From Aliiglaciecola lipolytica (GTDB lineage: Bacteria; Pseudomonadota; Gammaproteobacteria; Enterobacterales; Alteromonadaceae): DNA of 64,000 bases. Below, piece after piece: positions 1-64,000 of the stretch. Every line of letters starts with the position of its first letter. Position 1 is the stretch's first letter. The position numbers were made by a program, and so were the translations under genes. The DNA lies in contig NZ_JAHKPT010000017.1 of the NCBI RefSeq assembly GCF_018860635.1, positions 91,226-155,225 of the forward strand, given 5' to 3'. Under the pieces are notes generated by a model that was given only the letters and a program-made list of their open reading frames with translations, was not told where the DNA came from and ran no database searches.

Positions 1-213
1 AATATCGCACAATGGCACGGCGCTAAAACACCCACCTACAAGAGACATTGCTCCCGTAGCATGGCCTTTAGGCCATGGGAGATCGCACAATTGCACGGGG
101 TTAAAACACCCGCCTACAAGAGACATTCCCCGTAGCACGGCCTTAAGGCCATGGAATATCGCACAATTGCGCGGGGTTAAAACACCCGCCTACAACAGAT
201 ATTGCATTTTTGA
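1..213. repeat. Tandem ~77-bp repeat array, about 2.7 copies
   Basis: Three consecutive units begin at about 2, 80 and 156, so the period is 76-78 bp. Each unit has a conserved block TCGCACAATTGCACGG, then TTAAAACACCCGCCTACA, then a palindrome of the GGCCTTTAGGCC or GGCCTTAAGGCC type; the third copy stops before the palindrome. The array is cut by the window edge and may extend further. A diverged copy in inverted orientation lies at 5206-5266, so this is a dispersed family. The GC-rich palindromes suggest a REP-like non-coding repeat. It lies downstream of the methyltransferase gene. Confidence 0.8.
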
Positions 214-227
214 GATTGGTACTGAAA

Positions 228-995
228 TTATTCCGGTTTGCGGAATTTAATCGTCCAGCGGTCGGTATTACCGGTTACTGATTTTGCACCTACTTCATAT
301 TCTAGTTCATCGTCTTCGCGGTAGTGAAGGTCGCTGTAATCAACAAATTCAAACCCAGCTTCGATAATTTCTTTGATGGCTAAAACTGGGTCAACACGTC
401 TACCATTTGAACTGTTTGCTGGCTCCATGTGTCGTGCAGTATGATCGACAACCGCATAAATACCACCTGGCTTCAGTGCTTCAAATGCGGCAACGTTCAT
501 AGCTTTACGGCCTTCTTCAGAGAAGTTGTGGTAGTTTCTGAAGGTTAATACCATATCGAGATCTTTCACGCCGAACGAATCTAAATCTAATGAATAGAAC
601 CGTGCCCCGTCTTTACGATACAGTTTTGCTTCTTCAGCGACAATGTTCATTTTGTCGAAACCAGGCTGATTACTAAGGGACTCTTTAATATTGCCAGTCC
701 CAATCGCAGCATAATATTCGCCTTTGTCACGCACTACTGGCGCAAGTATTTTTGTATACCAACCGCCGCCAGGCAACAATTCAAGAATACGCATATCAGC
801 TTCAAGACCGAAAAATTCCAATGTTTCAACAGGCTTTCTGTTGCGGTCCCGTTCCTTCTCTGCCTCAGTTCTGACATCTGATGCCATAGCTGACTTAATT
901 AAATCACCAACTTCGTGATGCGCTGCCATAGAAGGTAGGCTTGCAGTTAACCCAAGGGTGGTAAGCAAAGCAATAGCTGTTGAACGTAATTTCAT
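228..995 (-). CDS. Exported class I SAM-dependent methyltransferase-like protein
   Basis: The product is about 255 aa with an N-terminal signal peptide (KLRSTAIALLTTLGLTAS, cleavage near SMAAHH), so it is probably periplasmic. A Rossmann methyltransferase core follows: a motif I-like ILELLPGGGWYTKILAP, then a strand DLDMVLTFRNYHNF and the segment ALKPGGIYAVVDH. This matches the COG4798-type 'predicted methyltransferase' family; the substrate is unknown. The longer reading starts at 1007, but the sequence GGAGAAAAGA of that N-terminus is itself a good ribosome binding site 6 nt before the second ATG at 995, so 995 is preferred. It is read singly, upstream of the repeat array. Confidence 0.75.
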   Translation of the reverse strand: MKLRSTAIALLTTLGLTASLPSMAAHHEVGDLIKSAMASDVRTEAEKERDRNRKPVETLEFFGLEADMRILELLPGGGWYTKILAPVVRDKGEYYAAIGTGNIKESLSNQPGFDKMNIVAEEAKLYRKDGARFYSLDLDSFGVKDLDMVLTFRNYHNFSEEGRKAMNVAAFEALKPGGIYAVVDHTARHMEPANSSNGRRVDPVLAIKEIIEAGFEFVDYSDLHYREDDELEYEVGAKSVTGNTDRWTIKFRKPE

Positions 996-1112
996 TCTTT
1001 TCTCCATGTATATGTTTGATTACTTAGTGGTTTACGGTTTTATTGTTACTTATAATTAGAGACCCGAGCATAACCAAATTTCATTCCAGAAGATTGAAAA
1101 AGATGCCCGAGA

Positions 1113-2420
1113 TTACTGTTTATGTACAAAAACTTCCCCGTTTTTCATAACAAAATCGATATCTTGCATCTCTTTTATGTCATTTAACGGATCACCATGT
1201 ACGGCAACCATATCAGCAAACTTACCTGCTTCTATCGTGCCTAAGGTGTCTAATTCATTGAGCAACTTCGCGCCATGATAGGTCGCGCTTCGAATTACTT
1301 CTATGGGCTTCATTCCAGCATCGACCATAAGCACAAACTCAAGTCCATTATCACCATGGGCCGAAACCCCAGAGTCTGTTCCAAAAGCAATGTTGACCCC
1401 TGATTTATATGCGTTTGCAAGGGTTGCCTTAATTAGTGGACCTATTTTAGCGGCTTTAGGACGCACTAAATCAGGAAAGAAACCGTCAATTTTGGCTTTT
1501 TCTGCCACCCAATTTCCAGCCATAATAGTAGGTACATAATAAATATCGTGTTTCTTCATCAGTTTGAAGATTTCTTTATCCATGTAAGTACCGTGCTCGA
1601 TGGACGAAACACCGGCCAAAATAGCGCGGCGCATACCTTCTTTGCCGTGGGCATGCACGGCGACTGTCATGCCATAGTCTTTTGCGGTGTCGACAATTGC
1701 TTGTAGTTCATCATCCATAAATTGTGGGTTTTGGCCACTTTTAGCCACTGATAAAACGCCACCGGTGGCAGTAATCTTAATCAAGTCTGCACCGTCTTTA
1801 TAGCGCTGTCTAACCGCTTTTCTGGCTTCTGCTACACCATTGATAACACCTTCTTCTGGGCCTAGATCGCGGCGAATTATTTTTGCTTGCCCATTGGTCG
1901 AATCGGCGTGTCCACCAGTAGTGGCAATCGACTGACCTGCGGTGAATATTCTTGGACCGGGGACTTTGCCACTATCGATAGCTTTACGCAGTGCTATGGT
2001 TTCATTGTAGCCGTCTCCTAAATTACGCACGGTAGTAAAACCTGCATCTAGGGTTTTCTTGGCATTGACCACGGCTTTAATCGCAAAATCTGCTTCATTT
2101 AAAACAAAGGGTTCCATGTAGGTACTAGGGCCTTCAAATTGACTGCTGATATGGGTATGCATGTCCATCAAGCCGGGCATTAGCGTGTACTCTGAAAGAT
2201 CTATGATTTCATCATTATCACCTGCTGGGGTGAAGCCTTTTTCGATGCGGCTAATTTTATTGCCCTCAACAATCACTGATACTTTGTTTTGAACGTCGTT
2301 ATTATCCGCAGCAATCAGCTTGCCAGCATGAATAATGGTTGCGGCATGGCTAACGTTCACTATCGCGGTGGTAATAAGTAGAAAAGATGTTTTTAAAAAT
2401 AAAGATTTACGGCTAATCAT
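1113..2420 (-). CDS. Exported metal-dependent amidohydrolase (imidazolonepropionase-like / prolidase-type)
   Basis: The product is about 435 aa with a signal peptide ([21 protein letters not shown]). It then has a complete binuclear amidohydrolase metal site: HTH in LMDMHTHIS, a bridging Lys in [12 protein letters not shown], His in [10 protein letters not shown], His in SSIEHGTYM and the catalytic Asp in AFGTDSG. The family includes secreted Xaa-Pro or Xaa-Arg dipeptidases and imidazolonepropionase-like enzymes; the substrate cannot be read from sequence. The open frame extends one codon to a TTG at 2423, but ATG 2420 with AGGGA 7 nt upstream is the better start. It is probably monocistronic; the next gene is 92 nt away on the same strand. 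Confidence 0.85.
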
Positions 2421-2515
2421 CAAGGAGTCCCTGCCAATATTGTAAGAGTTATCAACATTAGGTTAATTTGTTTAGCAGGTCAAAAATAGCGTCTTAAACA
2501 ACTGTAAACTTTTGT

Positions 2516-3052
2516 TTAAAATGTGCCTAAAGTAAAGGTGTATTCGCCGCTGCTAAGTTGCAATTGTTGCTTGCCATCTATGGCCACTTCTTCGGCTATT
2601 TCGATAAGTTGGTAATATACGTTTTGATGTAGGCGAGCCCAAAGGTTACGTCTTACTTTGACATAAGGAAGCATTGCTTGAGTCGTTGCGTCTTGGCGTA
2701 TTTCAACTGGGTTGTCGGTGCTGACCACAAAACTATCGTCAGTTTGTGTGCTAAAGGTGAGTAAATCGTCTTGTTTGTCCCACTGAGTGATAATGAAGGG
2801 CACGTCATCGACTTTAATGCGTACTTTTTCCACGGGCGTGACCAAGAAATATTCGTCTTGGTCTTTGCGTAAAACACTAGCAAACAATTTCACTAGTGGT
2901 TTACGTCCAATGGGCGTGCCCATATAAAACCAGCTTCCATCATGCTTGATGTGAATATCAATATCACCACAAAAATCTGGATTCCACTTTTCTACTGGCG
3001 GTATTTTGCCCTGCTGCTGAGCAAGTTGGCTTTGTAGCTTAGATAAGTCCAT
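2516..3052 (-). CDS. DUF1285 family protein
   Basis: The product is 178 aa, soluble, with no signal peptide. The segment WNPDFCGDIDIHIKHDGSWF followed by GTPIGRKPLVKLFASVLRKD is characteristic of DUF1285, a small conserved family of Proteobacteria with no assigned function. It lies 36 nt downstream of the DUF3014 gene on the same strand and is probably co-transcribed with it, an arrangement compatible with a shared but unknown role. An AAGG about 10 nt upstream of ATG 3052 supports the start. Confidence 0.85.
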   Translation of the reverse strand: MDLSKLQSQLAQQQGKIPPVEKWNPDFCGDIDIHIKHDGSWFYMGTPIGRKPLVKLFASVLRKDQDEYFLVTPVEKVRIKVDDVPFIITQWDKQDDLLTFSTQTDDSFVVSTDNPVEIRQDATTQAMLPYVKVRRNLWARLHQNVYYQLIEIAEEVAIDGKQQLQLSSGEYTFTLGTF

Positions 3053-3088
3053 TAGATACTAGCCTTAATCATCCTAGTGGAATTGCTG

Positions 3089-3934
3089 TTATTGCAACGC
3101 ATCTCTGACTTCGCGCAATTTTGCTTTGATGCGACGCATGTTTTCTGGCCCTGTGCGCAGCAGTTGCTTCTGCACGGCGGTTAAACTTTCTAAACGGTCA
3201 TCGGCAAACTTGTACATCACACTATCAGTATAAACTTCGATGGGCACAGGAACTTCTGGGGTATCCAGCAGATGATTGATTGCATCCATTAATACAAAGG
3301 TAAAGTCGTCATCAGGATCGCCAATTTCAGCGTAAATATCTGTAATTGACGGTTTATAGGTTTCGTATAGTGATATCAACGAATCTGTATCCATAGAATC
3401 TAAGGTTTCTACATAGGGCGTGTACCGTTTGAAACTGGCTGCATCGATAAAACTTTTATCAGATTGCTCATACACCCGAAACTTTTGTTCCGGCGGCACT
3501 ATTACTTGATGATTAGTCGCAATATTATGATTGGCAGCGTTTTCGGTCATAACCACAAAACGTCTAAGCAAGTCATCATTTACCAGTAAACTCGCCGCAG
3601 CTTCATAATTGGCTAAACTAATAATCGATGTTTTAACCGCTGCATCGCTGGTATCGAGTGGCTCTGGAATCGGTTCAGGTGGCGGTAAATCCACAAGCAC
3701 AGGTTCTTCTTCGATCATTTCAGCTTCGTCTTCTACAGCGTACTCGTCGAATTGCTGTTGCTCATTTTCGTCAATGATTGGATCTGGAATGGGAGCTTCA
3801 ATTATCGGCTCAGGGACTTCTTCGGTTTCATTACTGCCGCTTAAAGCAAAATAACCTATGACTGCAACACAGATCACAATCACAGCTAGAATAATGTGCG
3901 GCTTAATGGATTTGGGGTTTGATTCGTCAGTCAT
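3089..3934 (-). CDS. DUF3014 family single-pass membrane protein
   Basis: The product is 281 aa. A short cytoplasmic N-terminus precedes one membrane helix (IILAVIVICVAVIGYFAL). Then comes an acidic, proline-rich linker (many E, P and D, about residues 35-95), followed by a folded C-terminal region with LLRRFVVMTENAA and KFRVYEQSDKSFIDAASFKRY, typical of DUF3014. The function is unknown; the topology suggests an inner-membrane anchored periplasmic protein. It is the first gene of a likely two-gene unit with the DUF1285 gene. Confidence 0.85.
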   Translation of the reverse strand: MTDESNPKSIKPHIILAVIVICVAVIGYFALSGSNETEEVPEPIIEAPIPDPIIDENEQQQFDEYAVEDEAEMIEEEPVLVDLPPPEPIPEPLDTSDAAVKTSIISLANYEAAASLLVNDDLLRRFVVMTENAANHNIATNHQVIVPPEQKFRVYEQSDKSFIDAASFKRYTPYVETLDSMDTDSLISLYETYKPSITDIYAEIGDPDDDFTFVLMDAINHLLDTPEVPVPIEVYTDSVMYKFADDRLESLTAVQKQLLRTGPENMRRIKAKLREVRDALQ

Positions 3935-4320
3935 TTTCTTTCCTAAATTACACGCAACTAGATAATATTATGACAAGCTAGGAAGCAAATCGTTGAATTT
4001 TTTTAATAATAGTCTGTAAATTGTTTATCTATTTCAGCCAATTTGTTCAGCGGCTAAAGTAATTGCCTTCCTTTTAAGTGGCAGACATTTACTAAAAAAT
4101 ACAGATAAAGATAAACACTTCTTAGATACTACTACTTCCAAATCTCATGTCACTATTTGTTTCTACTATTTTGATTGGGATATAACAATCAAAAACAAGG
4201 GCTTGTTGTTCAATCAATTGTAGAGTCGACTGAGCGTTATTCGCGACTATGAACTAAATCTGCTGATTAAACGTAAATATCCTAAACCACGCTAGAGTTG
4301 TCATTAGTCGAGAAGTGCAG
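3935..4320. other. Intergenic region, no gene seen
   Basis: This 386-base AT-rich stretch lies between the DUF3014 gene (minus) and the DUF6482 gene (plus), so it should hold both promoters. I found no convincing -35/-10 pair, hairpin or small ORF with a ribosome binding site. Confidence 0.5.
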
Positions 4321-4623
4321 ATGAAATTCGAATATCAACAATTGATAAGCCAAAACCAAAGTATAGATGAACTTGAATTACAATCGTTTGAAATGAGTAT
4401 TTATTTACTTAAATTACGGATTGGTAATGAGCAAGGCATGTTATACAACGGCAACGAATTAATGCGTTTTAATAGCACTCAACAAGTTCGCGAGGCTTTT
4501 GCAGATATTGATGTGTTGCAGGCAGTTATGGTGCATGACTCGCCTTATGACGAAATGATCGGTAATCCAGCTAAAACAGGCGCGAGTTTAAAACTGCCAT
4601 TTTCTTTGCAACAACCCCTCTAA
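4321..4623 (+). CDS. DUF6482 family small protein
   Basis: The product is about 100 aa and soluble. The pattern of a helical N-terminus (LISQNQSIDELELQSFEMS), a Y-L-L-L strand, and a C-terminal HDSPYDEMIGNP motif resembles DUF6482, a gammaproteobacterial family of unknown function. The frame also offers a GTG at 4315; ATG 4321 is preferred because GAGAAG lies at a workable distance upstream. It is followed after 116 nt by the glyoxalase gene. Confidence 0.65.
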   Translation: MKFEYQQLISQNQSIDELELQSFEMSIYLLKLRIGNEQGMLYNGNELMRFNSTQQVREAFADIDVLQAVMVHDSPYDEMIGNPAKTGASLKLPFSLQQPL

Positions 4624-4739
4624 AGGATTGAATAATTAAAATCACCCACCATACTAGAGGTGCCGGTTAATAATGACAATATTGTCTAGATTGGTGTTAT
4701 TAAACACAAGCTTAACGTTACCCAAGAGGCAAGTTTTTC

Positions 4740-5180
4740 ATGCAATTTCTACATACTATGGTGCGAGTCGCAGACTTAGATGCATCTTTAAAATTCTATT
4801 GTGAGCAATTAGGTTTGCAAGAAAGCAAGCGAATCGAAAATGAGAAAGGTCGGTTTACTTTGGTTTATTTAGCCGCTCCCGAAGACGCAGAGCGTGCAGA
4901 GAAAGATGACGCTCCTTTAGTGGAACTGACTTATAATTGGGATCCAGAAACTTACACTGGTGGCAGAAACTTTGGACACCTAGCGTTTTTGGTTGATGAC
5001 ATTTATGGTTTATGTCAGAAACTAAGTGATGCCGGTGTGGTTATCAATCGTCCGCCTAGAGACGGTCATATGGCCTTTGTGCGTTCACCGGATAATATTT
5101 CCATTGAATTACTGCAACGAGGTAAGGCTCTTGCCCCTCAAGAGCCTTGGGCATCGATGGAAAATACCGGCGAGTGGTAA
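4740..5180 (+). CDS. gloA: Lactoylglutathione lyase (glyoxalase I), VOC family
   Basis: The product is 146 aa and cytosolic. It would convert the methylglyoxal-glutathione hemithioacetal into S-lactoylglutathione. The four metal ligands of glyoxalase I are all in place: His5 in FLHTMVRV, Glu in VELTYNW, His in NFGHLAF and Glu in ISIELLQ. The characteristic LTYNW and the N-terminal HTMxRVxDLxxSLxFY pattern support the assignment over a generic VOC protein. A C-terminal tail (APQEPWASMENTGEW) is longer than in E. coli GloA (135 aa). Confidence 0.85.
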   Translation: MQFLHTMVRVADLDASLKFYCEQLGLQESKRIENEKGRFTLVYLAAPEDAERAEKDDAPLVELTYNWDPETYTGGRNFGHLAFLVDDIYGLCQKLSDAGVVINRPPRDGHMAFVRSPDNISIELLQRGKALAPQEPWASMENTGEW

Positions 5181-5205
5181 TTATTCGTTAACAAAGCGTT
5201 CCCTG

Positions 5206-5266
5206 TAGGCGGGTGCTTTAGGCCCGCTTGCACAATGAACCTTTCCATGGCCTAAAGGCCAGGTTA
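5206..5266 (-). repeat. Dispersed copy of the ~77-bp repeat, inverted
   Basis: Read on the minus strand, this stretch contains GGCCTTTAGGCCATGG and, about 30 nt later, a block ending CACCCGCCTACA. These are the same two landmarks, in the same order, as the tandem units at 1-213. The middle differs (a GCGGGCCTAAAGC in place of CGGGGTTAAAA), so it is a diverged family member between gloA and iadA. Confidence 0.7.
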
Positions 5267-5344
5267 CAAAACCAAGGGGGCTTACGATCCGGTAAAATGT
5301 CTAGTAATTCTATGGCTGAGATAAACTATCGCTTATAGCTAGTG

Positions 5345-5350
5345 TATAAT
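5345..5350 (+). promoter_or_regulatory. Putative -10 box upstream of iadA
   Basis: A perfect TATAAT lies 65 nt before the iadA start. The hexamer 17 nt upstream (TAAACT) is a poor -35 match, so this promoter is tentative. No ArgR-like operator was recognised nearby. Confidence 0.35.
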
Positions 5351-5415
5351 CCGATTTTTACGATTTAGCCCTAAAACACCAGTTTTAGGCATCAACACTT
5401 TATTTGGAGATCGGG

Positions 5416-6585
5416 TTGAACAAGCAGTCATTAATTCTACTGAAAAATGCCAACCTTTTTGCCCCCCAAGCCCTTGGAATTCGGCATCTTTTAGTTGGTG
5501 GTGGACGGATTTTACAGATTTTCGATAGTCTGCCTAAGCTTGATTCTCAACTTGATGTTCAGCAGCTCGATTTGCAAGGAGCGACTGTCATTCCAGGCTT
5601 AATAGATGCGCACACTCACATTACCGGTGGTGGCGGTGAAGCTGGATTTGCCACCCGTGTGCCACCGGTTCCTCTGAGCCAATTTACCCGCGCAGGTGTT
5701 ACTACGGCCGTTGGACTCTTAGGTACTGATGATACAACGCGCAGCACTGAGTCTTTGGTTGCTCAGGTGTACGGTCTGCGTGAGGAAGGTTTATCTGCTT
5801 ATTGTTACACTGGGGGCTATCATTTACCGCCCACTACCTTAACCGGTTCCATTAAAACCGATATCGTGTTTGTTGATCCCATAGTGGCGGTGGGTGAATT
5901 AGCCATCAGCGACCATCGCTCTAGTCAACCAACCCTTAATGAACTGTTAAAAGTCGCTTCTGAAGCCCATGTGGCAAGATTAATGACTGGTAAGGCCGGT
6001 ACTGTGCATTTGCATTTAGGTGACGGCGAACGTGGCTTGAGTTTGGTACGAGAAGCGTTATCAGGCTCAGAAATACCGGCCAGAACATTTAATCCAACCC
6101 ATGTAAATCGACAGCGGTTTTTGTTTGAAGAGGCTTGTGAGCTAACCAAACAAGGTTGTTGGATTGACGTAACTGCATTTGAAACCGATGGTGAGGGTTA
6201 TGAACCTGCGGACGCGCTAAGTCGATATCTCGCCAGTGACTTTCCAAACGACAAACTCACCATTAGTTCTGACGGCGGTGGCTGTTTACCGTGTTTTGAT
6301 AAACAAGGACATTTAACCAAAATGGACTTCGCCAACTCAGAATCGATGACCCAAGTGCTATATGAACTGCTCGATAATGGTGTGCCGCTGCAAGACTGCC
6401 TGCCATTTTTCAGCTCAAATGTGGCTTCTTTGATGAATTTTCATAAAAAAGGCAAGATACACGCTGGGTTTGACGCAGATCTTGTTATACTTGACGATTC
6501 GTCCCGCATCAGCCATGTCATGGCACTTGGTGTGTGGCACATTTTTGATAAATCTTTTGTAAAAAAAGGTACGTTTGAGGATTGA
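5416..6585 (+). CDS. iadA: Isoaspartyl dipeptidase (beta-aspartyl peptidase), cyanophycin degradation
   Basis: The product is 389 aa (E. coli IadA 390). IadA cleaves beta-aspartyl dipeptides; here the likely substrate is beta-Asp-Arg released from cyanophycin by the adjacent CphB. Visible are H66-T-H68, GGGGEAGF (the substrate-binding Glu at 75), ISDHRS, a conserved PTHVNR-like FNPTHVNRQR and SSDGGG with the catalytic Asp. The Lys that is carboxylated and bridges the metals in E. coli (context VKCAISDHRS) is Glu161 here (VGELAISDHRS). The TTG at 5416 has GGAG 6 nt upstream; a TTG at 5404 in the same frame lies before that site and is rejected. The stop is 2 nt from cphB. Confidence 0.88.
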   Translation: MNKQSLILLKNANLFAPQALGIRHLLVGGGRILQIFDSLPKLDSQLDVQQLDLQGATVIPGLIDAHTHITGGGGEAGFATRVPPVPLSQFTRAGVTTAVGLLGTDDTTRSTESLVAQVYGLREEGLSAYCYTGGYHLPPTTLTGSIKTDIVFVDPIVAVGELAISDHRSSQPTLNELLKVASEAHVARLMTGKAGTVHLHLGDGERGLSLVREALSGSEIPARTFNPTHVNRQRFLFEEACELTKQGCWIDVTAFETDGEGYEPADALSRYLASDFPNDKLTISSDGGGCLPCFDKQGHLTKMDFANSESMTQVLYELLDNGVPLQDCLPFFSSNVASLMNFHKKGKIHAGFDADLVILDDSSRISHVMALGVWHIFDKSFVKKGTFED

Positions 6586-6587
6586 AT

Positions 6588-7403
6588 ATGCCGTCTCCTA
6601 ATATTGAAGGGCAGCAACGTGGTTATGTAATCCCCATCGGCGGCGCCGAAGAGAAAATAGATAACCCTGAAATACTGACAAAATTTGTTGAGCTCGCTGG
6701 GGGTGCAGATGCAGTGATCTGCGTGATTCCAACGGCTTCTCAACTAGATGATACCGGCGAACGATATGAAAACTTATTTCACCAACTAGGTGCGGGTAAA
6801 ACTATTTCATTACCTATTCGCGAGCGCGCTGATGCGCAAAACCCTGATTATGTTGAACAACTTTTAAAATGCACGGCTGTGTTTATCACCGGCGGCAATC
6901 AATTGCGTTTGTCGACCATATTAGGTGGTACTCCCATTGCTAAGACGATTCGTCAAATTAATGCCAAAGGTGTGCATGTAGCTGGCACCTCTGCGGGTGC
7001 GGCAATAGTGTCACAACACATGATTACCGGTGGCAGTACTGGTATTGTGCCCACTGAAGATGGGGTGAATTTAGCGCCTGGTATGGGCTTGATCAACACG
7101 GTAGTGGTGGATCAACACTTTAATGAACGCAATCGTTTATCGCGTTTGCTAAGTGCTGTTTCCTATAATCCGTTTTTAGTGGGTATTGGATTAGACGAAG
7201 ATACCGCCGCATTTATTGATGAGAATAATGAATTTACAGTGGTAGGCAGTGGTGCAATAACCGTTGTTGACCCTGCGGATATCGAATATTCGTCAATGGC
7301 TGAAGCACGCAGAGGTGATGCTTTGACCTTACTTAATTTAAAGGTGCATATCCTCGCATCGGGCAGTCGTTACAATATCAGTACGCGCCAAGCATTCGCT
7401 TAA
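6588..7403 (+). CDS. cphB: Cyanophycinase
   Basis: The product is 271 aa, a peptidase S51 family serine exopeptidase that degrades cyanophycin (multi-L-arginyl-poly-L-aspartate) to beta-Asp-Arg dipeptides. The nucleophile elbow GTSAGA places Ser135, and the family signature VDQHFNERNRLSRL follows. The early motifs YVIPIGGAEEK and VFITGGNQLRL are also typical. There is no signal peptide, so it is intracellular and acts on stored polymer. ATG 6588 has GAGG 7 nt upstream and is preferred over TTG 6582. It forms a tight operon with iadA and is closed by a strong terminator. Confidence 0.93.
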   Translation: MPSPNIEGQQRGYVIPIGGAEEKIDNPEILTKFVELAGGADAVICVIPTASQLDDTGERYENLFHQLGAGKTISLPIRERADAQNPDYVEQLLKCTAVFITGGNQLRLSTILGGTPIAKTIRQINAKGVHVAGTSAGAAIVSQHMITGGSTGIVPTEDGVNLAPGMGLINTVVVDQHFNERNRLSRLLSAVSYNPFLVGIGLDEDTAAFIDENNEFTVVGSGAITVVDPADIEYSSMAEARRGDALTLLNLKVHILASGSRYNISTRQAFA

Positions 7404-7420
7404 TCCTCCATTTATGCTGA

Positions 7421-7456
7421 ATATAAAAACAGTGGCGAATACCACTGTTTTTATAT
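7421..7456 (+). terminator. Strong hairpin terminator after iadA-cphB
   Basis: A perfect 15-bp stem (7421-7435 with 7442-7456) and a 6-nt loop CGAATA, with an A-run on the left arm and a T-run on the right arm. This could terminate transcription from either side. It separates the degradative genes from cphA, implying two transcription units. Confidence 0.85.
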
Positions 7457-7606
7457 AGCCTAGTTACTACAATTCTATAAGCTAAAACATCCTTATCTTA
7501 AGTCCGTTACTTGTAGTATTGTTTTCACTCTCCTTTCATCAATGTGATTCACGTTTAGCGTGTTGTTAATAGTTTTAGAGCAACTTACACAAGGAAGCCC
7601 AAATAT

Positions 7607-10423
7607 ATGAAGATCCTCAGTAGAAACGTTTATGTCGGCCCAAATGTTTACGCTAATTTTCCTGTTATTCGATATCAAATCGATTTAGGCGAGTTGGAGA
7701 ATTGGCCTTCAGTAAAATTAGGTGAGGATTTCATCAATGGCTTAATCAATGCGATTCCAAGTTTGCACAGCCACGGTTGTTCTTACCAGGAAGAAGGTGG
7801 TTTTATCCGTCGTTTGCGCGATGACGAAGGCACTTGGATGGGACATATTTGGGAACACGTCGCCCTTGAGTTACAAAACTTAGCGGGATCTCCTGTGGGC
7901 TTTGGTCGCACTCGTAGTTTAGATAAACCCGGTTGCTACAACGTTGTGTATCAATACAAACAACAAGACGTTGGTTTAGAGGCTGGCTCTTTGGGTATGC
8001 GACTACTTACTCACCTTTTACCTAAAAATGTACAGTCTGCGATTGATGCCGATATTGATGATGATTTTGATTTCAGCCAAGAGCTTCAAGATTTCGTGCG
8101 TATGGCACAGAAGAAAGAATTTGGTCCTAGTACCGGTAGTTTGGTTAAAGCTGCCGAAGAGCGTGATATTCCTTGGTTACGTTTAAACAATTACAGCTTA
8201 GTGCAATTTGGTCACGGCAAATATCAAAAGCGTATTCAAGCTACTATCACCAGTGAAACAAAACATATCGCCGTTGAAATTTCTTGCGACAAAGAAGACA
8301 CCCACAATCTTTTAAATGACTTAGGTCTGCCTGTACCTCAACAGTTGATGATTTATAGTGAACGACAAGCGGTGCGTGCGGCCAACCGAATTGGTTTCCC
8401 TGTGGTGATTAAGCCGCTTAATGCTAATCATGGCAGAGGCGTCAGCATCAACCTCACTAGCGATGAGGAAGTGGTAACCGCATTTAATGAAGCCCAGAAA
8501 TTTGGTACTAGCCGAGCAGTGCTGGTGGAAAGTTATTTAACTGGTTTTGATCACCGTATGTTGGTGGTGAATGACGAGTTAGTGGCGGTGGCTAAACGGG
8601 TTCCAGGTCATGTGGTGGGAGATGGCAGCAGCACGATTGAAGAGCTGGTGGATATTGTGAACAAAGATCCCCGTCGCGGTATAGGTCATGAAAAAGTTTT
8701 GACCCGATTAGAATTGGATAATCAAGCTGAACGTTTATTAGCGGAAGCCGGATATGACAAAAATACGGTGTTGCAAGAAGGGCAGGAATTTTACTTACGC
8801 TCAACGGCAAATCTATCTACCGGCGGCACAGCCATCGATGTCACAGATTCTGTGCACCCAGACAACCGAGATATGGCAGTACGGGCGATAAAAGCCATCG
8901 GCTTAGATATTGGTGGTGTTGATTTCCTTACTGATGATATCAGTAAATCATATAAAGAAATTGGCGGCGGCATTTGTGAATGTAACGCCGCGCCTGGCTT
9001 CAGAATGCATGTTGCTCCTAGTGAAGGCACGCCTAGGGATGTGTCTGGTAAAGTGATGGATATGTTGTTTCCTCCTGGTGCCCATTCAAGCATACCAATT
9101 GCCGCAATTACCGGAACTAACGGTAAAACCACCACTTCTCGCATGTTAGCTAGCATAATGAAGAGTGTTGGTTATACCACAGGAATGACCTCGACAGATG
9201 GGGTGTATATTGACGGTCATTTAACCGTAAAAGGGGATATGACAGGTCCCACCTCAGCACAAATTGTGTTGCGCGACCCTAGTGTTGATTTCGCGATAAT
9301 GGAAACCGCGCGAGGGGGCATACTCAAACGTGGTCTTGGTTACAGCGAATGTGATGTGGGTGCTTGTTTGAATATCAGCGCCGACCACTTAGGTCAGCGG
9401 GGTATAGACACATTAGAGCAGCTTGCCCAGATTAAGCGTGTGGTTGTGGAAGTGGCAAAAGACTGTGTGGTACTTAACGCAGATGATAGACACTGTTTAG
9501 AAATGGCAGACTTTTGTACCGCGAAGCGCATTTGTTATGTGACCACTGATTCTGGCCATGGTTTGGTGCGGGAGCATATCCGCAGTGGTGGTTTGGCTGT
9601 GGTTTTGGAAAAAGGTATTAATGGTGACATGATCACCATTTACGATAAGGGCTCACATATCCCGCTGTTATGGACTCACCTTATTCCTGCGACCATTGAA
9701 GGCAAAGCAATGCATAACGTGCAAAATGCTATGTTCGCGACTGCAATGGCATATTGTTTTAACACTTCACTGGAAGATATTCGCCAAGGGTTACGTATCT
9801 TCAATACCTCATTCTATCAAGCGCCTGGCCGTCTCAATATTTATGACGAACATCCGTTTAAAGTGATTTTGGACTACGCGCACAATCCTGCGGCGATTCA
9901 AACTATCACCGATTTAGCGATGCGCTTAGATGTCACCGGAAAACGTCGATTGGTTATTGCAATGCCGGGTGATAGACGGGATGAAGACGTGATTGAAGCG
10001 GCCACTATTACAGCCAAAGGTTTCGATGCTATCGTTTGTAAAGCGGACGATGATCGTCGTGGCCGAGGTCATGATGAAATACCAGAGTTGTTGCGCAAAA
10101 CCTATTTAGAACAGGGATTGTCTGACGACGATATACAAGTGATTCCGTCTGAAAAAGACGCTATCGATAAGGCTTTAGCTGATTGTCAAAAAGGCGATTT
10201 GTTGATTATTCTTGGCGACAACATTACCCGTTGCTGGAAACAAATTGTGCATTTCCAAGCGGATCGTGACTTGACCCAAAAAGATGAAGTGCCCTCTCGT
10301 GACTATCCGGAAAAACTGTTTGAACCTGTCGAACACAAATTTGAACTCGATGCTGGTCAAACCCTCGTTCAAGATGAAAGAGGTGTGCGCTTAGTCGTTG
10401 AACGTGATGAAGATTCAGATTAA
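7607..10423 (+). CDS. cphA: Cyanophycin synthetase
   Basis: The product is 938 aa. It polymerises Asp and Arg with ATP into cyanophycin. Three regions are visible: an N-terminal domain (1 to about 160, with HSHGCSYQEEGGF and MGHIWEHVALELQ), an ATP-grasp domain (about 215-480, with FPVVIKPLNANHGRGVS and ICECNAAPGFRMH), and a Mur-ligase-like domain starting near 490 with its P-loop GTNGKTT at 503-509, followed by ETARGGILKRG and SADHLGQRG. It is slightly longer than many CphA enzymes (about 870-900). The ATG has AAGGA about 11 nt upstream. The stop overlaps the next gene's ATG by 1 nt (TAATG), indicating translational coupling. Confidence 0.95.
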   Translation: MKILSRNVYVGPNVYANFPVIRYQIDLGELENWPSVKLGEDFINGLINAIPSLHSHGCSYQEEGGFIRRLRDDEGTWMGHIWEHVALELQNLAGSPVGFGRTRSLDKPGCYNVVYQYKQQDVGLEAGSLGMRLLTHLLPKNVQSAIDADIDDDFDFSQELQDFVRMAQKKEFGPSTGSLVKAAEERDIPWLRLNNYSLVQFGHGKYQKRIQATITSETKHIAVEISCDKEDTHNLLNDLGLPVPQQLMIYSERQAVRAANRIGFPVVIKPLNANHGRGVSINLTSDEEVVTAFNEAQKFGTSRAVLVESYLTGFDHRMLVVNDELVAVAKRVPGHVVGDGSSTIEELVDIVNKDPRRGIGHEKVLTRLELDNQAERLLAEAGYDKNTVLQEGQEFYLRSTANLSTGGTAIDVTDSVHPDNRDMAVRAIKAIGLDIGGVDFLTDDISKSYKEIGGGICECNAAPGFRMHVAPSEGTPRDVSGKVMDMLFPPGAHSSIPIAAITGTNGKTTTSRMLASIMKSVGYTTGMTSTDGVYIDGHLTVKGDMTGPTSAQIVLRDPSVDFAIMETARGGILKRGLGYSECDVGACLNISADHLGQRGIDTLEQLAQIKRVVVEVAKDCVVLNADDRHCLEMADFCTAKRICYVTTDSGHGLVREHIRSGGLAVVLEKGINGDMITIYDKGSHIPLLWTHLIPATIEGKAMHNVQNAMFATAMAYCFNTSLEDIRQGLRIFNTSFYQAPGRLNIYDEHPFKVILDYAHNPAAIQTITDLAMRLDVTGKRRLVIAMPGDRRDEDVIEAATITAKGFDAIVCKADDDRRGRGHDEIPELLRKTYLEQGLSDDDIQVIPSEKDAIDKALADCQKGDLLIILGDNITRCWKQIVHFQADRDLTQKDEVPSRDYPEKLFEPVEHKFELDAGQTLVQDERGVRLVVERDEDSD

Positions 10424-12114
10424 TGCGTTTAGAGCTAGATGAAGTCAGACGACTGACCGGTCCCAACTTATTGTGGGATAAACCTGGGGCTATCTTAGAC
10501 GTTTTTATCGACGACATTGATAGTCATCTTGTTATCAACACTTGGCAGAGTTGGGTCGATAAGTTGTTGCCGCAAATAAACTGGCAGCAGACCTATACAT
10601 TTCGGCTTTACACCGGCGGTGCGAGTATGGCACTTAGCGCCCCTATGGATGCACTTTATACTGCATGTGACCTAGCTGAGCTTGCTTGGGAGTTAACCGT
10701 TTCACAACTTTGTCAGCAACCAGAAATTGATTTGCCTAGTCGAGTTAAACAATTGCAAATTACGCTTAATCAGGAGCAAAATTCTGAGTTGTTAAATCTC
10801 ATGGCTCAAGCCCATGCTCATAATGTTACTGCTATTAGTGATGACGACGAATTTAGTCTAGGCACTGGGCCAACGGTTGACGTTTGGCCGATTGCTGAAC
10901 TGCCGCAAAGCGCAACGTTGGATTGGCAACAATACAAAGATATTCCCCGTGCATTTATCACCGGCACCAATGGCAAATCAACGAGTGTACGATTGGCTAG
11001 CGAGATCGCTAAAGCGGCGGGAATTTGTGCCGGTGTGACTTCCACTGACTTTATCAAAGTGGGTGATGAAATTATTGATAAAGGTGATTATTCGGGCCCT
11101 GGTGGAGCAAGAATGCTGTTGCGAGACAAACGCACTGAGATGGCCTTTTTAGAAGTAGCTAGGGGCGGTATTTTACGCCGCGGGATCCCAATCGATAATG
11201 TGGATGCCGCGCTTATTACCAATGTTGCCAGTGACCATCTTGGACAATACGGTATTAATACGGTTGAAGAATTGGCCGAAGTAAAGTTTGTGGTGGCGAA
11301 AGGCTTAGATAATTCTGGGACTTTAGTTCTCAATGCTGATAATAAATTGGTGGTTGAGCAAGCTAAGCAGGTTAGTTGTCGAATTTGTTGGTTCAGTGAA
11401 GATGCAAAACACCCTCTGATTCTGCAAAGTCAGCAGGCTGGTTTGCCTTGTGTATTTGTCGATAATGAGCAATTTGTGTATATGCAAGCCGATGGAACGC
11501 CTGTCCCTATTGCAGAGGTAAAGTCAATTCCAATGACTATGCAAGGGGCTGCTCAGCACAATATCCAAAACGCCTTGGGGGTGATTGGTCTGAGTATGGC
11601 TTTACACATTCCACTGCAAGCCATCAAGCAAGGTTTAATGCGCTTTGGTAGCTCAGCCAAGGATAATCCTGGACGGGGCAATTTATATACATATAACGGC
11701 TCAACAGTAATGGTCGATTTTGCGCATAATGCGCATAGTGTTAAAGCCATGATTAACACGGCAAAACACATCCCTGCAAAGCGCTATATTGTTATGTTCA
11801 GTAACGCTGGCGATAGAGCTGATGCGGATATTAAAGAGCTTAGCGATGAAATTTATAAATTGCAGGCCGACCGTTACATAGTCGCAGAATTAGAGCGATA
11901 TTTACGGGGCAGGCAACCAAAAGAGCTGCTCGATCTCGTTGCTAAACATTTGCAGCAAAAAGGTGTTGATGAATCAATAATTGACTGCGTTGATTCACCT
12001 TTGGCTGGGGCTAAACTGGCACTGCAGATATCATCACCTGGTGATGTGGTTGTGTTGTTTTGTCTTGACCAACGTGAACAGATAGATCAATTACTGCAGA
12101 AAAATACTAGTTAA
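10423..12114 (+). CDS. Mur ligase-like cyanophycin synthetase paralogue lacking the ATP-grasp domain
   Basis: The product is 563 aa. The C-terminal two thirds match the Mur-ligase half of CphA: P-loop GTNGKS at 181-186, then EVARGGILRRG, NVASDHLGQYG, and a final domain with FAHNAHSV and NAGDRADADI. The first ~170 residues have no ATP-grasp signatures and only a degenerate relation to CphA. Without an ATP-grasp domain it cannot carry out the full CphA cycle alone. It may partner CphA, add one residue type, or handle dipeptides. Such short companions (called cphA' in genome surveys) recur beside cphA in Proteobacteria. It is translationally coupled to cphA. The specific activity is unknown. Confidence 0.8.
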   Translation: MRLELDEVRRLTGPNLLWDKPGAILDVFIDDIDSHLVINTWQSWVDKLLPQINWQQTYTFRLYTGGASMALSAPMDALYTACDLAELAWELTVSQLCQQPEIDLPSRVKQLQITLNQEQNSELLNLMAQAHAHNVTAISDDDEFSLGTGPTVDVWPIAELPQSATLDWQQYKDIPRAFITGTNGKSTSVRLASEIAKAAGICAGVTSTDFIKVGDEIIDKGDYSGPGGARMLLRDKRTEMAFLEVARGGILRRGIPIDNVDAALITNVASDHLGQYGINTVEELAEVKFVVAKGLDNSGTLVLNADNKLVVEQAKQVSCRICWFSEDAKHPLILQSQQAGLPCVFVDNEQFVYMQADGTPVPIAEVKSIPMTMQGAAQHNIQNALGVIGLSMALHIPLQAIKQGLMRFGSSAKDNPGRGNLYTYNGSTVMVDFAHNAHSVKAMINTAKHIPAKRYIVMFSNAGDRADADIKELSDEIYKLQADRYIVAELERYLRGRQPKELLDLVAKHLQQKGVDESIIDCVDSPLAGAKLALQISSPGDVVVLFCLDQREQIDQLLQKNTS

Positions 12115-12231
12115 CAGTTTTCAACTGAATTGGAAAAACAGATTTAGTCCCCATTTCATCTTCTACTCATAAGTGCACTCCCCTTAATAGTGCAGATTAA
12201 ACTCTTATTATGAATTGGAGTAAAAGTTGAA

Positions 12232-12606
12232 ATGGAACAGTCTTTCAATGAAGCGTTATTAAAGTTGTGTATGTTGCTCTATCGTATAGATGGCAAAATC
12301 ACCCTATCTGAACAAGATTATTACGACTCTATATTTCACCACATTAACTGGCAAGGTGAGGAGGATATGGAAGAGTTCCAGCGCCAATCCATTCATCAAG
12401 TCAGAGAGGTCGTAGAAAATGGCGAAGCAAAACAATTTGTTATGTCATTGAAGGACCCCTTATCCTTTAATGCTAAAAAGGCCTTAGCGCTCGCTCAAGG
12501 TATATGCCTTATCGATGGTGAAATTGCAGATCAGGAACAAGAGATTCTTGATTATCTTAAACTGAGAGTATTAGCCAAATTTTTGGATAAAAACGATATT
12601 AATTAA
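12232..12606 (+). CDS. TerB-like small helical protein
   Basis: The product is 124 aa, acidic, all-helical, with no membrane segment. Two similar helical hairpins each carry an I-D-G-x-I turn (RIDGKITLSEQDYY near the start and LIDGEIADQEQEIL near the end), the pattern of the TerB/DjlA-N metal-binding fold. The function is unknown. The ATG has GGAG about 11 nt upstream. It sits alone between the cyanophycin genes and a small hypothetical gene, with gaps of over 100 nt on each side, so no operon link is evident. Confidence 0.65.
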   Translation: MEQSFNEALLKLCMLLYRIDGKITLSEQDYYDSIFHHINWQGEEDMEEFQRQSIHQVREVVENGEAKQFVMSLKDPLSFNAKKALALAQGICLIDGEIADQEQEILDYLKLRVLAKFLDKNDIN

Positions 12607-12718
12607 AGGTCAGAGTAGTTAATCGAGATATTAGGTATATCCTTAAAATGTTGGCATCAATGGTAAAAAATAAATATACTCGACTAACGGGTATAAAATT
12701 AACCGCATAGGCGTAATT

Positions 12719-13135
12719 GTGCATAGAATGTTTGAGGCCCACGGTACGTTAGATTTGTTCGTCAAAGATCGAATCTTACGACTAGAGGGAACTGGTCCTT
12801 GGAATCTTGAATCACTAGATGAATCTGGTGAGGAAGCTGATCCAATGATCGAACTGCTTGCTCAGGAACCTTGGGCGGTTCTTGTCATTATGCACGGCGA
12901 ATGTATCTATGTGCACGCCGCAGGGCAACGCTTATCGGAGATTGTACGAGCTGAAAAGCAGCGGAATAGAATCGCCACTGCAATTTTAGTTAATGATTGT
13001 GATTCACCCAATTTCGCCAAACAACATATTGGTGAGATTTATCAAAACGCTGGGGAACATTATGAGTTTTTTGATGATGTTGATACCGCAGAAATTTGGT
13101 TAAAACAACAGTTAGCTAAGGCTGCTAAAGATTAA
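12719..13135 (+). CDS. Conserved hypothetical protein, STAS-like size and pattern
   Basis: The product is about 138 aa, soluble and acidic. I do not recognise a named family with certainty. The alternation of strands and helices (GTLDLFVKDRILRLEGTGPWN, EPWAVLVIMHGECI, RIATAILVNDCDSPNFAKQHI, and a final DVDTAEIWLKQQL) resembles SpoIIAA/STAS-like proteins found in marine Gammaproteobacteria. GTG 12719 (weak TAGG 7 nt upstream) or ATG 12728 may be the start. It lies 93 nt before proB on the same strand. Confidence 0.6.
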   Translation: MHRMFEAHGTLDLFVKDRILRLEGTGPWNLESLDESGEEADPMIELLAQEPWAVLVIMHGECIYVHAAGQRLSEIVRAEKQRNRIATAILVNDCDSPNFAKQHIGEIYQNAGEHYEFFDDVDTAEIWLKQQLAKAAKD

Positions 13136-13228
13136 CCCTCCTATTTTTCCATAACTTATAACCCCAATGCCTTGTTTAGTTTGTGAATTGTCGTAATCTA
13201 CGAATAATTATTTAAGTAGAGAAAACTG

Positions 13229-14326
13229 ATGCATGAGTTTGAGTGGCAGCGTGCTGTTATAAAAGTCGGTAGCGCATTGATTGCGCCTGATGGTCAGCAT
13301 TGCAGTGGACGTTATTTATTGGCAATCGCGCGTTTTATTACCGCAAGCCGAGAACAGGGCAAAGAAGTTATTTTGGTTTCTTCTGGCAGTGTTGCTGCTG
13401 GTCGCGGCAGTATTCCTATTCATCATCCCCCGTCTATTGCTGAAAAACAGGCAATGGCATCCATCGGGCAAATGCAGATGATGTCTAACTGGTCGCGCTT
13501 TTTTGATTTTCCCTGTGCCCAGTTATTGTTAACTTACGACGACTTACATAGCCGAACTCGCTATGTAAATATAAAAAATACATTACGCGAGTTGTTGAAT
13601 CATCAAGCTTTGCCGATTGTGAACGAAAATGACACAGTGGCAGTGAATGAGCTCAAAGTAGGTGATAACGATAATTTAGGGGCTTATACAGCACTTATCG
13701 CCCAAGCGGACACTTTGATTATCTGTTCAGACGTTGACGGCCTATATGATCAAGATCCCCGTGCAAACCCTGATGCTAAATTGATATCAGAAGTACCTTG
13801 TATCGATGATAATACGTTTGCTTTAGCTGGTGGCGCGGGCACAAAAATGGGCACAGGTGGAATGATAACCAAACTCCAGGCTGCTCAAAAGTGCACACAA
13901 AGTGGTATTCAAACCCTAATAGTTAACGGTCAAAAAGGCGAAGTGTTTGATCAACTATTAGACGGAAAGATCCAAGGTACACGTTTTATTCCTGTTGCAA
14001 GTCGGGAAAATGCGCGGCGTCAATGGTTAAAACATACCTTAAAAAGTGGTGGCAAAATTGTCATTGACTCGGGCGCTAAAACGGCCATTCTTAACAAAGG
14101 AGCTTCCTTGTTGCCTAGTGGCATCGTCGACGTGATTGGTCAGTTCAGTTCCGGCGATGCAGTAACCATCGAGTATCAAAATAACGCACTTGCCAAGGGT
14201 TTGGCATTGTATAATTCATCTGATTTGAACAGTATAAAAGGGATGCGAAGCAGCAAAATCGAAAGTGTTCTAGGTTATACTTTTGGCGAAGCTGTGGTGC
14301 ACAGAGATGATATGGTTCTGTTATAA
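13229..14326 (+). CDS. proB: Glutamate 5-kinase
   Basis: The product is 365 aa, the first enzyme of proline synthesis (glutamate to gamma-glutamyl phosphate), cytosolic. An amino-acid kinase domain spans about 1-255 (VIKVGSALIAP, LVSSGSVAAGRG, VNENDTVAV, GDNDNLGAY, GGAGTKMGTGGM). A C-terminal PUA domain follows (about 275-365, with GGKIVIDSGAK and SLLPSGIVDVIGQFSSGDAV). Length and domain order match the E. coli enzyme (367 aa). It is followed 17 nt later by proA, the classic proBA operon. Confidence 0.96.
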   Translation: MHEFEWQRAVIKVGSALIAPDGQHCSGRYLLAIARFITASREQGKEVILVSSGSVAAGRGSIPIHHPPSIAEKQAMASIGQMQMMSNWSRFFDFPCAQLLLTYDDLHSRTRYVNIKNTLRELLNHQALPIVNENDTVAVNELKVGDNDNLGAYTALIAQADTLIICSDVDGLYDQDPRANPDAKLISEVPCIDDNTFALAGGAGTKMGTGGMITKLQAAQKCTQSGIQTLIVNGQKGEVFDQLLDGKIQGTRFIPVASRENARRQWLKHTLKSGGKIVIDSGAKTAILNKGASLLPSGIVDVIGQFSSGDAVTIEYQNNALAKGLALYNSSDLNSIKGMRSSKIESVLGYTFGEAVVHRDDMVLL

Positions 14327-14343
14327 AAAGTGAGTAAATTTAT

Positions 14344-15594
14344 ATGACATTTTCAATCGCTGCAGCAGCAGTGGCAGCAAAAAAAGCAGCACGAGCTTAT
14401 TCGTCTTTAGGAAGTCAGGCAAAAAATGCCCTGCTGACAGAAATAGCCGATCAACTGATTGTGCAAAAAGAGCAGATTTTAAGTGCTAACCAAAAAGATC
14501 TGGATGCAGCCCAGGAAAATCAAATCGATGCATCTATGCAAGATCGCTTACGCTTAACCGAAGAGCGGCTGGAAGCCATTCGCAGCGCGGTACTTGAAAT
14601 CGTTCAACAAGCTGATCCTGTGGGGGAAATTAGCCATGTCCAACAACGTCCAAGTGGAATTCGCGTCGGTAAAATGCGTATCCCTTTGGGTGTAATAGCA
14701 ATGATTTATGAGTCTCGTCCGAATGTGACAATTGATGCCGCGGCATTGTGTCTTAAGGCCGGTAATGGGGTGATATTACGTGGTGGTAAAGAAGCGATTC
14801 ATTCAAATCTGGCATTGGCAAAATGCATTCAGGTGGCGTTAGAAAAACATCAATTAGACCCGAATGTGGTGGTGGTTGTCCCCAATACCGACCGCAGTGT
14901 AATGAATGAATTGATGACGTTAAATGATTCTATCGATTTGATTATTCCCCGAGGCGGAGAAGGTTTAATCCGTTTTGTTACTGAAAATAGTCGTATTCCG
15001 GTTATTCAACACTTTAAAGGTGTTTGTCATTTATATATTGATAAACAAGCAGATTTAAACAAAGGTTTATCGCTTCTCGAAAATGGCAAAACCCAGCGCA
15101 CTAGCGTGTGCAATTCCCTAGAAACCTTACTGGTGCACCAATCTGTCGCCGACACCTTTTTACCAATGGCCGCCAAAATGTTGTCTGAGCATAAAGTGAA
15201 AGTGCATGCCTGTGAAAATAGCATCGGTTATTTTAAAGATGCCGAAGCAGCCACTGTGGATGATTGGCATGCCGAGTATTTAGCGCTGGAGATTGCAGTG
15301 CGCGTAGTGGAAGATTTTGATAAAGCGATTGAGCATATAGGTTTATACGGTTCTGGGCACACTGAAGTGATAGTGACCCAAGATTATTCTGCGGCCAATG
15401 AGTTTATTCGGATTGTCGACTCAGCTGTTGTTATGGCCAATGCGTCTTCACGCTTTTCAGATGGTGGTGAATTAGGTTTAGGCGCGGAAATTGGTATTTC
15501 TACCAGTAAATTGCATGCTTATGGACCAATGGGGGCCGAATCCTTAACCACTGAAAAGTTTGTGGTTTATGGTGACGGTGAAATCCGCGGTTAA
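14344..15594 (+). CDS. proA: Gamma-glutamyl phosphate reductase
   Basis: The product is 416 aa, an aldehyde-dehydrogenase-fold enzyme reducing gamma-glutamyl phosphate with NADPH to glutamate semialdehyde. The catalytic Cys lies in QRTSVCNSLETLLV, near residue 256. Other family landmarks are GVIAMIYESRPNVT, LRGGKEAIHSN, IIPRGGEGLI and the C-terminal GAEIGISTSKLHAYGPMG. Length equals E. coli ProA (417). It is the second gene of the proBA operon. Confidence 0.96.
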   Translation: MTFSIAAAAVAAKKAARAYSSLGSQAKNALLTEIADQLIVQKEQILSANQKDLDAAQENQIDASMQDRLRLTEERLEAIRSAVLEIVQQADPVGEISHVQQRPSGIRVGKMRIPLGVIAMIYESRPNVTIDAAALCLKAGNGVILRGGKEAIHSNLALAKCIQVALEKHQLDPNVVVVVPNTDRSVMNELMTLNDSIDLIIPRGGEGLIRFVTENSRIPVIQHFKGVCHLYIDKQADLNKGLSLLENGKTQRTSVCNSLETLLVHQSVADTFLPMAAKMLSEHKVKVHACENSIGYFKDAEAATVDDWHAEYLALEIAVRVVEDFDKAIEHIGLYGSGHTEVIVTQDYSAANEFIRIVDSAVVMANASSRFSDGGELGLGAEIGISTSKLHAYGPMGAESLTTEKFVVYGDGEIRG

Positions 15595-15617
15595 TATAGC
15601 GTTTTTGAGTATCTAGC

Positions 15618-15860
15618 ATGCACAGGAACTCACCTGAAACTTGGATGTTTGTGCTATTCATTATTGCCATTGTAGTAGTCCCAATCCTAGTAGGATTGGG
15701 ATTCTTCAAACTCTATCGACTGCTAAAACCTTTTCCTGAAACGCGGCAACAACCTACATCTTTTACCTTTGATGCGCCGTGTGATGGCTTTTTCAAATGC
15801 ACTTTTGTAGGGTGGTTAATTTGCGCGCCGCTTTTCTATTTAGTCTATTCCTATTTATAG
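15618..15860 (+). CDS. Small two-helix membrane protein, unknown
   Basis: The product is 80 aa. There are two hydrophobic helices, MFVLFIIAIVVVPILVGLGF (about residues 10-29) and TFVGWLICAPLFYLVYSYL (about 61-79), joined by a polar loop with two Cys. No family was recognised and the ribosome binding site is weak (only a GAG upstream of ATG). It starts 23 nt after proA and ends 13 nt from the convergent M20 gene. A perfect 21-bp palindrome lies inside the first helix (15680-15700). The coding call is moderately supported by clear membrane periodicity. Confidence 0.5.
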   Translation: MHRNSPETWMFVLFIIAIVVVPILVGLGFFKLYRLLKPFPETRQQPTSFTFDAPCDGFFKCTFVGWLICAPLFYLVYSYL

Positions 15861-15873
15861 CCTTGGCTTACTC

Positions 15874-17358
15874 TTAATGGCTACTTTGCGGCATTTCGAT
15901 GCCACTGGTTTCTTGCAGCATTGCATGGAAAAAACTAATCGCATTGAGATAATCTTGCACTGGTAGTTGTTCATTTATGCCGTGAAAGCGTGTTAAACCT
16001 TCTGGATTTAAGCGCACCATCATAAAACGATAAACGTTATCTGACAGACTTGTGAAATAGCGTGAGTCTGTACCGCCAACGACTAAATAGGGCGCCACTA
16101 GTACATCGTTATCGAGCTGACGTATATGCTTTTCGATTAACTTAAAACCAACGCTATCTGTGGGTGAAACCCCTGAAGGGTTAATGCCCATAAAGTCGCT
16201 AATCAATACGCGTTCGTCATCAATGGCACTGATAACATGTTGTTTAACACTTTCAATGCTATCTCCAGGCAGTATTCGAAAATTAATCACTGCTGACGCT
16301 TGAGAGGGCAGAATATTAGATTTGGAGCTGCCGCTGGCCATGGTTGCTGCAATAGTTGTGCGGATGCTTGCGGCACTTGATGGTGTTTTTAGCATTACAT
16401 TGCTTACAACAGGTTCTAATAACCACAAATTAGCCATAGGTAAACGACTGCTCAGTGGTGCGTGCGTAGCAACCGCATCAAAGGTCATTTTGCTAAATGT
16501 TAAATCGGTATCAAATTGGGCATTTTCGACTTTGACAATGGCTTCACTCAATATACCTAATGCTGTGTGTTCTGGTGGTTGCGAAGAATGCCCACCTTCG
16601 GAATTGACGGTTAGTCTGAGGTTTACAAATCCCTTTTCGGCAACGCCAACAATTGCTACAGGTTGTTCTATGCCCGGCATGATACCGTCGGTAATGGCGC
16701 CCCCTTCATCTAACACAAATTCAAACTCTACACCTTGTTGTTGTAAATATTCTGCAATTTTTACAGCGCCTTGACTGCCACCTATTTCTTCATCATGACC
16801 AAATGCTAAATAGATCCCTCGTTTAAAAGGCTTATTTTGTTGCAATAACAGTTCAATTGATTCCAGCAACGCAAATACCGTTACTTTGTCGTCTATGGTG
16901 CCTCTTCCCCATATAATATCGTCCACTACTGCGCCGCTAAAAGGCGGTTGTTGCCATTTATCTAGGGTTGCATCGTCTACTGGAACTACATCCATATGGC
17001 CCATAAATAGAGCTGGTTTGAGAGAGTTGTCTGTGCCAGGAAAATAATATAACAGGCTATGTTCACTAAATGTTTTTTGTTGGGAAGCTTGATGCACAAG
17101 TGGGTAACTTTGTTTGATGTGCTGCCTAAATTCAATGAAAGGCTGAGGATTAAATTGTGCTGGATCGTCGTGGGATATTGTTTTTATTTGGATGCCTTTG
17201 GCAAATCTCGCAACAGCGGCATCTGTATCTAAGGGTAACTCTTGTTTCGATTGTTTAATTTGTAGTTGGTTATCTTCAAATACAGTTTCTGAACGAATCC
17301 ATAAAGTCACAGCGAGGATTACTAAAAGTAATACTAACAAACCTAACAACTTTTTCAT
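15874..17358 (-). CDS. M20 family metallopeptidase (PM20D1-like), membrane-anchored
   Basis: The product is about 494 aa. An N-terminal signal/anchor helix (LLGLLVLLLVILAVTLWI) precedes an M20 dizinc peptidase core: FMGHMDVVP (first His and catalytic Asp), GRGTIDDK (bridging Asp), GHDEEIGGSQG (catalytic and metal Glu), VLDEGG (metal Asp) and a final RFHGINE His. It resembles the PM20D1/carboxypeptidase S branch rather than DapE or PepT; it probably acts in the periplasm on peptides or N-acyl amino acids. ATG 17358 with AAGGGA about 9 nt upstream is preferred over the codon at 17388. Confidence 0.85.
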   Translation of the reverse strand: MKKLLGLLVLLLVILAVTLWIRSETVFEDNQLQIKQSKQELPLDTDAAVARFAKGIQIKTISHDDPAQFNPQPFIEFRQHIKQSYPLVHQASQQKTFSEHSLLYYFPGTDNSLKPALFMGHMDVVPVDDATLDKWQQPPFSGAVVDDIIWGRGTIDDKVTVFALLESIELLLQQNKPFKRGIYLAFGHDEEIGGSQGAVKIAEYLQQQGVEFEFVLDEGGAITDGIMPGIEQPVAIVGVAEKGFVNLRLTVNSEGGHSSQPPEHTALGILSEAIVKVENAQFDTDLTFSKMTFDAVATHAPLSSRLPMANLWLLEPVVSNVMLKTPSSAASIRTTIAATMASGSSKSNILPSQASAVINFRILPGDSIESVKQHVISAIDDERVLISDFMGINPSGVSPTDSVGFKLIEKHIRQLDNDVLVAPYLVVGGTDSRYFTSLSDNVYRFMMVRLNPEGLTRFHGINEQLPVQDYLNAISFFHAMLQETSGIEMPQSSH

Positions 17359-17475
17359 TTTTTCAATTCCCTTTGTCAATTTAAACAATATTTCTAAACA
17401 GAATACTCTTTATTAGTCGCTTTGAAAACGTTTTGCTACTATGCCTACCTAGTCATTTTGCATGAGAGCCTTTGA

Positions 17476-18387
17476 GTGTCAAATATTCAACTTTTTATTA
17501 GCTGCACTTTAATTTGGGGCTCAACTTGGATAGCAATTACCTTTCAATTAGGTGAAGTAGACCCTGTATTGTCGGTCGCGTATCGATTTACTATCGCTTC
17601 TATTTTACTTGGGTGTGTGTGTTGGTTTAAAAAGCTGTCACTGAAATTACCCATGCATATCCATATAAAGATGGCCGCAGTGGGATTAAGCCTTTACACC
17701 CTCGACTACAGCTTTTTATATGAAAGTCAGAAATATTTAGTGAGCGCAGTGGTTGCGCTTATGAGTTCATGCATTATTTATATTAATGTCATTATGCGTC
17801 GTCTATTTTTAAAAAAGCCAATACGTTTAGAGGTAGTGCTTGGCGCAACTTTTGGCTTGCTGGGAATGGCGATGATTTTTGTGCCGCAATTTGAACATGC
17901 ACAGACTCATATGTTTTTATCCCTTGGGATTACGCTGGCTTGTATTGCCTTTGTTTGCGCTGCATTTGGTAACGTGATTTCGGAACGCATACTTGACCAT
18001 GGCACCCCAGTACTGCAAATGAATTTTTGGGCAATGACTTATGCGTTGGTGTTTTTGTATGGCTACGCTTTTTTAAATGGCGCTGAATTAGTCTTTCCTA
18101 GCTCAGTTGATTATTACCTTTCGCTTTTATTTCTAGCGGTGTTCGGCTCAGTCTTAGCATTTGGAGCATATATGAAGCTGGTACAGCAAATTGGCTCAGA
18201 TAAGGCCGCTTATGTGGTGTTAATGTATCCTTTGGTCGCGTTGTTTATTTCCACTTTATTTGAAGGCTATCAGTGGCGATTGCCTGCTTTGATTGGTGTA
18301 CTTGTGGTGTTACTGGGGAACGCTATAGCCATGGGGAAAGTGCCGCTGAGCATAGCCGCATTTAAGGCTCGTCAGATTAAAGATTAG
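17476..18387 (+). CDS. DMT superfamily (EamA) transporter
   Basis: The product is 303 aa with about ten predicted membrane helices in two EamA repeats (SCTLIWGSTWIAITFQLGEV at the start of the first; the second begins near SLGITLACIAFVCAAFGNVI). Both repeats carry the family's conserved small-residue helices, the second including LAVFGSVLAFGAYMKLVQQIG. It is likely an inner-membrane exporter of small metabolites; the substrate is unknown. GTG 17476 has GAGAG about 9 nt upstream. It is divergent from the M20 peptidase gene. Confidence 0.85.
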   Translation: MSNIQLFISCTLIWGSTWIAITFQLGEVDPVLSVAYRFTIASILLGCVCWFKKLSLKLPMHIHIKMAAVGLSLYTLDYSFLYESQKYLVSAVVALMSSCIIYINVIMRRLFLKKPIRLEVVLGATFGLLGMAMIFVPQFEHAQTHMFLSLGITLACIAFVCAAFGNVISERILDHGTPVLQMNFWAMTYALVFLYGYAFLNGAELVFPSSVDYYLSLLFLAVFGSVLAFGAYMKLVQQIGSDKAAYVVLMYPLVALFISTLFEGYQWRLPALIGVLVVLLGNAIAMGKVPLSIAAFKARQIKD

Positions 18388-18444
18388 GCATAAACAAACA
18401 TAGCGCAGCCACTAACAAGATGAACTGCGCAGGTATTTGTGTTT

Positions 18445-18717
18445 TCAAAGGGAATTAATCTTTTTATTGAGCTCATAGGCGGGCTCTGTGACGATTTTTT
18501 CGAGCACTTGTATACGTTCTTTTAAGTCTTTAATTTCTTGATCTTTATGGTTGATAGTTGTTTTAAATTGCTGTTCTTTTGAGGTTTTAAATGGATTTTG
18601 TGTATCTCCATTGAACCAATCAATGAGTTTCCAGTTATGTTTGGTATCTAACCAAGCCGCAGCTAAATATAAGGTTATACTGCCTAAGACCAGCAATGTG
18701 ATTGTTAATCCGCTCAT
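18445..18717 (-). CDS. Small membrane protein with C-terminal coiled coil (PspB-like)
   Basis: The product is 90 aa. One N-terminal membrane helix (LTITLLVLGSITLYLAAAWL) is followed by a basic stretch and a coiled coil with IKDLKERIQVLEKIV. The size, topology and the RIQVLE heptads recall the phage-shock protein PspB, but the proximal sequence is different and no pspA or pspC is nearby, so the identity is uncertain. It lies divergent from the ECF sigma factor gene. Confidence 0.6.
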   Translation of the reverse strand: MSGLTITLLVLGSITLYLAAAWLDTKHNWKLIDWFNGDTQNPFKTSKEQQFKTTINHKDQEIKDLKERIQVLEKIVTEPAYELNKKINSL

Positions 18718-18846
18718 GTTCTTTTCCTATTGTTAGTGGGTAATGATTTGTTCAGTTTGACCGTTGCGATATGTAAACTTCCATCGCTTTGGCTAACATT
18801 TTAACGCTGTTTTATTCACCGTTTAATGCTTTAGTCTTGGGCTTTT

Positions 18847-18878
18847 AAAAAACATTACAGATATTTGTAATATTTTTT
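18847..18878. promoter_or_regulatory. Inverted repeat upstream of the ECF sigma gene
   Basis: ATTACA (18854-18859) and TGTAAT (18866-18871) form a 6-bp inverted repeat with a 6-nt spacer, framed by AAAAAA on the left and TTTTTT on the right. It lies 56 nt before the sigma factor start in the divergent intergenic region and could be an operator or a weak hairpin. No function is shown. Confidence 0.3.
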
Positions 18879-18933
18879 GAAAGCGACACACTAATACATT
18901 AGTTTTTAAATATTTAGGTTGCAGGAATTACCG

Positions 18934-19431
18934 TTGAGCAAGGATTTTAATGCCATTGTTGCTGAATATGGGCCGCTACTGAGCCGAGTCGCATCAAGCT
19001 ATGAGGCCAACCAACACTTGCAACAAGAGTTATTGCAAGAAATCAGCTTAGCGGTGTGGCAATCCTTGAAAGCCTTTAAGGGAAATAGCAGCCTTAAAAC
19101 CTACATATTACGTGTTGCTCACAATAAAGCGGTAACCCACGTTGCTTATCACGCTAAACAACCTTTTAGTGAAAGTTATTGTGAGATCGAAAGCCCCCAT
19201 TCTACCAATAACACCTCTCCTGAATCCCAATTAGCCGAGCAATCCAAAGTCACTCTATTGCTCAAGGCCGTACGCAAATTACCCATGCAATCAAGACAAA
19301 TAGTCACAATGTCAATGGAGGGGTTGGGGTACCAAGAAATTGCTGAGGTATGTGGCATAAGTCCAGTCAATGTGGGGGTTATTCTCAATCGCGCCAAAAA
19401 ATCCTTAATGGAGACAATCAATCATGAATAA
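18934..19431 (+). CDS. ECF-type RNA polymerase sigma factor
   Basis: The product is 165 aa. Sigma region 2 spans about 10-75 (LLSRVASSYEANQHLQQELLQEISLAVW, then KTYILRVAHNKAVTH) and region 4 about 105-160 (AVRKLPMQSRQIVTMSMEG, then the helix-turn-helix YQEIAEVCGISPVNVGVILNRAK). TTG 18934 has AGGA 7 nt upstream; an earlier TTG at 18919 precedes that site and is rejected. It overlaps the next gene by 8 bp, so the pair is translationally coupled, the usual layout of a sigma factor with its membrane regulator. Confidence 0.88.
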   Translation: MSKDFNAIVAEYGPLLSRVASSYEANQHLQQELLQEISLAVWQSLKAFKGNSSLKTYILRVAHNKAVTHVAYHAKQPFSESYCEIESPHSTNNTSPESQLAEQSKVTLLLKAVRKLPMQSRQIVTMSMEGLGYQEIAEVCGISPVNVGVILNRAKKSLMETINHE

Positions 19432-20005
19432 TGACGACTTTGATTTAGACAAAATCTGGCAGCAACAAGATGTGGTTAAAGTCGACACGCAATCACTAAA
19501 ACGACAGTGGTGGTTGATGAGAATGAAGCAATATCTGTATATTTTAATGGATGCGCTGGCGACAATCGCTGTGCCAATCGCGTTCTTCTTTTTTCCCAGA
19601 AAAATGTCTACCTTCGAAACAATTTGGATTTGGAGTATCTTTCTATTTATTTTTGTTTGGTTCTTTTATCTTGTATGGCTGCGACGCTTCTCTCTGGGCT
19701 TTAAATCTGAATCTGCAACAACCTCAGAGTTTATTGAGCGGGTAAAACTGCAATATCGGCAAAATATTAAAATTGCTTATGTCAACAAAGTACTTTGTTA
19801 CTTCACGCCATTGTTCTTTATAAGTTATTTGCTAATCGCGTATTTTGGCGATTTCGTTGATCAACAAGAATTACTGCGAAAAGCAAAGTTAATGCTGATT
19901 CTGAACCTTGTTTGTATGCCATTGATATGGGTATGGATGCACAAAAGAGAGCTTAAGTTTAAACGTCTGTTGGTTGAGTTTGAATCTCAATGGACGAATC
20001 ATTGA
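19424..20005 (+). CDS. Membrane protein coupled to the ECF sigma factor (putative anti-sigma partner)
   Basis: The product is 193 aa. A cytoplasmic N-terminus of about 35 residues (acidic, with DLDKIWQQQD) precedes four predicted membrane helices arranged as two pairs (about 38-58, 65-87, 122-142, 153-172). It lacks a zinc anti-sigma HxxxCxxC motif. Overlap with the sigma gene (8 bp) suggests it regulates that factor; this is inference from position only. Similar 'sigma plus four-helix membrane protein' pairs occur widely in Alteromonadales. Confidence 0.7.
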   Translation: MNNDDFDLDKIWQQQDVVKVDTQSLKRQWWLMRMKQYLYILMDALATIAVPIAFFFFPRKMSTFETIWIWSIFLFIFVWFFYLVWLRRFSLGFKSESATTSEFIERVKLQYRQNIKIAYVNKVLCYFTPLFFISYLLIAYFGDFVDQQELLRKAKLMLILNLVCMPLIWVWMHKRELKFKRLLVEFESQWTNH

Positions 20006-20138
20006 GGGAATTGATTTAATCTTACTCTTCCTTGGTTAACCTTGAGATCAATATGCTAAAAGTGATTCATTGATGCAATTGTCTAGTCGAACGGCGCTGA
20101 CAAGAGCCCCTTTGCTAATCATCTGTTAAATCCTTTGA

Positions 20139-20249
20139 TTACCTATAAGTTGTGAAAAATCATAAACTTTAGAACGTCATTATCGGATTATTTTCCTAGG
20201 CGATCTGCGTTGCTTTTTGTATCATGGCGTAACCTTGAGTTATAGGTAA
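20139..20249 (+). promoter_or_regulatory. Long-range inverted repeat covering the can ribosome binding site
   Basis: TTACCTATAA at 20139-20148 is the exact reverse complement of TTATAGGTAA at 20240-20249. The right arm contains the AGGT Shine-Dalgarno of the carbonic anhydrase gene. If both arms are transcribed they could pair and hide that site. This may be coincidence. Confidence 0.3.
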
Positions 20250-20255
20250 ATTCCC

Positions 20256-20846
20256 ATGAATGAAATCGAACAGCTGTTAGAAAATAATCGCAAGTGGTCG
20301 GAAAGGACCACAAAGGTCACGCCGCATTTTTTTGAGTCATTGGCGCAACAACAAAATCCCAAATTTTTATGGATTGGCTGTTCTGATAGTCGAGTCCCTG
20401 CAAATCAGATAGTCGACTTACCCCCAGGCGAAGTTTTTGTGCATCGCAATGTGGCTAACCTAGTTGTGCACACTGATTTTAACTGTCTTTCGGTTTTGCA
20501 GTTCGCCATTGATGTGTTGAAAGTTGAACACGTCATTGTGTGTGGTCATTACGGTTGTGGCGGTATTGATGCGGCAATTCAAAAAGAGCCTCTAAATTTA
20601 AGCTTGGTAGACAACTGGTTGGGACACATTCGGGATATCGCCAGCAAACATGAAAAAGAGTTAAGTAAACTAAGTGGTGCTGCCAAATCGGCGCGACTCT
20701 GTGAAATCAATGTGCTTGAACAGACTGAAAATGTTAAGCGTAACTCAATTATAAGAGATGCCCTTGCCCGGGGACAGAAATTAAAGATTCACAGTTGGGT
20801 TTATAGCCTTAAAAATGGTTTGGTAACGGATTTGAGCGTAGATTAA
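20256..20846 (+). CDS. can: Beta-class carbonic anhydrase
   Basis: The product is 196 aa, cytosolic, interconverting CO2 and bicarbonate. The zinc site is complete: Cys42 with Asp44 and Arg46 in GCSDSRVPANQ, His98 and Cys101 in GHYGCGG. It is somewhat shorter than E. coli Can (220 aa); the C-terminus ends at YSLKNGLVTDL, so the extra C-terminal helix is missing. It is monocistronic, with a 250-nt 5' region. Confidence 0.93.
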   Translation: MNEIEQLLENNRKWSERTTKVTPHFFESLAQQQNPKFLWIGCSDSRVPANQIVDLPPGEVFVHRNVANLVVHTDFNCLSVLQFAIDVLKVEHVIVCGHYGCGGIDAAIQKEPLNLSLVDNWLGHIRDIASKHEKELSKLSGAAKSARLCEINVLEQTENVKRNSIIRDALARGQKLKIHSWVYSLKNGLVTDLSVD

Positions 20847-20908
20847 TCGTTGCTTCACAAATGAATTATTTTATCCATGACTTTTAGCAAGTACCAATTG
20901 GAAATGTG

Positions 20909-20945
20909 AACGCTATAATACGATTTTAATCTGGGTTATAGCGTT
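20909..20945. promoter_or_regulatory. 10-bp perfect inverted repeat between can and the MFS gene
   Basis: AACGCTATAA (20909-20918) and TTATAGCGTT (20936-20945) are perfect complements separated by 17 nt. There is no T-run after it, so it is a poor intrinsic terminator; an operator for the downstream efflux gene is an alternative. Confidence 0.35.
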
Positions 20946-21058
20946 TGCCTTCAAATTGAAACTACTATTCCTATATAATTTCACTCATAACTCTATCTGT
21001 AACTGTCTATCTACAATTTTGTATGTAGCTTCTTTACAAAAAGGATTTAATTGTACTA

Positions 21059-22315
21059 ATGACCACTGAAGAGATTGTCGAACACTCTAAACCTAAACTT
21101 GGATTGTTTGAGTTTGTTACCCTAATGGCATTTATGACATCGATTGTTGCTTTGAGTATCGATGCCATGCTGCCAGCACTCAATCAAATTGGCAGTGATT
21201 TAGGCAGTGAAAGTCCGCAATACACTCACATGATTATTTCCATCTTCTTTTTGGGAATGGCGTTTGGGCAACTCTATTATGGTCCCTACTCCGATACCAA
21301 GGGTCGAAGAGCGGCGATTCTTTCCGGTTTGATCGTTTTTGCTTTGGGTACGGTAATTTGTTTGTTTTCGCAATCAATGGAAATGTTGTTGCTTGGCCGA
21401 GTGATTCAAGCATTTGGTGTTTCTGGGCCCAGAATCGCCAGTATTGCACTGATTCGAGATCAATTTGAAGGCGAAGCCATGGCCAGAGTGATGTCGTTTA
21501 TCATGATGGTATTTATCTTGGTTCCAATGATTGCACCGGCATTCGGTAAAGCAATATTGATTTTCGCATCTTGGCGCGAAATATTTATTTCATTCTTGAT
21601 TATCGGTTTTGGTTTGGCGATATGGTTTTTCAGTCGTCAACCTGAAACCTTACCTAAATCAAAACGAAAGCCGTTTGCATTTTCCGACTTATGGGCATCA
21701 AGTAAGTATGTTCTGACTCACCGAGCTGTGATGATGTACACCTTGTCTATGGGCTGTATTTTTGGATCGTTCCTAGCTTATCTGAGTGCGTCTCAGACCA
21801 TCTTTGAAGATTTTTACTCACAAGGGGATATGTTCCCCCTGATTTTCGCTGTACTGGCTTTCTCAATCGGCATTGCATCATTTATTAACGGTACTTTAGT
21901 GATGACAATGGGAATGCGTAAACTTTGCACCCTAGCGATTTACGGGACGATTGTAATGTCGACGATTTTTGTGCTTGCCACTTTACACTATCAAGGTCTG
22001 CCACCTTTGTTGGTCACTATCGTAATTATGTTTATTAATTTCTTCTTTATTGGTGTTCTGTTTGGCAATCTTAATTCACTGGCGATGATGCCATTAGGAC
22101 ATGTGGCGGGCTTAGGAGCAGCGATTACAGGTTCACTTAGCAGTGCATTTGCCGTTCCCGTTGCTATGTTTATTGGCAGTTTTGTCAAAACTGACATTAC
22201 GCCCATAGCAATTGGCTTTATGGTGTTTGGTTTGATTACGTTGATTTGCTTCCGATTTGCCGGAAATGGTGCTGAGCAAGCACCAGTTTGTAATACCCGT
22301 AAAATAACAAAATAG
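21059..22315 (+). CDS. Bcr/CflA family MFS drug efflux transporter
   Basis: The product is 418 aa with 12 predicted membrane helices. Helix 1 has the family pattern SIDAMLPALNQIGSDL, and the loop after helix 2 is GPYSDTKGRRAAILSG, the MFS motif A (GxxxDxxGRR). The segment LLGRVIQAFGVSGPRIASIALIRDQF is typical of the 12-TM drug:H+ antiporter-1 group of Bcr/CflA. It probably exports chloramphenicol-like or other small compounds; the substrate is not predictable. AAGGA lies 13 nt before ATG 21059, slightly far. Confidence 0.88.
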   Translation: MTTEEIVEHSKPKLGLFEFVTLMAFMTSIVALSIDAMLPALNQIGSDLGSESPQYTHMIISIFFLGMAFGQLYYGPYSDTKGRRAAILSGLIVFALGTVICLFSQSMEMLLLGRVIQAFGVSGPRIASIALIRDQFEGEAMARVMSFIMMVFILVPMIAPAFGKAILIFASWREIFISFLIIGFGLAIWFFSRQPETLPKSKRKPFAFSDLWASSKYVLTHRAVMMYTLSMGCIFGSFLAYLSASQTIFEDFYSQGDMFPLIFAVLAFSIGIASFINGTLVMTMGMRKLCTLAIYGTIVMSTIFVLATLHYQGLPPLLVTIVIMFINFFFIGVLFGNLNSLAMMPLGHVAGLGAAITGSLSSAFAVPVAMFIGSFVKTDITPIAIGFMVFGLITLICFRFAGNGAEQAPVCNTRKITK

Positions 22316-22371
22316 ATAATGCTACATTCAATCTAACTGTTTTCTATTTTGTTACTTTTGATAGGTTGGAA

Positions 22372-22704
22372 TTATTTGACTAGACGCACTATTGGAGAGG
22401 GTTTGACGTTTTCGACTATATCTACGACTCGAGGATGTCTTACGCCGTTTTTGACTTTATCATAAATTACATTTTTCATTTCTAAGGCTTGGCAGAATTT
22501 ATAAAATGTTAGAAAGTCTTTTCGGGAAAAGTCATCATTCTCTCGGGTAAGTTGACTATCTATGTACATTGACTCCCCATTCGCTGTCAATGTCGCTAAA
22601 GCAGTGTAAGGCTCTCCATACTTTTTTACGCGAAGTGCTCTAACCATTTTCACTTCGAAGATCCAGTCGCCCATTTGAGTGAATCTTGATATTGATGAAT
22701 TCAT
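22372..22704 (-). CDS. Conserved hypothetical protein
   Basis: The product is 110 aa, soluble and basic. The N-terminal half looks like a beta sheet (DWIFEVKMVRALRVKKYGEPYTALATLTANGESMYIDSQLT), the C-terminal half helical (SRKDFLTFYKFCQALEMKNVIYDK). No family was recognised with confidence. The frame runs to a GTG at 22716, but GGAG within those codons is a ribosome binding site 6 nt before ATG 22704, so the shorter form is preferred. Confidence 0.65.
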   Translation of the reverse strand: MNSSISRFTQMGDWIFEVKMVRALRVKKYGEPYTALATLTANGESMYIDSQLTRENDDFSRKDFLTFYKFCQALEMKNVIYDKVKNGVRHPRVVDIVENVKPSPIVRLVK

Positions 22705-23275
22705 AGTGCTCTCCACTTAGAACATGTTTTATTATTATGATACCGCTATTTTCCTGCATCAAATGCAAAAAAAAGGCCAATGATTAAAAGCCCGATATAT
22801 AACGCCTCGGGAAAATTCAATTAAATATTTTGTTTCTGATCAGAGACTAAAAAGTGTCTTCGAATCAATTTATGATTCAACTTAAGGTTACAAATTACGG
22901 CTTATTTTATGTAAATCAATAAATTAAATATTTTAACTTTAGTTTTTATTATTGTATCGCTTTAGCGACTATTTATTATTATCTGCTTTTATTGCTAAAA
23001 GAAGTTCGATCTTTTTGATCAAGATGTAGAGTTAATACGACTTTTAGTTACTTTTCCAGCCTAATTTCACTATTTTTGCCAAAAAAACTGGATTTTTTAT
23101 TGTTCAAAACAATTCTTAAATATTTAAGGATAATAATTTTCTCACATTATTACGATAGATTAAAATATCATCAAGTATAAAACAAAGAAATCACATATTT
23201 TTAAATTATATACATTCTTAATCAGTAGTAGGTAATTACTCACACTAAGCTTATCGACTCTTCAAAATAGAAAAA
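22705..23275. other. AT-rich intergenic region without a gene
   Basis: This ~570-nt AT-rich region lies upstream of the minus-strand hypothetical gene and downstream of ilvC. It contains a small inverted repeat GAATCA-N5-TGATTC at 22862-22878. No ORF over 60 codons and no RNA gene was recognised. Confidence 0.5.
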
Positions 23276-23295
23276 GCCCGGTCAAATGACCGGGC
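23271..23295 (-). terminator. Intrinsic terminator of ilvC
   Basis: On the minus strand a perfect 9-bp stem (GCCCGGTCA with TGACCGGGC, 23276-23295) with a 2-base centre is followed by five T (A-run at 23271-23275 on the plus strand). It lies about 60 nt past the ilvC stop. Confidence 0.9.
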
Positions 23296-23356
23296 AAAAA
23301 GGGCTTAGTTTTAAGCACCTAACGACAGAAACTGGTACTGTCTATGACACTATGAA

Positions 23357-24841
23357 TTAGGCAACATCAACAATTGCTTTCATATCTGTCATATATCCAC
23401 GTAAAGTCTCACCTATGGCTTCAACTCCACTTGAACGAATAGCTTTGTTTGCTTCAACTAATGCTTTGTTGTCGACACTATTTGAAGTGTTACTTAGACC
23501 TTTACCGACTAACTCTGATGAGATAGTTGACATCAATTTTTCACGCAATAGTGGAACTGCAGCATTGGCGAACAAATAGTTGCCGTATTCAGCTGTATCG
23601 GAAATAACTACGTTCATTTCATACAAGCGCTTACGAGCAATTGTATTTGAGATAAGTGGTGTTTCATGTAACGACTCATAATAAGCTGATTCAGGTAGTA
23701 TTCCTGCTTCGACCATTACATCAAATGCTAGTTCAACGCCTGATTTGATCATGGCAACTATAAAGATGCCTTTATCAAAGAAAGTTTGCTCATCAATCTT
23801 TCCTGAGTACTCAGGTGCATTCTCGAACGCACTCTGGCCCGTTTCTTCGCGCCATTTAAGAAGATTTGCGTCTCCATTTGCCCAATCTTCCATCATCGTT
23901 TTGGAGAACTCTCCACTGATGATGTCATCTTGGTGCTTCTCGAAAAGTGGACGTAACATTGCAGTTAATTGATTTGATAACTCAAATGCTTTCAACTTAG
24001 CTGGATTGCTTAAGCGATCCATCATATTGGTTACACCACCAATCTTAAGTGCTTCGGTAATGGTTTCTAATCCGAATTGAATTAGTGCACCAGCGTAGGC
24101 TGGATCCATACCGTCGGCAGTCATTTTTTCATAGGCAAGAATCGCGGCTGTTTGCTGCATTCCGCACAAAATTGTTTGCTCACCCATTAGGTCAGATTTA
24201 ACTTCGGCAACAAAAGATGATTCTAGAACACCGGCACGATCTCCACCTGTAGCAGAAGCTAATGCTTTGGCGATATCCCAGCCTTTGTTTTGAGGGTCGT
24301 TCTCAGGATGCACAGCAATCAGTGTTGGTACACCAAAACCACGCTTATATTCTTCACGTACCTCAGTACCCGGACATTTAGGTGCACACATTACCACTGT
24401 AATATCAGAGCGGATTTGTTGACCTTCTTCAACAATGTTGAATCCGTGAGAGTAACCGAGTGTTGCGCCATCCTTCATAAGTGGCATAACAGCTTCAACA
24501 ACACTTGAATGCTGTTTATCAGGTGTTAGGTTGTAAACAACATCTGCTTCTGGGATCAATTGCTGATAAGTACCCACTTCAAAACCATTACTGGTAGCGC
24601 GTTGGTATGAATCACGTTTTTCATCAATTGCAGCCTGACGCAATGCATAAGATATGTTCAAACCAGAATCACGCATGTTCAAACCTTGGTTTAAACCTTG
24701 AGCACCACATCCAACGATGACAATTTTTTGTCCTTTAAGCGCGTCGCAACCTGAAGCAAACTCACTTTTTTGCATGAATCTACAACGACCTAATTGGTCT
24801 AACTGCTGACGCAGAGATAATGTATTGAAGTAATTTGCCAT
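23357..24841 (-). CDS. ilvC: Ketol-acid reductoisomerase, class II
   Basis: The product is 494 aa, matching the long (class II) KARI of Enterobacteria rather than the ~330-aa class I. It catalyses the second common step of valine/isoleucine synthesis (alkyl migration and NADPH reduction). Seen: the dinucleotide-binding motif [13 protein letters not shown], the segment [20 protein letters not shown], and two consecutive knotted C-terminal domains (about 210-350 and 355-490, the first with [10 protein letters not shown]). TAGGT lies about 5 nt before the ATG. It is divergent from its probable regulator ilvY. Confidence 0.97.
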
Positions 24842-25024
24842 TGTGTACCTACTGTCTTTTCAACTTATAAAAATATTCATTACCGTTGATAATTAGTGAA
24901 CGGAAATATGTGTTTAATTCTTCTATCGAGTCAGTGACGACTTGTGATGAACAGAGTCTACTGCTTACGCTCTGTTGAATAAAATGATATATTCGCAATA
25001 CAGTGTTGCAAAAAATGAAACGTT
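24842..25024. promoter_or_regulatory. ilvC/ilvY divergent regulatory region with a putative IlvY operator
   Basis: This 183-nt region separates the divergent ilvC and ilvY. It contains a 15-nt imperfect palindrome GCAATACAGTGTTGC at 24995-25009, just before ilvY. In E. coli IlvY binds tandem operators in the equivalent region and activates ilvC when acetolactate is present; by analogy this is a candidate site. Confidence 0.5.
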
Positions 25025-25891
25025 ATGGATTTTCGCTCTTTACAATTATTCCAGCATCTCGCTCAGAGTTTACATTTTGGTAAAACCGCTAATGCGCTAT
25101 TCGTCAGTCCATCGACCCTGAGCAGGGCAATCCAGCGCTTAGAAGAAGAGTGTGGCGCGGAACTGTTTTTACGGGATAACCGAAAGGTAAAAATGACTCT
25201 GGCTGGAGAGAAAATGTTGGCATTTAGTCAGGAGGTGTTATCGAATTGGCATAGTTTGAAAGCCGATCTTGATATGCTCAACCCTATGTTAACCGGTGAA
25301 ATCAAACTATATTGCTCAGTCACGGCTAGCCAAAGTCATTTGCCCACTATTTTAAATGTTTTTAGACAGAAACATCCGCAAGTCGAAGTACAGCTGACTA
25401 CTGGGGATCCATGGTTATCCGTTTCAAAAGTCGCCAATAAAGAAGTGGATGTAGCCATTGCGATTTTTGCACCTGACATGCCTAAAGATATCAAGTTTCA
25501 ACCTATAGATACGATTCCGCTGCTGTTAATTTCCCCTAAAGATTCGCAAATCACCAGTCTTGAACAGGTGGACTGGCGTGATCACAAAGTTGTTTTACCT
25601 GAAGGTGGACCTTCAAAGCGTATTGTTCATCATTGGTTTTCGGAAATGGGTATTCGACCTAAAGTGTATGGTACTGTCGGTGGCAATGAAGCGATAGTTA
25701 GTATGGTTGGGCTGGGTTGTGGGTTGGGCATTGTACCGCAAGTGGTCCTTGATAATTCCTTAGCGAGTCGGCGTGTTAATCGCATAAAAATTAACAATAT
25801 CGAACCCTATCAACTTGGACTATGTTGTTTAAAGTCACGGCAATCGGAAACCTTAATTGAAGAGTTCTTTAATCAACCAGAGTTTCAGTAG
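25025..25891 (+). CDS. ilvY: LysR-type activator IlvY
   Basis: The product is 288 aa. An N-terminal winged helix-turn-helix spans about 1-60 (LHFGKTANALFVSPSTLSRAIQRLEEE), followed by a LysR substrate-binding domain (about 90-285, opening GEIKLYCSVTASQSHLP). The divergent position next to ilvC and the IlvY-like segments VALPEGGP/VVLPEGGPSKR and MVGLGCGLGIVPQ identify it as IlvY, activator of ilvC in response to acetohydroxy acids. Its 3' end overlaps the convergent comM gene by 7 bp. Confidence 0.92.
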   Translation: MDFRSLQLFQHLAQSLHFGKTANALFVSPSTLSRAIQRLEEECGAELFLRDNRKVKMTLAGEKMLAFSQEVLSNWHSLKADLDMLNPMLTGEIKLYCSVTASQSHLPTILNVFRQKHPQVEVQLTTGDPWLSVSKVANKEVDVAIAIFAPDMPKDIKFQPIDTIPLLLISPKDSQITSLEQVDWRDHKVVLPEGGPSKRIVHHWFSEMGIRPKVYGTVGGNEAIVSMVGLGCGLGIVPQVVLDNSLASRRVNRIKINNIEPYQLGLCCLKSRQSETLIEEFFNQPEFQ

Positions 25892-27396
25892 CGCAATTCG
25901 TTGATAATATTGTCTAGCGCTCTATAACCAAGGGCTTCTGCTAAATGAGTTCGAGTAATTTGCGGCTCTAAAGCTAAATCTGCAATAGTGCGTGCAACTT
26001 TAATAACTCGGTGAAACGCGCGCATCGATAAACCTAATTGTTCCACTGCAGATTGCAAAAATAAACGGTCTTCATGATGTAGTGAGCAGTGAATGTCCAT
26101 TTCATTATTCGTTAACTGAGCATTACACTTGCCAGCTCGTTCCATTTGCTGTTGCCTGGCATGAAGTACACGGGTTTTGATTTCAGCGCTGCTCTCAGCG
26201 GTGTTTTGAGCGCAAGAATACAACTCATTGTTGGCTAATTTTGGTACATCAACTTGCAAATCAATACGGTCTAAAAACGGACCAGAAATTCGATTAATGT
26301 ACTTCAATACTTGTTCTGAAGTGCTTCTTCCATCCCGTAAACTGCCAGTTGGACTGGGATTCATCGCTGCTACCAGTTGAAATTGAGCTGGATACTTTAC
26401 TTGTTTTGACGCGCGAGAAATGGAAACAAACCCAGATTCTATCGGTTGGCGAAGCACATCTAATACGCGGCGCTCGTACTCAGGCAGCTCATCTAAGAAC
26501 AGCACACCATTATGGGCTAGGCTAATTTCACCGGGCTTAGGGTTGCCGCCTCCACCTACAAGGGCAATTGCCGAAGACGTATGGTGAGGCTGTCGAAATT
26601 TACGCAATCGCCAAGTTTTAGGGTCAACTTCGTGACCACTTATGGAATAGACGGTGGCAGTTTCTAAAGCTTGTTGTTGTGACATTTCCGGTAAAATTGT
26701 CAGTAAACGTTGGGCTAGCATGGTTTTGCCAGTGCCTGGCGGCCCTACGAACAAAATATTATGACTTCCAGCTGCGGCAATTTCTAATCCGCGCTTAGCC
26801 AACTGTTGGCCCTTAATATCTGCCATATCAAAATCATACTGCTGCGTGTTAGCGGTGGTTTGTGGTTGTTGTAAGGACACGGTTTGGCGACCAGATAAAT
26901 GCAGATACAGTTGCGATAAGGTGTTAAAAGCTAAAACTTTACTATGTTGAATTAAGCATGCTTCTGATGCATTTTCGGTGGGTAAAATAGCTGTTCGTTT
27001 AGCATTATGGCAGGCATAGTTAAACGGCAGTGCGCCTGAGATAGGGCGAATGTCTCCTGTCAGCGCTAGCTCCCCTGCAAACTCAAAATGTTCTAAGTGT
27101 TCAATTGCAATTAAGCCGCTGGCAGCGATAATGCCGATCGCGATGGGGATATCGAAACGCCCGCCGTCCTTGGGTAAATCGGCTGGCGCTAAGTTTATTG
27201 TTATTCGTTTAGCAGGAAATTCAAAACCTGAATTGAGTAACGCACTTCTTACCCGCTCTTTAGATTCCCGTACCGCAGCATCTGCTAATCCTACCAAGTT
27301 AAATGCTGGCAAACCATTGGCTAGATGCACCTCAATACTTACCAGTGGCGCGTCTATGCCCACTGATGCCCGAGAGTATACAACGGCTAATGACAT
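25885..27396 (-). CDS. comM: YifB/ComM family Mg-chelatase-like AAA+ ATPase
   Basis: The product is 503 aa. An N-terminal ChlI-like domain (about 20-170) is followed by an AAA+ Mg-chelatase domain with Walker A FVGPPGTGKTMLA, Walker B GVLFLDELPEY and a C-terminal lid region (about 400-500). In Vibrio and Acinetobacter ComM is a hexameric helicase promoting branch migration during natural transformation. Here it sits alone between ilvY and ilvDA. Its stop overlaps ilvY by 7 bp in convergent orientation. Confidence 0.93.
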   Translation of the reverse strand: MSLAVVYSRASVGIDAPLVSIEVHLANGLPAFNLVGLADAAVRESKERVRSALLNSGFEFPAKRITINLAPADLPKDGGRFDIPIAIGIIAASGLIAIEHLEHFEFAGELALTGDIRPISGALPFNYACHNAKRTAILPTENASEACLIQHSKVLAFNTLSQLYLHLSGRQTVSLQQPQTTANTQQYDFDMADIKGQQLAKRGLEIAAAGSHNILFVGPPGTGKTMLAQRLLTILPEMSQQQALETATVYSISGHEVDPKTWRLRKFRQPHHTSSAIALVGGGGNPKPGEISLAHNGVLFLDELPEYERRVLDVLRQPIESGFVSISRASKQVKYPAQFQLVAAMNPSPTGSLRDGRSTSEQVLKYINRISGPFLDRIDLQVDVPKLANNELYSCAQNTAESSAEIKTRVLHARQQQMERAGKCNAQLTNNEMDIHCSLHHEDRLFLQSAVEQLGLSMRAFHRVIKVARTIADLALEPQITRTHLAEALGYRALDNIINELRY

Positions 27397-27596
27397 TTAC
27401 ATTTCCCTACGTACTGCCTAACTTATGTTATTAAACTAGAGAAAGTTTTTACTAAGTGCCAGAAAGCGAGGTCCAGTTTATAGTCTAGTTTTGAAATGCT
27501 TGGCTGGTTTAATCACAATATTTTCATTTACAACGATTAATCGACGCCTAAAGAATAATATATACCCTTTGAAAACTTGATTCTGCGGGGGGTTAC

Positions 27597-27713
27597 ATGA
27601 TATTTCTATACAACAGTGACGATCTTATTAATATGAATACCATGTTTTATACAACTATCGAGCAAGTGTTGATTGTGATTATTGACGCGTGGGGGTTGCC
27701 CCAGCGAGGGTAG
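27597..27713 (+). CDS. Leader peptide of the ilvDA attenuator (38 aa)
   Basis: This short ORF, ATG 27597 to TAG 27711, has GGGGGG about 5 nt upstream of the ATG. It encodes a 38-residue peptide whose middle contains the run V-L-I-V-I-I (GTG TTG ATT GTG ATT ATT, 27666-27683), followed by DAWGLPQRG. Such a cluster of branched-chain codons right before overlapping RNA hairpins is the hallmark of ribosome-mediated attenuation (IlvL-type). A shorter peptide could start at ATG 27633 or 27642, but neither has a Shine-Dalgarno. It lies 117 nt before ilvD. Confidence 0.85.
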   Translation: MIFLYNSDDLINMNTMFYTTIEQVLIVIIDAWGLPQRG

Positions 27714-27766
27714 GTGTATTCTTAGTTTTGCCAAAACCCTCGCAATCAAACGCGGGGGTTTTTGTT
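27704..27766 (+). promoter_or_regulatory. Attenuator: antiterminator and terminator hairpins of ilvDA
   Basis: Two mutually exclusive pairings are visible. GCGAGGGT (27704-27711, at the end of the leader ORF) is the exact complement of ACCCTCGC (27736-27743): the antiterminator. The same right-hand segment, as AAAACCCTCGC (27733-27743), pairs with GCGGGGGTTTT (27752-27762), forming an 11-bp stem with one G-T pair and an 8-nt loop, followed by T-rich sequence: the terminator. A ribosome stalled on the Ile/Val/Leu codons would favour the antiterminator and read-through into ilvD. Confidence 0.85.
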
Positions 27767-27830
27767 TTTAAAGGCTTAAACAAAAACATATTTAATTAGT
27801 CGAAATGATTTCAATTTAGAGGGTTTTACC

Positions 27831-29678
27831 ATGCCAAAGTTACGTTCATCCACAACCACTCAAGGTCGCAATATGGCCGGAGCCAGAGCTTTGTGGCGTG
27901 CCACTGGCATGAAAGATGGCGATTTTCACAAACCCATTATTGCCGTTTCTAACTCATTTACTCAGTTCGTTCCGGGACATGTGCATTTAAAAGATATGGG
28001 CCAATTGGTTGCTCGTAGCATCGAAGAAGCCGGTGGTGTTGCTAAAGAATTTAATACTATCGCCGTAGATGACGGTATCGCCATGGGTCATAGCGGGATG
28101 CTATACAGCTTGCCGTCGCGAGAAATCATCGCTGATTCGGTAGAGTATATGGTCAATGCCCATTGTGCCGATGCCATAGTGTGTATTTCTAATTGTGACA
28201 AAATCACCCCAGGAATGTTGATGGCGTCGATGCGCTTAAATATACCGGTAATCTTTGTCTCAGGCGGACCGATGGAAGCCGGCAAAACCAAGCTTTCAGA
28301 TCAACTTATCAAATTGGACTTGGTAGACGCCATGGTCGCCGGTGTGGATGACAATGTAACTGATGACGAAAGTGACGAAGTGGAGCGTTCAGCTTGTCCT
28401 ACTTGTGGCTCATGTTCAGGTATGTTCACGGCGAATTCGATGAACTGTTTGACCGAAGCCTTAGGTTTGTCGTTGCCAGGCAATGGCTCTATGTTAGCAA
28501 CGCACGCGGACCGAGAAGGTTTATTCAAACAAGCTGGAAGACAAATTGTTGAGCTTTGTCGTCGTTACTACAAAGAAGATGACGAGTCTGTTTTGCCTCG
28601 CAATATTGCTAATTTTAAAGCGTTTGAAAACGCCATGAGTTTGGATATCGCCATGGGCGGTTCAACCAATACCATTTTGCATTTGTTGGCAGCCGCGGTA
28701 GAAGGTGAGATTCCATTTACCCTAGATGACATCGATCGCCTATCTCGTAAAGTTCCACATTTATGTAAAGTGGCACCATCTACACCTAAATACCATATGG
28801 AAGATGTTCACCGTGCCGGTGGCGTATTGGGAATTTTAGCTGAAATAAACCGCGCTGGTTTATTGCATGATGACTGTCCTCATGTGTTGGGCAAATCTAT
28901 TGGTGAAGTTATCGCTGAGTGGGATATTACAAATCCGGCCAACGAAAAGGCGATCGAGTTTTATAAAGCAGGCCCTGCTGGTATCCGCACAACAAAAGCT
29001 TTTAGCCAAGATTGTCGTTGGCCTACCGCCGACACAGATCGCGAAGACGGCTGTATTCGTAATCGTGAGCATGCTTTCAGTGAGGAAGGTGGCTTAGCGG
29101 TTTTATTCGGCAATATTGCAGAAGATGGTTGTATTGTAAAAACCGCAGGTGTCGATGAGTCGATTCATAAATTTACTGGTCGTGCGCGTATTTTTGAAAG
29201 CCAAGATGATGCGGTTGCTGCTATTTTGGGTGATAAGGTAGTTGCCGGTGACGTTGTGATTATTCGTTACGAAGGTCCTAAAGGTGGTCCAGGAATGCAA
29301 GAAATGTTGTACCCAACCACTTATCTTAAAGCTAAAGGCCTAGGTAAATCTTGTGCACTAATCACTGATGGCCGATTCTCTGGTGGTACTTCAGGTTTAT
29401 CTATTGGTCACTGTGCTCCAGAAGCAGCAAGTGGCGGTGGTATAGGGTTGGTTGAAGAAGGTGACACTATCATCATTGATATCCCTGCACGCAAAATTGG
29501 CGTAGATATCAGTGACGCTGAATTGCAAACTCGCCGTGACAACATGAATAACAGTGCTAAACCATGGAAGCCGGCAACCCGTCAACGCAAGGTTTCATTG
29601 GCACTTAAAGCATATGCCTTGTTAGCCACCAGTGCCGATAAAGGCGGAGTACGTGATGCTTCAAAATTGGAAGATTAA
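27831..29678 (+). CDS. ilvD: Dihydroxy-acid dehydratase
   Basis: The product is 615 aa (E. coli 616), an Fe-S cluster enzyme producing 2-keto acids in valine/isoleucine synthesis. The cluster cysteines are visible in [11 protein letters not shown] and [23 protein letters not shown]-like [17 protein letters not shown] is present near the end. AGAGGG precedes the ATG. It is the first structural gene after the leader/attenuator; ilvA starts directly after its stop codon. Confidence 0.97.
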
Positions 29679-31220
29679 ATGAGTTTATCTGCTAATGATT
29701 ATTTGAAGCGTATTCTACTGTCACCGGTGTATGATGTGGCAGTGAATAGCGAACTGAATCGGTTAACCAGTTTATCTACTGCTTTAGGTAATGAAATTTA
29801 CTTGAAGCGTGAAGATCAACAACCGGTGAAGTCGTTTAAGCTGCGCGGTGCTTACAATAAATTATCTTGTTTGACTCAGCAGCAATTGCAGGCCGGCGTA
29901 GTGGCTGCGTCTGCAGGAAATCATGCTCAAGGTGTGGCTTATTCTGCCAAGATCAAAAAAATACAAGCCACAATAGTGATGCCGGAAACTACACCAGATA
30001 TTAAAGTGGATGCGGTTAGACGTTTTGGTGGTGAATATGCACACGTTGTGCTGCATGGCACCAGCTTCGATGAGGCAAAAGCCGAAGCGCTGCGCCTATC
30101 TGAAGTCAATGGTTACACTATGGTTGCGCCTTTTGATGATGAAGACGTGATTGTTGGTCAAGGAACCATTGGTAGAGAACTACTTGAGCAGTTACCTGAC
30201 TTGGATATGCTATTCATTGCTGTCGGTGGTGGAGGTTTGGCTGCGGGTATCAGTGTTTACCTCAAGCAGTTACGACCTGATTTGAAAATCATTGCGGTAG
30301 AATCTGATGAATCTGCATGTTTACAGGCTGCTTTGCAAGCTGGTGAACCTGTGGCGTTGCCATCGGTGGGTATATTTGCTGATGGCGTGGCAGTGAAGAC
30401 CATAGGTACAGAACCGTTCCGATTATGCCAACAATTTGTTGATGAAGTTATCACTGTCAATACGGATGAAATTTGTGCCGCAATCAAAGACATTTTTGAT
30501 GATACTCGGGTAATAGCTGAACCAGCAGGTGCGTTATCTGTGGCTGGTATTCGAAAGTATCTCTCTCAACATTCAATTTCCGGTAAAAAAATTGGTGGCA
30601 TATTGTGTGGCGCCAATATCAATTTTCATACCTTGCGATATGTGTCTGAGCGATGTGAACTGGGCGAACAAAAAGAAGCTGTTTTTGCGGTTAGAATCCC
30701 TGAACAAAAAGGTGAGTTCAAACGTTTTTGTGAGTTGCTAGGTGGCAGAACTATTACCGAGTTTAACTACCGTTATTCCAGTGATGGAGAAGCACATATC
30801 TTCGTTGGGATAAAATTGCGTTTTGGACGGGAAGAGTATCATCAATTAGAAAAGCTGCTTACAGATAGTGGTTATCAATGTTTTGATTTGTCTGAAAATG
30901 AAATGGCAAAGTTACATGTGCGTTACATGGTAGGCGGCCGTCCTCCCACGTTACTCAATGAGCATATTTTCTCATTTGAGTTTCCAGAATATCCAGGGGC
31001 GTTGATGAAATTTTTGAATACCCTTGGGGAGTCATGGAATATTACCTTGTTTCATTATCGTAATCATGGTGCAGCGGAAGGTTTAGTGCTTGCGGGCTTT
31101 GATTTACCCGAAGGCGCCAGAGCGGACTTTGACCAGCATTTAGATAAACTTGGCTACCAATATAATGAACAGACAAGTAATCCCGCTTATCAGTTCTTTT
31201 TATCCGATTTAGGTAAGTAA
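29679..31220 (+). CDS. ilvA: Biosynthetic threonine ammonia-lyase (threonine deaminase)
   Basis: The product is 513 aa (E. coli IlvA 514). It makes 2-oxobutanoate from threonine, the committed step of isoleucine synthesis. The PLP domain is at about 1-320, with the lysine in QPVKSFKLRGAYNKL, the SAGNHAQGVAY loop and the glycine-rich VGGGGLAAG. Two ACT-like regulatory domains (about 330-510) give isoleucine/valine allostery. The ATG directly follows the ilvD stop (TAAATG). A structured repeat and a terminator follow the gene. Confidence 0.96.
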   Translation: MSLSANDYLKRILLSPVYDVAVNSELNRLTSLSTALGNEIYLKREDQQPVKSFKLRGAYNKLSCLTQQQLQAGVVAASAGNHAQGVAYSAKIKKIQATIVMPETTPDIKVDAVRRFGGEYAHVVLHGTSFDEAKAEALRLSEVNGYTMVAPFDDEDVIVGQGTIGRELLEQLPDLDMLFIAVGGGGLAAGISVYLKQLRPDLKIIAVESDESACLQAALQAGEPVALPSVGIFADGVAVKTIGTEPFRLCQQFVDEVITVNTDEICAAIKDIFDDTRVIAEPAGALSVAGIRKYLSQHSISGKKIGGILCGANINFHTLRYVSERCELGEQKEAVFAVRIPEQKGEFKRFCELLGGRTITEFNYRYSSDGEAHIFVGIKLRFGREEYHQLEKLLTDSGYQCFDLSENEMAKLHVRYMVGGRPPTLLNEHIFSFEFPEYPGALMKFLNTLGESWNITLFHYRNHGAAEGLVLAGFDLPEGARADFDQHLDKLGYQYNEQTSNPAYQFFLSDLGK

Positions 31221-31236
31221 TTGCGTTTGGTATAAA

Positions 31237-31277
31237 ATAAAGGCTCCTAAGTAGCGGGCTACTGAATGAACTTGGAG
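31237..31277 (+). repeat. Structured 41-nt element after ilvA, left copy of an inverted pair
   Basis: It begins ATAAAGGCTCCTA and ends GAATGAACTTGGAG. Its reverse complement recurs at 37276-37317 with 38 of 42 aligned positions identical. Internally GTAG-CGGG-CTAC can form a small hairpin, and CTCC can pair with the terminal GGAG. The differences between the copies fall mostly in the inner hairpin. It starts 16 nt after the ilvA stop and is followed directly by a terminator. It may be a conserved 3'-UTR RNA motif, a small RNA body or one end of a mobile element. Confidence 0.75.
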
Positions 31278-31306
31278 GCCACTGTCTTTTTTACAGTGGC
31301 TTTTTT
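31278..31306 (+). terminator. Terminator after ilvA
   Basis: Perfect 8-bp stem GCCACTGT/ACAGTGGC (31278-31285 with 31293-31300), 7-nt loop rich in T, followed by six T. It reads away from ilvA into the island. Confidence 0.9.
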
Positions 31307-31361
31307 ATATATTAATTATTATAAAACAATAGGTTATATCAACGAAAACCAGTATTTTTTC

Positions 31362-31388
31362 TTGACTAACTTTGGTTTTTGCTACAAT
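31362..31388 (+). promoter_or_regulatory. Possible promoter of the exonuclease-transposase-like gene
   Basis: TTGACT (31362-31367) and TACAAT (31383-31388) are good -35 and -10 matches but the spacing is only 15 nt. They lie 75 nt before the gene's ATG, just inside the island. Confidence 0.4.
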
Positions 31389-31462
31389 TAGCACTTAAAT
31401 TTCAACAAGATATTATAAAAACCATTCAAATTACCTATAATTTCTCAGTAACGGGGGGAATT

Positions 31463-33964
31463 ATGACGAGATATGTCTTCTTAGACACAGAGACAACGGG
31501 CTTAGACCCGCATAAAGGTGGTCATAGGATCATCGACCTAGCCTGCATAGAATATAGAGATGGCAAACAAACAGGGCATGTGTTTAATACGCAAATTAAT
31601 CCTGAAGGCAAAAAATCTACAAAAGGCGCTTTTAGAGTTCACAAAATCTCTGGTGAAGAATTAGTAGGTAAACCGACCTTTAAAGAGGTGTCAGAAGACT
31701 TCATAAATTTCATAAAGGATGCTCACCTTGTTATTTACAATGCTTCATTCGATATCCAGTTCATAAATAGTGAGCTAAATCGAATTAACTACCCGTCTTC
31801 AATTAATGACATTTGCTCTCAAATTACTTGTGCGATGGAGTTGACTAAACTCAAATTCAATTCTGAAAAAAATATTAGTCAAGACAATGCATGTAAAAGA
31901 TACGGTATTGATATAAGCCATCGAAAAACTCACGGTGCTCTAATAGATGCTAGTTTATGTGCAGAGCTATTTTTCAAGTTAACAGATGAAACAATAACCC
32001 CTTTAGAACGTACACCTCACTCAAAACCTCATCGAGATCCCAAGCTATTAACTATTCCTAGGGCATATAAAAGTAAATTGGGTGAAGTATTTATCCAACA
32101 AAATTTTTGTAAGAATAGTGAGTGTGCAAACTTTGGCGTTGTGGCCTTAAACCCAGAAAAATATCAAAATGGAAAGCCTAAAAAGGGACTCAGAAATGGA
32201 TATAAGCTAACCACGAATAAAAATGAGTACCTGCTGACTTGTAAGCTATGCGGTCAAAGCTGTGTAATTATCAATAATCAAAGCTTTGGCAAAGAATTAG
32301 AGCGATTGGCTGCTATTAATAGACAAGAGGAACCATCCTGCCCAAATACTGGTGATAGCGGCACTCCTTATGGTCAGCGTCATTACTATATACCTGAGTC
32401 ATACGAAGTAAGAAAAGGAACGGCAGTATTAAAGCCACGATGTATAAATGTTGGTCAAGGCATTTTCAGTAACCCTGAACTATATACTTTATCAGGTAAA
32501 ACAAGGCCAACAGAAGTTATCAAAAAACAAGTGAGCAAGTCAGTTGCTAGAGGTCGTAAGCCAACGGTTCAAGAACTTGAAGAGCAGCGCTTGGGATCGC
32601 AAAGAGTTAAGTGCGAATCTTGTAATACAAGGTTTTCTGTCAAGCTCGACCCTCAGCAGCGTCATTATATGAGAGATAGGAATTTACCTCTCTTTCTTAA
32701 CCTCATGAACAAAGGAATCATAAATCGTGAGCAAGAAAAATTAGATATGTCAGCCAAAGTAATTTACGGAAAAATTGATTTTTTCTATGAACAAGCTTTG
32801 GCCTTCGATGCTTATCATTCACAGCTTATTGATCATGCTGTAGCTACAAAAACCTTAAATCTAAGTACAGATCGATTGCACCATACAACAAATTGGGGAG
32901 ATCATGATATACCTCGTCCAACGCCTCTAGTTGTAACTTCGACAGTTGATAACCATTCAGGGTATGTGTTTGCTTCAACGTTAAACTTTGATTTCACGAC
33001 CGACTCTGATTATATTAAAAAAGAGCATAAAGAGAAAAAAGATAGTGACAAAGAGAGTTATTATCGTAGGTATGCTCAGTATGTTTTAAACGATGCCGAA
33101 GTAGAAGAAATGGCTCGTCAAACAAATGCTGATGTGGCAATGCAAATGCCAACGCAAGGACTCTTGGTAAATCAAACGTATAGTATGTTGACACATTTCG
33201 CTGTCATAAAAGAGATGCTTCGCACCGCTTGGCATATTAACTTGTATGCTGATAACGACTCTGGGTTCAAAACTGCTATTTCTGGTGTATTTCAGGACTG
33301 GCTTGCTGATGGAACAATGAGGGCTTTTCAAGTCTTTACGGAGCGTTCAGGTAATAATCAATTGTTAGATAAATCTACTGCTGAACTGATAAAAAAGAGA
33401 GACTTAGAATTACAGCAAGACTTTCCTAAGATGTCTAAAGAAGAACGTCTTAATTTGCTTTGGAGTCAGCAGTTAAGTAGCCGCGTCACGCTCAAAGGAA
33501 GTAAATCAGAATGGATTGTGAGTCCGAATATGTTATCAAGGTTCGCTGGTTTTCTACCGCTAACAAATATTAAGAATTTTGAGCCTGAAAAGGTTGCGTC
33601 ACTACTAAACTCAGCATCACTAAATGGTGTTGATAATTGGTTCCAGATTTTAAGAAGACACATTAATTACTATGAACGGCCCGTTACTAGCGGAACCAAT
33701 TCAAAGCGCTGGAATGCATATTCAGGATACAATCCAAAATGGATGGCAAAGCTAATGGAAGTTAAAAGGATATACCACAATTATTGCTCTACCAATGAAC
33801 GTAGCTTGAGAGAAGAATACAAGGGTAAACGCCAGTTAATGCCAAAACCAACTAGCCCAGGAATGAGGTTAAATTTAGCAAACAAAATATTTACTGCGAA
33901 TGACATACTCAACTTTAGCCTTAATCGTGAAAAGATACACTTGTTAAACAAAAAAGCTAAATAG
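31463..33964 (+). CDS. DEDDh exonuclease fused to zinc-ribbon and DDE transposase-like regions
   Basis: The product is 833 aa. Residues 1-175 are a DnaQ-like 3'-5' exonuclease with a full DEDDh set: D8 and E10 in LDTETTGLD, D97 in NASFD, H157 and D162 in HGALID. A Cys-rich region follows: C216-x4-C221, C260-x2-C263, C327 and C384-x2-C387 (VKCESCNTRFS). Next is a helix-turn-helix-like stretch (MNKGIINREQEKLDMSAKVI). The C-terminal part resembles an RNase H-fold DDE transposase: D496 in VVTSTVDNHSG, D597/D599 in LYADNDSG, and a candidate Glu at 627 or 738. ATG 31463 with GGGGGG 5 nt upstream is preferred over the frame's earlier codon at 31379. Low GC and convergence with the helicase gene mark it as accessory. 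The function is unknown. Confidence 0.75.
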   Translation: MTRYVFLDTETTGLDPHKGGHRIIDLACIEYRDGKQTGHVFNTQINPEGKKSTKGAFRVHKISGEELVGKPTFKEVSEDFINFIKDAHLVIYNASFDIQFINSELNRINYPSSINDICSQITCAMELTKLKFNSEKNISQDNACKRYGIDISHRKTHGALIDASLCAELFFKLTDETITPLERTPHSKPHRDPKLLTIPRAYKSKLGEVFIQQNFCKNSECANFGVVALNPEKYQNGKPKKGLRNGYKLTTNKNEYLLTCKLCGQSCVIINNQSFGKELERLAAINRQEEPSCPNTGDSGTPYGQRHYYIPESYEVRKGTAVLKPRCINVGQGIFSNPELYTLSGKTRPTEVIKKQVSKSVARGRKPTVQELEEQRLGSQRVKCESCNTRFSVKLDPQQRHYMRDRNLPLFLNLMNKGIINREQEKLDMSAKVIYGKIDFFYEQALAFDAYHSQLIDHAVATKTLNLSTDRLHHTTNWGDHDIPRPTPLVVTSTVDNHSGYVFASTLNFDFTTDSDYIKKEHKEKKDSDKESYYRRYAQYVLNDAEVEEMARQTNADVAMQMPTQGLLVNQTYSMLTHFAVIKEMLRTAWHINLYADNDSGFKTAISGVFQDWLADGTMRAFQVFTERSGNNQLLDKSTAELIKKRDLELQQDFPKMSKEERLNLLWSQQLSSRVTLKGSKSEWIVSPNMLSRFAGFLPLTNIKNFEPEKVASLLNSASLNGVDNWFQILRRHINYYERPVTSGTNSKRWNAYSGYNPKWMAKLMEVKRIYHNYCSTNERSLREEYKGKRQLMPKPTSPGMRLNLANKIFTANDILNFSLNREKIHLLNKKAK

Positions 33965-33973
33965 TAATTTTAG

Positions 33974-35383
33974 TTAACCAACAATTGGAGAGCGAGAAAA
34001 TACGGTTATAGACTTAACGCCTCTAGATAAAGCCACATATAAATTTTGGCTATTCATATCATCAGCATTTTGAATTAAAACATGATCTGATTCTAAGCCC
34101 TTCAGCAACAGTGTACTTCCTATTGCCCTATAGGGAACTCTGTTTTCACCATTATGCCTTCTCGATTCACGAACTACTTCTGCCGATTGAATATAAGTAT
34201 AGGCTGGGTTAGAAACTTTTAGTTGCAACACTTCTTTGACAGCACTGAAAGCTGATGTTCGAAAGACTCTGGTATTTTCCGATTCTTCTAGCGCAAGGAC
34301 TAATGAATTAGCTACTTCTGGGCAGAACGAATCAAGCATTTGGATATACGCTAATTCGATGGCAGAGGCTGGAGTTCGATTTCGACCATTACTGATTGAT
34401 TCTGCTCTTTGTTTTAATTTAGCCTTCTCTGTACCTGACATCATTGTTGTAATAACAGTCAAAAACTGTTCTAAACAAGTTTCTCCTTTGAAATTATCCA
34501 AAATATTTGCCAATAAGATTACATCCTTCAAGTCAACAGTTTCAACAACATCAACACCATTAACTGAGCTAGCGAAGCTATGGCGAGACTCAGCTCGATA
34601 TGGATTTCCAATAATCAAAAGAGAGTCATTATTGTTCTTTCTAATTTCATACTGTGAATCGACCTGCTGCTGGTGATCCGCTCGGTGGTCACCTGTTAGC
34701 GATTTCCAATATATATAATTTGGACAGGTAGTTAGATCTATTTTGTTTCCTTTTGCCAATTGGCTACGACTTTCCAGTAACCAACTTCCTAAGTCGCTAG
34801 TACCAGCATTTTCCCACCGCCAAGGCGTGTTTAACTCACAGATAAGTGGAAAGTTGACTAAAACCTCAGTTTCCCAATTGGGAAGCTTCACTCCTCTAAA
34901 GTTAAATATCCTTTGCATTGGATCGCCAAACACTGTTGTTCGCAATATGTTCGACAAATTACAAATAATATTGTGCTGATCAAAATCACAATCTTGATAC
35001 TCGTCAACTAATAGTCTTGAGTATGTAGAAATAATGATTTCATTGACTGCACCAGAGGCTAAATAACTTAAAACCGATTTTCTTAATTCAGGATAGAACT
35101 TTCCCGGTACATCGACACTAGATTGAATCGGGCAAGAGTTATTGAAGGAATTAGCAAACTTAATGCACCAACCATCAATTGTAGTAATAACACAATTTTT
35201 AGTAGGAATTTTAAGTTTTGTTAGCCGCTTTTTTAGCGCTGCTACACCTGCGGTGGTGTGAGTAAGAACCAGATATGGTGCAGGTAGAGCTTGCCCTAAA
35301 ATCTCTGTTAAAAGGTGAGTTTTACCACAACCCGCTGGCGCTATTACCGCTCCATTACCGCTATCGAGTACAGTTTTAATCAT
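33974..35383 (-). CDS. gajB: UvrD-like SF1 helicase, Gabija GajB-like
   Basis: The product is 469 aa (characterised GajB about 494). SF1 motifs in order: Walker A APAGCGKT (15-22), motif II VDEYQD (126-131), motif III FGDPMQRIF (152-160), motif V-like GSTLLLKGLESDHVLI and motif VI YVALSRG near the C-terminus. It is shorter than UvrD/Rep and lacks large 1B/2B insertions, as GajB does. It lies 3 nt downstream of the OLD nuclease gene on the same strand, so the pair is an operon. In Gabija, GajB senses or processes DNA and works with GajA against phage. The symbol is by family and context; no search was done. Confidence 0.8.
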   Translation of the reverse strand: MIKTVLDSGNGAVIAPAGCGKTHLLTEILGQALPAPYLVLTHTTAGVAALKKRLTKLKIPTKNCVITTIDGWCIKFANSFNNSCPIQSSVDVPGKFYPELRKSVLSYLASGAVNEIIISTYSRLLVDEYQDCDFDQHNIICNLSNILRTTVFGDPMQRIFNFRGVKLPNWETEVLVNFPLICELNTPWRWENAGTSDLGSWLLESRSQLAKGNKIDLTTCPNYIYWKSLTGDHRADHQQQVDSQYEIRKNNNDSLLIIGNPYRAESRHSFASSVNGVDVVETVDLKDVILLANILDNFKGETCLEQFLTVITTMMSGTEKAKLKQRAESISNGRNRTPASAIELAYIQMLDSFCPEVANSLVLALEESENTRVFRTSAFSAVKEVLQLKVSNPAYTYIQSAEVVRESRRHNGENRVPYRAIGSTLLLKGLESDHVLIQNADDMNSQNLYVALSRGVKSITVFSRSPIVG

Positions 35384-35386
35384 ATA

Positions 35387-37114
35387 CTAGCCTTGCGAAT
35401 TACGAACATTGTGAAAGAGTTGGTTTATTGGTGCAGTAAATTGAGCTAGAAATTGGTCATAGTGTGGGCCAATAATACTTCGAGAAATATATTCTGCTGG
35501 TTCTATATCTTTAAACCAGCCCTTCTTCTTTGCGGCATTCCCTAAAATTACTCTTAAATCAGGAGTGTCAGTAATCAGTGCAGTCTGCAAGTTATAACTA
35601 TTTTGAGACAAGTCAGAAATGTGCTGATTTATTGATTGCTCACCTTTCAGTGAAACAGCATAATTCAGTAATAGAGGAATACACGTTGATGGACAACAAG
35701 AGAACAACGCATTTTCAGTAGCGAAATTATTGCCCCATGAAAAAATTCCTATACCATTATTTATGCATGTTTGAACATGTTGTTGATGTTCAGCATCCTT
35801 GTCCGAATCTTTTAGTATCACGGTGTGATATCCTAGTTTTTTGAATACTAAAGCCCTAGTAAACATTGAGTCACCACCACCGTCAGTACAAAAGACACCT
35901 TGCGCTTGAATGCTATCTCTACCTAACGATTGGCTATATAAGTCAATACCTTTAACTAAGCCGATTTCAGTTTTTCCTTCACACACAATAACAACTTTAC
36001 TAAAGAAAGCTTCCGCACAAACCCTAAGCGTTGACTGATCTTCATAGCTGTTCGTTAAGCTGTAAATAATATGCGAATAAGATGGATTCGGTGGAGGCAA
36101 CGGAGCTTGCAGTTTTCTGACTACAAATAATTGCTGTGCTTGTAACTCTCTCAGAACATATGGTGAATGAGTAGTAATGAATACTTGTTGCTGAGGTTCT
36201 GCATCTTTTGAACCTAATTCATTCAACAGTCTTGTTATTCTGAATGGTTCAAGACCATATTCAGCTTCGTCAATAATCAGTATATTAGAGCTACTAGATT
36301 CTTTCTGAAGACCACTAATCAACAATCTAGATGAGCCTGTGCCTAATTGCTTCAGTGGAGTGTTATTGTCTCCATGTAAACTGATAGCACCATTTGAAAA
36401 AGAAATACTCCCTACATCTAATTGAGCTTCTAATTGCTCAACGGAAACTCCCAACTTATTTGCGATAGTCTTAACTTTAGTAAGTATTTCATCAATACCA
36501 TCTATTTTCTGCTCACGAAACGAGTCACGAGTAGCTCTACCTAGTCGAGTCAAGGTATCTGAAACGTCTATGCTATCTTCTGAAAGCTTATTTAGTACAG
36601 ATCTATTGCTCCAACCTAAGTGGTGAGAAGATATTGTGCCAAGACGAGCTGGAGATATTAGCTCTCTGTGCTTCCAAGGAAGTCTCCTTTCAATATCTTC
36701 TGCAAGTGCTCTATCAGAATATAACAGCCAGTCAGGATTGAGATCTTTGTCTACTACTAACCTAATTGTTATAACAGTTTCACAACCATTAGCTGGCTCA
36801 TCATGTAGTAATTTATTTTGTAAGTCGAATGCTCTTAGAAATTTCCCATACTTTTCGTAATTTAGTAAATCTGGAGCTAGTAGTCCTATGGTGACAAATA
36901 TTTCGATAGGAGTATCTGTGTTTAATCCATTAAAATCAGCATCAGAAAACGAATAAGAGCGTCTAGCGCCTAAGGCTAAATCTATAGCCTCCAGAATTGT
37001 CGATTTGCCAGAATCACCAGCTCCAATTAAACAGTTTAATCCGGGGTTTGGTGTCCAAACCAAATGTTTAACCACTCTAAAATTCTTTATTTCAACATGC
37101 CTAATTTGAGACAT
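35387..37114 (-). CDS. gajA: OLD family ATP-dependent endonuclease, Gabija GajA-like
   Basis: The product is 575 aa (GajA of Bacillus cereus about 578). An ABC-type ATPase domain contains Walker A GAGDSGKST (31-39), a signature-like LGTGSSRLL (~257), Walker B ILIIDEAEYGLEP (Glu ~283) and an H-loop TTHSP (~315). A TOPRIM domain follows with Glu in VVIVCEGKTE (~379) and Asp-x-Asp in LKDSDKD (~436). This is the OLD nuclease layout; the tandem UvrD-like partner places it with class 2 OLD/Gabija. GajA nicks specific DNA and is held off by nucleotides until they are depleted. ATG 37114 with AAGGA 6 nt upstream is the better start than GTG 37117. Confidence 0.85.
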   Translation of the reverse strand: MSQIRHVEIKNFRVVKHLVWTPNPGLNCLIGAGDSGKSTILEAIDLALGARRSYSFSDADFNGLNTDTPIEIFVTIGLLAPDLLNYEKYGKFLRAFDLQNKLLHDEPANGCETVITIRLVVDKDLNPDWLLYSDRALAEDIERRLPWKHRELISPARLGTISSHHLGWSNRSVLNKLSEDSIDVSDTLTRLGRATRDSFREQKIDGIDEILTKVKTIANKLGVSVEQLEAQLDVGSISFSNGAISLHGDNNTPLKQLGTGSSRLLISGLQKESSSSNILIIDEAEYGLEPFRITRLLNELGSKDAEPQQQVFITTHSPYVLRELQAQQLFVVRKLQAPLPPPNPSYSHIIYSLTNSYEDQSTLRVCAEAFFSKVVIVCEGKTEIGLVKGIDLYSQSLGRDSIQAQGVFCTDGGGDSMFTRALVFKKLGYHTVILKDSDKDAEHQQHVQTCINNGIGIFSWGNNFATENALFSCCPSTCIPLLLNYAVSLKGEQSINQHISDLSQNSYNLQTALITDTPDLRVILGNAAKKKGWFKDIEPAEYISRSIIGPHYDQFLAQFTAPINQLFHNVRNSQG

Positions 37115-37246
37115 CACTAATCCTTGTAAGAAAGCTACTACAGATAATTGATAAATTTAGACTAATTGTAAAATAGTCCTCTTAGAGTATGCCAACCTGA
37201 AGAAAATAAAGCATTATATTTATTGAGGTTAAAGGTGATTAGAGAT

Positions 37247-37275
37247 AAAAAAGCTACCACTGAAAACAGTAGTAG
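37247..37275 (-). terminator. Terminator after plsB
   Basis: On the minus strand a 10-position stem (37253-37262 with 37267-37276, one mismatch) and a TTTT loop are followed by six T (A-run at 37247-37252). It points away from plsB into the island, mirroring the terminator after ilvA. Confidence 0.85.
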
Positions 37276-37317
37276 CTCCAAGTTCATTCAATAGCCCGCC
37301 TAAGTAGGAGCCTTTAT
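37276..37317 (-). repeat. Structured 42-nt element after plsB, right copy of the inverted pair
   Basis: The reverse complement of this stretch repeats the 31237-31277 element: ATAAAGGCTCCTA at the start, GCGGGCTA in the middle and TTGAATGAACTTGGAG at the end, with 38 of 42 positions identical. GGCTCC can pair with the GGAGCT that ends the element and opens the terminator. It begins 18 nt after the plsB stop. Together the two copies bracket the island exactly. Confidence 0.75.
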
Positions 37318-37335
37318 TATTTGTTGCCTAGCATA

Positions 37336-39786
37336 TTAGTTTTGCAATGCGTAGAGCTTCTCTAGACGTTGAGCGATCTCTGGCGCAATCAAAGCAATGA
37401 TATCTTGACGCAATTTTTCACTGGTTTCTGAATGTTGCAATTGCCCGTCTTCGCTATCTGCTAAAAGTTGATTTTCCTTAAGTGCATTAACAAAGGTTGC
37501 TAACACGTTTTTATCGAAAAATTCAGGTGAACTAATACCATGGAGTGCGGCTAATCGTTCTGCAAATTTAGCACTTTGACGTTCTAATGCGGCACGACTC
37601 ATTTTCTTTTCTTTGGCTAACAAAGATAACACTAGCGCATAACGCTGCAAGGTTTCTTGAACGCAGCGATTTAGCAACCACAGCGAATAAAAAGACTGCG
37701 CTGTTGGATGTGCAGGCGCTAAATTACCTCCGACGGTGACTATCATGCCCATTTCCAACATGCTTTCAATCAGACCTTCCACGTATTCCTGTGCTTGCTC
37801 AGGAGACATGTAAAGAAACCATTCACGTTGTAGCATTGGATACAAACGCATAATCAGATCAAGCAGCTTAGTTTTTTCGATTCCATTGTGCGCAAAAACG
37901 ATAGCGGCAATTAATCCAGGAATGGCGAACAGGTGCAAAATATTATTGCGATAGTAAGTTAAGGTAACGGCATTGCGCTGCTCTAACGAAATAATCTTGC
38001 CAAAACTATCTTCAGATACATTCATTTTCCCTAGTTTCAGGGTTTGCTCTACAATTTCATGGCCGTTTTTGTCTGGTAAGCTAACCAGTTCACTGTAGGG
38101 CGATAACTTTAAGAGGTGAAGATAATCGTCGACTGCCTGCTCTAACTCTTTTTGGCCCATCGCGTTTTTCTTGGCAGAGAGCAAACACAATGCACACAGT
38201 GACATACCACTAATGGCTGCCGTTTGGTTGATTCGTACCATCACTTGGTTAGCAAGAATATTGACAGTGGGAGTAAGCCAACTGGGTTTTTTATCTACTT
38301 CACTATTTTGGGCATCACGCCAATTAGGTACTTGTTCATCAAGGAAGTTATTGAGCTGTATGGGTTCGCCAAAATTAAGAAATCCGTGGCCGTAATTCTT
38401 TAACTTTCTAACCACTGAAAACAGTCCAAAAACAGATTCTTTTTTCTTGGTATTGCCCTTTAGCTCACTTAGATAACTGCCTACTTCCATGACGTGTTCA
38501 TATCCAATGTAAACCGGAACTATACTCACTGGACGATTCACTCCTTTGATCATCGCTTGTAACGTCATGGCCAACATACCCGTTTTCGGTGGTAACAACC
38601 TTCCTGTGCGGCTGCGTCCGCCTTCGGCATAATATTTAACTGAATACCCTTTGTTGAATAATAGCTCTAGATATTCACGGAACACGCTAGTATAGAGTTT
38701 ATTACCGGCAAAACTGCGGCGTAGAAAGAAAGCCCCACCCTTTCGGAAAATCCCGCCCACAGGCCAAAAGTTTAGATTAATGCCTGCAGCGATATGCGGT
38801 GTCACTAACCCTTGATGGTAAATTGCGTAGGTTAACAGCAGATAATCCATGTGGCTGCGGTGGCAGGGAACGTAAATAATTTCATGACCATTTTGAGCCA
38901 ATTTTCTCACTTTGTCGGCGTGGCCAACTTCGATCCCATCGTATATTTTGTTCCAAATACGGGTTAATACCCTGTCTCCAAAGCGGATCAAACCTTCACG
39001 ATAATCTGCAGCAATTTCGTTTATATAAGATTTAGCGTTTGCTTTGGCTTTAGACAAAGGAATTTTCTTTTGTCTAGATTCTTCGTTGATTGCATTGATA
39101 ACTGACACAGAACCAAGAATCGAATTGTATAACTCTTGCTTTTCTAACAGCATTGGGCCGTTAAATGCTTGTCTTTTGCGATGAAAGTGGGTGCCTGCTA
39201 GGCGAATTAATTTGTGCGCGATTTCAGACTCTGTACCAGGTAATTTGGTCATGTCTTTAGACGATACAGCTTTACTATAAGACACAAAATTATCGCGACC
39301 TAAAAATAACACGATAAAAAATTTGCGTAACCAACTCGGTGAAGCCTTGTCGGCTAACAGATCTGCTAATCCGTTGGATTTTCTGCCTGGCGCGCGACCC
39401 CAAAAAACAGTAACCGGCACAATTTGTAAATCGAGATCTGCGTTGTCTTTGTGAAGTTGGAATAAATGGGTTAAATCTGCTGCTATTTTGGTTCCTTTGA
39501 TCTTCCTACCAATAACAGATTGAGGTTGCTCAAGAAATACACTGGCGCTGTGCTCTTCTCCACCTATGAGAATTTTCTTGGTAGGGCTGGGTAAGTCCAC
39601 TTTCTTAGTCGACATTTTAAGCGCAAGTTGGTCAGTAATAGAGTGAGTTCTGAGCAAATAAACTATAGGTTTACTTTTATCTATACCCAGCTCACTTTCA
39701 ATGTCTGTTGGAATACTATTGACTTTGACCAGCCATTTTACGGGAAAAGCAAAAATCGAAAGCAGCAAATTATGCAGCCAATCCAT
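37336..39786 (-). CDS. plsB: Glycerol-3-phosphate acyltransferase
   Basis: The product is about 816 aa (E. coli PlsB 807). It is a peripheral inner-membrane enzyme that transfers an acyl group to sn-glycerol-3-phosphate, the first step of phospholipid synthesis. The HX4D catalytic motif is in PCHRSHMDYLL (near residue 305); block II-IV features follow, including FFLRRSFAGNKLY, the EGGRSRTGRLL motif and VSIVPVYIGYE. ATG 39786 is preferred over GTG 39798, which sits on the AAGG ribosome binding site. It is divergent from lexA, as in E. coli. Confidence 0.96.
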   Translation of the reverse strand: MDWLHNLLLSIFAFPVKWLVKVNSIPTDIESELGIDKSKPIVYLLRTHSITDQLALKMSTKKVDLPSPTKKILIGGEEHSASVFLEQPQSVIGRKIKGTKIAADLTHLFQLHKDNADLDLQIVPVTVFWGRAPGRKSNGLADLLADKASPSWLRKFFIVLFLGRDNFVSYSKAVSSKDMTKLPGTESEIAHKLIRLAGTHFHRKRQAFNGPMLLEKQELYNSILGSVSVINAINEESRQKKIPLSKAKANAKSYINEIAADYREGLIRFGDRVLTRIWNKIYDGIEVGHADKVRKLAQNGHEIIYVPCHRSHMDYLLLTYAIYHQGLVTPHIAAGINLNFWPVGGIFRKGGAFFLRRSFAGNKLYTSVFREYLELLFNKGYSVKYYAEGGRSRTGRLLPPKTGMLAMTLQAMIKGVNRPVSIVPVYIGYEHVMEVGSYLSELKGNTKKKESVFGLFSVVRKLKNYGHGFLNFGEPIQLNNFLDEQVPNWRDAQNSEVDKKPSWLTPTVNILANQVMVRINQTAAISGMSLCALCLLSAKKNAMGQKELEQAVDDYLHLLKLSPYSELVSLPDKNGHEIVEQTLKLGKMNVSEDSFGKIISLEQRNAVTLTYYRNNILHLFAIPGLIAAIVFAHNGIEKTKLLDLIMRLYPMLQREWFLYMSPEQAQEYVEGLIESMLEMGMIVTVGGNLAPAHPTAQSFYSLWLLNRCVQETLQRYALVLSLLAKEKKMSRAALERQSAKFAERLAALHGISSPEFFDKNVLATFVNALKENQLLADSEDGQLQHSETSEKLRQDIIALIAPEIAQRLEKLYALQN

Positions 39787-40192
39787 ATTATATAACACCT
39801 TGAGGTTTCGAAATCGTTAAAAGCATAGCATGAAGAACGGAATTCTGTTCATGTTTGCACACCAAAACACGCAGACTAACGACTCTTGAGTCGTACTGCT
39901 ATTTTATATTGTTAGCGCATGTAAAGTCACCCTAATTAGGTGAATAACCTGCTGTCAGACAAATGTTGAAGTTCGCGACTCGTATTTTCTGATAGTAATT
40001 GGAGGCGGATTCTCCTAGCTAGTTCAAAAGCAGATTAAATTGGTTTCCAATAAACGCAAAATAATCTCAACAAAAAAGCTTTGCAGACTTGCTTCATTTG
40101 GCTGTAATACGCAAGCCGACAAATCAAAAGGCACACATTCAGCTGGAATATTAGACTGCTTTGAAAATTACTTAGTAAATGAAAAACAAAGT

Positions 40193-40220
40193 TTGTTTTA
40201 TCTTTGTAACTGTATATACT
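40193..40220 (+). promoter_or_regulatory. lexA promoter overlapping LexA box 1
   Basis: TTGTTT (40193-40198) and TATACT (40215-40220) are spaced by 16 nt. The -10 hexamer lies inside the first LexA box, so bound LexA would block RNA polymerase. Confidence 0.65.
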
Positions 40221-40225
40221 GACAG
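40210..40225 (+). promoter_or_regulatory. LexA (SOS) box 1
   Basis: CTGTATATACTGACAG is a full 16-bp match to the gammaproteobacterial CTGT-N8-ACAG operator. Confidence 0.92.
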
Positions 40226-40230
40226 TTAAA

Positions 40231-40246
40231 CTGTATAGAAAAACAG
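40231..40246 (+). promoter_or_regulatory. LexA (SOS) box 2
   Basis: CTGTATAGAAAAACAG is a second CTGT-N8-ACAG operator, 21 bp (two helical turns) from the first and ending 7 nt before the lexA ATG. The tandem pair mirrors E. coli lexA autoregulation. Confidence 0.9.
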
Positions 40247-40253
40247 GCTGTTT

Positions 40254-40877
40254 ATGCGTCCACTAACTCCACGACAAAGCGAAATTCTCGAATTAATTAA
40301 AGCCACTATGTTGGCTACAGGTATGCCACCTACCCGTGCTGAAATTGCGCGACAATTAGGTTTTAAATCAGCTAATGCGGCAGAAGAGCACTTAAAAGCT
40401 CTGGCGCGTAAGGGGGTCATTGAAATTCTACCTGGCACATCTAGAGGGATTAAACTTAATGTTCCCCTAGAAGATGATTTGGAAGAAGTTGGCTTACCTT
40501 TGATTGGCCGTGTTGCTGCGGGTGAACCTATATTGGCGGAAGAGCATGTTGAATGTCATTACAAAGTCGATCCTGATCTATTTAAACCCAGTGCCGATTT
40601 TTTGCTTAGAGTAAGCGGTATGAGTATGAAGGATATCGGCATTTTGGATGGTGACCTGCTGGCAGTTCATCGTACAACCGATGTTCACAATGGTCAGGTA
40701 GTTGTGGCAAGAGTCGATGAAGACGTTACTGTTAAACGTCTTGAAAAGCGTGGTAGAGAAGTGATTCTGCATGCTGAAAACGATGAATTTAACCCTATTA
40801 AAGTGGATCTAGCGTCGCAACCTTTTAATATTGAAGGTATTGCTGTGGGCGTTATTCGCAACGCTGATTGGATGTAA
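40254..40877 (+). CDS. lexA: SOS repressor LexA
   Basis: The product is 207 aa. The N-terminal winged helix-turn-helix (about 1-65, with [25 protein letters not shown] split across helices 2-3) binds SOS boxes; the C-terminal S24 self-cleavage domain has the scissile Ala89-Gly90 in RVAAGEP, nucleophile Ser124 in SGMSMKD and Lys161 in VTVKRLE. RecA filaments trigger autocleavage and SOS induction. Two LexA boxes precede it. No dinF follows directly; a DinF-like MATE gene is 12 kb away. Confidence 0.98.
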
Positions 40878-40903
40878 TTACGCGGTTGATTGCAAAGTTC
40901 TTT

Positions 40904-40934
40904 AAAAAAGGTGACCTATTTGGTCACCTTTTTT
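40904..40934 (+). terminator. Terminator after lexA
   Basis: Perfect 13-bp stem AAAAAAGGTGACC/GGTCACCTTTTTT with loop TATTT. The right arm provides the T-run. Confidence 0.92.
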
Positions 40935-41363
40935 ATTATTTTGAATGTTAGTTTTCTAAAACTGCGAACCACGATTTCTCTATTTTGTATTCTGCCAGTG
41001 AATACATTTTCTGTTCAAAAAATATCCTAAAAAATCCATTTCAGAATGTCTAGTTATTCTCCGAGCGAGCATTTTTGTTTTTTGCGGATGGAAAATTACC
41101 GATTTTAATATCTTTAGTAACCAAAGCTATTTGCAATTGATATAAAAAATAACTTTTTTGCCTATTTTGATTGAAAATCAACCGGTTGTTTATAATTTTA
41201 ACAAAAAACACTAGACGTTAGACTTTAGTTGAGTAATTCTTATACTGGTTTTTACAGCTTCATAACATTTAGATCCCAAGTCATTTACCATAGCTGAGTT
41301 TTTTGCGGTTGTTTACTCTGCTTTGCTCCTTTGGGAACGGCTTAAATCAACAGGAGGTGTTGA
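40935..41363. other. 5' region of the cytochrome oxidase operon
   Basis: About 430 AT-rich bases before coxB, presumably with its promoter. I could not settle on a promoter. TTGAT-N5-ATCAA occurs at 41167-41181 but has the wrong spacing for FNR. AGGAGG at 41352-41357 is the strong coxB ribosome binding site. Confidence 0.45.
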
Positions 41364-42518
41364 GTGAAAAAGATATGGTCCGGCATATTGGTAATACTGA
41401 CCAGTCTAATTGCATTTACAGTATCTGCAGATTCGACTTCGACTGCTGATCAGTATCAATTGAATTTGCGCAAAGGCGCGACTGAAATCAGTGGACAAGT
41501 TTATGATCTGCACATGCTCATGTTTTTCATATGTGTAGTCATTGCAGTATTAGTGTTTGGTGTCATGTTTTGGAGCATGATTTTCCACCGTAAATCTCGC
41601 GGTGCTAAACCTGCTAACTTTCATGAGAGTGTGAAAGTTGAAATCGCTTGGACAATAATTCCTTTTATCATTCTTGTCGTAATGGCATTCCCAGCGGCTA
41701 AAACATTGATTGCAATGGAAGATCCCGAAAACTCAGAAGTAACTGTTCTTGTTACTGGATCTCAATGGAAATGGCATTACAAGTACATGGAAAACGACGT
41801 TGAATATTATTCTGTGATGGCAACTCAGCAAGAACAGATAAACAACAAGTTTGAAAAAGGCCATAACTACCTCTTAGAAGTTGATCGTCCTTTGGTTATT
41901 CCAACAGGCAAAAAGGTGCGTTTCTTGGTTACGTCGGATGATGTGATTCATTCTTGGTGGGTTCCTGACTTTGCCGTTAAAAAAGATGCTAATCCCGGTT
42001 TTATCAATGAAGCCTGGGCAAATGTGATTGAACCTGGTGTATACCGCGGTCAATGTGCAGAGCTTTGCGGGAAAGATCATGGATTCATGCCAATAGTTGT
42101 GGTCGCCAAAGAACCCGCTGAATATGAAGAATGGATAAACACGCAAGAAGAAATACAGCGCAAAGCGAAAGAAGAAGAGCAAAGATTGTTGGCCATGAAT
42201 ATGAGCATGGAAGAGCTAATGAGCACTGGTGAGCAAGTATATATGCGCGCTTGTGCAGCTTGTCACCAGCCAAATGGTCAAGGTTTGCCAGGGGTCTTCC
42301 CCGCATTGGCTGGAAGCCAAATGGTTCTGGCTGATATGCCTGCGCACATTGAAATCGTTGTAAACGGTAAGACGGGTACTGCCATGCAAGCTTTTGCAAA
42401 ACAATTAACTATGAGTGAGCTGGCAGCAGTTATCACTTATGAACGTAATGCTTGGGGTAACAATACCGGTGACATGGTCCAAGCTAAAGATGTTAACGCC
42501 GTAATTACAGGTCAATAG
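41364..42518 (+). CDS. coxB: Cytochrome c oxidase subunit II with fused cytochrome c domain
   Basis: The product is 384 aa. A signal peptide ([15 protein letters not shown]) and two membrane helices (about 47-72 and 90-108) precede the periplasmic CuA domain with ligands Cys231, Cys235, His239 and Met242 in [15 protein letters not shown]-terminal class I cytochrome c domain carries the haem motif CAACH (297-301), the caa3-type arrangement. The start is GTG with AGGAGG 6 nt upstream. It is the first gene of the oxidase operon, passing electrons from cytochrome c to subunit I. Confidence 0.95.
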
Positions 42519-42529
42519 GAGGAGCGGTT

Positions 42530-44119
42530 ATGAGCACAGCGACGACAGAACTAGATCACGATGACCATCACCATCATGCTCCCAGCGGCATAAAACGTTG
42601 GTTATTTACTACGAACCATAAAGACATAGGTACGCTGTATCTGTGGTTTGCATTCATCATGTTTTTAACTGGTGGTGCCATGGCTATGGTAATTCGTGCT
42701 GAATTATTTCAGCCTGGATTACAAATAGTTGAACCGAATTTCTTTAATCAGATGACGACAGTCCATGGACTTATCATGGTATTTGGGGCTGTTATGCCTG
42801 CATTTACCGGATTAGCCAACTGGCTGGTTCCGATGATGATTGGTGCGCCGGATATGGCTCTACCAAGAATGAATAACTGGAGCTTCTGGATTTTGCCAAT
42901 GGCATTTACCATTTTGTTAGCTTCGTTGTTTATGGAAGGTGGCGGTCCAGCATTTGGTTGGACTTTCTATGCGCCCTTGTCTACAACATACAGTAATGAC
43001 ACCACAGCGTTATTCGTTTTCTCGGTCCATATTATGGGGATTTCATCCATCATGGGAGCGATTAACGTCATTGTAACTATCTTCAACATGCGAGCCCCTG
43101 GCATGACTTGGATGAAGATGCCGTTGTTCGTGTGGACATGGTTAATTACTGCATTCTTGCTGATCGCCGTTATGCCTGTTTTAGCGGGTGCGGTGACCAT
43201 GGTACTAACCGATAAGTTCTTCGGCACTAGTTTCTTTAATGCTGCTGGTGGCGGTGATCCGGTTATGTTCCAACACATATTTTGGTTCTTCGGACACCCT
43301 GAAGTTTATATTATGATTCTTCCGGCATTCGGTATTATTTCCGCAATTGTGCCGACCTTCTCCCGTAAAAAACTGTTTGGTTACGCGTCTATGGTATATG
43401 CAACTACGTCAATTGCGTTGTTGTCTTTTATCGTTTGGGCGCACCACATGTTTACCACGGGGATGCCAGTGGGGGCCGAGCTGTTCTTTATGTTCGCCAC
43501 TATGCTGATATCGGTGCCCACAGGGGTGAAGGTCTTCAACTGGGTAGCCACTATGTGGCGGGGTTCCTTGTCATTTGAGGTGCCAATGTTGTTTGCCTTA
43601 GCCTTTATTGTGTTATTTACCATTGGTGGTCTTTCGGGCTTGATGTTGGCGATAACGCCTGTGGATTTCCAATATCACGATACCTATTTTGTCGTCGCTC
43701 ACTTCCATTATGTATTAGTAACAGGCGCAATATTTTCGATTATGGCAGCGGTCTACTATTGGCTGCCTAAATGGACTGGGAAGATGTTCGATATCACATT
43801 GGCTAAATGGCATTTCTGGTGTTCATTGATTTCCGTTAATGTTCTGTTTTTCCCCATGCACTTTGTTGGTTTAGCTGGCATGCCTCGTCGTATTCCGGAT
43901 TATGCACTTCAGTTTGCTGACTTCAATAAGTGGATAAGCTTAGGTGGTTTTGCATTCGGTTTATCGCAACTGATATTCCTAGCACTTCTTATTAAAGCCT
44001 GTCGCAAACAAGGTGAGCCTGTATCTGACCAGGTGTGGGAAGGTGCAGAGGGTTTGGAATGGGAAATCCCGTCTCCAGCTCCTTATCATACATTTGATAC
44101 GCCTCCTGTTATTAAGTAA
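42530..44119 (+). CDS. coxA: Cytochrome c oxidase subunit I
   Basis: The product is 529 aa with 12 predicted membrane helices. The His-rich N-terminus ([12 protein letters not shown]) precedes the first helix. The haem-copper core is intact: [16 protein letters not shown] (low-spin haem ligand), [18 protein letters not shown] (CuB His and the His-Tyr crosslink), [10 protein letters not shown] (two CuB His) and [11 protein letters not shown] (haem a and a3 ligands). It is an A-family aa3-type oxidase that reduces O2 and pumps protons. It lies 11 nt after coxB. Confidence 0.97.
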
Positions 44120-44131
44120 GCGTGATTTGAC

Positions 44132-44701
44132 ATGACTGAGCGTTCAAACGACAACCAATCTAACAACGGCAAACTGGCTTTAAAGCTGGTTGTTGTTGTG
44201 ATTGGTATGTTTGGTTTCGCATTTGCATTAGTCCCTCTTTATGAGGTTTTTTGTCAGGTGACGGGAATTAACGGTAAAACCAGTGATACAGCTGCTGTAT
44301 ACGAATCAATCGAGATAGATCGTTCTCGCACGATTAGCATTGAGTTTATTACCCGAACCAATACTGGAATGCCTTGGGAATTCAGGGCTCAAACTCGTAA
44401 AGTGGAAGTATATCCAGGTGAAATGAATCAGGTGGATTTTTACGTTAAAAATACCACCAACAAAGACTATGTGGCACAAGCTGTTCCCTCTGTTTCACCG
44501 GGCACTGCCGCTCTGTATATGAATAAAACCGAGTGTTTTTGCTTTAATAATCAGCCTCTTGGTGCTGGCGAAGAAGCAATAATGCCGATGAAGTTTTATG
44601 TTGATCCGCAGCTTCCAAAAGATATTAAGTTTTTTACCCTTCAGTATACCTTGTATGACGTAACGGCAAGTGCCGAAGGCGTTGCAATGAATCAAGGATA
44701 A
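44132..44701 (+). CDS. ctaG: Cytochrome c oxidase assembly protein CtaG/Cox11
   Basis: The product is 189 aa. One N-terminal membrane helix (ALKLVVVVIGMFGFAFALVPLYEVFCQVTG, with the conserved FCQVTG) is followed by a periplasmic immunoglobulin-like domain. The copper-binding pair is in NKTECFCFNNQPL. Cox11 delivers copper to CuB of subunit I. It lies between coxA and coxC, the standard order. Confidence 0.95.
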   Translation: MTERSNDNQSNNGKLALKLVVVVIGMFGFAFALVPLYEVFCQVTGINGKTSDTAAVYESIEIDRSRTISIEFITRTNTGMPWEFRAQTRKVEVYPGEMNQVDFYVKNTTNKDYVAQAVPSVSPGTAALYMNKTECFCFNNQPLGAGEEAIMPMKFYVDPQLPKDIKFFTLQYTLYDVTASAEGVAMNQG

Positions 44702-44712
44702 AAGGAATCAAA

Positions 44713-45606
44713 ATGGCACAACAACAGCAACAACAAGTGTACGAAAAATATTATGTTCCAGACCAAAGCCCTTGGCCGATTGTCGGCGCGGTAGCATTAT
44801 TTCTGATTGCCTTTGGCGCAGGAAATTTTGTGGTTGAACAAACCAAAGGTGAAAGTGGCTATGGTGGCTGGATTCTGGCTGCCGGAATTGTAACTTTGCT
44901 GGTCATGTTAGTGGGATGGTTCAGAAACCAGATTCACGAATCTATGTCAGGAATGTACAGTGCTCAGTTGGGACGCTCTTATCGACAAGGTATGGCGTGG
45001 TTTATTTTTTCTGAAGTCATGTTCTTTGCGGCTTTTTTTGGCGCACTATTTTATGCTCGCGTAATCGCTATGCCTTGGCTTGATGGGGCTGGCAACAATG
45101 CCATGACTGCCGAGGTTCTTTGGCCTAATTTTGAAGCAGTTTGGCCGTTGACTAAAACCCCTGGTGGCGTTGAGACAACCGCGATGGGCTGGATGGGCTT
45201 ACCTCTGTACAACACTATTATTTTGTTGATTTCCTCAGTCACCTGTCACTTTGCTCATGTGGCGCTAGAGAAGGAACAGCGCGGCAAGCTAATTGCGTTT
45301 TTAGGAGGGACTATCTTACTGGGTTGTTTCTTCTTAACCCTGCAGGTTGAAGAATATGTGCACGCATATCGTGAAATGAACCTGACACTGCAATCAGGCG
45401 TTTACGGCAATACATTCTTCTTATTAACTGGCTTCCATGGAATGCACGTTACTTTGGGTACGATCATTTTAATTGTCTTGTTTTTAAGGGTATTAAAAGG
45501 TCACTTTACGCCAGAGAATCATTTTGCATTCCAAGCCGGCAGTTGGTATTGGCACTTCGTTGATGTAGTCTGGGTTATGTTATTTTTCTTTGTATACATT
45601 CTGTAG
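44713..45606 (+). CDS. coxC: Cytochrome c oxidase subunit III
   Basis: The product is 297 aa with seven predicted membrane helices. An N-terminal Gln-rich start (AQQQQQQVYEKYYVPD) precedes helix 1. Family landmarks are RQGMAWFIFSEVMFFAAFFGALFYAR (split over helix 3), SSVTCHFAHVAL, GFHGMHVTLGT and the C-terminal GSWYWHFVDVVWV. It stabilises subunit I during turnover. It is the last structural subunit gene; AAAGGA precedes the ATG. Confidence 0.96.
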   Translation: MAQQQQQQVYEKYYVPDQSPWPIVGAVALFLIAFGAGNFVVEQTKGESGYGGWILAAGIVTLLVMLVGWFRNQIHESMSGMYSAQLGRSYRQGMAWFIFSEVMFFAAFFGALFYARVIAMPWLDGAGNNAMTAEVLWPNFEAVWPLTKTPGGVETTAMGWMGLPLYNTIILLISSVTCHFAHVALEKEQRGKLIAFLGGTILLGCFFLTLQVEEYVHAYREMNLTLQSGVYGNTFFLLTGFHGMHVTLGTIILIVLFLRVLKGHFTPENHFAFQAGSWYWHFVDVVWVMLFFFVYIL

Positions 45607-45631
45607 ATTTACGCTCACGGTTCTGCGTCCC

Positions 45632-45841
45632 TTAATAGGGGCGCGGATTCGGTGTTATCAATCCAGTTGCCACAGCCAATAATAACAAAATCACTATAAT
45701 TGCAGAGGTCATCACCCTGCGGCCAATAAATTTACTCATAGGAGGCTGGTTAGGGTCGTTTTTTAACATTATTATCATCGCGCGAAAAAGATTGTAGAGC
45801 ATAAACAGTAATAAACCGCCGACTAATAATTTTACTATCAA
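45632..45841 (-). CDS. DUF2909 family twin-helix membrane protein
   Basis: The product is 69 aa with two membrane helices (VKLLVGGLLLFMLYNLFRAM and SAIIVILLLLAVATGLI) around a positively charged loop with RRVMTSA. This is the DUF2909 (twin transmembrane protein) family, regularly found inside cox clusters of Gammaproteobacteria. The role is unknown; oxidase assembly is suspected from context. It is encoded opposite to the surrounding operon. Confidence 0.85.
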   Translation of the reverse strand: MIVKLLVGGLLLFMLYNLFRAMIIMLKNDPNQPPMSKFIGRRVMTSAIIVILLLLAVATGLITPNPRPY

Positions 45842-45862
45842 AATCGATCACTCCTCAAAGTT

Positions 45863-46585
45863 ATGGCCAATAGACCGGATAATCCCAAGCATCCTTACTT
45901 TGCCACATTTTTCATTCTGTTGGCAGTTATAATCTTATGCTCTCTGGGAGTATGGCAACTACAACGAGCTCACTATAAAGAGGCACGTATACAACAAATT
46001 GAGCAACGTAAAACCTCTAATCCATTAAATATTGAAGATCTTTTAGCGCGTCAAGATAAGCGAGATTTACCCCTTCAATTTAAAGGTAAAATGTTAGTCA
46101 ACAAGGTTTTTTTGCTTGATAATCGAATCGAGAATGGACAGGTTGGCTACCAAGTTTTAATACCTGTCAGAACCGAGTTTGGCGATGTAATGGTTAATTT
46201 GGGCTGGGTTAAAGCTGGTCAATATCGCGATCAATTGCCACGCTTTGATTTACCTGCCTATGAACAAGTATTTTATGGTACTAGCTCTGTGCCTACAGTG
46301 AACCCAATGGTCACAGAAACCGCACAAATGGATGATAAATGGCCAATGTTGTTGCAAAGTATTGATTTAACCTTGATCGCAAAATTTACCGGAACACAGG
46401 TTTTACCCGTGGTTTTGCAGTTAGATCCTGAGTTTCCCATTGGATTTACCCGAAATTGGGTTGCTGTGGTAATGGCGCCCGAAAAACATTATGCCTATGC
46501 AATGCAGTGGTTTGGTTTAGCTATAGCTTGCGCAGTTATTTATATTGTTGCATTACGAAAAAGGAAGGTCATAAAAGATGTCTGA
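45863..46585 (+). CDS. SURF1 family cytochrome oxidase biogenesis protein
   Basis: The product is 240 aa with a membrane helix at each end (about 12-30 and 213-232) and a periplasmic domain between. The family signatures are CSLGVWQLQRAHYKEARI near the start, LLDNRIENGQVGYQVL and the final HYAYAMQWFGLA. SURF1 (Shy1) helps insert haem a into subunit I. It overlaps the next gene by 8 bp. Confidence 0.93.
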   Translation: MANRPDNPKHPYFATFFILLAVIILCSLGVWQLQRAHYKEARIQQIEQRKTSNPLNIEDLLARQDKRDLPLQFKGKMLVNKVFLLDNRIENGQVGYQVLIPVRTEFGDVMVNLGWVKAGQYRDQLPRFDLPAYEQVFYGTSSVPTVNPMVTETAQMDDKWPMLLQSIDLTLIAKFTGTQVLPVVLQLDPEFPIGFTRNWVAVVMAPEKHYAYAMQWFGLAIACAVIYIVALRKRKVIKDV

Positions 46586-47144
46586 AGCAGCCGTTAAAAA
46601 GAAGTCTAAAACGCCATTAATTATGTTTATTGTGTTTGTTCTTCCTGTGGTTTTAGCTTACTTAGCGTTAACTTTCGATTGGTTCAACAAAGGTTCCACA
46701 AATAAGGGTGAGCTGCTCACGCCGCCCCTTGATTTGAGCTCTGTTGTTAGCGATAGAGAACCACTGTGGCGACTGTTATTTGTTATGCCGCAAGAATGCG
46801 CCCAGGGATGTGAAAATGCCCTTTATAGCCTAAACCAGATATGGGTTGCTTTAGGTAAGGAATCTGACCGGGTGGAGCCCTTGGTTTTGGCCCATCAGAC
46901 AAGTGAAAAAATTGAATTAACTGATATGCAGCGTCATCCGAACATTAAAGTGTTAAGTACAGATGAGCAAAATGTAAATAATGTGTTTAAAGATGCATCG
47001 ACAGATGGTATTTTCATTGCTGATACATTAGGAAATGTCATTTTAAAGTATCCAATAAAATTACAACAAGAAGATGCTATTCAACAAAGTCGCGATATTT
47101 TGGCCGATTTACGCAAGTTGTTAAAGCTGTCTCGCATTGGTTAA
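46578..47144 (+). CDS. Membrane-anchored thioredoxin-like protein of the cox cluster
   Basis: The product is 188 aa. One N-terminal helix (LIMFIVFVLPVVLAYLAL) is followed by a periplasmic domain with the strand LWRLLFVMPQECAQGCENALY. The CxxxC pair and the topology recall Sco-like thioredoxin folds, but the usual Sco Asp-x-Cys context and distal His are absent. Homologues sit between SURF1 and ctaA in many gammaproteobacterial cox clusters. A copper or thiol role is plausible and unproven. It overlaps SURF1 by 8 bp. Confidence 0.75.
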   Translation: MSEAAVKKKSKTPLIMFIVFVLPVVLAYLALTFDWFNKGSTNKGELLTPPLDLSSVVSDREPLWRLLFVMPQECAQGCENALYSLNQIWVALGKESDRVEPLVLAHQTSEKIELTDMQRHPNIKVLSTDEQNVNNVFKDASTDGIFIADTLGNVILKYPIKLQQEDAIQQSRDILADLRKLLKLSRIG

Positions 47145-47156
47145 GGAATGATAGCA

Positions 47157-48134
47157 ATGAGAAAATTAGTGCTGGCTTCAGTGGTGCTAGCAATTGTGGT
47201 TATTGTGTTAGGGGCTTATACCCGTTTAACTGATGCCGGATTGGGATGTCCAGATTGGCCTGGCTGCTACGGACATTTAAGCGTACCTGCTACCGAGTCT
47301 CATATTAGCGCTGCACAGGATGCTTTTCCTGAACGAACATTTGAAGCCCATAAAGCGTGGAACGAAATGATTCACCGCTATGCCGCTGGTACCTTGGGTC
47401 TATTTATACTGCTTATATTTCTAATTAGTTTGGTAAAACGGTCGTTTCACAGTCCGGTAAAATTACCCTTCTTTTTGCTGTGTTTAGTTTGTTTTCAAGC
47501 TGCCTTAGGGATGTGGACAGTCACACTCAACTTGATGCCTTTAGTTGTTATGGGCCATTTGCTCGGTGGTTTTGCGGTGTTGTCCTGCCTGTATTTATTG
47601 TATCTGCGCGTTACGCCTTATCGGATACCAGGTGGCGATTCGGACATGAAACGATTTGCTAAATTCTGCGCATTGGGGATTGTGATCTTAGTTGCTCAAA
47701 TCGCCTTAGGTGGATGGACTTCCGCCAATTATGCTGCCCTCGCATGTACAGAGCTACCCTTTTGCGAAAGTGACTGGGTGAGCCGTATCGATTTTGCCGG
47801 AGCGTATAGCATTCCTCATGCAGATAACTATGAGTTCGGAGTACACGACTGGGCAGAAAGAATGACTATGCATGTGACCCATAGGTTCGGTGCGATAGTT
47901 ACTTTTATTTATTTATGTTGGTTGGCAATCCGTTTATATAGCTCGGCAGCTTCACAGTTGATCAAGAAATTGTCAGTCAGCATGGTATTGATTTTAGGGT
48001 TACAAGTAATACTTGGGGTGAGTAACGTGGTATTTAGCCTGCCATTATTTGTCGCTGTTTTGCACAATGCAGTCGCGGCATGTTTGCTGTTAGTTATGGT
48101 GAAACTTTGCTACACCCTGTACAGAAAGACTTAG
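47157..48134 (+). CDS. ctaA: Haem A synthase
   Basis: The product is 325 aa with eight predicted membrane helices (COX15/CtaA fold, two four-helix halves). The conserved segment GAYTRLTDAGLGCPDWPGCYG is cut across helix 1 and its loop, followed by haem-ligand His in EMIHRYAAG and VMGHLLGG; the second half has HVTHRFGA and VLHNAVAA. It oxidises haem O to haem A. ATG 47157 has AAGGA 9 nt upstream; ATG 47148 directly abuts that site and is less likely. Confidence 0.95.
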   Translation: MRKLVLASVVLAIVVIVLGAYTRLTDAGLGCPDWPGCYGHLSVPATESHISAAQDAFPERTFEAHKAWNEMIHRYAAGTLGLFILLIFLISLVKRSFHSPVKLPFFLLCLVCFQAALGMWTVTLNLMPLVVMGHLLGGFAVLSCLYLLYLRVTPYRIPGGDSDMKRFAKFCALGIVILVAQIALGGWTSANYAALACTELPFCESDWVSRIDFAGAYSIPHADNYEFGVHDWAERMTMHVTHRFGAIVTFIYLCWLAIRLYSSAASQLIKKLSVSMVLILGLQVILGVSNVVFSLPLFVAVLHNAVAACLLLVMVKLCYTLYRKT

Positions 48135-48143
48135 GAGACCAAA

Positions 48144-49058
48144 GTGAGTAAAACACTTCAGGCAAATTATTCAAAATCATCTTCACAATTAGCTAGTTGG
48201 CGTGATTATTACGAGTTGACTAAGCCCAAAGTGGTGATGTTGTTATTACTCACCGCACTGGTTGGTATGTGTTTAGCAACTGAAACATGGGTGAATTGGC
48301 AAGTGCTAATTGCTGGTCTAGGAGGCATAGGCTTGCTGTCGTCATCTGCTGCAGTGATCAACCATGTTGTTGACCGTAAGATAGACGGCAAGATGGCGAG
48401 AACCTTTAATCGCCCCGTAACGAAAGGAAAAATTAGTCCGCTGCGTGCAACTATATTTGCAATTGTTCTCGGTGTAGCCGGATTTGTCTGCCTTGAGCTT
48501 TGGGTTAATCGATTAACCGCTGTGTTGACCTTAGCTAGTTTGGTGGGATACGCGGTTATTTATACTATGTATCTTAAACGTGCTACCCCTCAAAATATTG
48601 TGATTGGAGGATTGGCTGGAGCTGCTCCACCATTATTAGGGTGGACGGCTGTAACCGGCGAAATTCATTCTCACGCGCTGCTACTGGTGCTTATTGTTTT
48701 CACTTGGACGCCACCGCACTTTTGGGCGTTAGCCATACATCGAGTGAAAGATTATGCGAAGGCTGAAATTCCAATGTTACCGGTTACCCATGGTGTTGAG
48801 TTCACTAAAACCTCGGTTTTACTGTATACCCTTTTATTAACCATTGTTTGTTTACTTCCGTATCTAACGGGTATGTCTGGGGTCATCTACTTATTAGGTT
48901 CAGGCCTGTTGAATGTTGGTTTCATGTACTATGCGTGGAAATTGAAATATGCTTGTAATGAAAACACTGCGATGAAAACCTTTGGTTTTTCAATTGTTCA
49001 CTTAATGGTACTCTTTGTAGTATTACTGGTTGACCATTATTTAAAATTCACACTATGA
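48144..49058 (+). CDS. ctaB: Protohaem IX farnesyltransferase (haem O synthase)
   Basis: The product is 304 aa with about nine membrane helices, UbiA prenyltransferase family. The first Asp-rich motif is [19 protein letters not shown] and the second lies in [16 protein letters not shown]. It attaches farnesyl to haem B, giving haem O for CtaA. The start is GTG with AGGAG 6 nt upstream. Its stop overlaps the sco ATG (ATGA). Confidence 0.95.
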
Positions 49059-49696
49059 AACAAAACCTATTAATTGGCATAGTCGCGGTAGTAGCTTTGG
49101 CTGCTGGCCTGTACTTTTCGGTGGTTATTGCGCCACCGGAAGTGGAAGAAGTGAAGTATCTTCAAAAATATCCGGTGGAGCGAGCGCTGCCAGAGTTTGA
49201 ACTTTACGACCAAAATGGTGAGGTATTTAATAATCAACAACTCAAGGGTTATTGGACCTTGGCGTTTGTTGGATACACTTTTTGCCCCGATATTTGCCCG
49301 ACTACACTGGCAGAACTGAAAGGGATTTATCCGCAATTACAGGCGATCAAAACTGAAAATCCGGTCAAAATTTGGTTTTTATCAGTTGATCCAAAACGTG
49401 ATAGCGCTGAGCGTTTACAAGAATACGTTAACTTCTTTAATCCTGATTTTTTGGCCACATCTGGCGAGCATAAACAATTATTTCCATTGGTTAGAGCGAT
49501 GGGCATGATGTACGCTATGAGTGATAACACCGACGATCCCAATTATTTAGTCGACCATAGTGCTTCAATCACCGTTATCAATCCCCGTGGCGAGGTTGTT
49601 GGCCGTTTCAAACCTAAAATGGAACCTGGTTCAATACCTGTGAGTGAAGGTTCACAGATATTAGAAGATATGCCCAAAATCGTTACTATGATGTAA
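49055..49696 (+). CDS. SCO1/SenC family copper chaperone
   Basis: The product is 213 aa. An N-terminal membrane anchor ([20 protein letters not shown]) precedes a thioredoxin-fold domain with copper ligands Cys77 and Cys81 in [10 protein letters not shown] and the distal His168 in DHSASI. It delivers copper to, or keeps reduced, the CuA site of subunit II. It is the last gene of the cox assembly run. Confidence 0.95.
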
Positions 49697-49706
49697 TTCT
49701 AAAAAC

Positions 49707-50348
49707 ATGCTAATTACGCGGGCCCAAGCAAGTCATTATCAAACTCTTGCCAAATTGCTTTTTTTGTCTGGTCCGGACAACCTAATGAGTTTACTCACCG
49801 GCCATCACACAGCGTTAAGCTTGTCTGAAAAACAAAAAATTTGTTTGGATTTTTTAGAAACCGCGTTACAAATTCCTGAGGGGCAGTTTGGTTTTTTAAA
49901 TCAAACTGTTGCGATACAAGATGGATTGTTATGTGGATGCGTGAGCTACTGGCAAGCACCGATAACCGATTTGTTTAAACAACAAACTTTAGCAAGTTTA
50001 ATTGTACATTTTGGACCTTTAGAAACTGCCGCCATTCTAAATAATAGTGAAGATCTATCTTATCTAGTGAAAGCGCCAACTTTTCACGATCTTTGTATAG
50101 GACACTTGGCTGTTGAGCCCTCAAGCCGCAGACAAGGAATTGCAACCAGTCTTTTGGAACATTGCTCGGAAACGGCAACAAAGTTAGGCAAGACAAAGCT
50201 AGTTTTAGATGTAATGGCAGAAAATCAAGCTGCGATTCAGGCATACGTTAAATTTGGCTTTGTACAAAAATCCACATCTCATCCAAGTGAGAAAGGAACA
50301 AACTTGGGTTTTTTACCCCACGTTCACATGCAAAAAACTTTAGTGTAA
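49707..50348 (+). CDS. GNAT family N-acetyltransferase
   Basis: The product is 213 aa. The acetyl-CoA loop is visible in LAVEPSSRRQGIATSLLEHC (V-x3-x-R-x-x-G-I-A pattern), followed by the strand KLVLDVMAENQAAIQAYVKFGF. The N-terminal ~70 residues are helical. The substrate is unknown. It starts 11 nt after the sco stop and may be read through from it. Confidence 0.85.
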   Translation: MLITRAQASHYQTLAKLLFLSGPDNLMSLLTGHHTALSLSEKQKICLDFLETALQIPEGQFGFLNQTVAIQDGLLCGCVSYWQAPITDLFKQQTLASLIVHFGPLETAAILNNSEDLSYLVKAPTFHDLCIGHLAVEPSSRRQGIATSLLEHCSETATKLGKTKLVLDVMAENQAAIQAYVKFGFVQKSTSHPSEKGTNLGFLPHVHMQKTLV

Positions 50349-50394
50349 AGTGACCCTAAATTATATAAGCAGCCCAAATATAGAGGTTAAACTG

Positions 50395-51282
50395 ATGAGT
50401 GATAATACGGTTAAAATTCCCCAGCAAGCCTTCGATTGGTACGATGAATACGCCCATGGTGATATAGATAGACGGACTTTTTTAACGCGAATATCAAGTT
50501 TGGCCGTTACAGGCTTGGCGATATCGACAATTGCTGCTTCTTTAACTCCTAATTATGCAAAAGCCGAGCAAGTTTCATTTAATGATCCTGATATTACAGC
50601 TTCATATTTAGAATTTGATTCCCCCCAAGGGCATGGAAAAGGCCGTGGTTATTTGGCTGTGCCCAAAGAGCTCAATGAAAAGACCGGAACCGTATTGGTG
50701 GTGCACGAAAACCGTGGTCTTAACCCTTATATCAAAGATGTTGCTCGTCGCTTGGCAAAGTCAGGGTATATCGCATTTGCGCCCGATGCGCTATTTCCCC
50801 TCGGCGGTTATCCTGGCAATGATGACGAAGGGCGTAAAATGCAACGTTCCTTGGATAAAGGAAAGGTTGAGCAGGATTTTATTGCGGCCGCTAGATTCTT
50901 AAAGATCCATGCGAAAAGCAATGGTAAATTGGGCATAGTTGGTTTTTGTTTTGGCGGATATATTTGCAACATGTTAGCTGGTACTTTGCCTCACTTAGTT
51001 GATGCGGCTGTTCCTTTCTACGGGACACCAGCGAAAGACGAGATCGCAGCCAAGGTGAAAGGACCTATAATGATACAATTTGCTGGCTTGGATAAACGGG
51101 TCAACAGTAGTTGGCCAGAGTATAAAAAAATACTAGAGTCGAACAATGCAAATTATGTTGCTCATACCTATCAAGGGGTTAACCATGGCTTCCATAATGA
51201 CTCAACGAGCCGTTATGACCAAGAGGCTGCAGAGTTAGCTTGGCAGCGCACATTGGCTTTTTTTAAGGACTTTTTAGCCTAA
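50395..51282 (+). CDS. Tat-exported dienelactone hydrolase family protein
   Basis: The product is 295 aa. A twin-arginine signal is present (DRRTFLT at about 25-31, then SSLAVTGLAISTIAASL), so the folded enzyme is probably periplasmic. The alpha/beta hydrolase core has the dienelactone-hydrolase triad Cys185 in GFCFGGY, Asp233 in AGLDKRV and His264 in GVNHGFH; an early VVVHENRGLN motif is also typical. ATG 50395 with AGAGG 8 nt upstream is preferred over the first in-frame codon at 50350. The substrate is unknown. Confidence 0.88.
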   Translation: MSDNTVKIPQQAFDWYDEYAHGDIDRRTFLTRISSLAVTGLAISTIAASLTPNYAKAEQVSFNDPDITASYLEFDSPQGHGKGRGYLAVPKELNEKTGTVLVVHENRGLNPYIKDVARRLAKSGYIAFAPDALFPLGGYPGNDDEGRKMQRSLDKGKVEQDFIAAARFLKIHAKSNGKLGIVGFCFGGYICNMLAGTLPHLVDAAVPFYGTPAKDEIAAKVKGPIMIQFAGLDKRVNSSWPEYKKILESNNANYVAHTYQGVNHGFHNDSTSRYDQEAAELAWQRTLAFFKDFLA

Positions 51283-51764
51283 CTTTTGTGTGGTTCGCTG
51301 TCTACTCTGCGAATATCTAGGGTCATGCAAACACTGTGGGGGTCTTCAACGTAATCGGCAAACGGCGAACATTCTATGAATCCGTTTTTCGCGTATAAGG
51401 CTCTGGCAGGTGCAAAAAATTCCATGCTACCAGTCTCTAAACTCAAGCGATGATAACCTCGTTGTTTTGCTTCGCGTATCAGATGAGTGAGAATTTTTGC
51501 TGCGATCCCTTGGCGTAAAAATGCCTTAGATGTGCGCATTGATTTTATCTCTGCGTGCTTGGCGGATAAGACTTTTAATGCGCCACATCCGGCTAGTTCG
51601 TCTTGCTGCCATAATCCCCAGAATGTCAGATCATCGGCATTGAATTTAGATTCATCCAAAGCGTGCACACTCTCTGGCGGTGAATGTTCAAACATTTCTT
51701 GATGATGTGCTTTTAAAAGCGCAATCAGCTGAGCAGAAATTGGCTTTTCTAATTTAATTTCCAT
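51279..51764 (-). CDS. GNAT family N-acetyltransferase
   Basis: The product is 161 aa. The acetyl-CoA binding segment is SMRTSKAFLRQGIAAKILTHLI, followed by YHRLSLETGS and the acceptor-site ALYAKNGFIECSPFADY, a layout close to YjcF/ElaA-like and plant-type GNATs acting on small molecules. The substrate is unknown. ATG 51764 is used; a TTG two codons upstream is possible. It overlaps the convergent dienelactone hydrolase gene by 4 bp. Confidence 0.85.
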   Translation of the reverse strand: MEIKLEKPISAQLIALLKAHHQEMFEHSPPESVHALDESKFNADDLTFWGLWQQDELAGCGALKVLSAKHAEIKSMRTSKAFLRQGIAAKILTHLIREAKQRGYHRLSLETGSMEFFAPARALYAKNGFIECSPFADYVEDPHSVCMTLDIRRVDSEPHKS

Positions 51765-51791
51765 CCACAAACATTCCCATCAATAGCGAGT

Positions 51792-52877
51792 TTAATCGAG
51801 CCAGTTACCATTTTCATCAGGAACAAACCAAGGTTGAGAAAACCAGTAATATTTACCTGAATAAGTGATACTTGGTGCCGTGCAGTTTACCCGTGAGCGT
51901 CCCTTTGGCAGCGGTTTTTCGATTGCATAAGTAAACGAATTGTCTTGCCACTTTACATCTATTGGTTGCCCGCCAAAATAACAGGATAGTTGGCTTGTAT
52001 GCATGTCGTCCAATTTGACTTTAATGGTTTGTGAAGGTGTTCGTTCGCTAAGACTGAGTTGCGGTTCTGCTCGACTCTTACTGATTATCGGCATATCTAA
52101 GCTGTTCATTTTGACTTTCAGTGTTTCGAGGTTTGCGTATATCCCCGCAGCTGGGAAACGCGGCAATGCGCCAAAATCACTGTTTTTAGAAATAGCCCCT
52201 GATTGCTGCCCAAATCCGATAAACTCCTTTTTGACAAGCGCTTGACTAAGTGCTTGATTGTATTCGCCGTATGGGTAAGCAACATACTTCAAATCGAAGC
52301 CTGCATGATGCTTGATACTCTGCTCGGCCTGTTCAATATTTTCTATGGTTTTATCCAACCAGTCCGGTTGTTGGTTATCAATCAGCAAGTGTTTGTGGAT
52401 GCGGGTATGGTTAGCGAAGCTGACACCTTGTTTACTCATTTTAGCTATCTGTGGCCAATCAAGTTGGTGATTTTGCTTACCGATTAAGTCGGGGCTAATA
52501 AAAATGGTATAGGGAAAACCATATTTCAGCAGAATCGGATGTGCGTTGTCAGCAATATTTTGATAACCATCGTCAAACGTAATAGCAACGGCATTTTCGG
52601 GCAATGGCAAGTCATTTTGAATGCTTTCAATCAATGTTTGCAGGGCGATTACATTGTGATTTTTTTGCAGATAAGCCATGTGCTCAGAGAATTTCTCAGG
52701 GCTAATTGAGGTGCTCGCTGGCGTGTCTGTACTGACATGGTGATATAGTAGAACAACGCCATGAGACGGCGTTGCGTTAACTGCTTTACTGAAGGCAGAA
52801 AATAAAACCCCTCCCAGTACTAAAAAAATGAAATAATACTGTAAATTTATTTGTTTACTTGCTCTGGACCCAATCAT
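51792..52877 (-). CDS. Polysaccharide deacetylase family protein
   Basis: The product is 361 aa with an N-terminal signal/anchor (YYFIFLVLGGVLFSAF). The NodB-homology domain (about 45-235) has the metal-binding TFDDGYQNI and NHTRIHKHL (His-x3-His), and the catalytic-site AYPYGEYN. The C-terminal ~110 residues are a separate beta-rich region ending YYWFSQPWFVPDENGNW. It probably deacetylates an extracytoplasmic glycan. ATG 52877 with GGAAG 8 nt upstream is preferred over 52907. It is divergent from, and may overlap the start of, the MATE gene. Confidence 0.85.
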   Translation of the reverse strand: MIGSRASKQINLQYYFIFLVLGGVLFSAFSKAVNATPSHGVVLLYHHVSTDTPASTSISPEKFSEHMAYLQKNHNVIALQTLIESIQNDLPLPENAVAITFDDGYQNIADNAHPILLKYGFPYTIFISPDLIGKQNHQLDWPQIAKMSKQGVSFANHTRIHKHLLIDNQQPDWLDKTIENIEQAEQSIKHHAGFDLKYVAYPYGEYNQALSQALVKKEFIGFGQQSGAISKNSDFGALPRFPAAGIYANLETLKVKMNSLDMPIISKSRAEPQLSLSERTPSQTIKVKLDDMHTSQLSCYFGGQPIDVKWQDNSFTYAIEKPLPKGRSRVNCTAPSITYSGKYYWFSQPWFVPDENGNWLD

Positions 52878-54223
52878 TGTCTGATCTTCCAACGTCATCT
52901 GCTTCAAAGCCTCTATTCTGGCAAAAATCAGCGCATCTAGAAATGATTGCTTTAATTTTCCCGATGTTATTGGCCAATATTACCGCGCCTTTGATGGGAT
53001 TTGTAGATATTGCGGTACTTGGGCATATGAATGGAACCCATGTTTTGGCTGGCGCATCCGTTGCTTCACTTATACTAACGCAAATTTATTGGATTTGCGG
53101 TTTTATACGCATGTCTGCCACTGGCTTAAGTGCGCAAGCGAAAGGACAAAAGTCGACCCAGGCCAGTTTCAAAGTGTTTTATCAAAGCATGTTCAGTGCT
53201 GGCATCATTGCTGTTTTATTGTTGCTACTTCAGCAACCAATTTTAGCTATCGGTTTACACTTTTCAGATGCCAATGAATTGGTTTCTCAAGTCATCGTTG
53301 AGTATTTTAATGTGCGTATTTGGGGTGCACCAGCGGCATTAGCTAATTTGGCGTTGATTGGTTGGTTACTTGGCCAACAACGAAATAAATTGGTGATGTA
53401 CAGCCAAGTATTTGCCAATTTACTGAATATCGGTTTGAACTTACTCTTTGTTTTTGTGTTTGATTGGCACGTTGCTGGAGTCGCAGCGGCTACGGTGATT
53501 GCCGAATATTGTATTACTATCATGGGTTTGTTCTTTGTGTTTAGAGCCGACCGTGTTTTACCTAAACGAGAATGGCTAGGATTAAAAAGTTTAGCTATTT
53601 TGACCCGTCTTAATAGTGCAATGTTGATTCGAAACTTAGCTTTGCAAGCCTGTTTAGTTTTTATGACCTTTCAAGGTATTCGTTTAGGGGTTCAAACGGC
53701 TGCGATTAATGCGCTGTTAATGCAGTTTTTTGTGCTCATCGCTTTAGGGTTGGATGCTGTGGCATTTGCTGTTGAAGCTAGAGTGGGTGAAGCCAAAGGT
53801 GCGTCAAACGATAAACTGCTGAAAGCAAATGTCACTTTAGGACTTTTTTGGTCGAGTGCTTTTGCAATACTTTACACCTTAGTGTTTGTTATCTGGGGTA
53901 ATAATATTATTCAACTGCTCACTGACTTAGAATCCTTGCAAAAGGCGGCGGGAGCGTTTTTGCCTATTATCTGGTTATTGCCATTAGTGGCACATTGGTG
54001 CTTTTTAATGGATGGAGTATTTGTCGGGTTGACCCGTGCCAATGCCATGCGTGATAGCATGTTGATTAGTGCGCTATTGGTGTATTTTCCAGTGTGGTGG
54101 TTGTGGCAAGATCTAGGGAATTGGGCGTTATGGATAGCCATGCTTGCTTTTCTAGGAGCCAGAGGTATTAGTCTTTCTGGGTATTTCGTTTGGCTTTATC
54201 GCTCGCCTTCTCAAACTGACTAA
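52859..54223 (+). CDS. MATE family efflux transporter, DinF-like
   Basis: The product is up to 454 aa with 12 predicted membrane helices. The segments FPMLLANITAPLMGFVDIAVLGHM (over helix 1) and FIRMSATGLSAQAKGQ align with the DinF branch of MATE Na+/H+-coupled exporters. No good ribosome binding site is seen; candidate starts are TTG 52859, TTG 52877 or ATG 52943 (about 426 aa), and the last would avoid overlapping the deacetylase gene. In E. coli dinF follows lexA; here the two are unlinked. Confidence 0.85.
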   Translation: MLWTQSLSDLPTSSASKPLFWQKSAHLEMIALIFPMLLANITAPLMGFVDIAVLGHMNGTHVLAGASVASLILTQIYWICGFIRMSATGLSAQAKGQKSTQASFKVFYQSMFSAGIIAVLLLLLQQPILAIGLHFSDANELVSQVIVEYFNVRIWGAPAALANLALIGWLLGQQRNKLVMYSQVFANLLNIGLNLLFVFVFDWHVAGVAAATVIAEYCITIMGLFFVFRADRVLPKREWLGLKSLAILTRLNSAMLIRNLALQACLVFMTFQGIRLGVQTAAINALLMQFFVLIALGLDAVAFAVEARVGEAKGASNDKLLKANVTLGLFWSSAFAILYTLVFVIWGNNIIQLLTDLESLQKAAGAFLPIIWLLPLVAHWCFLMDGVFVGLTRANAMRDSMLISALLVYFPVWWLWQDLGNWALWIAMLAFLGARGISLSGYFVWLYRSPSQTD

Positions 54224-54446
54224 GGGTTTGCGAGAAACGGTTGGCGAATATGCCTAGGTAACCTTTGGCTGCGAAAATCAGACCCAACGCCAATAATAAA
54301 ACGCCGGGTATCTGTAACCAAATCCACAGTTTTAAGCCGCCGAAAATGCAAATAACCCCAGCAATAAAAACAGTTAGGCCGATTTTAAAATCAGCCCAAC
54401 TTTTGTGGGGATTACTGCCCATTTTATACAGCCAGTTTTTAAGCAT
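54168..54446 (-). CDS. Small two-helix membrane protein
   Basis: The product is 92 aa. Two hydrophobic helices (FKIGLTVFIAGVICIFGGLK and IPGVLLLALGLIFAAKGYL) are separated by a short loop; the C-terminus is basic. No family was assigned. Its 3' 56 bases overlap the convergent MATE gene. The hydrophobic periodicity supports it as a real gene. Confidence 0.6.
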   Translation of the reverse strand: MLKNWLYKMGSNPHKSWADFKIGLTVFIAGVICIFGGLKLWIWLQIPGVLLLALGLIFAAKGYLGIFANRFSQTLSQFEKASDKAKRNTQKD

Positions 54447-54477
54447 TATCCAGCGTTAAAAATGTGAAGTGCTATTT

Positions 54478-55056
54478 TTAGTAATATGAGTGTTCGCCGG
54501 CAGTATGCTCAGTCGCATCTTTGACAGCAGTTATCTCACCGGAAAAAGCTTCTAACATTTGCTTTTCAATGCCATCTTTGAGAGTAACATCAACCATTGA
54601 ACAGCCATTACAGCCACCACCAAATTGCAATATGGCTTCACCTTTATCAGTGATCTCCATCAACATAACTTTGCCGCCGTGGCTGGCTAATTGTGGATTT
54701 ATTTCCGCTTCAATCATATAACTGATGCGTTCAGCTAAGGGCGCATCACTGTCAACTTTGCGGGCTTTTGCATTTGGTGCTTTCAAGGTAAGTTGAGAGC
54801 CCATCTGGTCTGTTACAAAGTCAATTTCAGCTTCTTCTAAAAATGGTGCACTTTCTTGATCAACGACTGCGTCAAAACCATTAAATGTAAGCAATATATC
54901 GGTTTTTTCGACGGCATCCGGTGGACAATAAGAAACACCACATTCCGCACTTGGCGTGCCTGGATTGACTACGAATACACGAATATTTGAATCAGGTTCT
55001 TGTTTTTCAAGCAGTTTAGTGAAGTGAGCTTGTGCACTTTCAGAAATATTAATCAT
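54478..55056 (-). CDS. nfuA: Fe/S biogenesis protein NfuA
   Basis: The product is 192 aa, near-collinear with E. coli NfuA (191 aa). The N-terminal domain is degenerate A-type ([17 protein letters not shown]). The C-terminal Nfu domain holds Cys149 and Cys152 in [15 protein letters not shown], which bind a [4Fe-4S] cluster for transfer to targets. It is important under oxidative stress or iron limitation. ATG 55056 with AGGA 7 nt upstream is preferred over TTG 55059. Confidence 0.97.
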
Positions 55057-55278
55057 CAATCATTCCTGATGCTTATAAAATTAGGCGAACAGTTTAACAG
55101 AAATACCTGAGTAAAACACTCAAGTAATGTGATTCTGTTATGAAATTTTTAACTATCAAAGAATTGAGGCATACTGTACACCAAACAAGGTGTTCTACTA
55201 CTTTAGTAGAAGCTGAGTGAGTTTTAAACCTTACTGGTTAGTCAAAATAATAATTAAATCTACTTTAAAGAGTTTTAT

Positions 55279-57834
55279 ATGAATTTAAAGCGTTATTGCG
55301 CCACTGTACTTTTTTTGTTTTTATCGTTTTCAGCTTCCGCTTTGACTGACTTAGATTATCTTCCAAAAGCCGTTAGTTATGACACGAATATTCCCAAACC
55401 AGCTGATATCTTAGGTACTCCTGTAGGAACTTGGCATGCAAGACATGATCAAATAGTTCGCTATATGGAAGTGTTGGCTGAAACGTCCGATCGGGTTAGT
55501 TTAACTGACACCGGTAGAACCCATGAAAATCGCCGTCTGCTGTTAATGACTATCACCTCTGCTGATAACCAAAAAAATATAAAAGACATCCAGAAACGTC
55601 ATTTACAAGTGATTGAGCAAGGGGCCAAATCAAACAGTAGCGACCCGCTGGTACTTTGGATGGGTTACAGTGTTCACGGTGACGAATCGTCAGGTTCCAA
55701 TGCATCTTTACTAGTCGCTTACTACTTGGCGGCAGCACAAGGGCCTGAAGTAGATAAATTATTAGAAAATAATGTGGTGTTGCTAGACCCATCTATTAAC
55801 CCTGATGGTTTAGCGCGATTTGCTCATTGGGCGAATATGCATAAAAGTCAAAACCTTGTATCTGATCCAAATAGTCGAGAGCTAAGTCAACGATGGCCTA
55901 GAGGCAGGGTAAATCACTATTGGTTTGATTTGAATCGTGATTGGTTATTGCTGACCCATCCTGAATCTCGTGCGCGTATCAAGCAGTTTCAACAATGGCG
56001 TCCCCATGTATTAACTGACTTTCATGAAATGGGATCTAACAGCACTTTCTTTTTCCAACCAGGTATTTCGTCGCGCAAAAACCCTTGGACACCAGAACAA
56101 AACGTCAAGCTCACCGAGGCCTTGGCCAATTTCCATGCGGCTGCGTTAGATGACAGCAAACAGTTGTATTTCACTCAAGAAGCCTATGATGACTTCTACT
56201 ACGGGAAAGGTTCAACTTATCCCGATGCGCTAGGATCTATAGGTATTTTATTTGAGCAAGCCAGTAGTCGTGGGCATTTACAAGATACCGTAAATGGACC
56301 TCTTGCATTCTCAGATACGATTCAAAACCAGGTCACTACTTCGTTATCTACCTTCAAAGGCGCACTTGCGAATAAACAAGCGCTTATTGAGTATCAGTCT
56401 AGTTTCAATCAAGAAACCAAAGAATTGATTAAAGATGATCGAGTAAAAGGCTATTTAATCAGCGAAAGTCATGACAAAAGTCGCTTTAATGAGCTGATGA
56501 AGATACTACAGCAACATAAAATTGAACATTATCCATTAAACAAAAATGCTGAAATAGATGATCTGACTTATCACTCAGTGGACAGCATATTTGTGCCAAC
56601 GGATCAGCCGAGATACCGTTTGGTTAAATCGATATTCTCCACTCGTAAACGTTTTGTCGATAATACCTTTTACGATGTTTCCAATTGGAATTTACCCTTA
56701 GCTTTTAACCTTCAATACACTGAAGTAGACAAAGGCGACTTCCGAAAACTCTCTTATGCTGATAAGCAAGCTGAATTGAGAGTAGATAAATTACCAGCCT
56801 TGAAATCGGGGGCTTATGCATATGGCTTCAGTTGGCAAGATTACAAGGCGCCTAAATTACTGCAGCGGTTATTGCAAAGTGGCATAAAAGTCCGTGCCGC
56901 AGAAACGGCATTTTCGGCGAAAACCAGTAGTGGAACCATTAGCTTTTCATCAGGTTCAATCGTCATACCTACAGGGCTTAATCAGCCAGACGATATGTTT
57001 GCAAAAATTCAATCCTTATCTACCGAGCTGAATATACCTGTTTGGTCAATTGAAAGTGGTTTAACAGGCCAAGGTATTGATTTAGGAAGTTCTAAAATGG
57101 CCCCGGTTACCTTGCCTAAAGTGATGATTGTTGGCGGTTTAGGTGTCAATCAATATGAAGCAGGTGAAACTTGGCATTATTTAGATACTCGAGTGGGAAT
57201 GCCTGTATCTATTATTGATATGGACCGTCTATCTGGATTAGATATGTCTAGTTACACTCACATGATATGGGTCAGTGGAAAATACTCAAAATTGCCAGAC
57301 GATGTCATTGAGAAAGTCGCCGAATGGGTTGATCAAGGCGGAGTGTTAATTGGTCAACAATCTGGAACTAAATTTTTAAGTGATAATGGCTGGTTAAAAG
57401 CCAATTTCATGAAAAAATCGGAAATACAGGATGCCTTCAATGCTAGTAATCTTAGTTTTGCTGACAGAGAAGCATTTGCTGCAAAACAACGTATTGCAGG
57501 GGCTGTATTCGAAACTAAACTAGATATTAGTCATCCCCTTGGGTTTGGTTATAGCCGAGCGTTATTACCGGTGTTTCGCAATACTACTGACATACTCATG
57601 ATGCCCGACAAACCCTTTATTACCGTCGCTCAGTACGCCGAAAAGCCATTAATGGCTGGATATGCCTCTGATGAGATGCAAGATCTTATATCCGATTCAG
57701 CTGCCATCGTTGCTCATCGATTTGGCAAGGGGCGAGTCATTGGATTTGTGAATAATCCCAATTTCCGTGGTGTTTGGTACGGGACTAGCCGACTAATGGG
57801 GAACGCAATTTTCATGTCCGGATTTATTGATTAA
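55279..57834 (+). CDS. Exported M14 family zinc carboxypeptidase
   Basis: The product is 851 aa with a signal peptide (ATVLFLFLSFSASA). The M14 zinc site is complete: His133 and Glu136 in SVHGDESSG, His249 in LTDFHEMGS, and the catalytic Glu326 in ILFEQASSRG. The region after about residue 380 is a long extension, with a class I glutamine amidotransferase-like segment (KVMIVGGLGVNQYEAGE and IWVSGKYSKLPD), as in large marine M14 peptidases. It probably digests peptides in the periplasm or outside the cell. It is monocistronic. Confidence 0.9.
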   Translation: MNLKRYCATVLFLFLSFSASALTDLDYLPKAVSYDTNIPKPADILGTPVGTWHARHDQIVRYMEVLAETSDRVSLTDTGRTHENRRLLLMTITSADNQKNIKDIQKRHLQVIEQGAKSNSSDPLVLWMGYSVHGDESSGSNASLLVAYYLAAAQGPEVDKLLENNVVLLDPSINPDGLARFAHWANMHKSQNLVSDPNSRELSQRWPRGRVNHYWFDLNRDWLLLTHPESRARIKQFQQWRPHVLTDFHEMGSNSTFFFQPGISSRKNPWTPEQNVKLTEALANFHAAALDDSKQLYFTQEAYDDFYYGKGSTYPDALGSIGILFEQASSRGHLQDTVNGPLAFSDTIQNQVTTSLSTFKGALANKQALIEYQSSFNQETKELIKDDRVKGYLISESHDKSRFNELMKILQQHKIEHYPLNKNAEIDDLTYHSVDSIFVPTDQPRYRLVKSIFSTRKRFVDNTFYDVSNWNLPLAFNLQYTEVDKGDFRKLSYADKQAELRVDKLPALKSGAYAYGFSWQDYKAPKLLQRLLQSGIKVRAAETAFSAKTSSGTISFSSGSIVIPTGLNQPDDMFAKIQSLSTELNIPVWSIESGLTGQGIDLGSSKMAPVTLPKVMIVGGLGVNQYEAGETWHYLDTRVGMPVSIIDMDRLSGLDMSSYTHMIWVSGKYSKLPDDVIEKVAEWVDQGGVLIGQQSGTKFLSDNGWLKANFMKKSEIQDAFNASNLSFADREAFAAKQRIAGAVFETKLDISHPLGFGYSRALLPVFRNTTDILMMPDKPFITVAQYAEKPLMAGYASDEMQDLISDSAAIVAHRFGKGRVIGFVNNPNFRGVWYGTSRLMGNAIFMSGFID

Positions 57835-57841
57835 TTTAAGA

Positions 57842-58594
57842 TTAGTCAGGTTTATTATTTTTCGGAGTAATGCAAATTGACCACGCGTCAATTTGCATTT
57901 GCGGATATTCGCTGCGAATAGCTTCGGCAGCAGAACTCAAGGTTGCTCCCGTTGTTACAACATCATCAAACAAAGCAATATGATTAACCTGCTTCGTTAA
58001 TGGCTGATTAATCGCAAATGCATCTTTAATGTTTTTTTGTCGTTGCTGCGCTGTCAATTCGGTTTGTGCTAAGGTTTTTTTCGGTCGCGCTAGGGTATCG
58101 GTTAAACAGGGGATGCCGCTTTGTTTAGCTATTTCTAACGCAATTATGGCGGCTTGATTATACTTTCTTTGCGCTAACCTAGATGTGTGCAGTGGAATAG
58201 GAATAATTGCTTGTGGTAACTGGGATTGTGGTGGCCTAGCGTGCGCACAGAATAATTGTGCTAAGCCTCTGGCATGGATGCTTTTGTTGTGAAATTTTAA
58301 CTGGGTTATTAAGTTTGAGAGCGGCCATTGGTATTCGGCAAGTGCAGTTAAACTGTCGAAATTTGCAGAAGATAATCCTAAACACACTGCAACATTGTTT
58401 AGTAGGTCGAATTGGTATTTTTCAAGCTCGAAATATGTAATATCACTATCGCAATAATCGCAGATTAAATATCCACTAGGTTGGTGACATAAAACACAGT
58501 GCTGATTTAGTTCCAACCAAGTTGTTACTTTTTTACTAAAATTGCGCCATTTGCTAATATTTGCTGACGTAAAGTAAAAGTGACTTAGTCCCAT
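57842..58594 (-). CDS. comF: ComF family protein (phosphoribosyltransferase-like)
   Basis: The product is 250 aa. The N-terminus has a zinc-finger pair CVLCHQ...CDYCDSD (about 25-50). The C-terminal PRTase-fold domain has the motif IALFDDVVTTGATL and the preceding LARPKKTLAQTELTAQQRQKN. ComF proteins are needed for natural transformation (DNA uptake step), and comM is also in this window. ATG 58594 with AAGGA 6 nt upstream is preferred over 58621, which would overlap bioH. It is divergent from bioH. Confidence 0.9.
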   Translation of the reverse strand: MGLSHFYFTSANISKWRNFSKKVTTWLELNQHCVLCHQPSGYLICDYCDSDITYFELEKYQFDLLNNVAVCLGLSSANFDSLTALAEYQWPLSNLITQLKFHNKSIHARGLAQLFCAHARPPQSQLPQAIIPIPLHTSRLAQRKYNQAAIIALEIAKQSGIPCLTDTLARPKKTLAQTELTAQQRQKNIKDAFAINQPLTKQVNHIALFDDVVTTGATLSSAAEAIRSEYPQMQIDAWSICITPKNNKPD

Positions 58595-58620
58595 AAAATT
58601 CCTTATTAAATGAGAGCCCA

Positions 58621-59400
58621 ATGAGCAACTCCCTTTTTTTTGAAACTCGTGGACAAGGTCCCAATCTAGTCTTACTACATGGTTGGGGGCTCAACAGCGG
58701 TGTGTGGGAACCTATTAGCCACATTTTGGAACAATATTTTCGTATCACTCTGCTTGATTTGCCTGGTTTTGGGCGCAATGCAGATGTATTACCGGCTCAA
58801 TATGACTTAGATTCAGTTTGCAGTATGGTTGCTGATTGCATCCCGGACAAGTCTAGTTTTATCGGTTGGTCTCTTGGCGGTTTAGTCGCTCAACAACTTG
58901 CCATTAGCCGACCTGAACAATGCGAAAATTTAGTGCTAGTGGCTAGTTCGCCAAAATTTTCCGAAGCACAGGGGTGGCCCGGAATAAAAGCAAATGTTCT
59001 ACAGGCATTTACACGTCAACTGGAACAAGACTTCAGTAAAACACTCGACCGATTCATGGCGATTCAAGCGATGGGAAGTGAATCTGCTAAACAGGATATA
59101 AAATTAATCAAATCACATATTCAGCAATATCCGATTCCAGATGATATTGCGTTACGGGCAGGGCTAAGTATTCTAGCTAACACAGATTTAAGAGCACAAG
59201 TAGGTGGTATTAAGTGTCCTACGTTTCGCCTGTATGGACGCCTCGATAGTTTAGTGCCAGCCAAAGCGATCCCTCTCATTGAGAATTCGCAATTGTCTGA
59301 TTTTACGCATGTTTTCCCCCATGCTTCCCATGCGCCTTTCATTTCCCATCCGGATGAGTTTATTGCTATTTTGTTTAAATGCTTAAACATAACGAGCTAG
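58621..59400 (+). CDS. bioH: Pimeloyl-ACP methyl ester carboxylesterase
   Basis: The product is 259 aa (E. coli BioH 256). It removes the methyl group from pimeloyl-ACP methyl ester, ending the BioC-BioH pathway to biotin. The alpha/beta hydrolase triad is Ser84 in IGWSLGGL, Asp209 in YGRLDSLVP and His237 in ASHAPFISHP; the oxyanion-hole motif LLHGWGLN is near the start. The pairing with comF mirrors E. coli bioH-gntX. No biotin operon is nearby. Confidence 0.95.
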   Translation: MSNSLFFETRGQGPNLVLLHGWGLNSGVWEPISHILEQYFRITLLDLPGFGRNADVLPAQYDLDSVCSMVADCIPDKSSFIGWSLGGLVAQQLAISRPEQCENLVLVASSPKFSEAQGWPGIKANVLQAFTRQLEQDFSKTLDRFMAIQAMGSESAKQDIKLIKSHIQQYPIPDDIALRAGLSILANTDLRAQVGGIKCPTFRLYGRLDSLVPAKAIPLIENSQLSDFTHVFPHASHAPFISHPDEFIAILFKCLNITS

Positions 59401-59454
59401 GTTTCCAATTTAATTGGAATAGGCTATAATTTGCACAGGTAATGGGGGTTATCT

Positions 59455-59775
59455 ATGGCATTTGATGTAAGCAATAATGTGAATTCAGCGATCATATCTG
59501 GGACGCTTGGGTTGAACCGTGCGCAGCAAGGTATCACTGAGGCTTCGCTGAGTATTGCGCAAAGCAATAGTCAAGCTCAAACGCCGCAAGACGTGTTAGC
59601 TAATGCTGCAACTCAGCAGTTAGGCCAAGTTAGTCAACTACTGCCTACTGGCGGCGACTCCTTGACTGATAACTTACTTTCCCTTCAAATTAATAGTCGC
59701 AATGCTTTGGCATCTGGCAAAGTATTGGAAGTGGCCAATGATACGGTCGGTCGTATCATTGATGAGTTGGCTTAG
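59455..59775 (+). CDS. Conserved small helical protein, flagellar-rod-like N-terminus
   Basis: The product is 106 aa, without Cys and rich in Ala, Gln, Ser, Asn and Leu. The start (VNSAIISGTLGLNRAQQGITEASLSIAQ) resembles the N-terminal helix of flagellar rod/hook proteins, and the C-terminus is again helical (LEVANDTVGRIIDEL), so it may be an export-type or coiled-coil protein. The identity is not established. GGGGG precedes the ATG. The next gene starts 18 nt later, suggesting an operon. Confidence 0.6.
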   Translation: MAFDVSNNVNSAIISGTLGLNRAQQGITEASLSIAQSNSQAQTPQDVLANAATQQLGQVSQLLPTGGDSLTDNLLSLQINSRNALASGKVLEVANDTVGRIIDELA

Positions 59776-59793
59776 GGCTCAAGGCCGTTTCTG

Positions 59794-60768
59794 ATGAATA
59801 TTGTCACCCCAACTCCAACAGCAATATTATTCCCCACGAATAATGTCAGTACTGATGCTGCTCGGCGCGACAATCAACAACGAGAAACCATCCCGCAAAC
59901 TAGTAATGCAGAAAATTCTGCGGCTGAAAGTGGATTGGGCTCGGAGTCAGACCGTGTTAAAACCCCCAGTCAGCAAGTTCAGGTCACCTATGAGCGACCT
60001 CAAGCACAACAAAATAATCAAACACAAAATGACCGCACACAAGAAAATTTAGCTGACAAAGATAATGCTGAAGATCCTAGTGCGGGCAAAGAAGATGCTG
60101 AAAGCAAACAGCAACAACAACAATTAGCAGATCAACAAGAGATAGAAGAACTTAAAAGCCGTGATGCCGAAGTACGTTCACATGAACAAGCACATGCGGC
60201 AGTGGGTGGGCAATATGCTGCATCACCTACCTATGAATATGAAAATGGACCTGATGGCAATCAATATGCTGTTGGGGGGGAAGTGTCTATCGACATTTCT
60301 GAGGAAGATACCCCAGAAGAAACCATCCGCAAAATGCAGCAAGTACGGGCTGCTGCGCTGGCTCCAGCTGATCCTTCCGCACAAGATTTACGAGTTGCTA
60401 GTGAAGCAACTAAGATAGCGACGGAAGCACGTTCTGATATTGCGCGAGAAAAAGCAGAGAGTGCTAAACAAGCCGTCACTAACAATATAGAACAACAGCT
60501 AGGCGACTCGTTAAATTCACAGGGTATTGAGTCTGCGGAAAACCCTATTGCCGCAAACACCCCAAATTTAGATGAAATTGTGGATGGGTTTGCAGCTGAA
60601 CCACCCACTCGCTCGCTGGACCAAAGTGCCGATGTTGCTAGCTTAGAGCAAAACCGTGAACGTCTTGAAAATAGAGATAGCGGAATTTTACAGCGGGTAT
60701 CGGTTATTGAAAATTTTTATCAGAAAGTATCTGAACCTCGATCTTCACAATTGCAATTTAGCGCCTAG
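59794..60768 (+). CDS. SprA-related putative metalloprotease
   Basis: The product is 324 aa. A long low-complexity first third (Gln/Asn/Asp/Glu-rich, residues 1-120) leads into the SprA-related domain (about 120-225): RDAEVRSHEQAHAAVGGQY, which holds HEQAH (His130, Glu131, His134), an HExxH metallopeptidase motif, then YENGPDGNQYAVGGEVSIDI. The C-terminus is disordered. No signal peptide is evident. The function is unknown. It lies 18 nt after the small helical gene. Confidence 0.8.
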   Translation: MNIVTPTPTAILFPTNNVSTDAARRDNQQRETIPQTSNAENSAAESGLGSESDRVKTPSQQVQVTYERPQAQQNNQTQNDRTQENLADKDNAEDPSAGKEDAESKQQQQQLADQQEIEELKSRDAEVRSHEQAHAAVGGQYAASPTYEYENGPDGNQYAVGGEVSIDISEEDTPEETIRKMQQVRAAALAPADPSAQDLRVASEATKIATEARSDIAREKAESAKQAVTNNIEQQLGDSLNSQGIESAENPIAANTPNLDEIVDGFAAEPPTRSLDQSADVASLEQNRERLENRDSGILQRVSVIENFYQKVSEPRSSQLQFSA

Positions 60769-60778
60769 TCTTTTTGAA
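60101..60778 (+). other. Coordinate placeholder withdrawn; see the next terminator entry
   Basis: The coordinates given here are in the wrong order and no claim is made by this entry. Confidence 0.
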
Positions 60779-60801
60779 AAAGTAAGTGTTCACTTACTTT
60801 T
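60778..60801 (+). terminator. Terminator after the SprA-related gene
   Basis: An 11-bp arm pair AAAAGTAAGTG/CACTTACTTTT around TT; in practice 10 bp with a 4-nt loop. The T-run on the right arm and the A-run on the left allow it to work in either direction. It lies 10 nt past the stop codon. Confidence 0.75.
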
Positions 60802-60936
60802 ATATTCTTTGTTTATCTAACCTCACAATATCCGGCTACTGATCCATACAATACTTTTGTTGTCAGTTTCCTCGCACACAAGTATCACCCTATGTGTGAG
60901 GACAACCTTAACAATTAGCAATTAAGATCAAAAACC

Positions 60937-63285
60937 TTACTTTTGTTTCGCTTTAGCAAACGCATCCGCAAAGGCGTTACCCATGGCAGCATTACCTTGG
61001 GCGGGGGATTTTTTGCGATGATTATCTCGGCCTTGGTTTTTAATCGGCTTGGCGTGTTTATGGGTGCCTCTATTGTCGGCTTTTGAATGATTGTCTCTAG
61101 CCCCTTGAGGTTTGGCAGTGTTGTCATCTAACTTCATGGTGAAAGCAATTCGCTTACGCTGCTCATCCACTTCAATGACTTTGACCTTAACGATGTCACC
61201 AGCTTTTACCACTTCTCTGGGATCAGAAATAAACTTGTTAGTCATAGCGGAGATGTGTACCAAACCATCTTGATGCACACCTACATCGACAAATGCACCG
61301 AAATTAGCAACATTGCTGACTACACCCTCTAAAATCATGCCTTCTTTCAAGTCAGATATTTTTTCAACACCCTCTTTGAATGCAGCGGTTTTAAACTCAG
61401 GACGGGGATCGCGACCGGGCTTCTCAAGTTCGGCGATTATATCGGTGACTGTGGGTAAACCGAAATTCTCGTTGGTATAGGTCTCGGGAGATAACGCTTT
61501 AAGAACTTCTTTGTTGCCAATCAGGTCGTTCACTGCGCAAGCTGTTCTATCCACGATTTCATTCACCACAGGGTAAGCTTCAGGGTGCACCGCTGAGGCA
61601 TCTAATGGATTGCTGCCGTTAACGATTCTTAAGAATCCAGCTGCCTGCTCATAGGCCTTTGGGCCCAATCTTTCAACATTCAATAAATCTTTTCGTTGGG
61701 TAAACGCGCCATGTTGATCACGAAACATCACTATATTTTGCGCTAACGTCCGGTTCAAACCAGATACATGAGATAAAAGTGCGGGAGATGCGGTGTTCAC
61801 ATCGACGCCTACCGCATTTACACAATCTTCAATAACATGCTCTAGAGATTTACCAAGATTACTCTGGCTAACGTCATGCTGGTACTGACCTACTCCGATC
61901 GCTTTAGGCTCAATTTTCACAAGCTCAGCCAATGGATCTTGTAGTCTGCGAGCGATGGACACTGCCCCACGCAAGGATACGTCCATCCCAGGTAGCTCCT
62001 GAGACGCCAACTCAGATGCAGAATAAACCGAGGCGCCAGCTTCGCTGACAACAATTTTACGTAGGTTTAATTCTGGCGCTGATTTAATCAGCTCCGCCAC
62101 AAGTTTGTCGGTTTCCCTTGAGCCTGTGCCGTTGCCAATACTGATTAGCTGGACTTTATACTGTTTGCATAAGTTGGCTAGTGTACGTAACGATTTGTCC
62201 CACTGATTTTGCGGTACATGTGGAAATATTGTGTTTGTCGCTACAACTTTACCTGTGGTATCTACTACAGCGACTTTTACACCCGTTCGTAAACCTGGAT
62301 CTAAACCCATAGTGACTTTAGCGCCCGCCGGAGCGGCCATTAATAAGTCATTTAAATTACGAGCAAAAACACCAATAGCTTCTTCTTCAGCTTGTTCTCT
62401 GATGGCACCAAACAATTCAGATTCCATATGCAATTGGATTTTTACTTTCCACGTCCATTGCACAACAGTCGCTAACCATGCATCGGCAGGCTTACCATTA
62501 AATTGCAAATTCAAATGCTCGCGTATGATACTTTCGCAATAAGCACTGCGGTCGTTTTCTTCCCGTTGCGGATCTGCATCAAGGTTGACTTGAAGTAACC
62601 CTTCATTGCGCCCACGAAACATGGCTAGAGCTCGATGTGAGGGGACTTTACTGATTTTTTCGCTATGTGCAAAATAATCAGAATATTTAGCTGCTTCTTT
62701 TTCTTTACCACTGACCACAGTACTTCGGATATGTGCATTTTGCTGTAAATAGCGACGCACTTTTTGCAGTAACGCAGCATCTTCAGAGAAGCGTTCCATT
62801 AAAATATATTTGGCACCGTCTAATGCACTTTTTACATCCGCGACACCGGCCTCTGGATTGACGAAACTCTCAGCTTCTGTTTCTGGACTGAGTTGTTGAT
62901 TAGCAAACAGCTTGTCGGCTAATGGTTCTAAACCTGCCTCTATGGCAATCTGCCCTTTGGTGCGTCGTTTCGGTTTGAATGGTAAATATAAATCTTCCAA
63001 TTCGGTTTTATTTTCAGACGCCCGTATCTTTTGACTCAACTCTGGCGTTAATTTGCCCTGCTCATCAATAGATTTCAGGATCACCACCATACGCTCCTGC
63101 ATTTCGCGTAAGTAGCCTAAACGTTGCTCTAACGCTCTTAACTGCGCGTCATCAAGGCCAAAGGTGGCTTCTTTTCTATAACGAGCTATAAACGGTACTG
63201 TTGCACCGCCGTCTAATAATTCAACAGCAGCGTTAACTTGTTTCTGCTCAACGCTGAGTTCGCTAGCAATTTTTTCGATGATCAT
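60937..63285 (-). CDS. tex: RNA-binding transcription accessory protein Tex
   Basis: The product is 782 aa (E. coli YhgF 773). Domains in order: N-terminal helical Tex_N (about 1-190), an RNase H-like YqgF domain near 325-455 ([18 protein letters not shown]), helix-hairpin-helix motifs near 490-565 ([19 protein letters not shown]) and an S1 RNA-binding domain near 640-715 ([22 protein letters not shown]). The C-terminal 60 residues are basic and low-complexity. It interacts with RNA polymerase and nucleic acids; the precise role is unclear. Confidence 0.95.
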
Positions 63286-63404
63286 ACAAGACCCTTGATA
63301 AGGCGTTATCGCCTTGGAAAACTGAAAATAGGCTAATTAGAGCCCAAAAATAAACAGCCGCAACTTTAACAGTGCAGCTGAAGATAAAAAACACTTAACC
63401 GTGG

Positions 63405-63878
63405 TTATTTTTCATATTCAATACTTTTTATTAACCAATTGAACTCACCGGCCTCGGTGCGCACGGTTGCTTCCTCGTCAACTTCCTTCTTCAATAATGC
63501 TCGCGCCATGGGAGAGTCGATGGAAATACAATCTTTACGGGAAAAGATTTCGTCGTAGCCGACAATTTGTAAGCGTAAGGTTTTGTCGTCTTCATTTTCT
63601 ATTTCCACCCAGGCACCAAAAAATACTTTGCCTTCTTGCTGTGGTGAATAGTCGACTACTTTTAAATGTTTGAGACTTTTTGTGAGATAGCGAATGCGTC
63701 TGTCAATTTCTCGCAAACGTTTCTTATTGTACTGATAATCGGCGTTTTCACTGCGATCACCTAAGCTTGCGGCCCAAGTTACCTTTTTCGTTGTTTCAGG
63801 ACGCTCTACTCGCCATAAGTGTTCGAGTTCATTCTGTAATTGTTGGTAACCCTTGCGGGTAATTAACGGGGTTCTCAA
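63405..63878 (-). CDS. greB: Transcription elongation factor GreB
   Basis: The product is 157 aa (E. coli GreB 158). It rescues backtracked RNA polymerase by stimulating transcript cleavage. The N-terminal coiled coil carries the acidic tip and signature ASLGDRSENADYQYNKKR; the C-terminal FKBP-like domain has SPQQEGKVFFGAWVEIEN and YDEIFSRKDCISIDSPMARA. The frame extends to GTG 63905, but a TTG at 63878 has GAGG 9 nt upstream and gives the E. coli-type start (LRTPLITRKGY), so it is preferred. Confidence 0.95.
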   Translation of the reverse strand: MRTPLITRKGYQQLQNELEHLWRVERPETTKKVTWAASLGDRSENADYQYNKKRLREIDRRIRYLTKSLKHLKVVDYSPQQEGKVFFGAWVEIENEDDKTLRLQIVGYDEIFSRKDCISIDSPMARALLKKEVDEEATVRTEAGEFNWLIKSIEYEK

Positions 63879-63905
63879 GCAAAAAACCTCTTTTTTATTA
63901 AACAC

Positions 63906-64000
63906 TGTTGTGGATACAAAGACTTAGCCAATAGTTGCCAAGTAGTGATCTAACTATAAATTATAACTGCTGTTTTATTAGTCAAAAACGTTCCAAGAAA
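63906..64000. other. Upstream region of greB, window edge
   Basis: Only 95 AT-rich bases remain before the window edge; they presumably hold the greB promoter, and no gene is visible. Confidence 0.4.

Follow-up and report, generated by a model that had tools for sequence, protein, structure and literature searches.

A probable 6044-bp DNA transposon carrying Gabija genes in the terminator hairpin between ilvA and plsB of Aliiglaciecola lipolytica

The insertion sequence IS1272/TnSha1 enters DNA hairpins, many of them transcription terminators, with little preference for primary sequence (PMC4923244); part of the hairpin is deleted and no duplication is made (PMC4923244, PMC5678879). IS1397 and ISKpn1, both of the IS3 family, enter palindromic units (PMC1525189). 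The KolobokD elements of animals encode a DEDDh (DnaQ) exonuclease together with a DDD/E transposase, and the authors propose 3' degradation of intermediates as its role (PMC9587614). Gabija, finally, is known as cargo of Tn7-like transposons (PMC8649781).

Here we describe a block of DNA between ilvA and plsB of A. lipolytica, within a window of 64,000 nucleotides (the window being the whole stretch of DNA that was analysed). We read it as a 6044-bp DNA transposon that has entered the loop of the ilvA-plsB terminator, with an 833-aa protein as its transposase and GajAB as its cargo, and give this reading a probability of roughly 0.88. Hairpin targeting is already known from IS1272, Gabija as transposon cargo from Tn7-like elements, and DnaQ with a transposase from KolobokD; the combination of the three was not found among the papers listed by searches of the openly licensed PMC literature. 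The transposon family, likewise not found described, may have a name in ISfinder.

The Gabija pair and the borders of the block

The features of the locus are, from left to right:

31236-31254, no strand: left half of the interrupted terminator hairpin, AATAAAGGCTCCTAAGTAG, with the left CCTAAGTAG at 31246-31254 (from the empty site of genome G891)
31255-37298, no strand: probable transposon, 6044 bp (empty site and end analysis)
31255-31277, plus: left terminal inverted repeat, matching the right one at 22 of 23 positions (repeat search)
31274-31310, plus: terminator-like hairpin pointing inward from the left end, with a stem of 12 and a loop of 7, followed by a T run (end scan)
31463-33964, plus: 833-aa probable transposase (Pfam, NCBIfam and core alignment; the enzyme class is a prediction)
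33974-35383, minus: gajB, UvrD-like helicase, probable cargo (ORF list, Pfam, PADLOC)
35387-37117, minus: gajA, OLD-type ATPase/TOPRIM nuclease, probable cargo (ORF list, Pfam, PADLOC)
37246-37279, minus: terminator-like hairpin pointing inward from the right end, with a stem of 13 and a loop of 4, followed by a T run (end scan)
37276-37298, minus: right terminal inverted repeat (repeat search)
37299-37317, no strand: right half of the interrupted terminator, with the right CCTAAGTAG at 37299-37307 (repeat and empty-site comparison)

The original prediction had taken the block for an AT-rich Gabija-like defence island between two convergent housekeeping genes, with a third, unusual nuclease gene beside the pair. 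The position between ilvA and plsB (names from reading of the ORFs) was borne out, and the G+C content is indeed low: 37.2% in 31255-37298, versus 42.8% in ilvA, 41.5% in plsB and 41.6% in the whole window. The Gabija pair also stands, as gene order, sizes, motifs and profile matches all agree. The gajA-like ORF encodes 576 aa from a GTG, or 575 aa from the next codon, an ATG, and lies 3 nt from the gajB-like ORF of 469 aa. GajA has the motifs GAGDSGKS (read by eye), DEAE, CEGKTE and DSD, and GajB has GCGKT, DEYQD and ALSR. In the proposed search against GajA and GajB profiles, both proteins matched PADLOC models over nearly the full length: GajA PDLC04168 (707 bits, 4.6e-213, residues 2-571, profile length 570) and GajB PDLC04173 (543 bits, 1.6e-163, residues 4-468, profile length 471). 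Pfam finds AAA_15/AAA_21 and OLD-like_TOPRIM in GajA, as in an OLD-type ATPase with a TOPRIM domain, and UvrD-helicase in GajB, giving the UvrD-like helicase next to gajA that is typical of Gabija. Sequence likeness to the solved structures is weak: the best GajA chain reaches 1.5e-4 over residues 4-89 only, and GajB 2.3e-7 over residues 112-170. The pair would be expected to give anti-phage immunity.

A repeat search identified inverted repeats at both borders of the block. A 22-nt pattern of the repeat has its two border copies and no other in the window, with none expected by chance; in the own genome, a 36-nt pattern allowing up to three mismatches recovered the left copy alone, as the right copy differs by a gap. 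The idea of a repeat spread over the genome was rejected, since neither the 36-nt pattern (own genome) nor the 22-nt pattern (window) gave further copies.

The empty site is seen in a genome of the same species (G891), whose PlsB is 100% identical over 820 residues. It lacks the block: between ilvA and plsB there is a complete hairpin that contains a single CCTAAGTAG. The stem measures 13 bp and the loop, AAGT, 4 nt, with A-rich sequence to one side and T-rich sequence to the other; this fits what would be predicted for a bidirectional intrinsic terminator between convergent genes. The window has CCTAAGTAG twice, at either border, as a 9-bp duplication across the hairpin loop, and the element is therefore 31255-37298. 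Its terminal inverted repeats measure 23 bp. Terminal inverted repeats, a duplication of fixed length and an empty site are together the marks of a DDE-type transposon. The borders given by the original prediction, 31237 and 37317, fall inside the two half-terminators, and the inverted repeats and the target duplication had escaped it.

In all seven genomes of the same genus that were examined, the gap between ilvA and plsB is about 60-190 bp with no element in between; one of the seven (G005), 59% complete, carries a related element elsewhere. Comparison of the interval thus identifies the block as accessory, and a core gene set at the ilvA-plsB site was rejected because the block is absent from G891 and these seven genomes. 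A tRNA-associated island was rejected as well, the window having no tRNA gene. Judged from its sequence, the block is a transposon carrying Gabija, not an unusual Gabija.

Related elements and their targets

The 833-aa protein beyond its N-terminal exonuclease domain, hereafter the core, matched proteins in 10 of 147 genomes. At E <= 1e-20 a profile of ten cores (A3) matched 30 of 395 genomes of the family; at E <= 0.001 it matched 46 of 394 genomes of the order and 6 of 369 of the class (own genome counted in each case). The order-level matches are mostly weak ones to a shorter protein, some 500 aa long, of a single genus. In this genus (g72; L075-L093 and further places) the distant core relative occurs in many genomes, often with one per genome listed, and it is possibly a domesticated relative. 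Matches were found in 114 plasmid records, all below 60% identity, and the 20 listed are called hypothetical protein, insertion element protein or are unnamed. Two phage records matched, both distantly and both from Staphylococcus. Distant relatives in Enterococcus and Staphylococcus entries among the plasmid and phage records have about 24% identity over 71% of the query, some being annotated as insertion element protein. No relative was confirmed in the viral contigs that were scanned, and the three loci from a genome contig collection all matched the exonuclease part only.

For 41 loci, the window and 40 others, element ends were sought as an inverted repeat with an 8-10 bp direct repeat; hairpins played no part in this search. 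Three loci from a set of 16, L041-L043, had been excluded before this count, being a fragment of the C-terminal part and one copy that lay on two contigs. Matching inverted repeats and a target duplication enclose the gene at 29 of the 41 loci; the duplication is 8-10 bp long, and exactly 9 bp in 24 of the 29. Of the 12 loci with no clean ends, four are cut by contig ends (L129, L142, L152 and L113), L139 has inverted repeats with unlike flanks, and four (L133, L134, L140 and L143) have, by reading, inverted repeats beside terminator-like sequence with an imperfect or absent duplication; for L132, L146 and L150 the search for ends yielded nothing convincing. A distant relative on plasmid 2 of Polaromonas (L134:8514-18669) is flanked, at a spacing of about 10 kb, by inverted repeats next to terminator-like sequence; the genes between them carry the annotations AAA-domain, HNH, YrhA and HepT/nucleotidyltransferase.

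When the empty sites were rebuilt from the two flanks and a single copy of the duplication, 25 of 29 had a hairpin with a score of at least 20, versus 13 of 877 control windows, which were neighbouring DNA of any kind, not intergenic alone. The hairpins of the other four (L036, L039, L135 and L144) are weak. The A-tract lies 4.5 (sd 1.3) nt and the T-tract 4.7 (sd 1.4) nt from the duplication across the 29 sites, and the target may therefore be duplex half-sites, an A-tract and G+C-rich bases on each side bound by a symmetric complex, rather than the hairpin. Symmetric target preference is usual among DDE enzymes. Stem sequences vary widely, yet the centres of hairpin and duplication coincide to within 1.5 nt in 27 of the 29 sites (exceptions: L037 with 2.5 nt and L135 with 11 nt), which speaks against such half-sites; we regard them as a serious possibility that falls somewhat short of even odds. 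The reading as a transposon in a terminator is common to both kinds of recognition.

The ends of the elements have hairpins too. Positions 19-95 of each end were scanned inwards for a hairpin followed by a T run, with a score of 18 as threshold, and 57 of 58 ends had such a terminator-like site, compared to 29 of 580 equally long stretches from the interior; the lone end below the threshold is the left end of L148. These predicted terminators may substitute for the one that the element splits, and insertion would be nearly harmless because of this replacement.

The 833-aa protein, its relatives and their cargo

Residues 5-170 of the 833-aa protein (about 31475-31972) are a DEDDh (DnaQ-type) exonuclease domain (Pfam RNase_T, 2.5e-29) with D8, E10, D97, H157 and D162 in place, residues which presumably have the roles known from the DEDDh family. 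The best 25 of 28 NCBIfam matches all fall inside residues 1-209. In the zinc ribbons that follow (216-387), the cysteines 216, 221, 260, 263, 293, 327, 384 and 387 are invariant in 30 aligned cores. The same alignment has a D-D-D/E triad, recognised by conservation only, as in a DDE-type transposon: D470 in 30 of 30 cores, D597 in 29 and D724 in 28, in both cases otherwise E. For ten cores, the best Pfam match beyond the exonuclease has an E-value of 0.0047 and is to no transposase family, and the known transposase models of Pfam and NCBIfam are absent from the core matches. Zn_ribbon_InsA was found in one of ten cores with an E-value of 0.064, which is not the IS1 arrangement of an InsA zinc ribbon with an IS1 transposase. 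A PDB search with a single core found nothing, the core profile found zinc fingers (best E 0.011), and AlphaFold2, run on the window core as a single sequence with no alignment, reached a pLDDT of 34. The 833-aa protein is most likely the transposase of the element, and we infer that its core is a DDE-type enzyme.

In a phylogenetic tree of the 30 cores, the exonuclease bearers fall within one clade of 17 with support 100/100. Exonuclease sequence is present in 16 of the 17, in L142 partially at a contig end and in L131 as a separate open frame; L129, also of this clade, is cut by a contig end. No such sequence was found in the 13 cores outside the clade. This looks like a single acquisition of the exonuclease.

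The elements appear to move. In one genome (G1006), two different sites are occupied by copies whose sequence is identical over 3421 bp. In a genome of another genus (G020; L160:9279-13192), gajA and gajB share 94% and 95% protein identity with those of the window, and together with the right end the stretch is 96% identical in nucleotides over 3352 bp. It adjoins a different half-terminator and lacks the transposase half; where the break occurs, there is an ORF read as a transposase of the IS200/IS605 type. Other elements have other cargo: Septu PtuAB (L028, 8650-13514), a type IV retron reverse transcriptase with a 2TM partner (L033), a type II methyltransferase with a weaker NotI-like match (L149), a YobI-type ATPase (L038), and PEP-CTERM proteins, an acyltransferase, an ankyrin/trypsin protein and others. 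Among the eight elements whose cargo was submitted to PADLOC (window included; 29 elements in total), four have a recognised defence module; the 28 other elements hold 49 further ORFs, of which Pfam covered 20. L147 and L151, elements of two genera in different terminators, agree in the sizes of three cargo ORFs (801, 353 and 272 aa), whose sequences begin alike. In the exonuclease clade, five elements (L029, L030, L031, L034 and L036) end in a small secreted-looking protein, and both of the two put to Pfam (L029 and L031) have a PEP-CTERM motif.

The third nuclease of the original prediction is the part of its island that most likely does not hold. A three-gene defence island, with the DnaQ-type protein as a functional third component of Gabija acquired by ordinary recombination, would suit a gene that lies tail to tail with gajB, 9 bp away, and whose N-terminal part matches the PADLOC models DEDDh and PDC-S48. 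Against it stand the clean 9-bp duplication seen from the empty site and the gajAB pair of G020, which has no such gene, though the neighbouring half there seems lost. The reading was set aside because relatives of the gene sit with Septu, a retron, a restriction-modification pair and non-defence cargo, and we consider it very improbable.

Proposed mechanism and comparison with known systems

In the mechanism that we propose, a two-fold-symmetric complex would recognise the palindrome, either in duplex form or extruded as a hairpin, and cut it with a 9-bp stagger across its centre; the 3'-5' exonuclease may process DNA during transposition, and the end hairpins of the element would then take over from the split terminator. 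Tentatively, and with a little less than an even chance, the elements could form an undescribed superfamily that recognises hairpins as structures, cuts 9 bp across the loop and has a terminator at each end; it would be a safe-site vehicle for single accessory modules, with a DnaQ-type exonuclease acquired once in one clade and active in transposition.

Bacterial genomes contain intrinsic terminators throughout, and insertion into one need not disrupt a gene. An element that enters their loops and brings substitute terminators would find harmless sites everywhere and require no single attachment site, and such targeting would help to explain the movement of single defence modules between marine bacteria. 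If a structure-recognising superfamily is true, each insertion swaps one terminator for two. The element offers a testable system for structure-directed transposition, and its ends flag uncharacterised cargo as mobile, including possible new defence modules.

IS1272/TnSha1, of the IS1182 family, is the closest likeness in having a hairpin as target (PMC4923244), but an IS1272-like insertion that replaces part of its target is hardly credible here, as IS1272 deletes target and makes no duplication, whereas in our case the hairpin is whole and 9 bp are duplicated, and the core has no match to the IS1182-type or any other known transposase family of Pfam or NCBIfam. IS1397 and ISKpn1 have REP-type targets and IS3-family transposases, while the elements described here have intrinsic terminators as targets and a core unrelated by profile. 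Tn7-like transposons share the Gabija cargo; the element, by contrast, has three ORFs of at least 75 aa, none of them like tnsA, tnsB or tnsC. KolobokD belongs to another transposase superfamily and is eukaryotic, whereas the protein of the window is bacterial with its exonuclease fused at the N terminus. With Gabija itself the window has in common an OLD-type nuclease and a UvrD-like helicase in one operon; here the pair is probable transposon cargo and far in sequence from the solved GajA and GajB.
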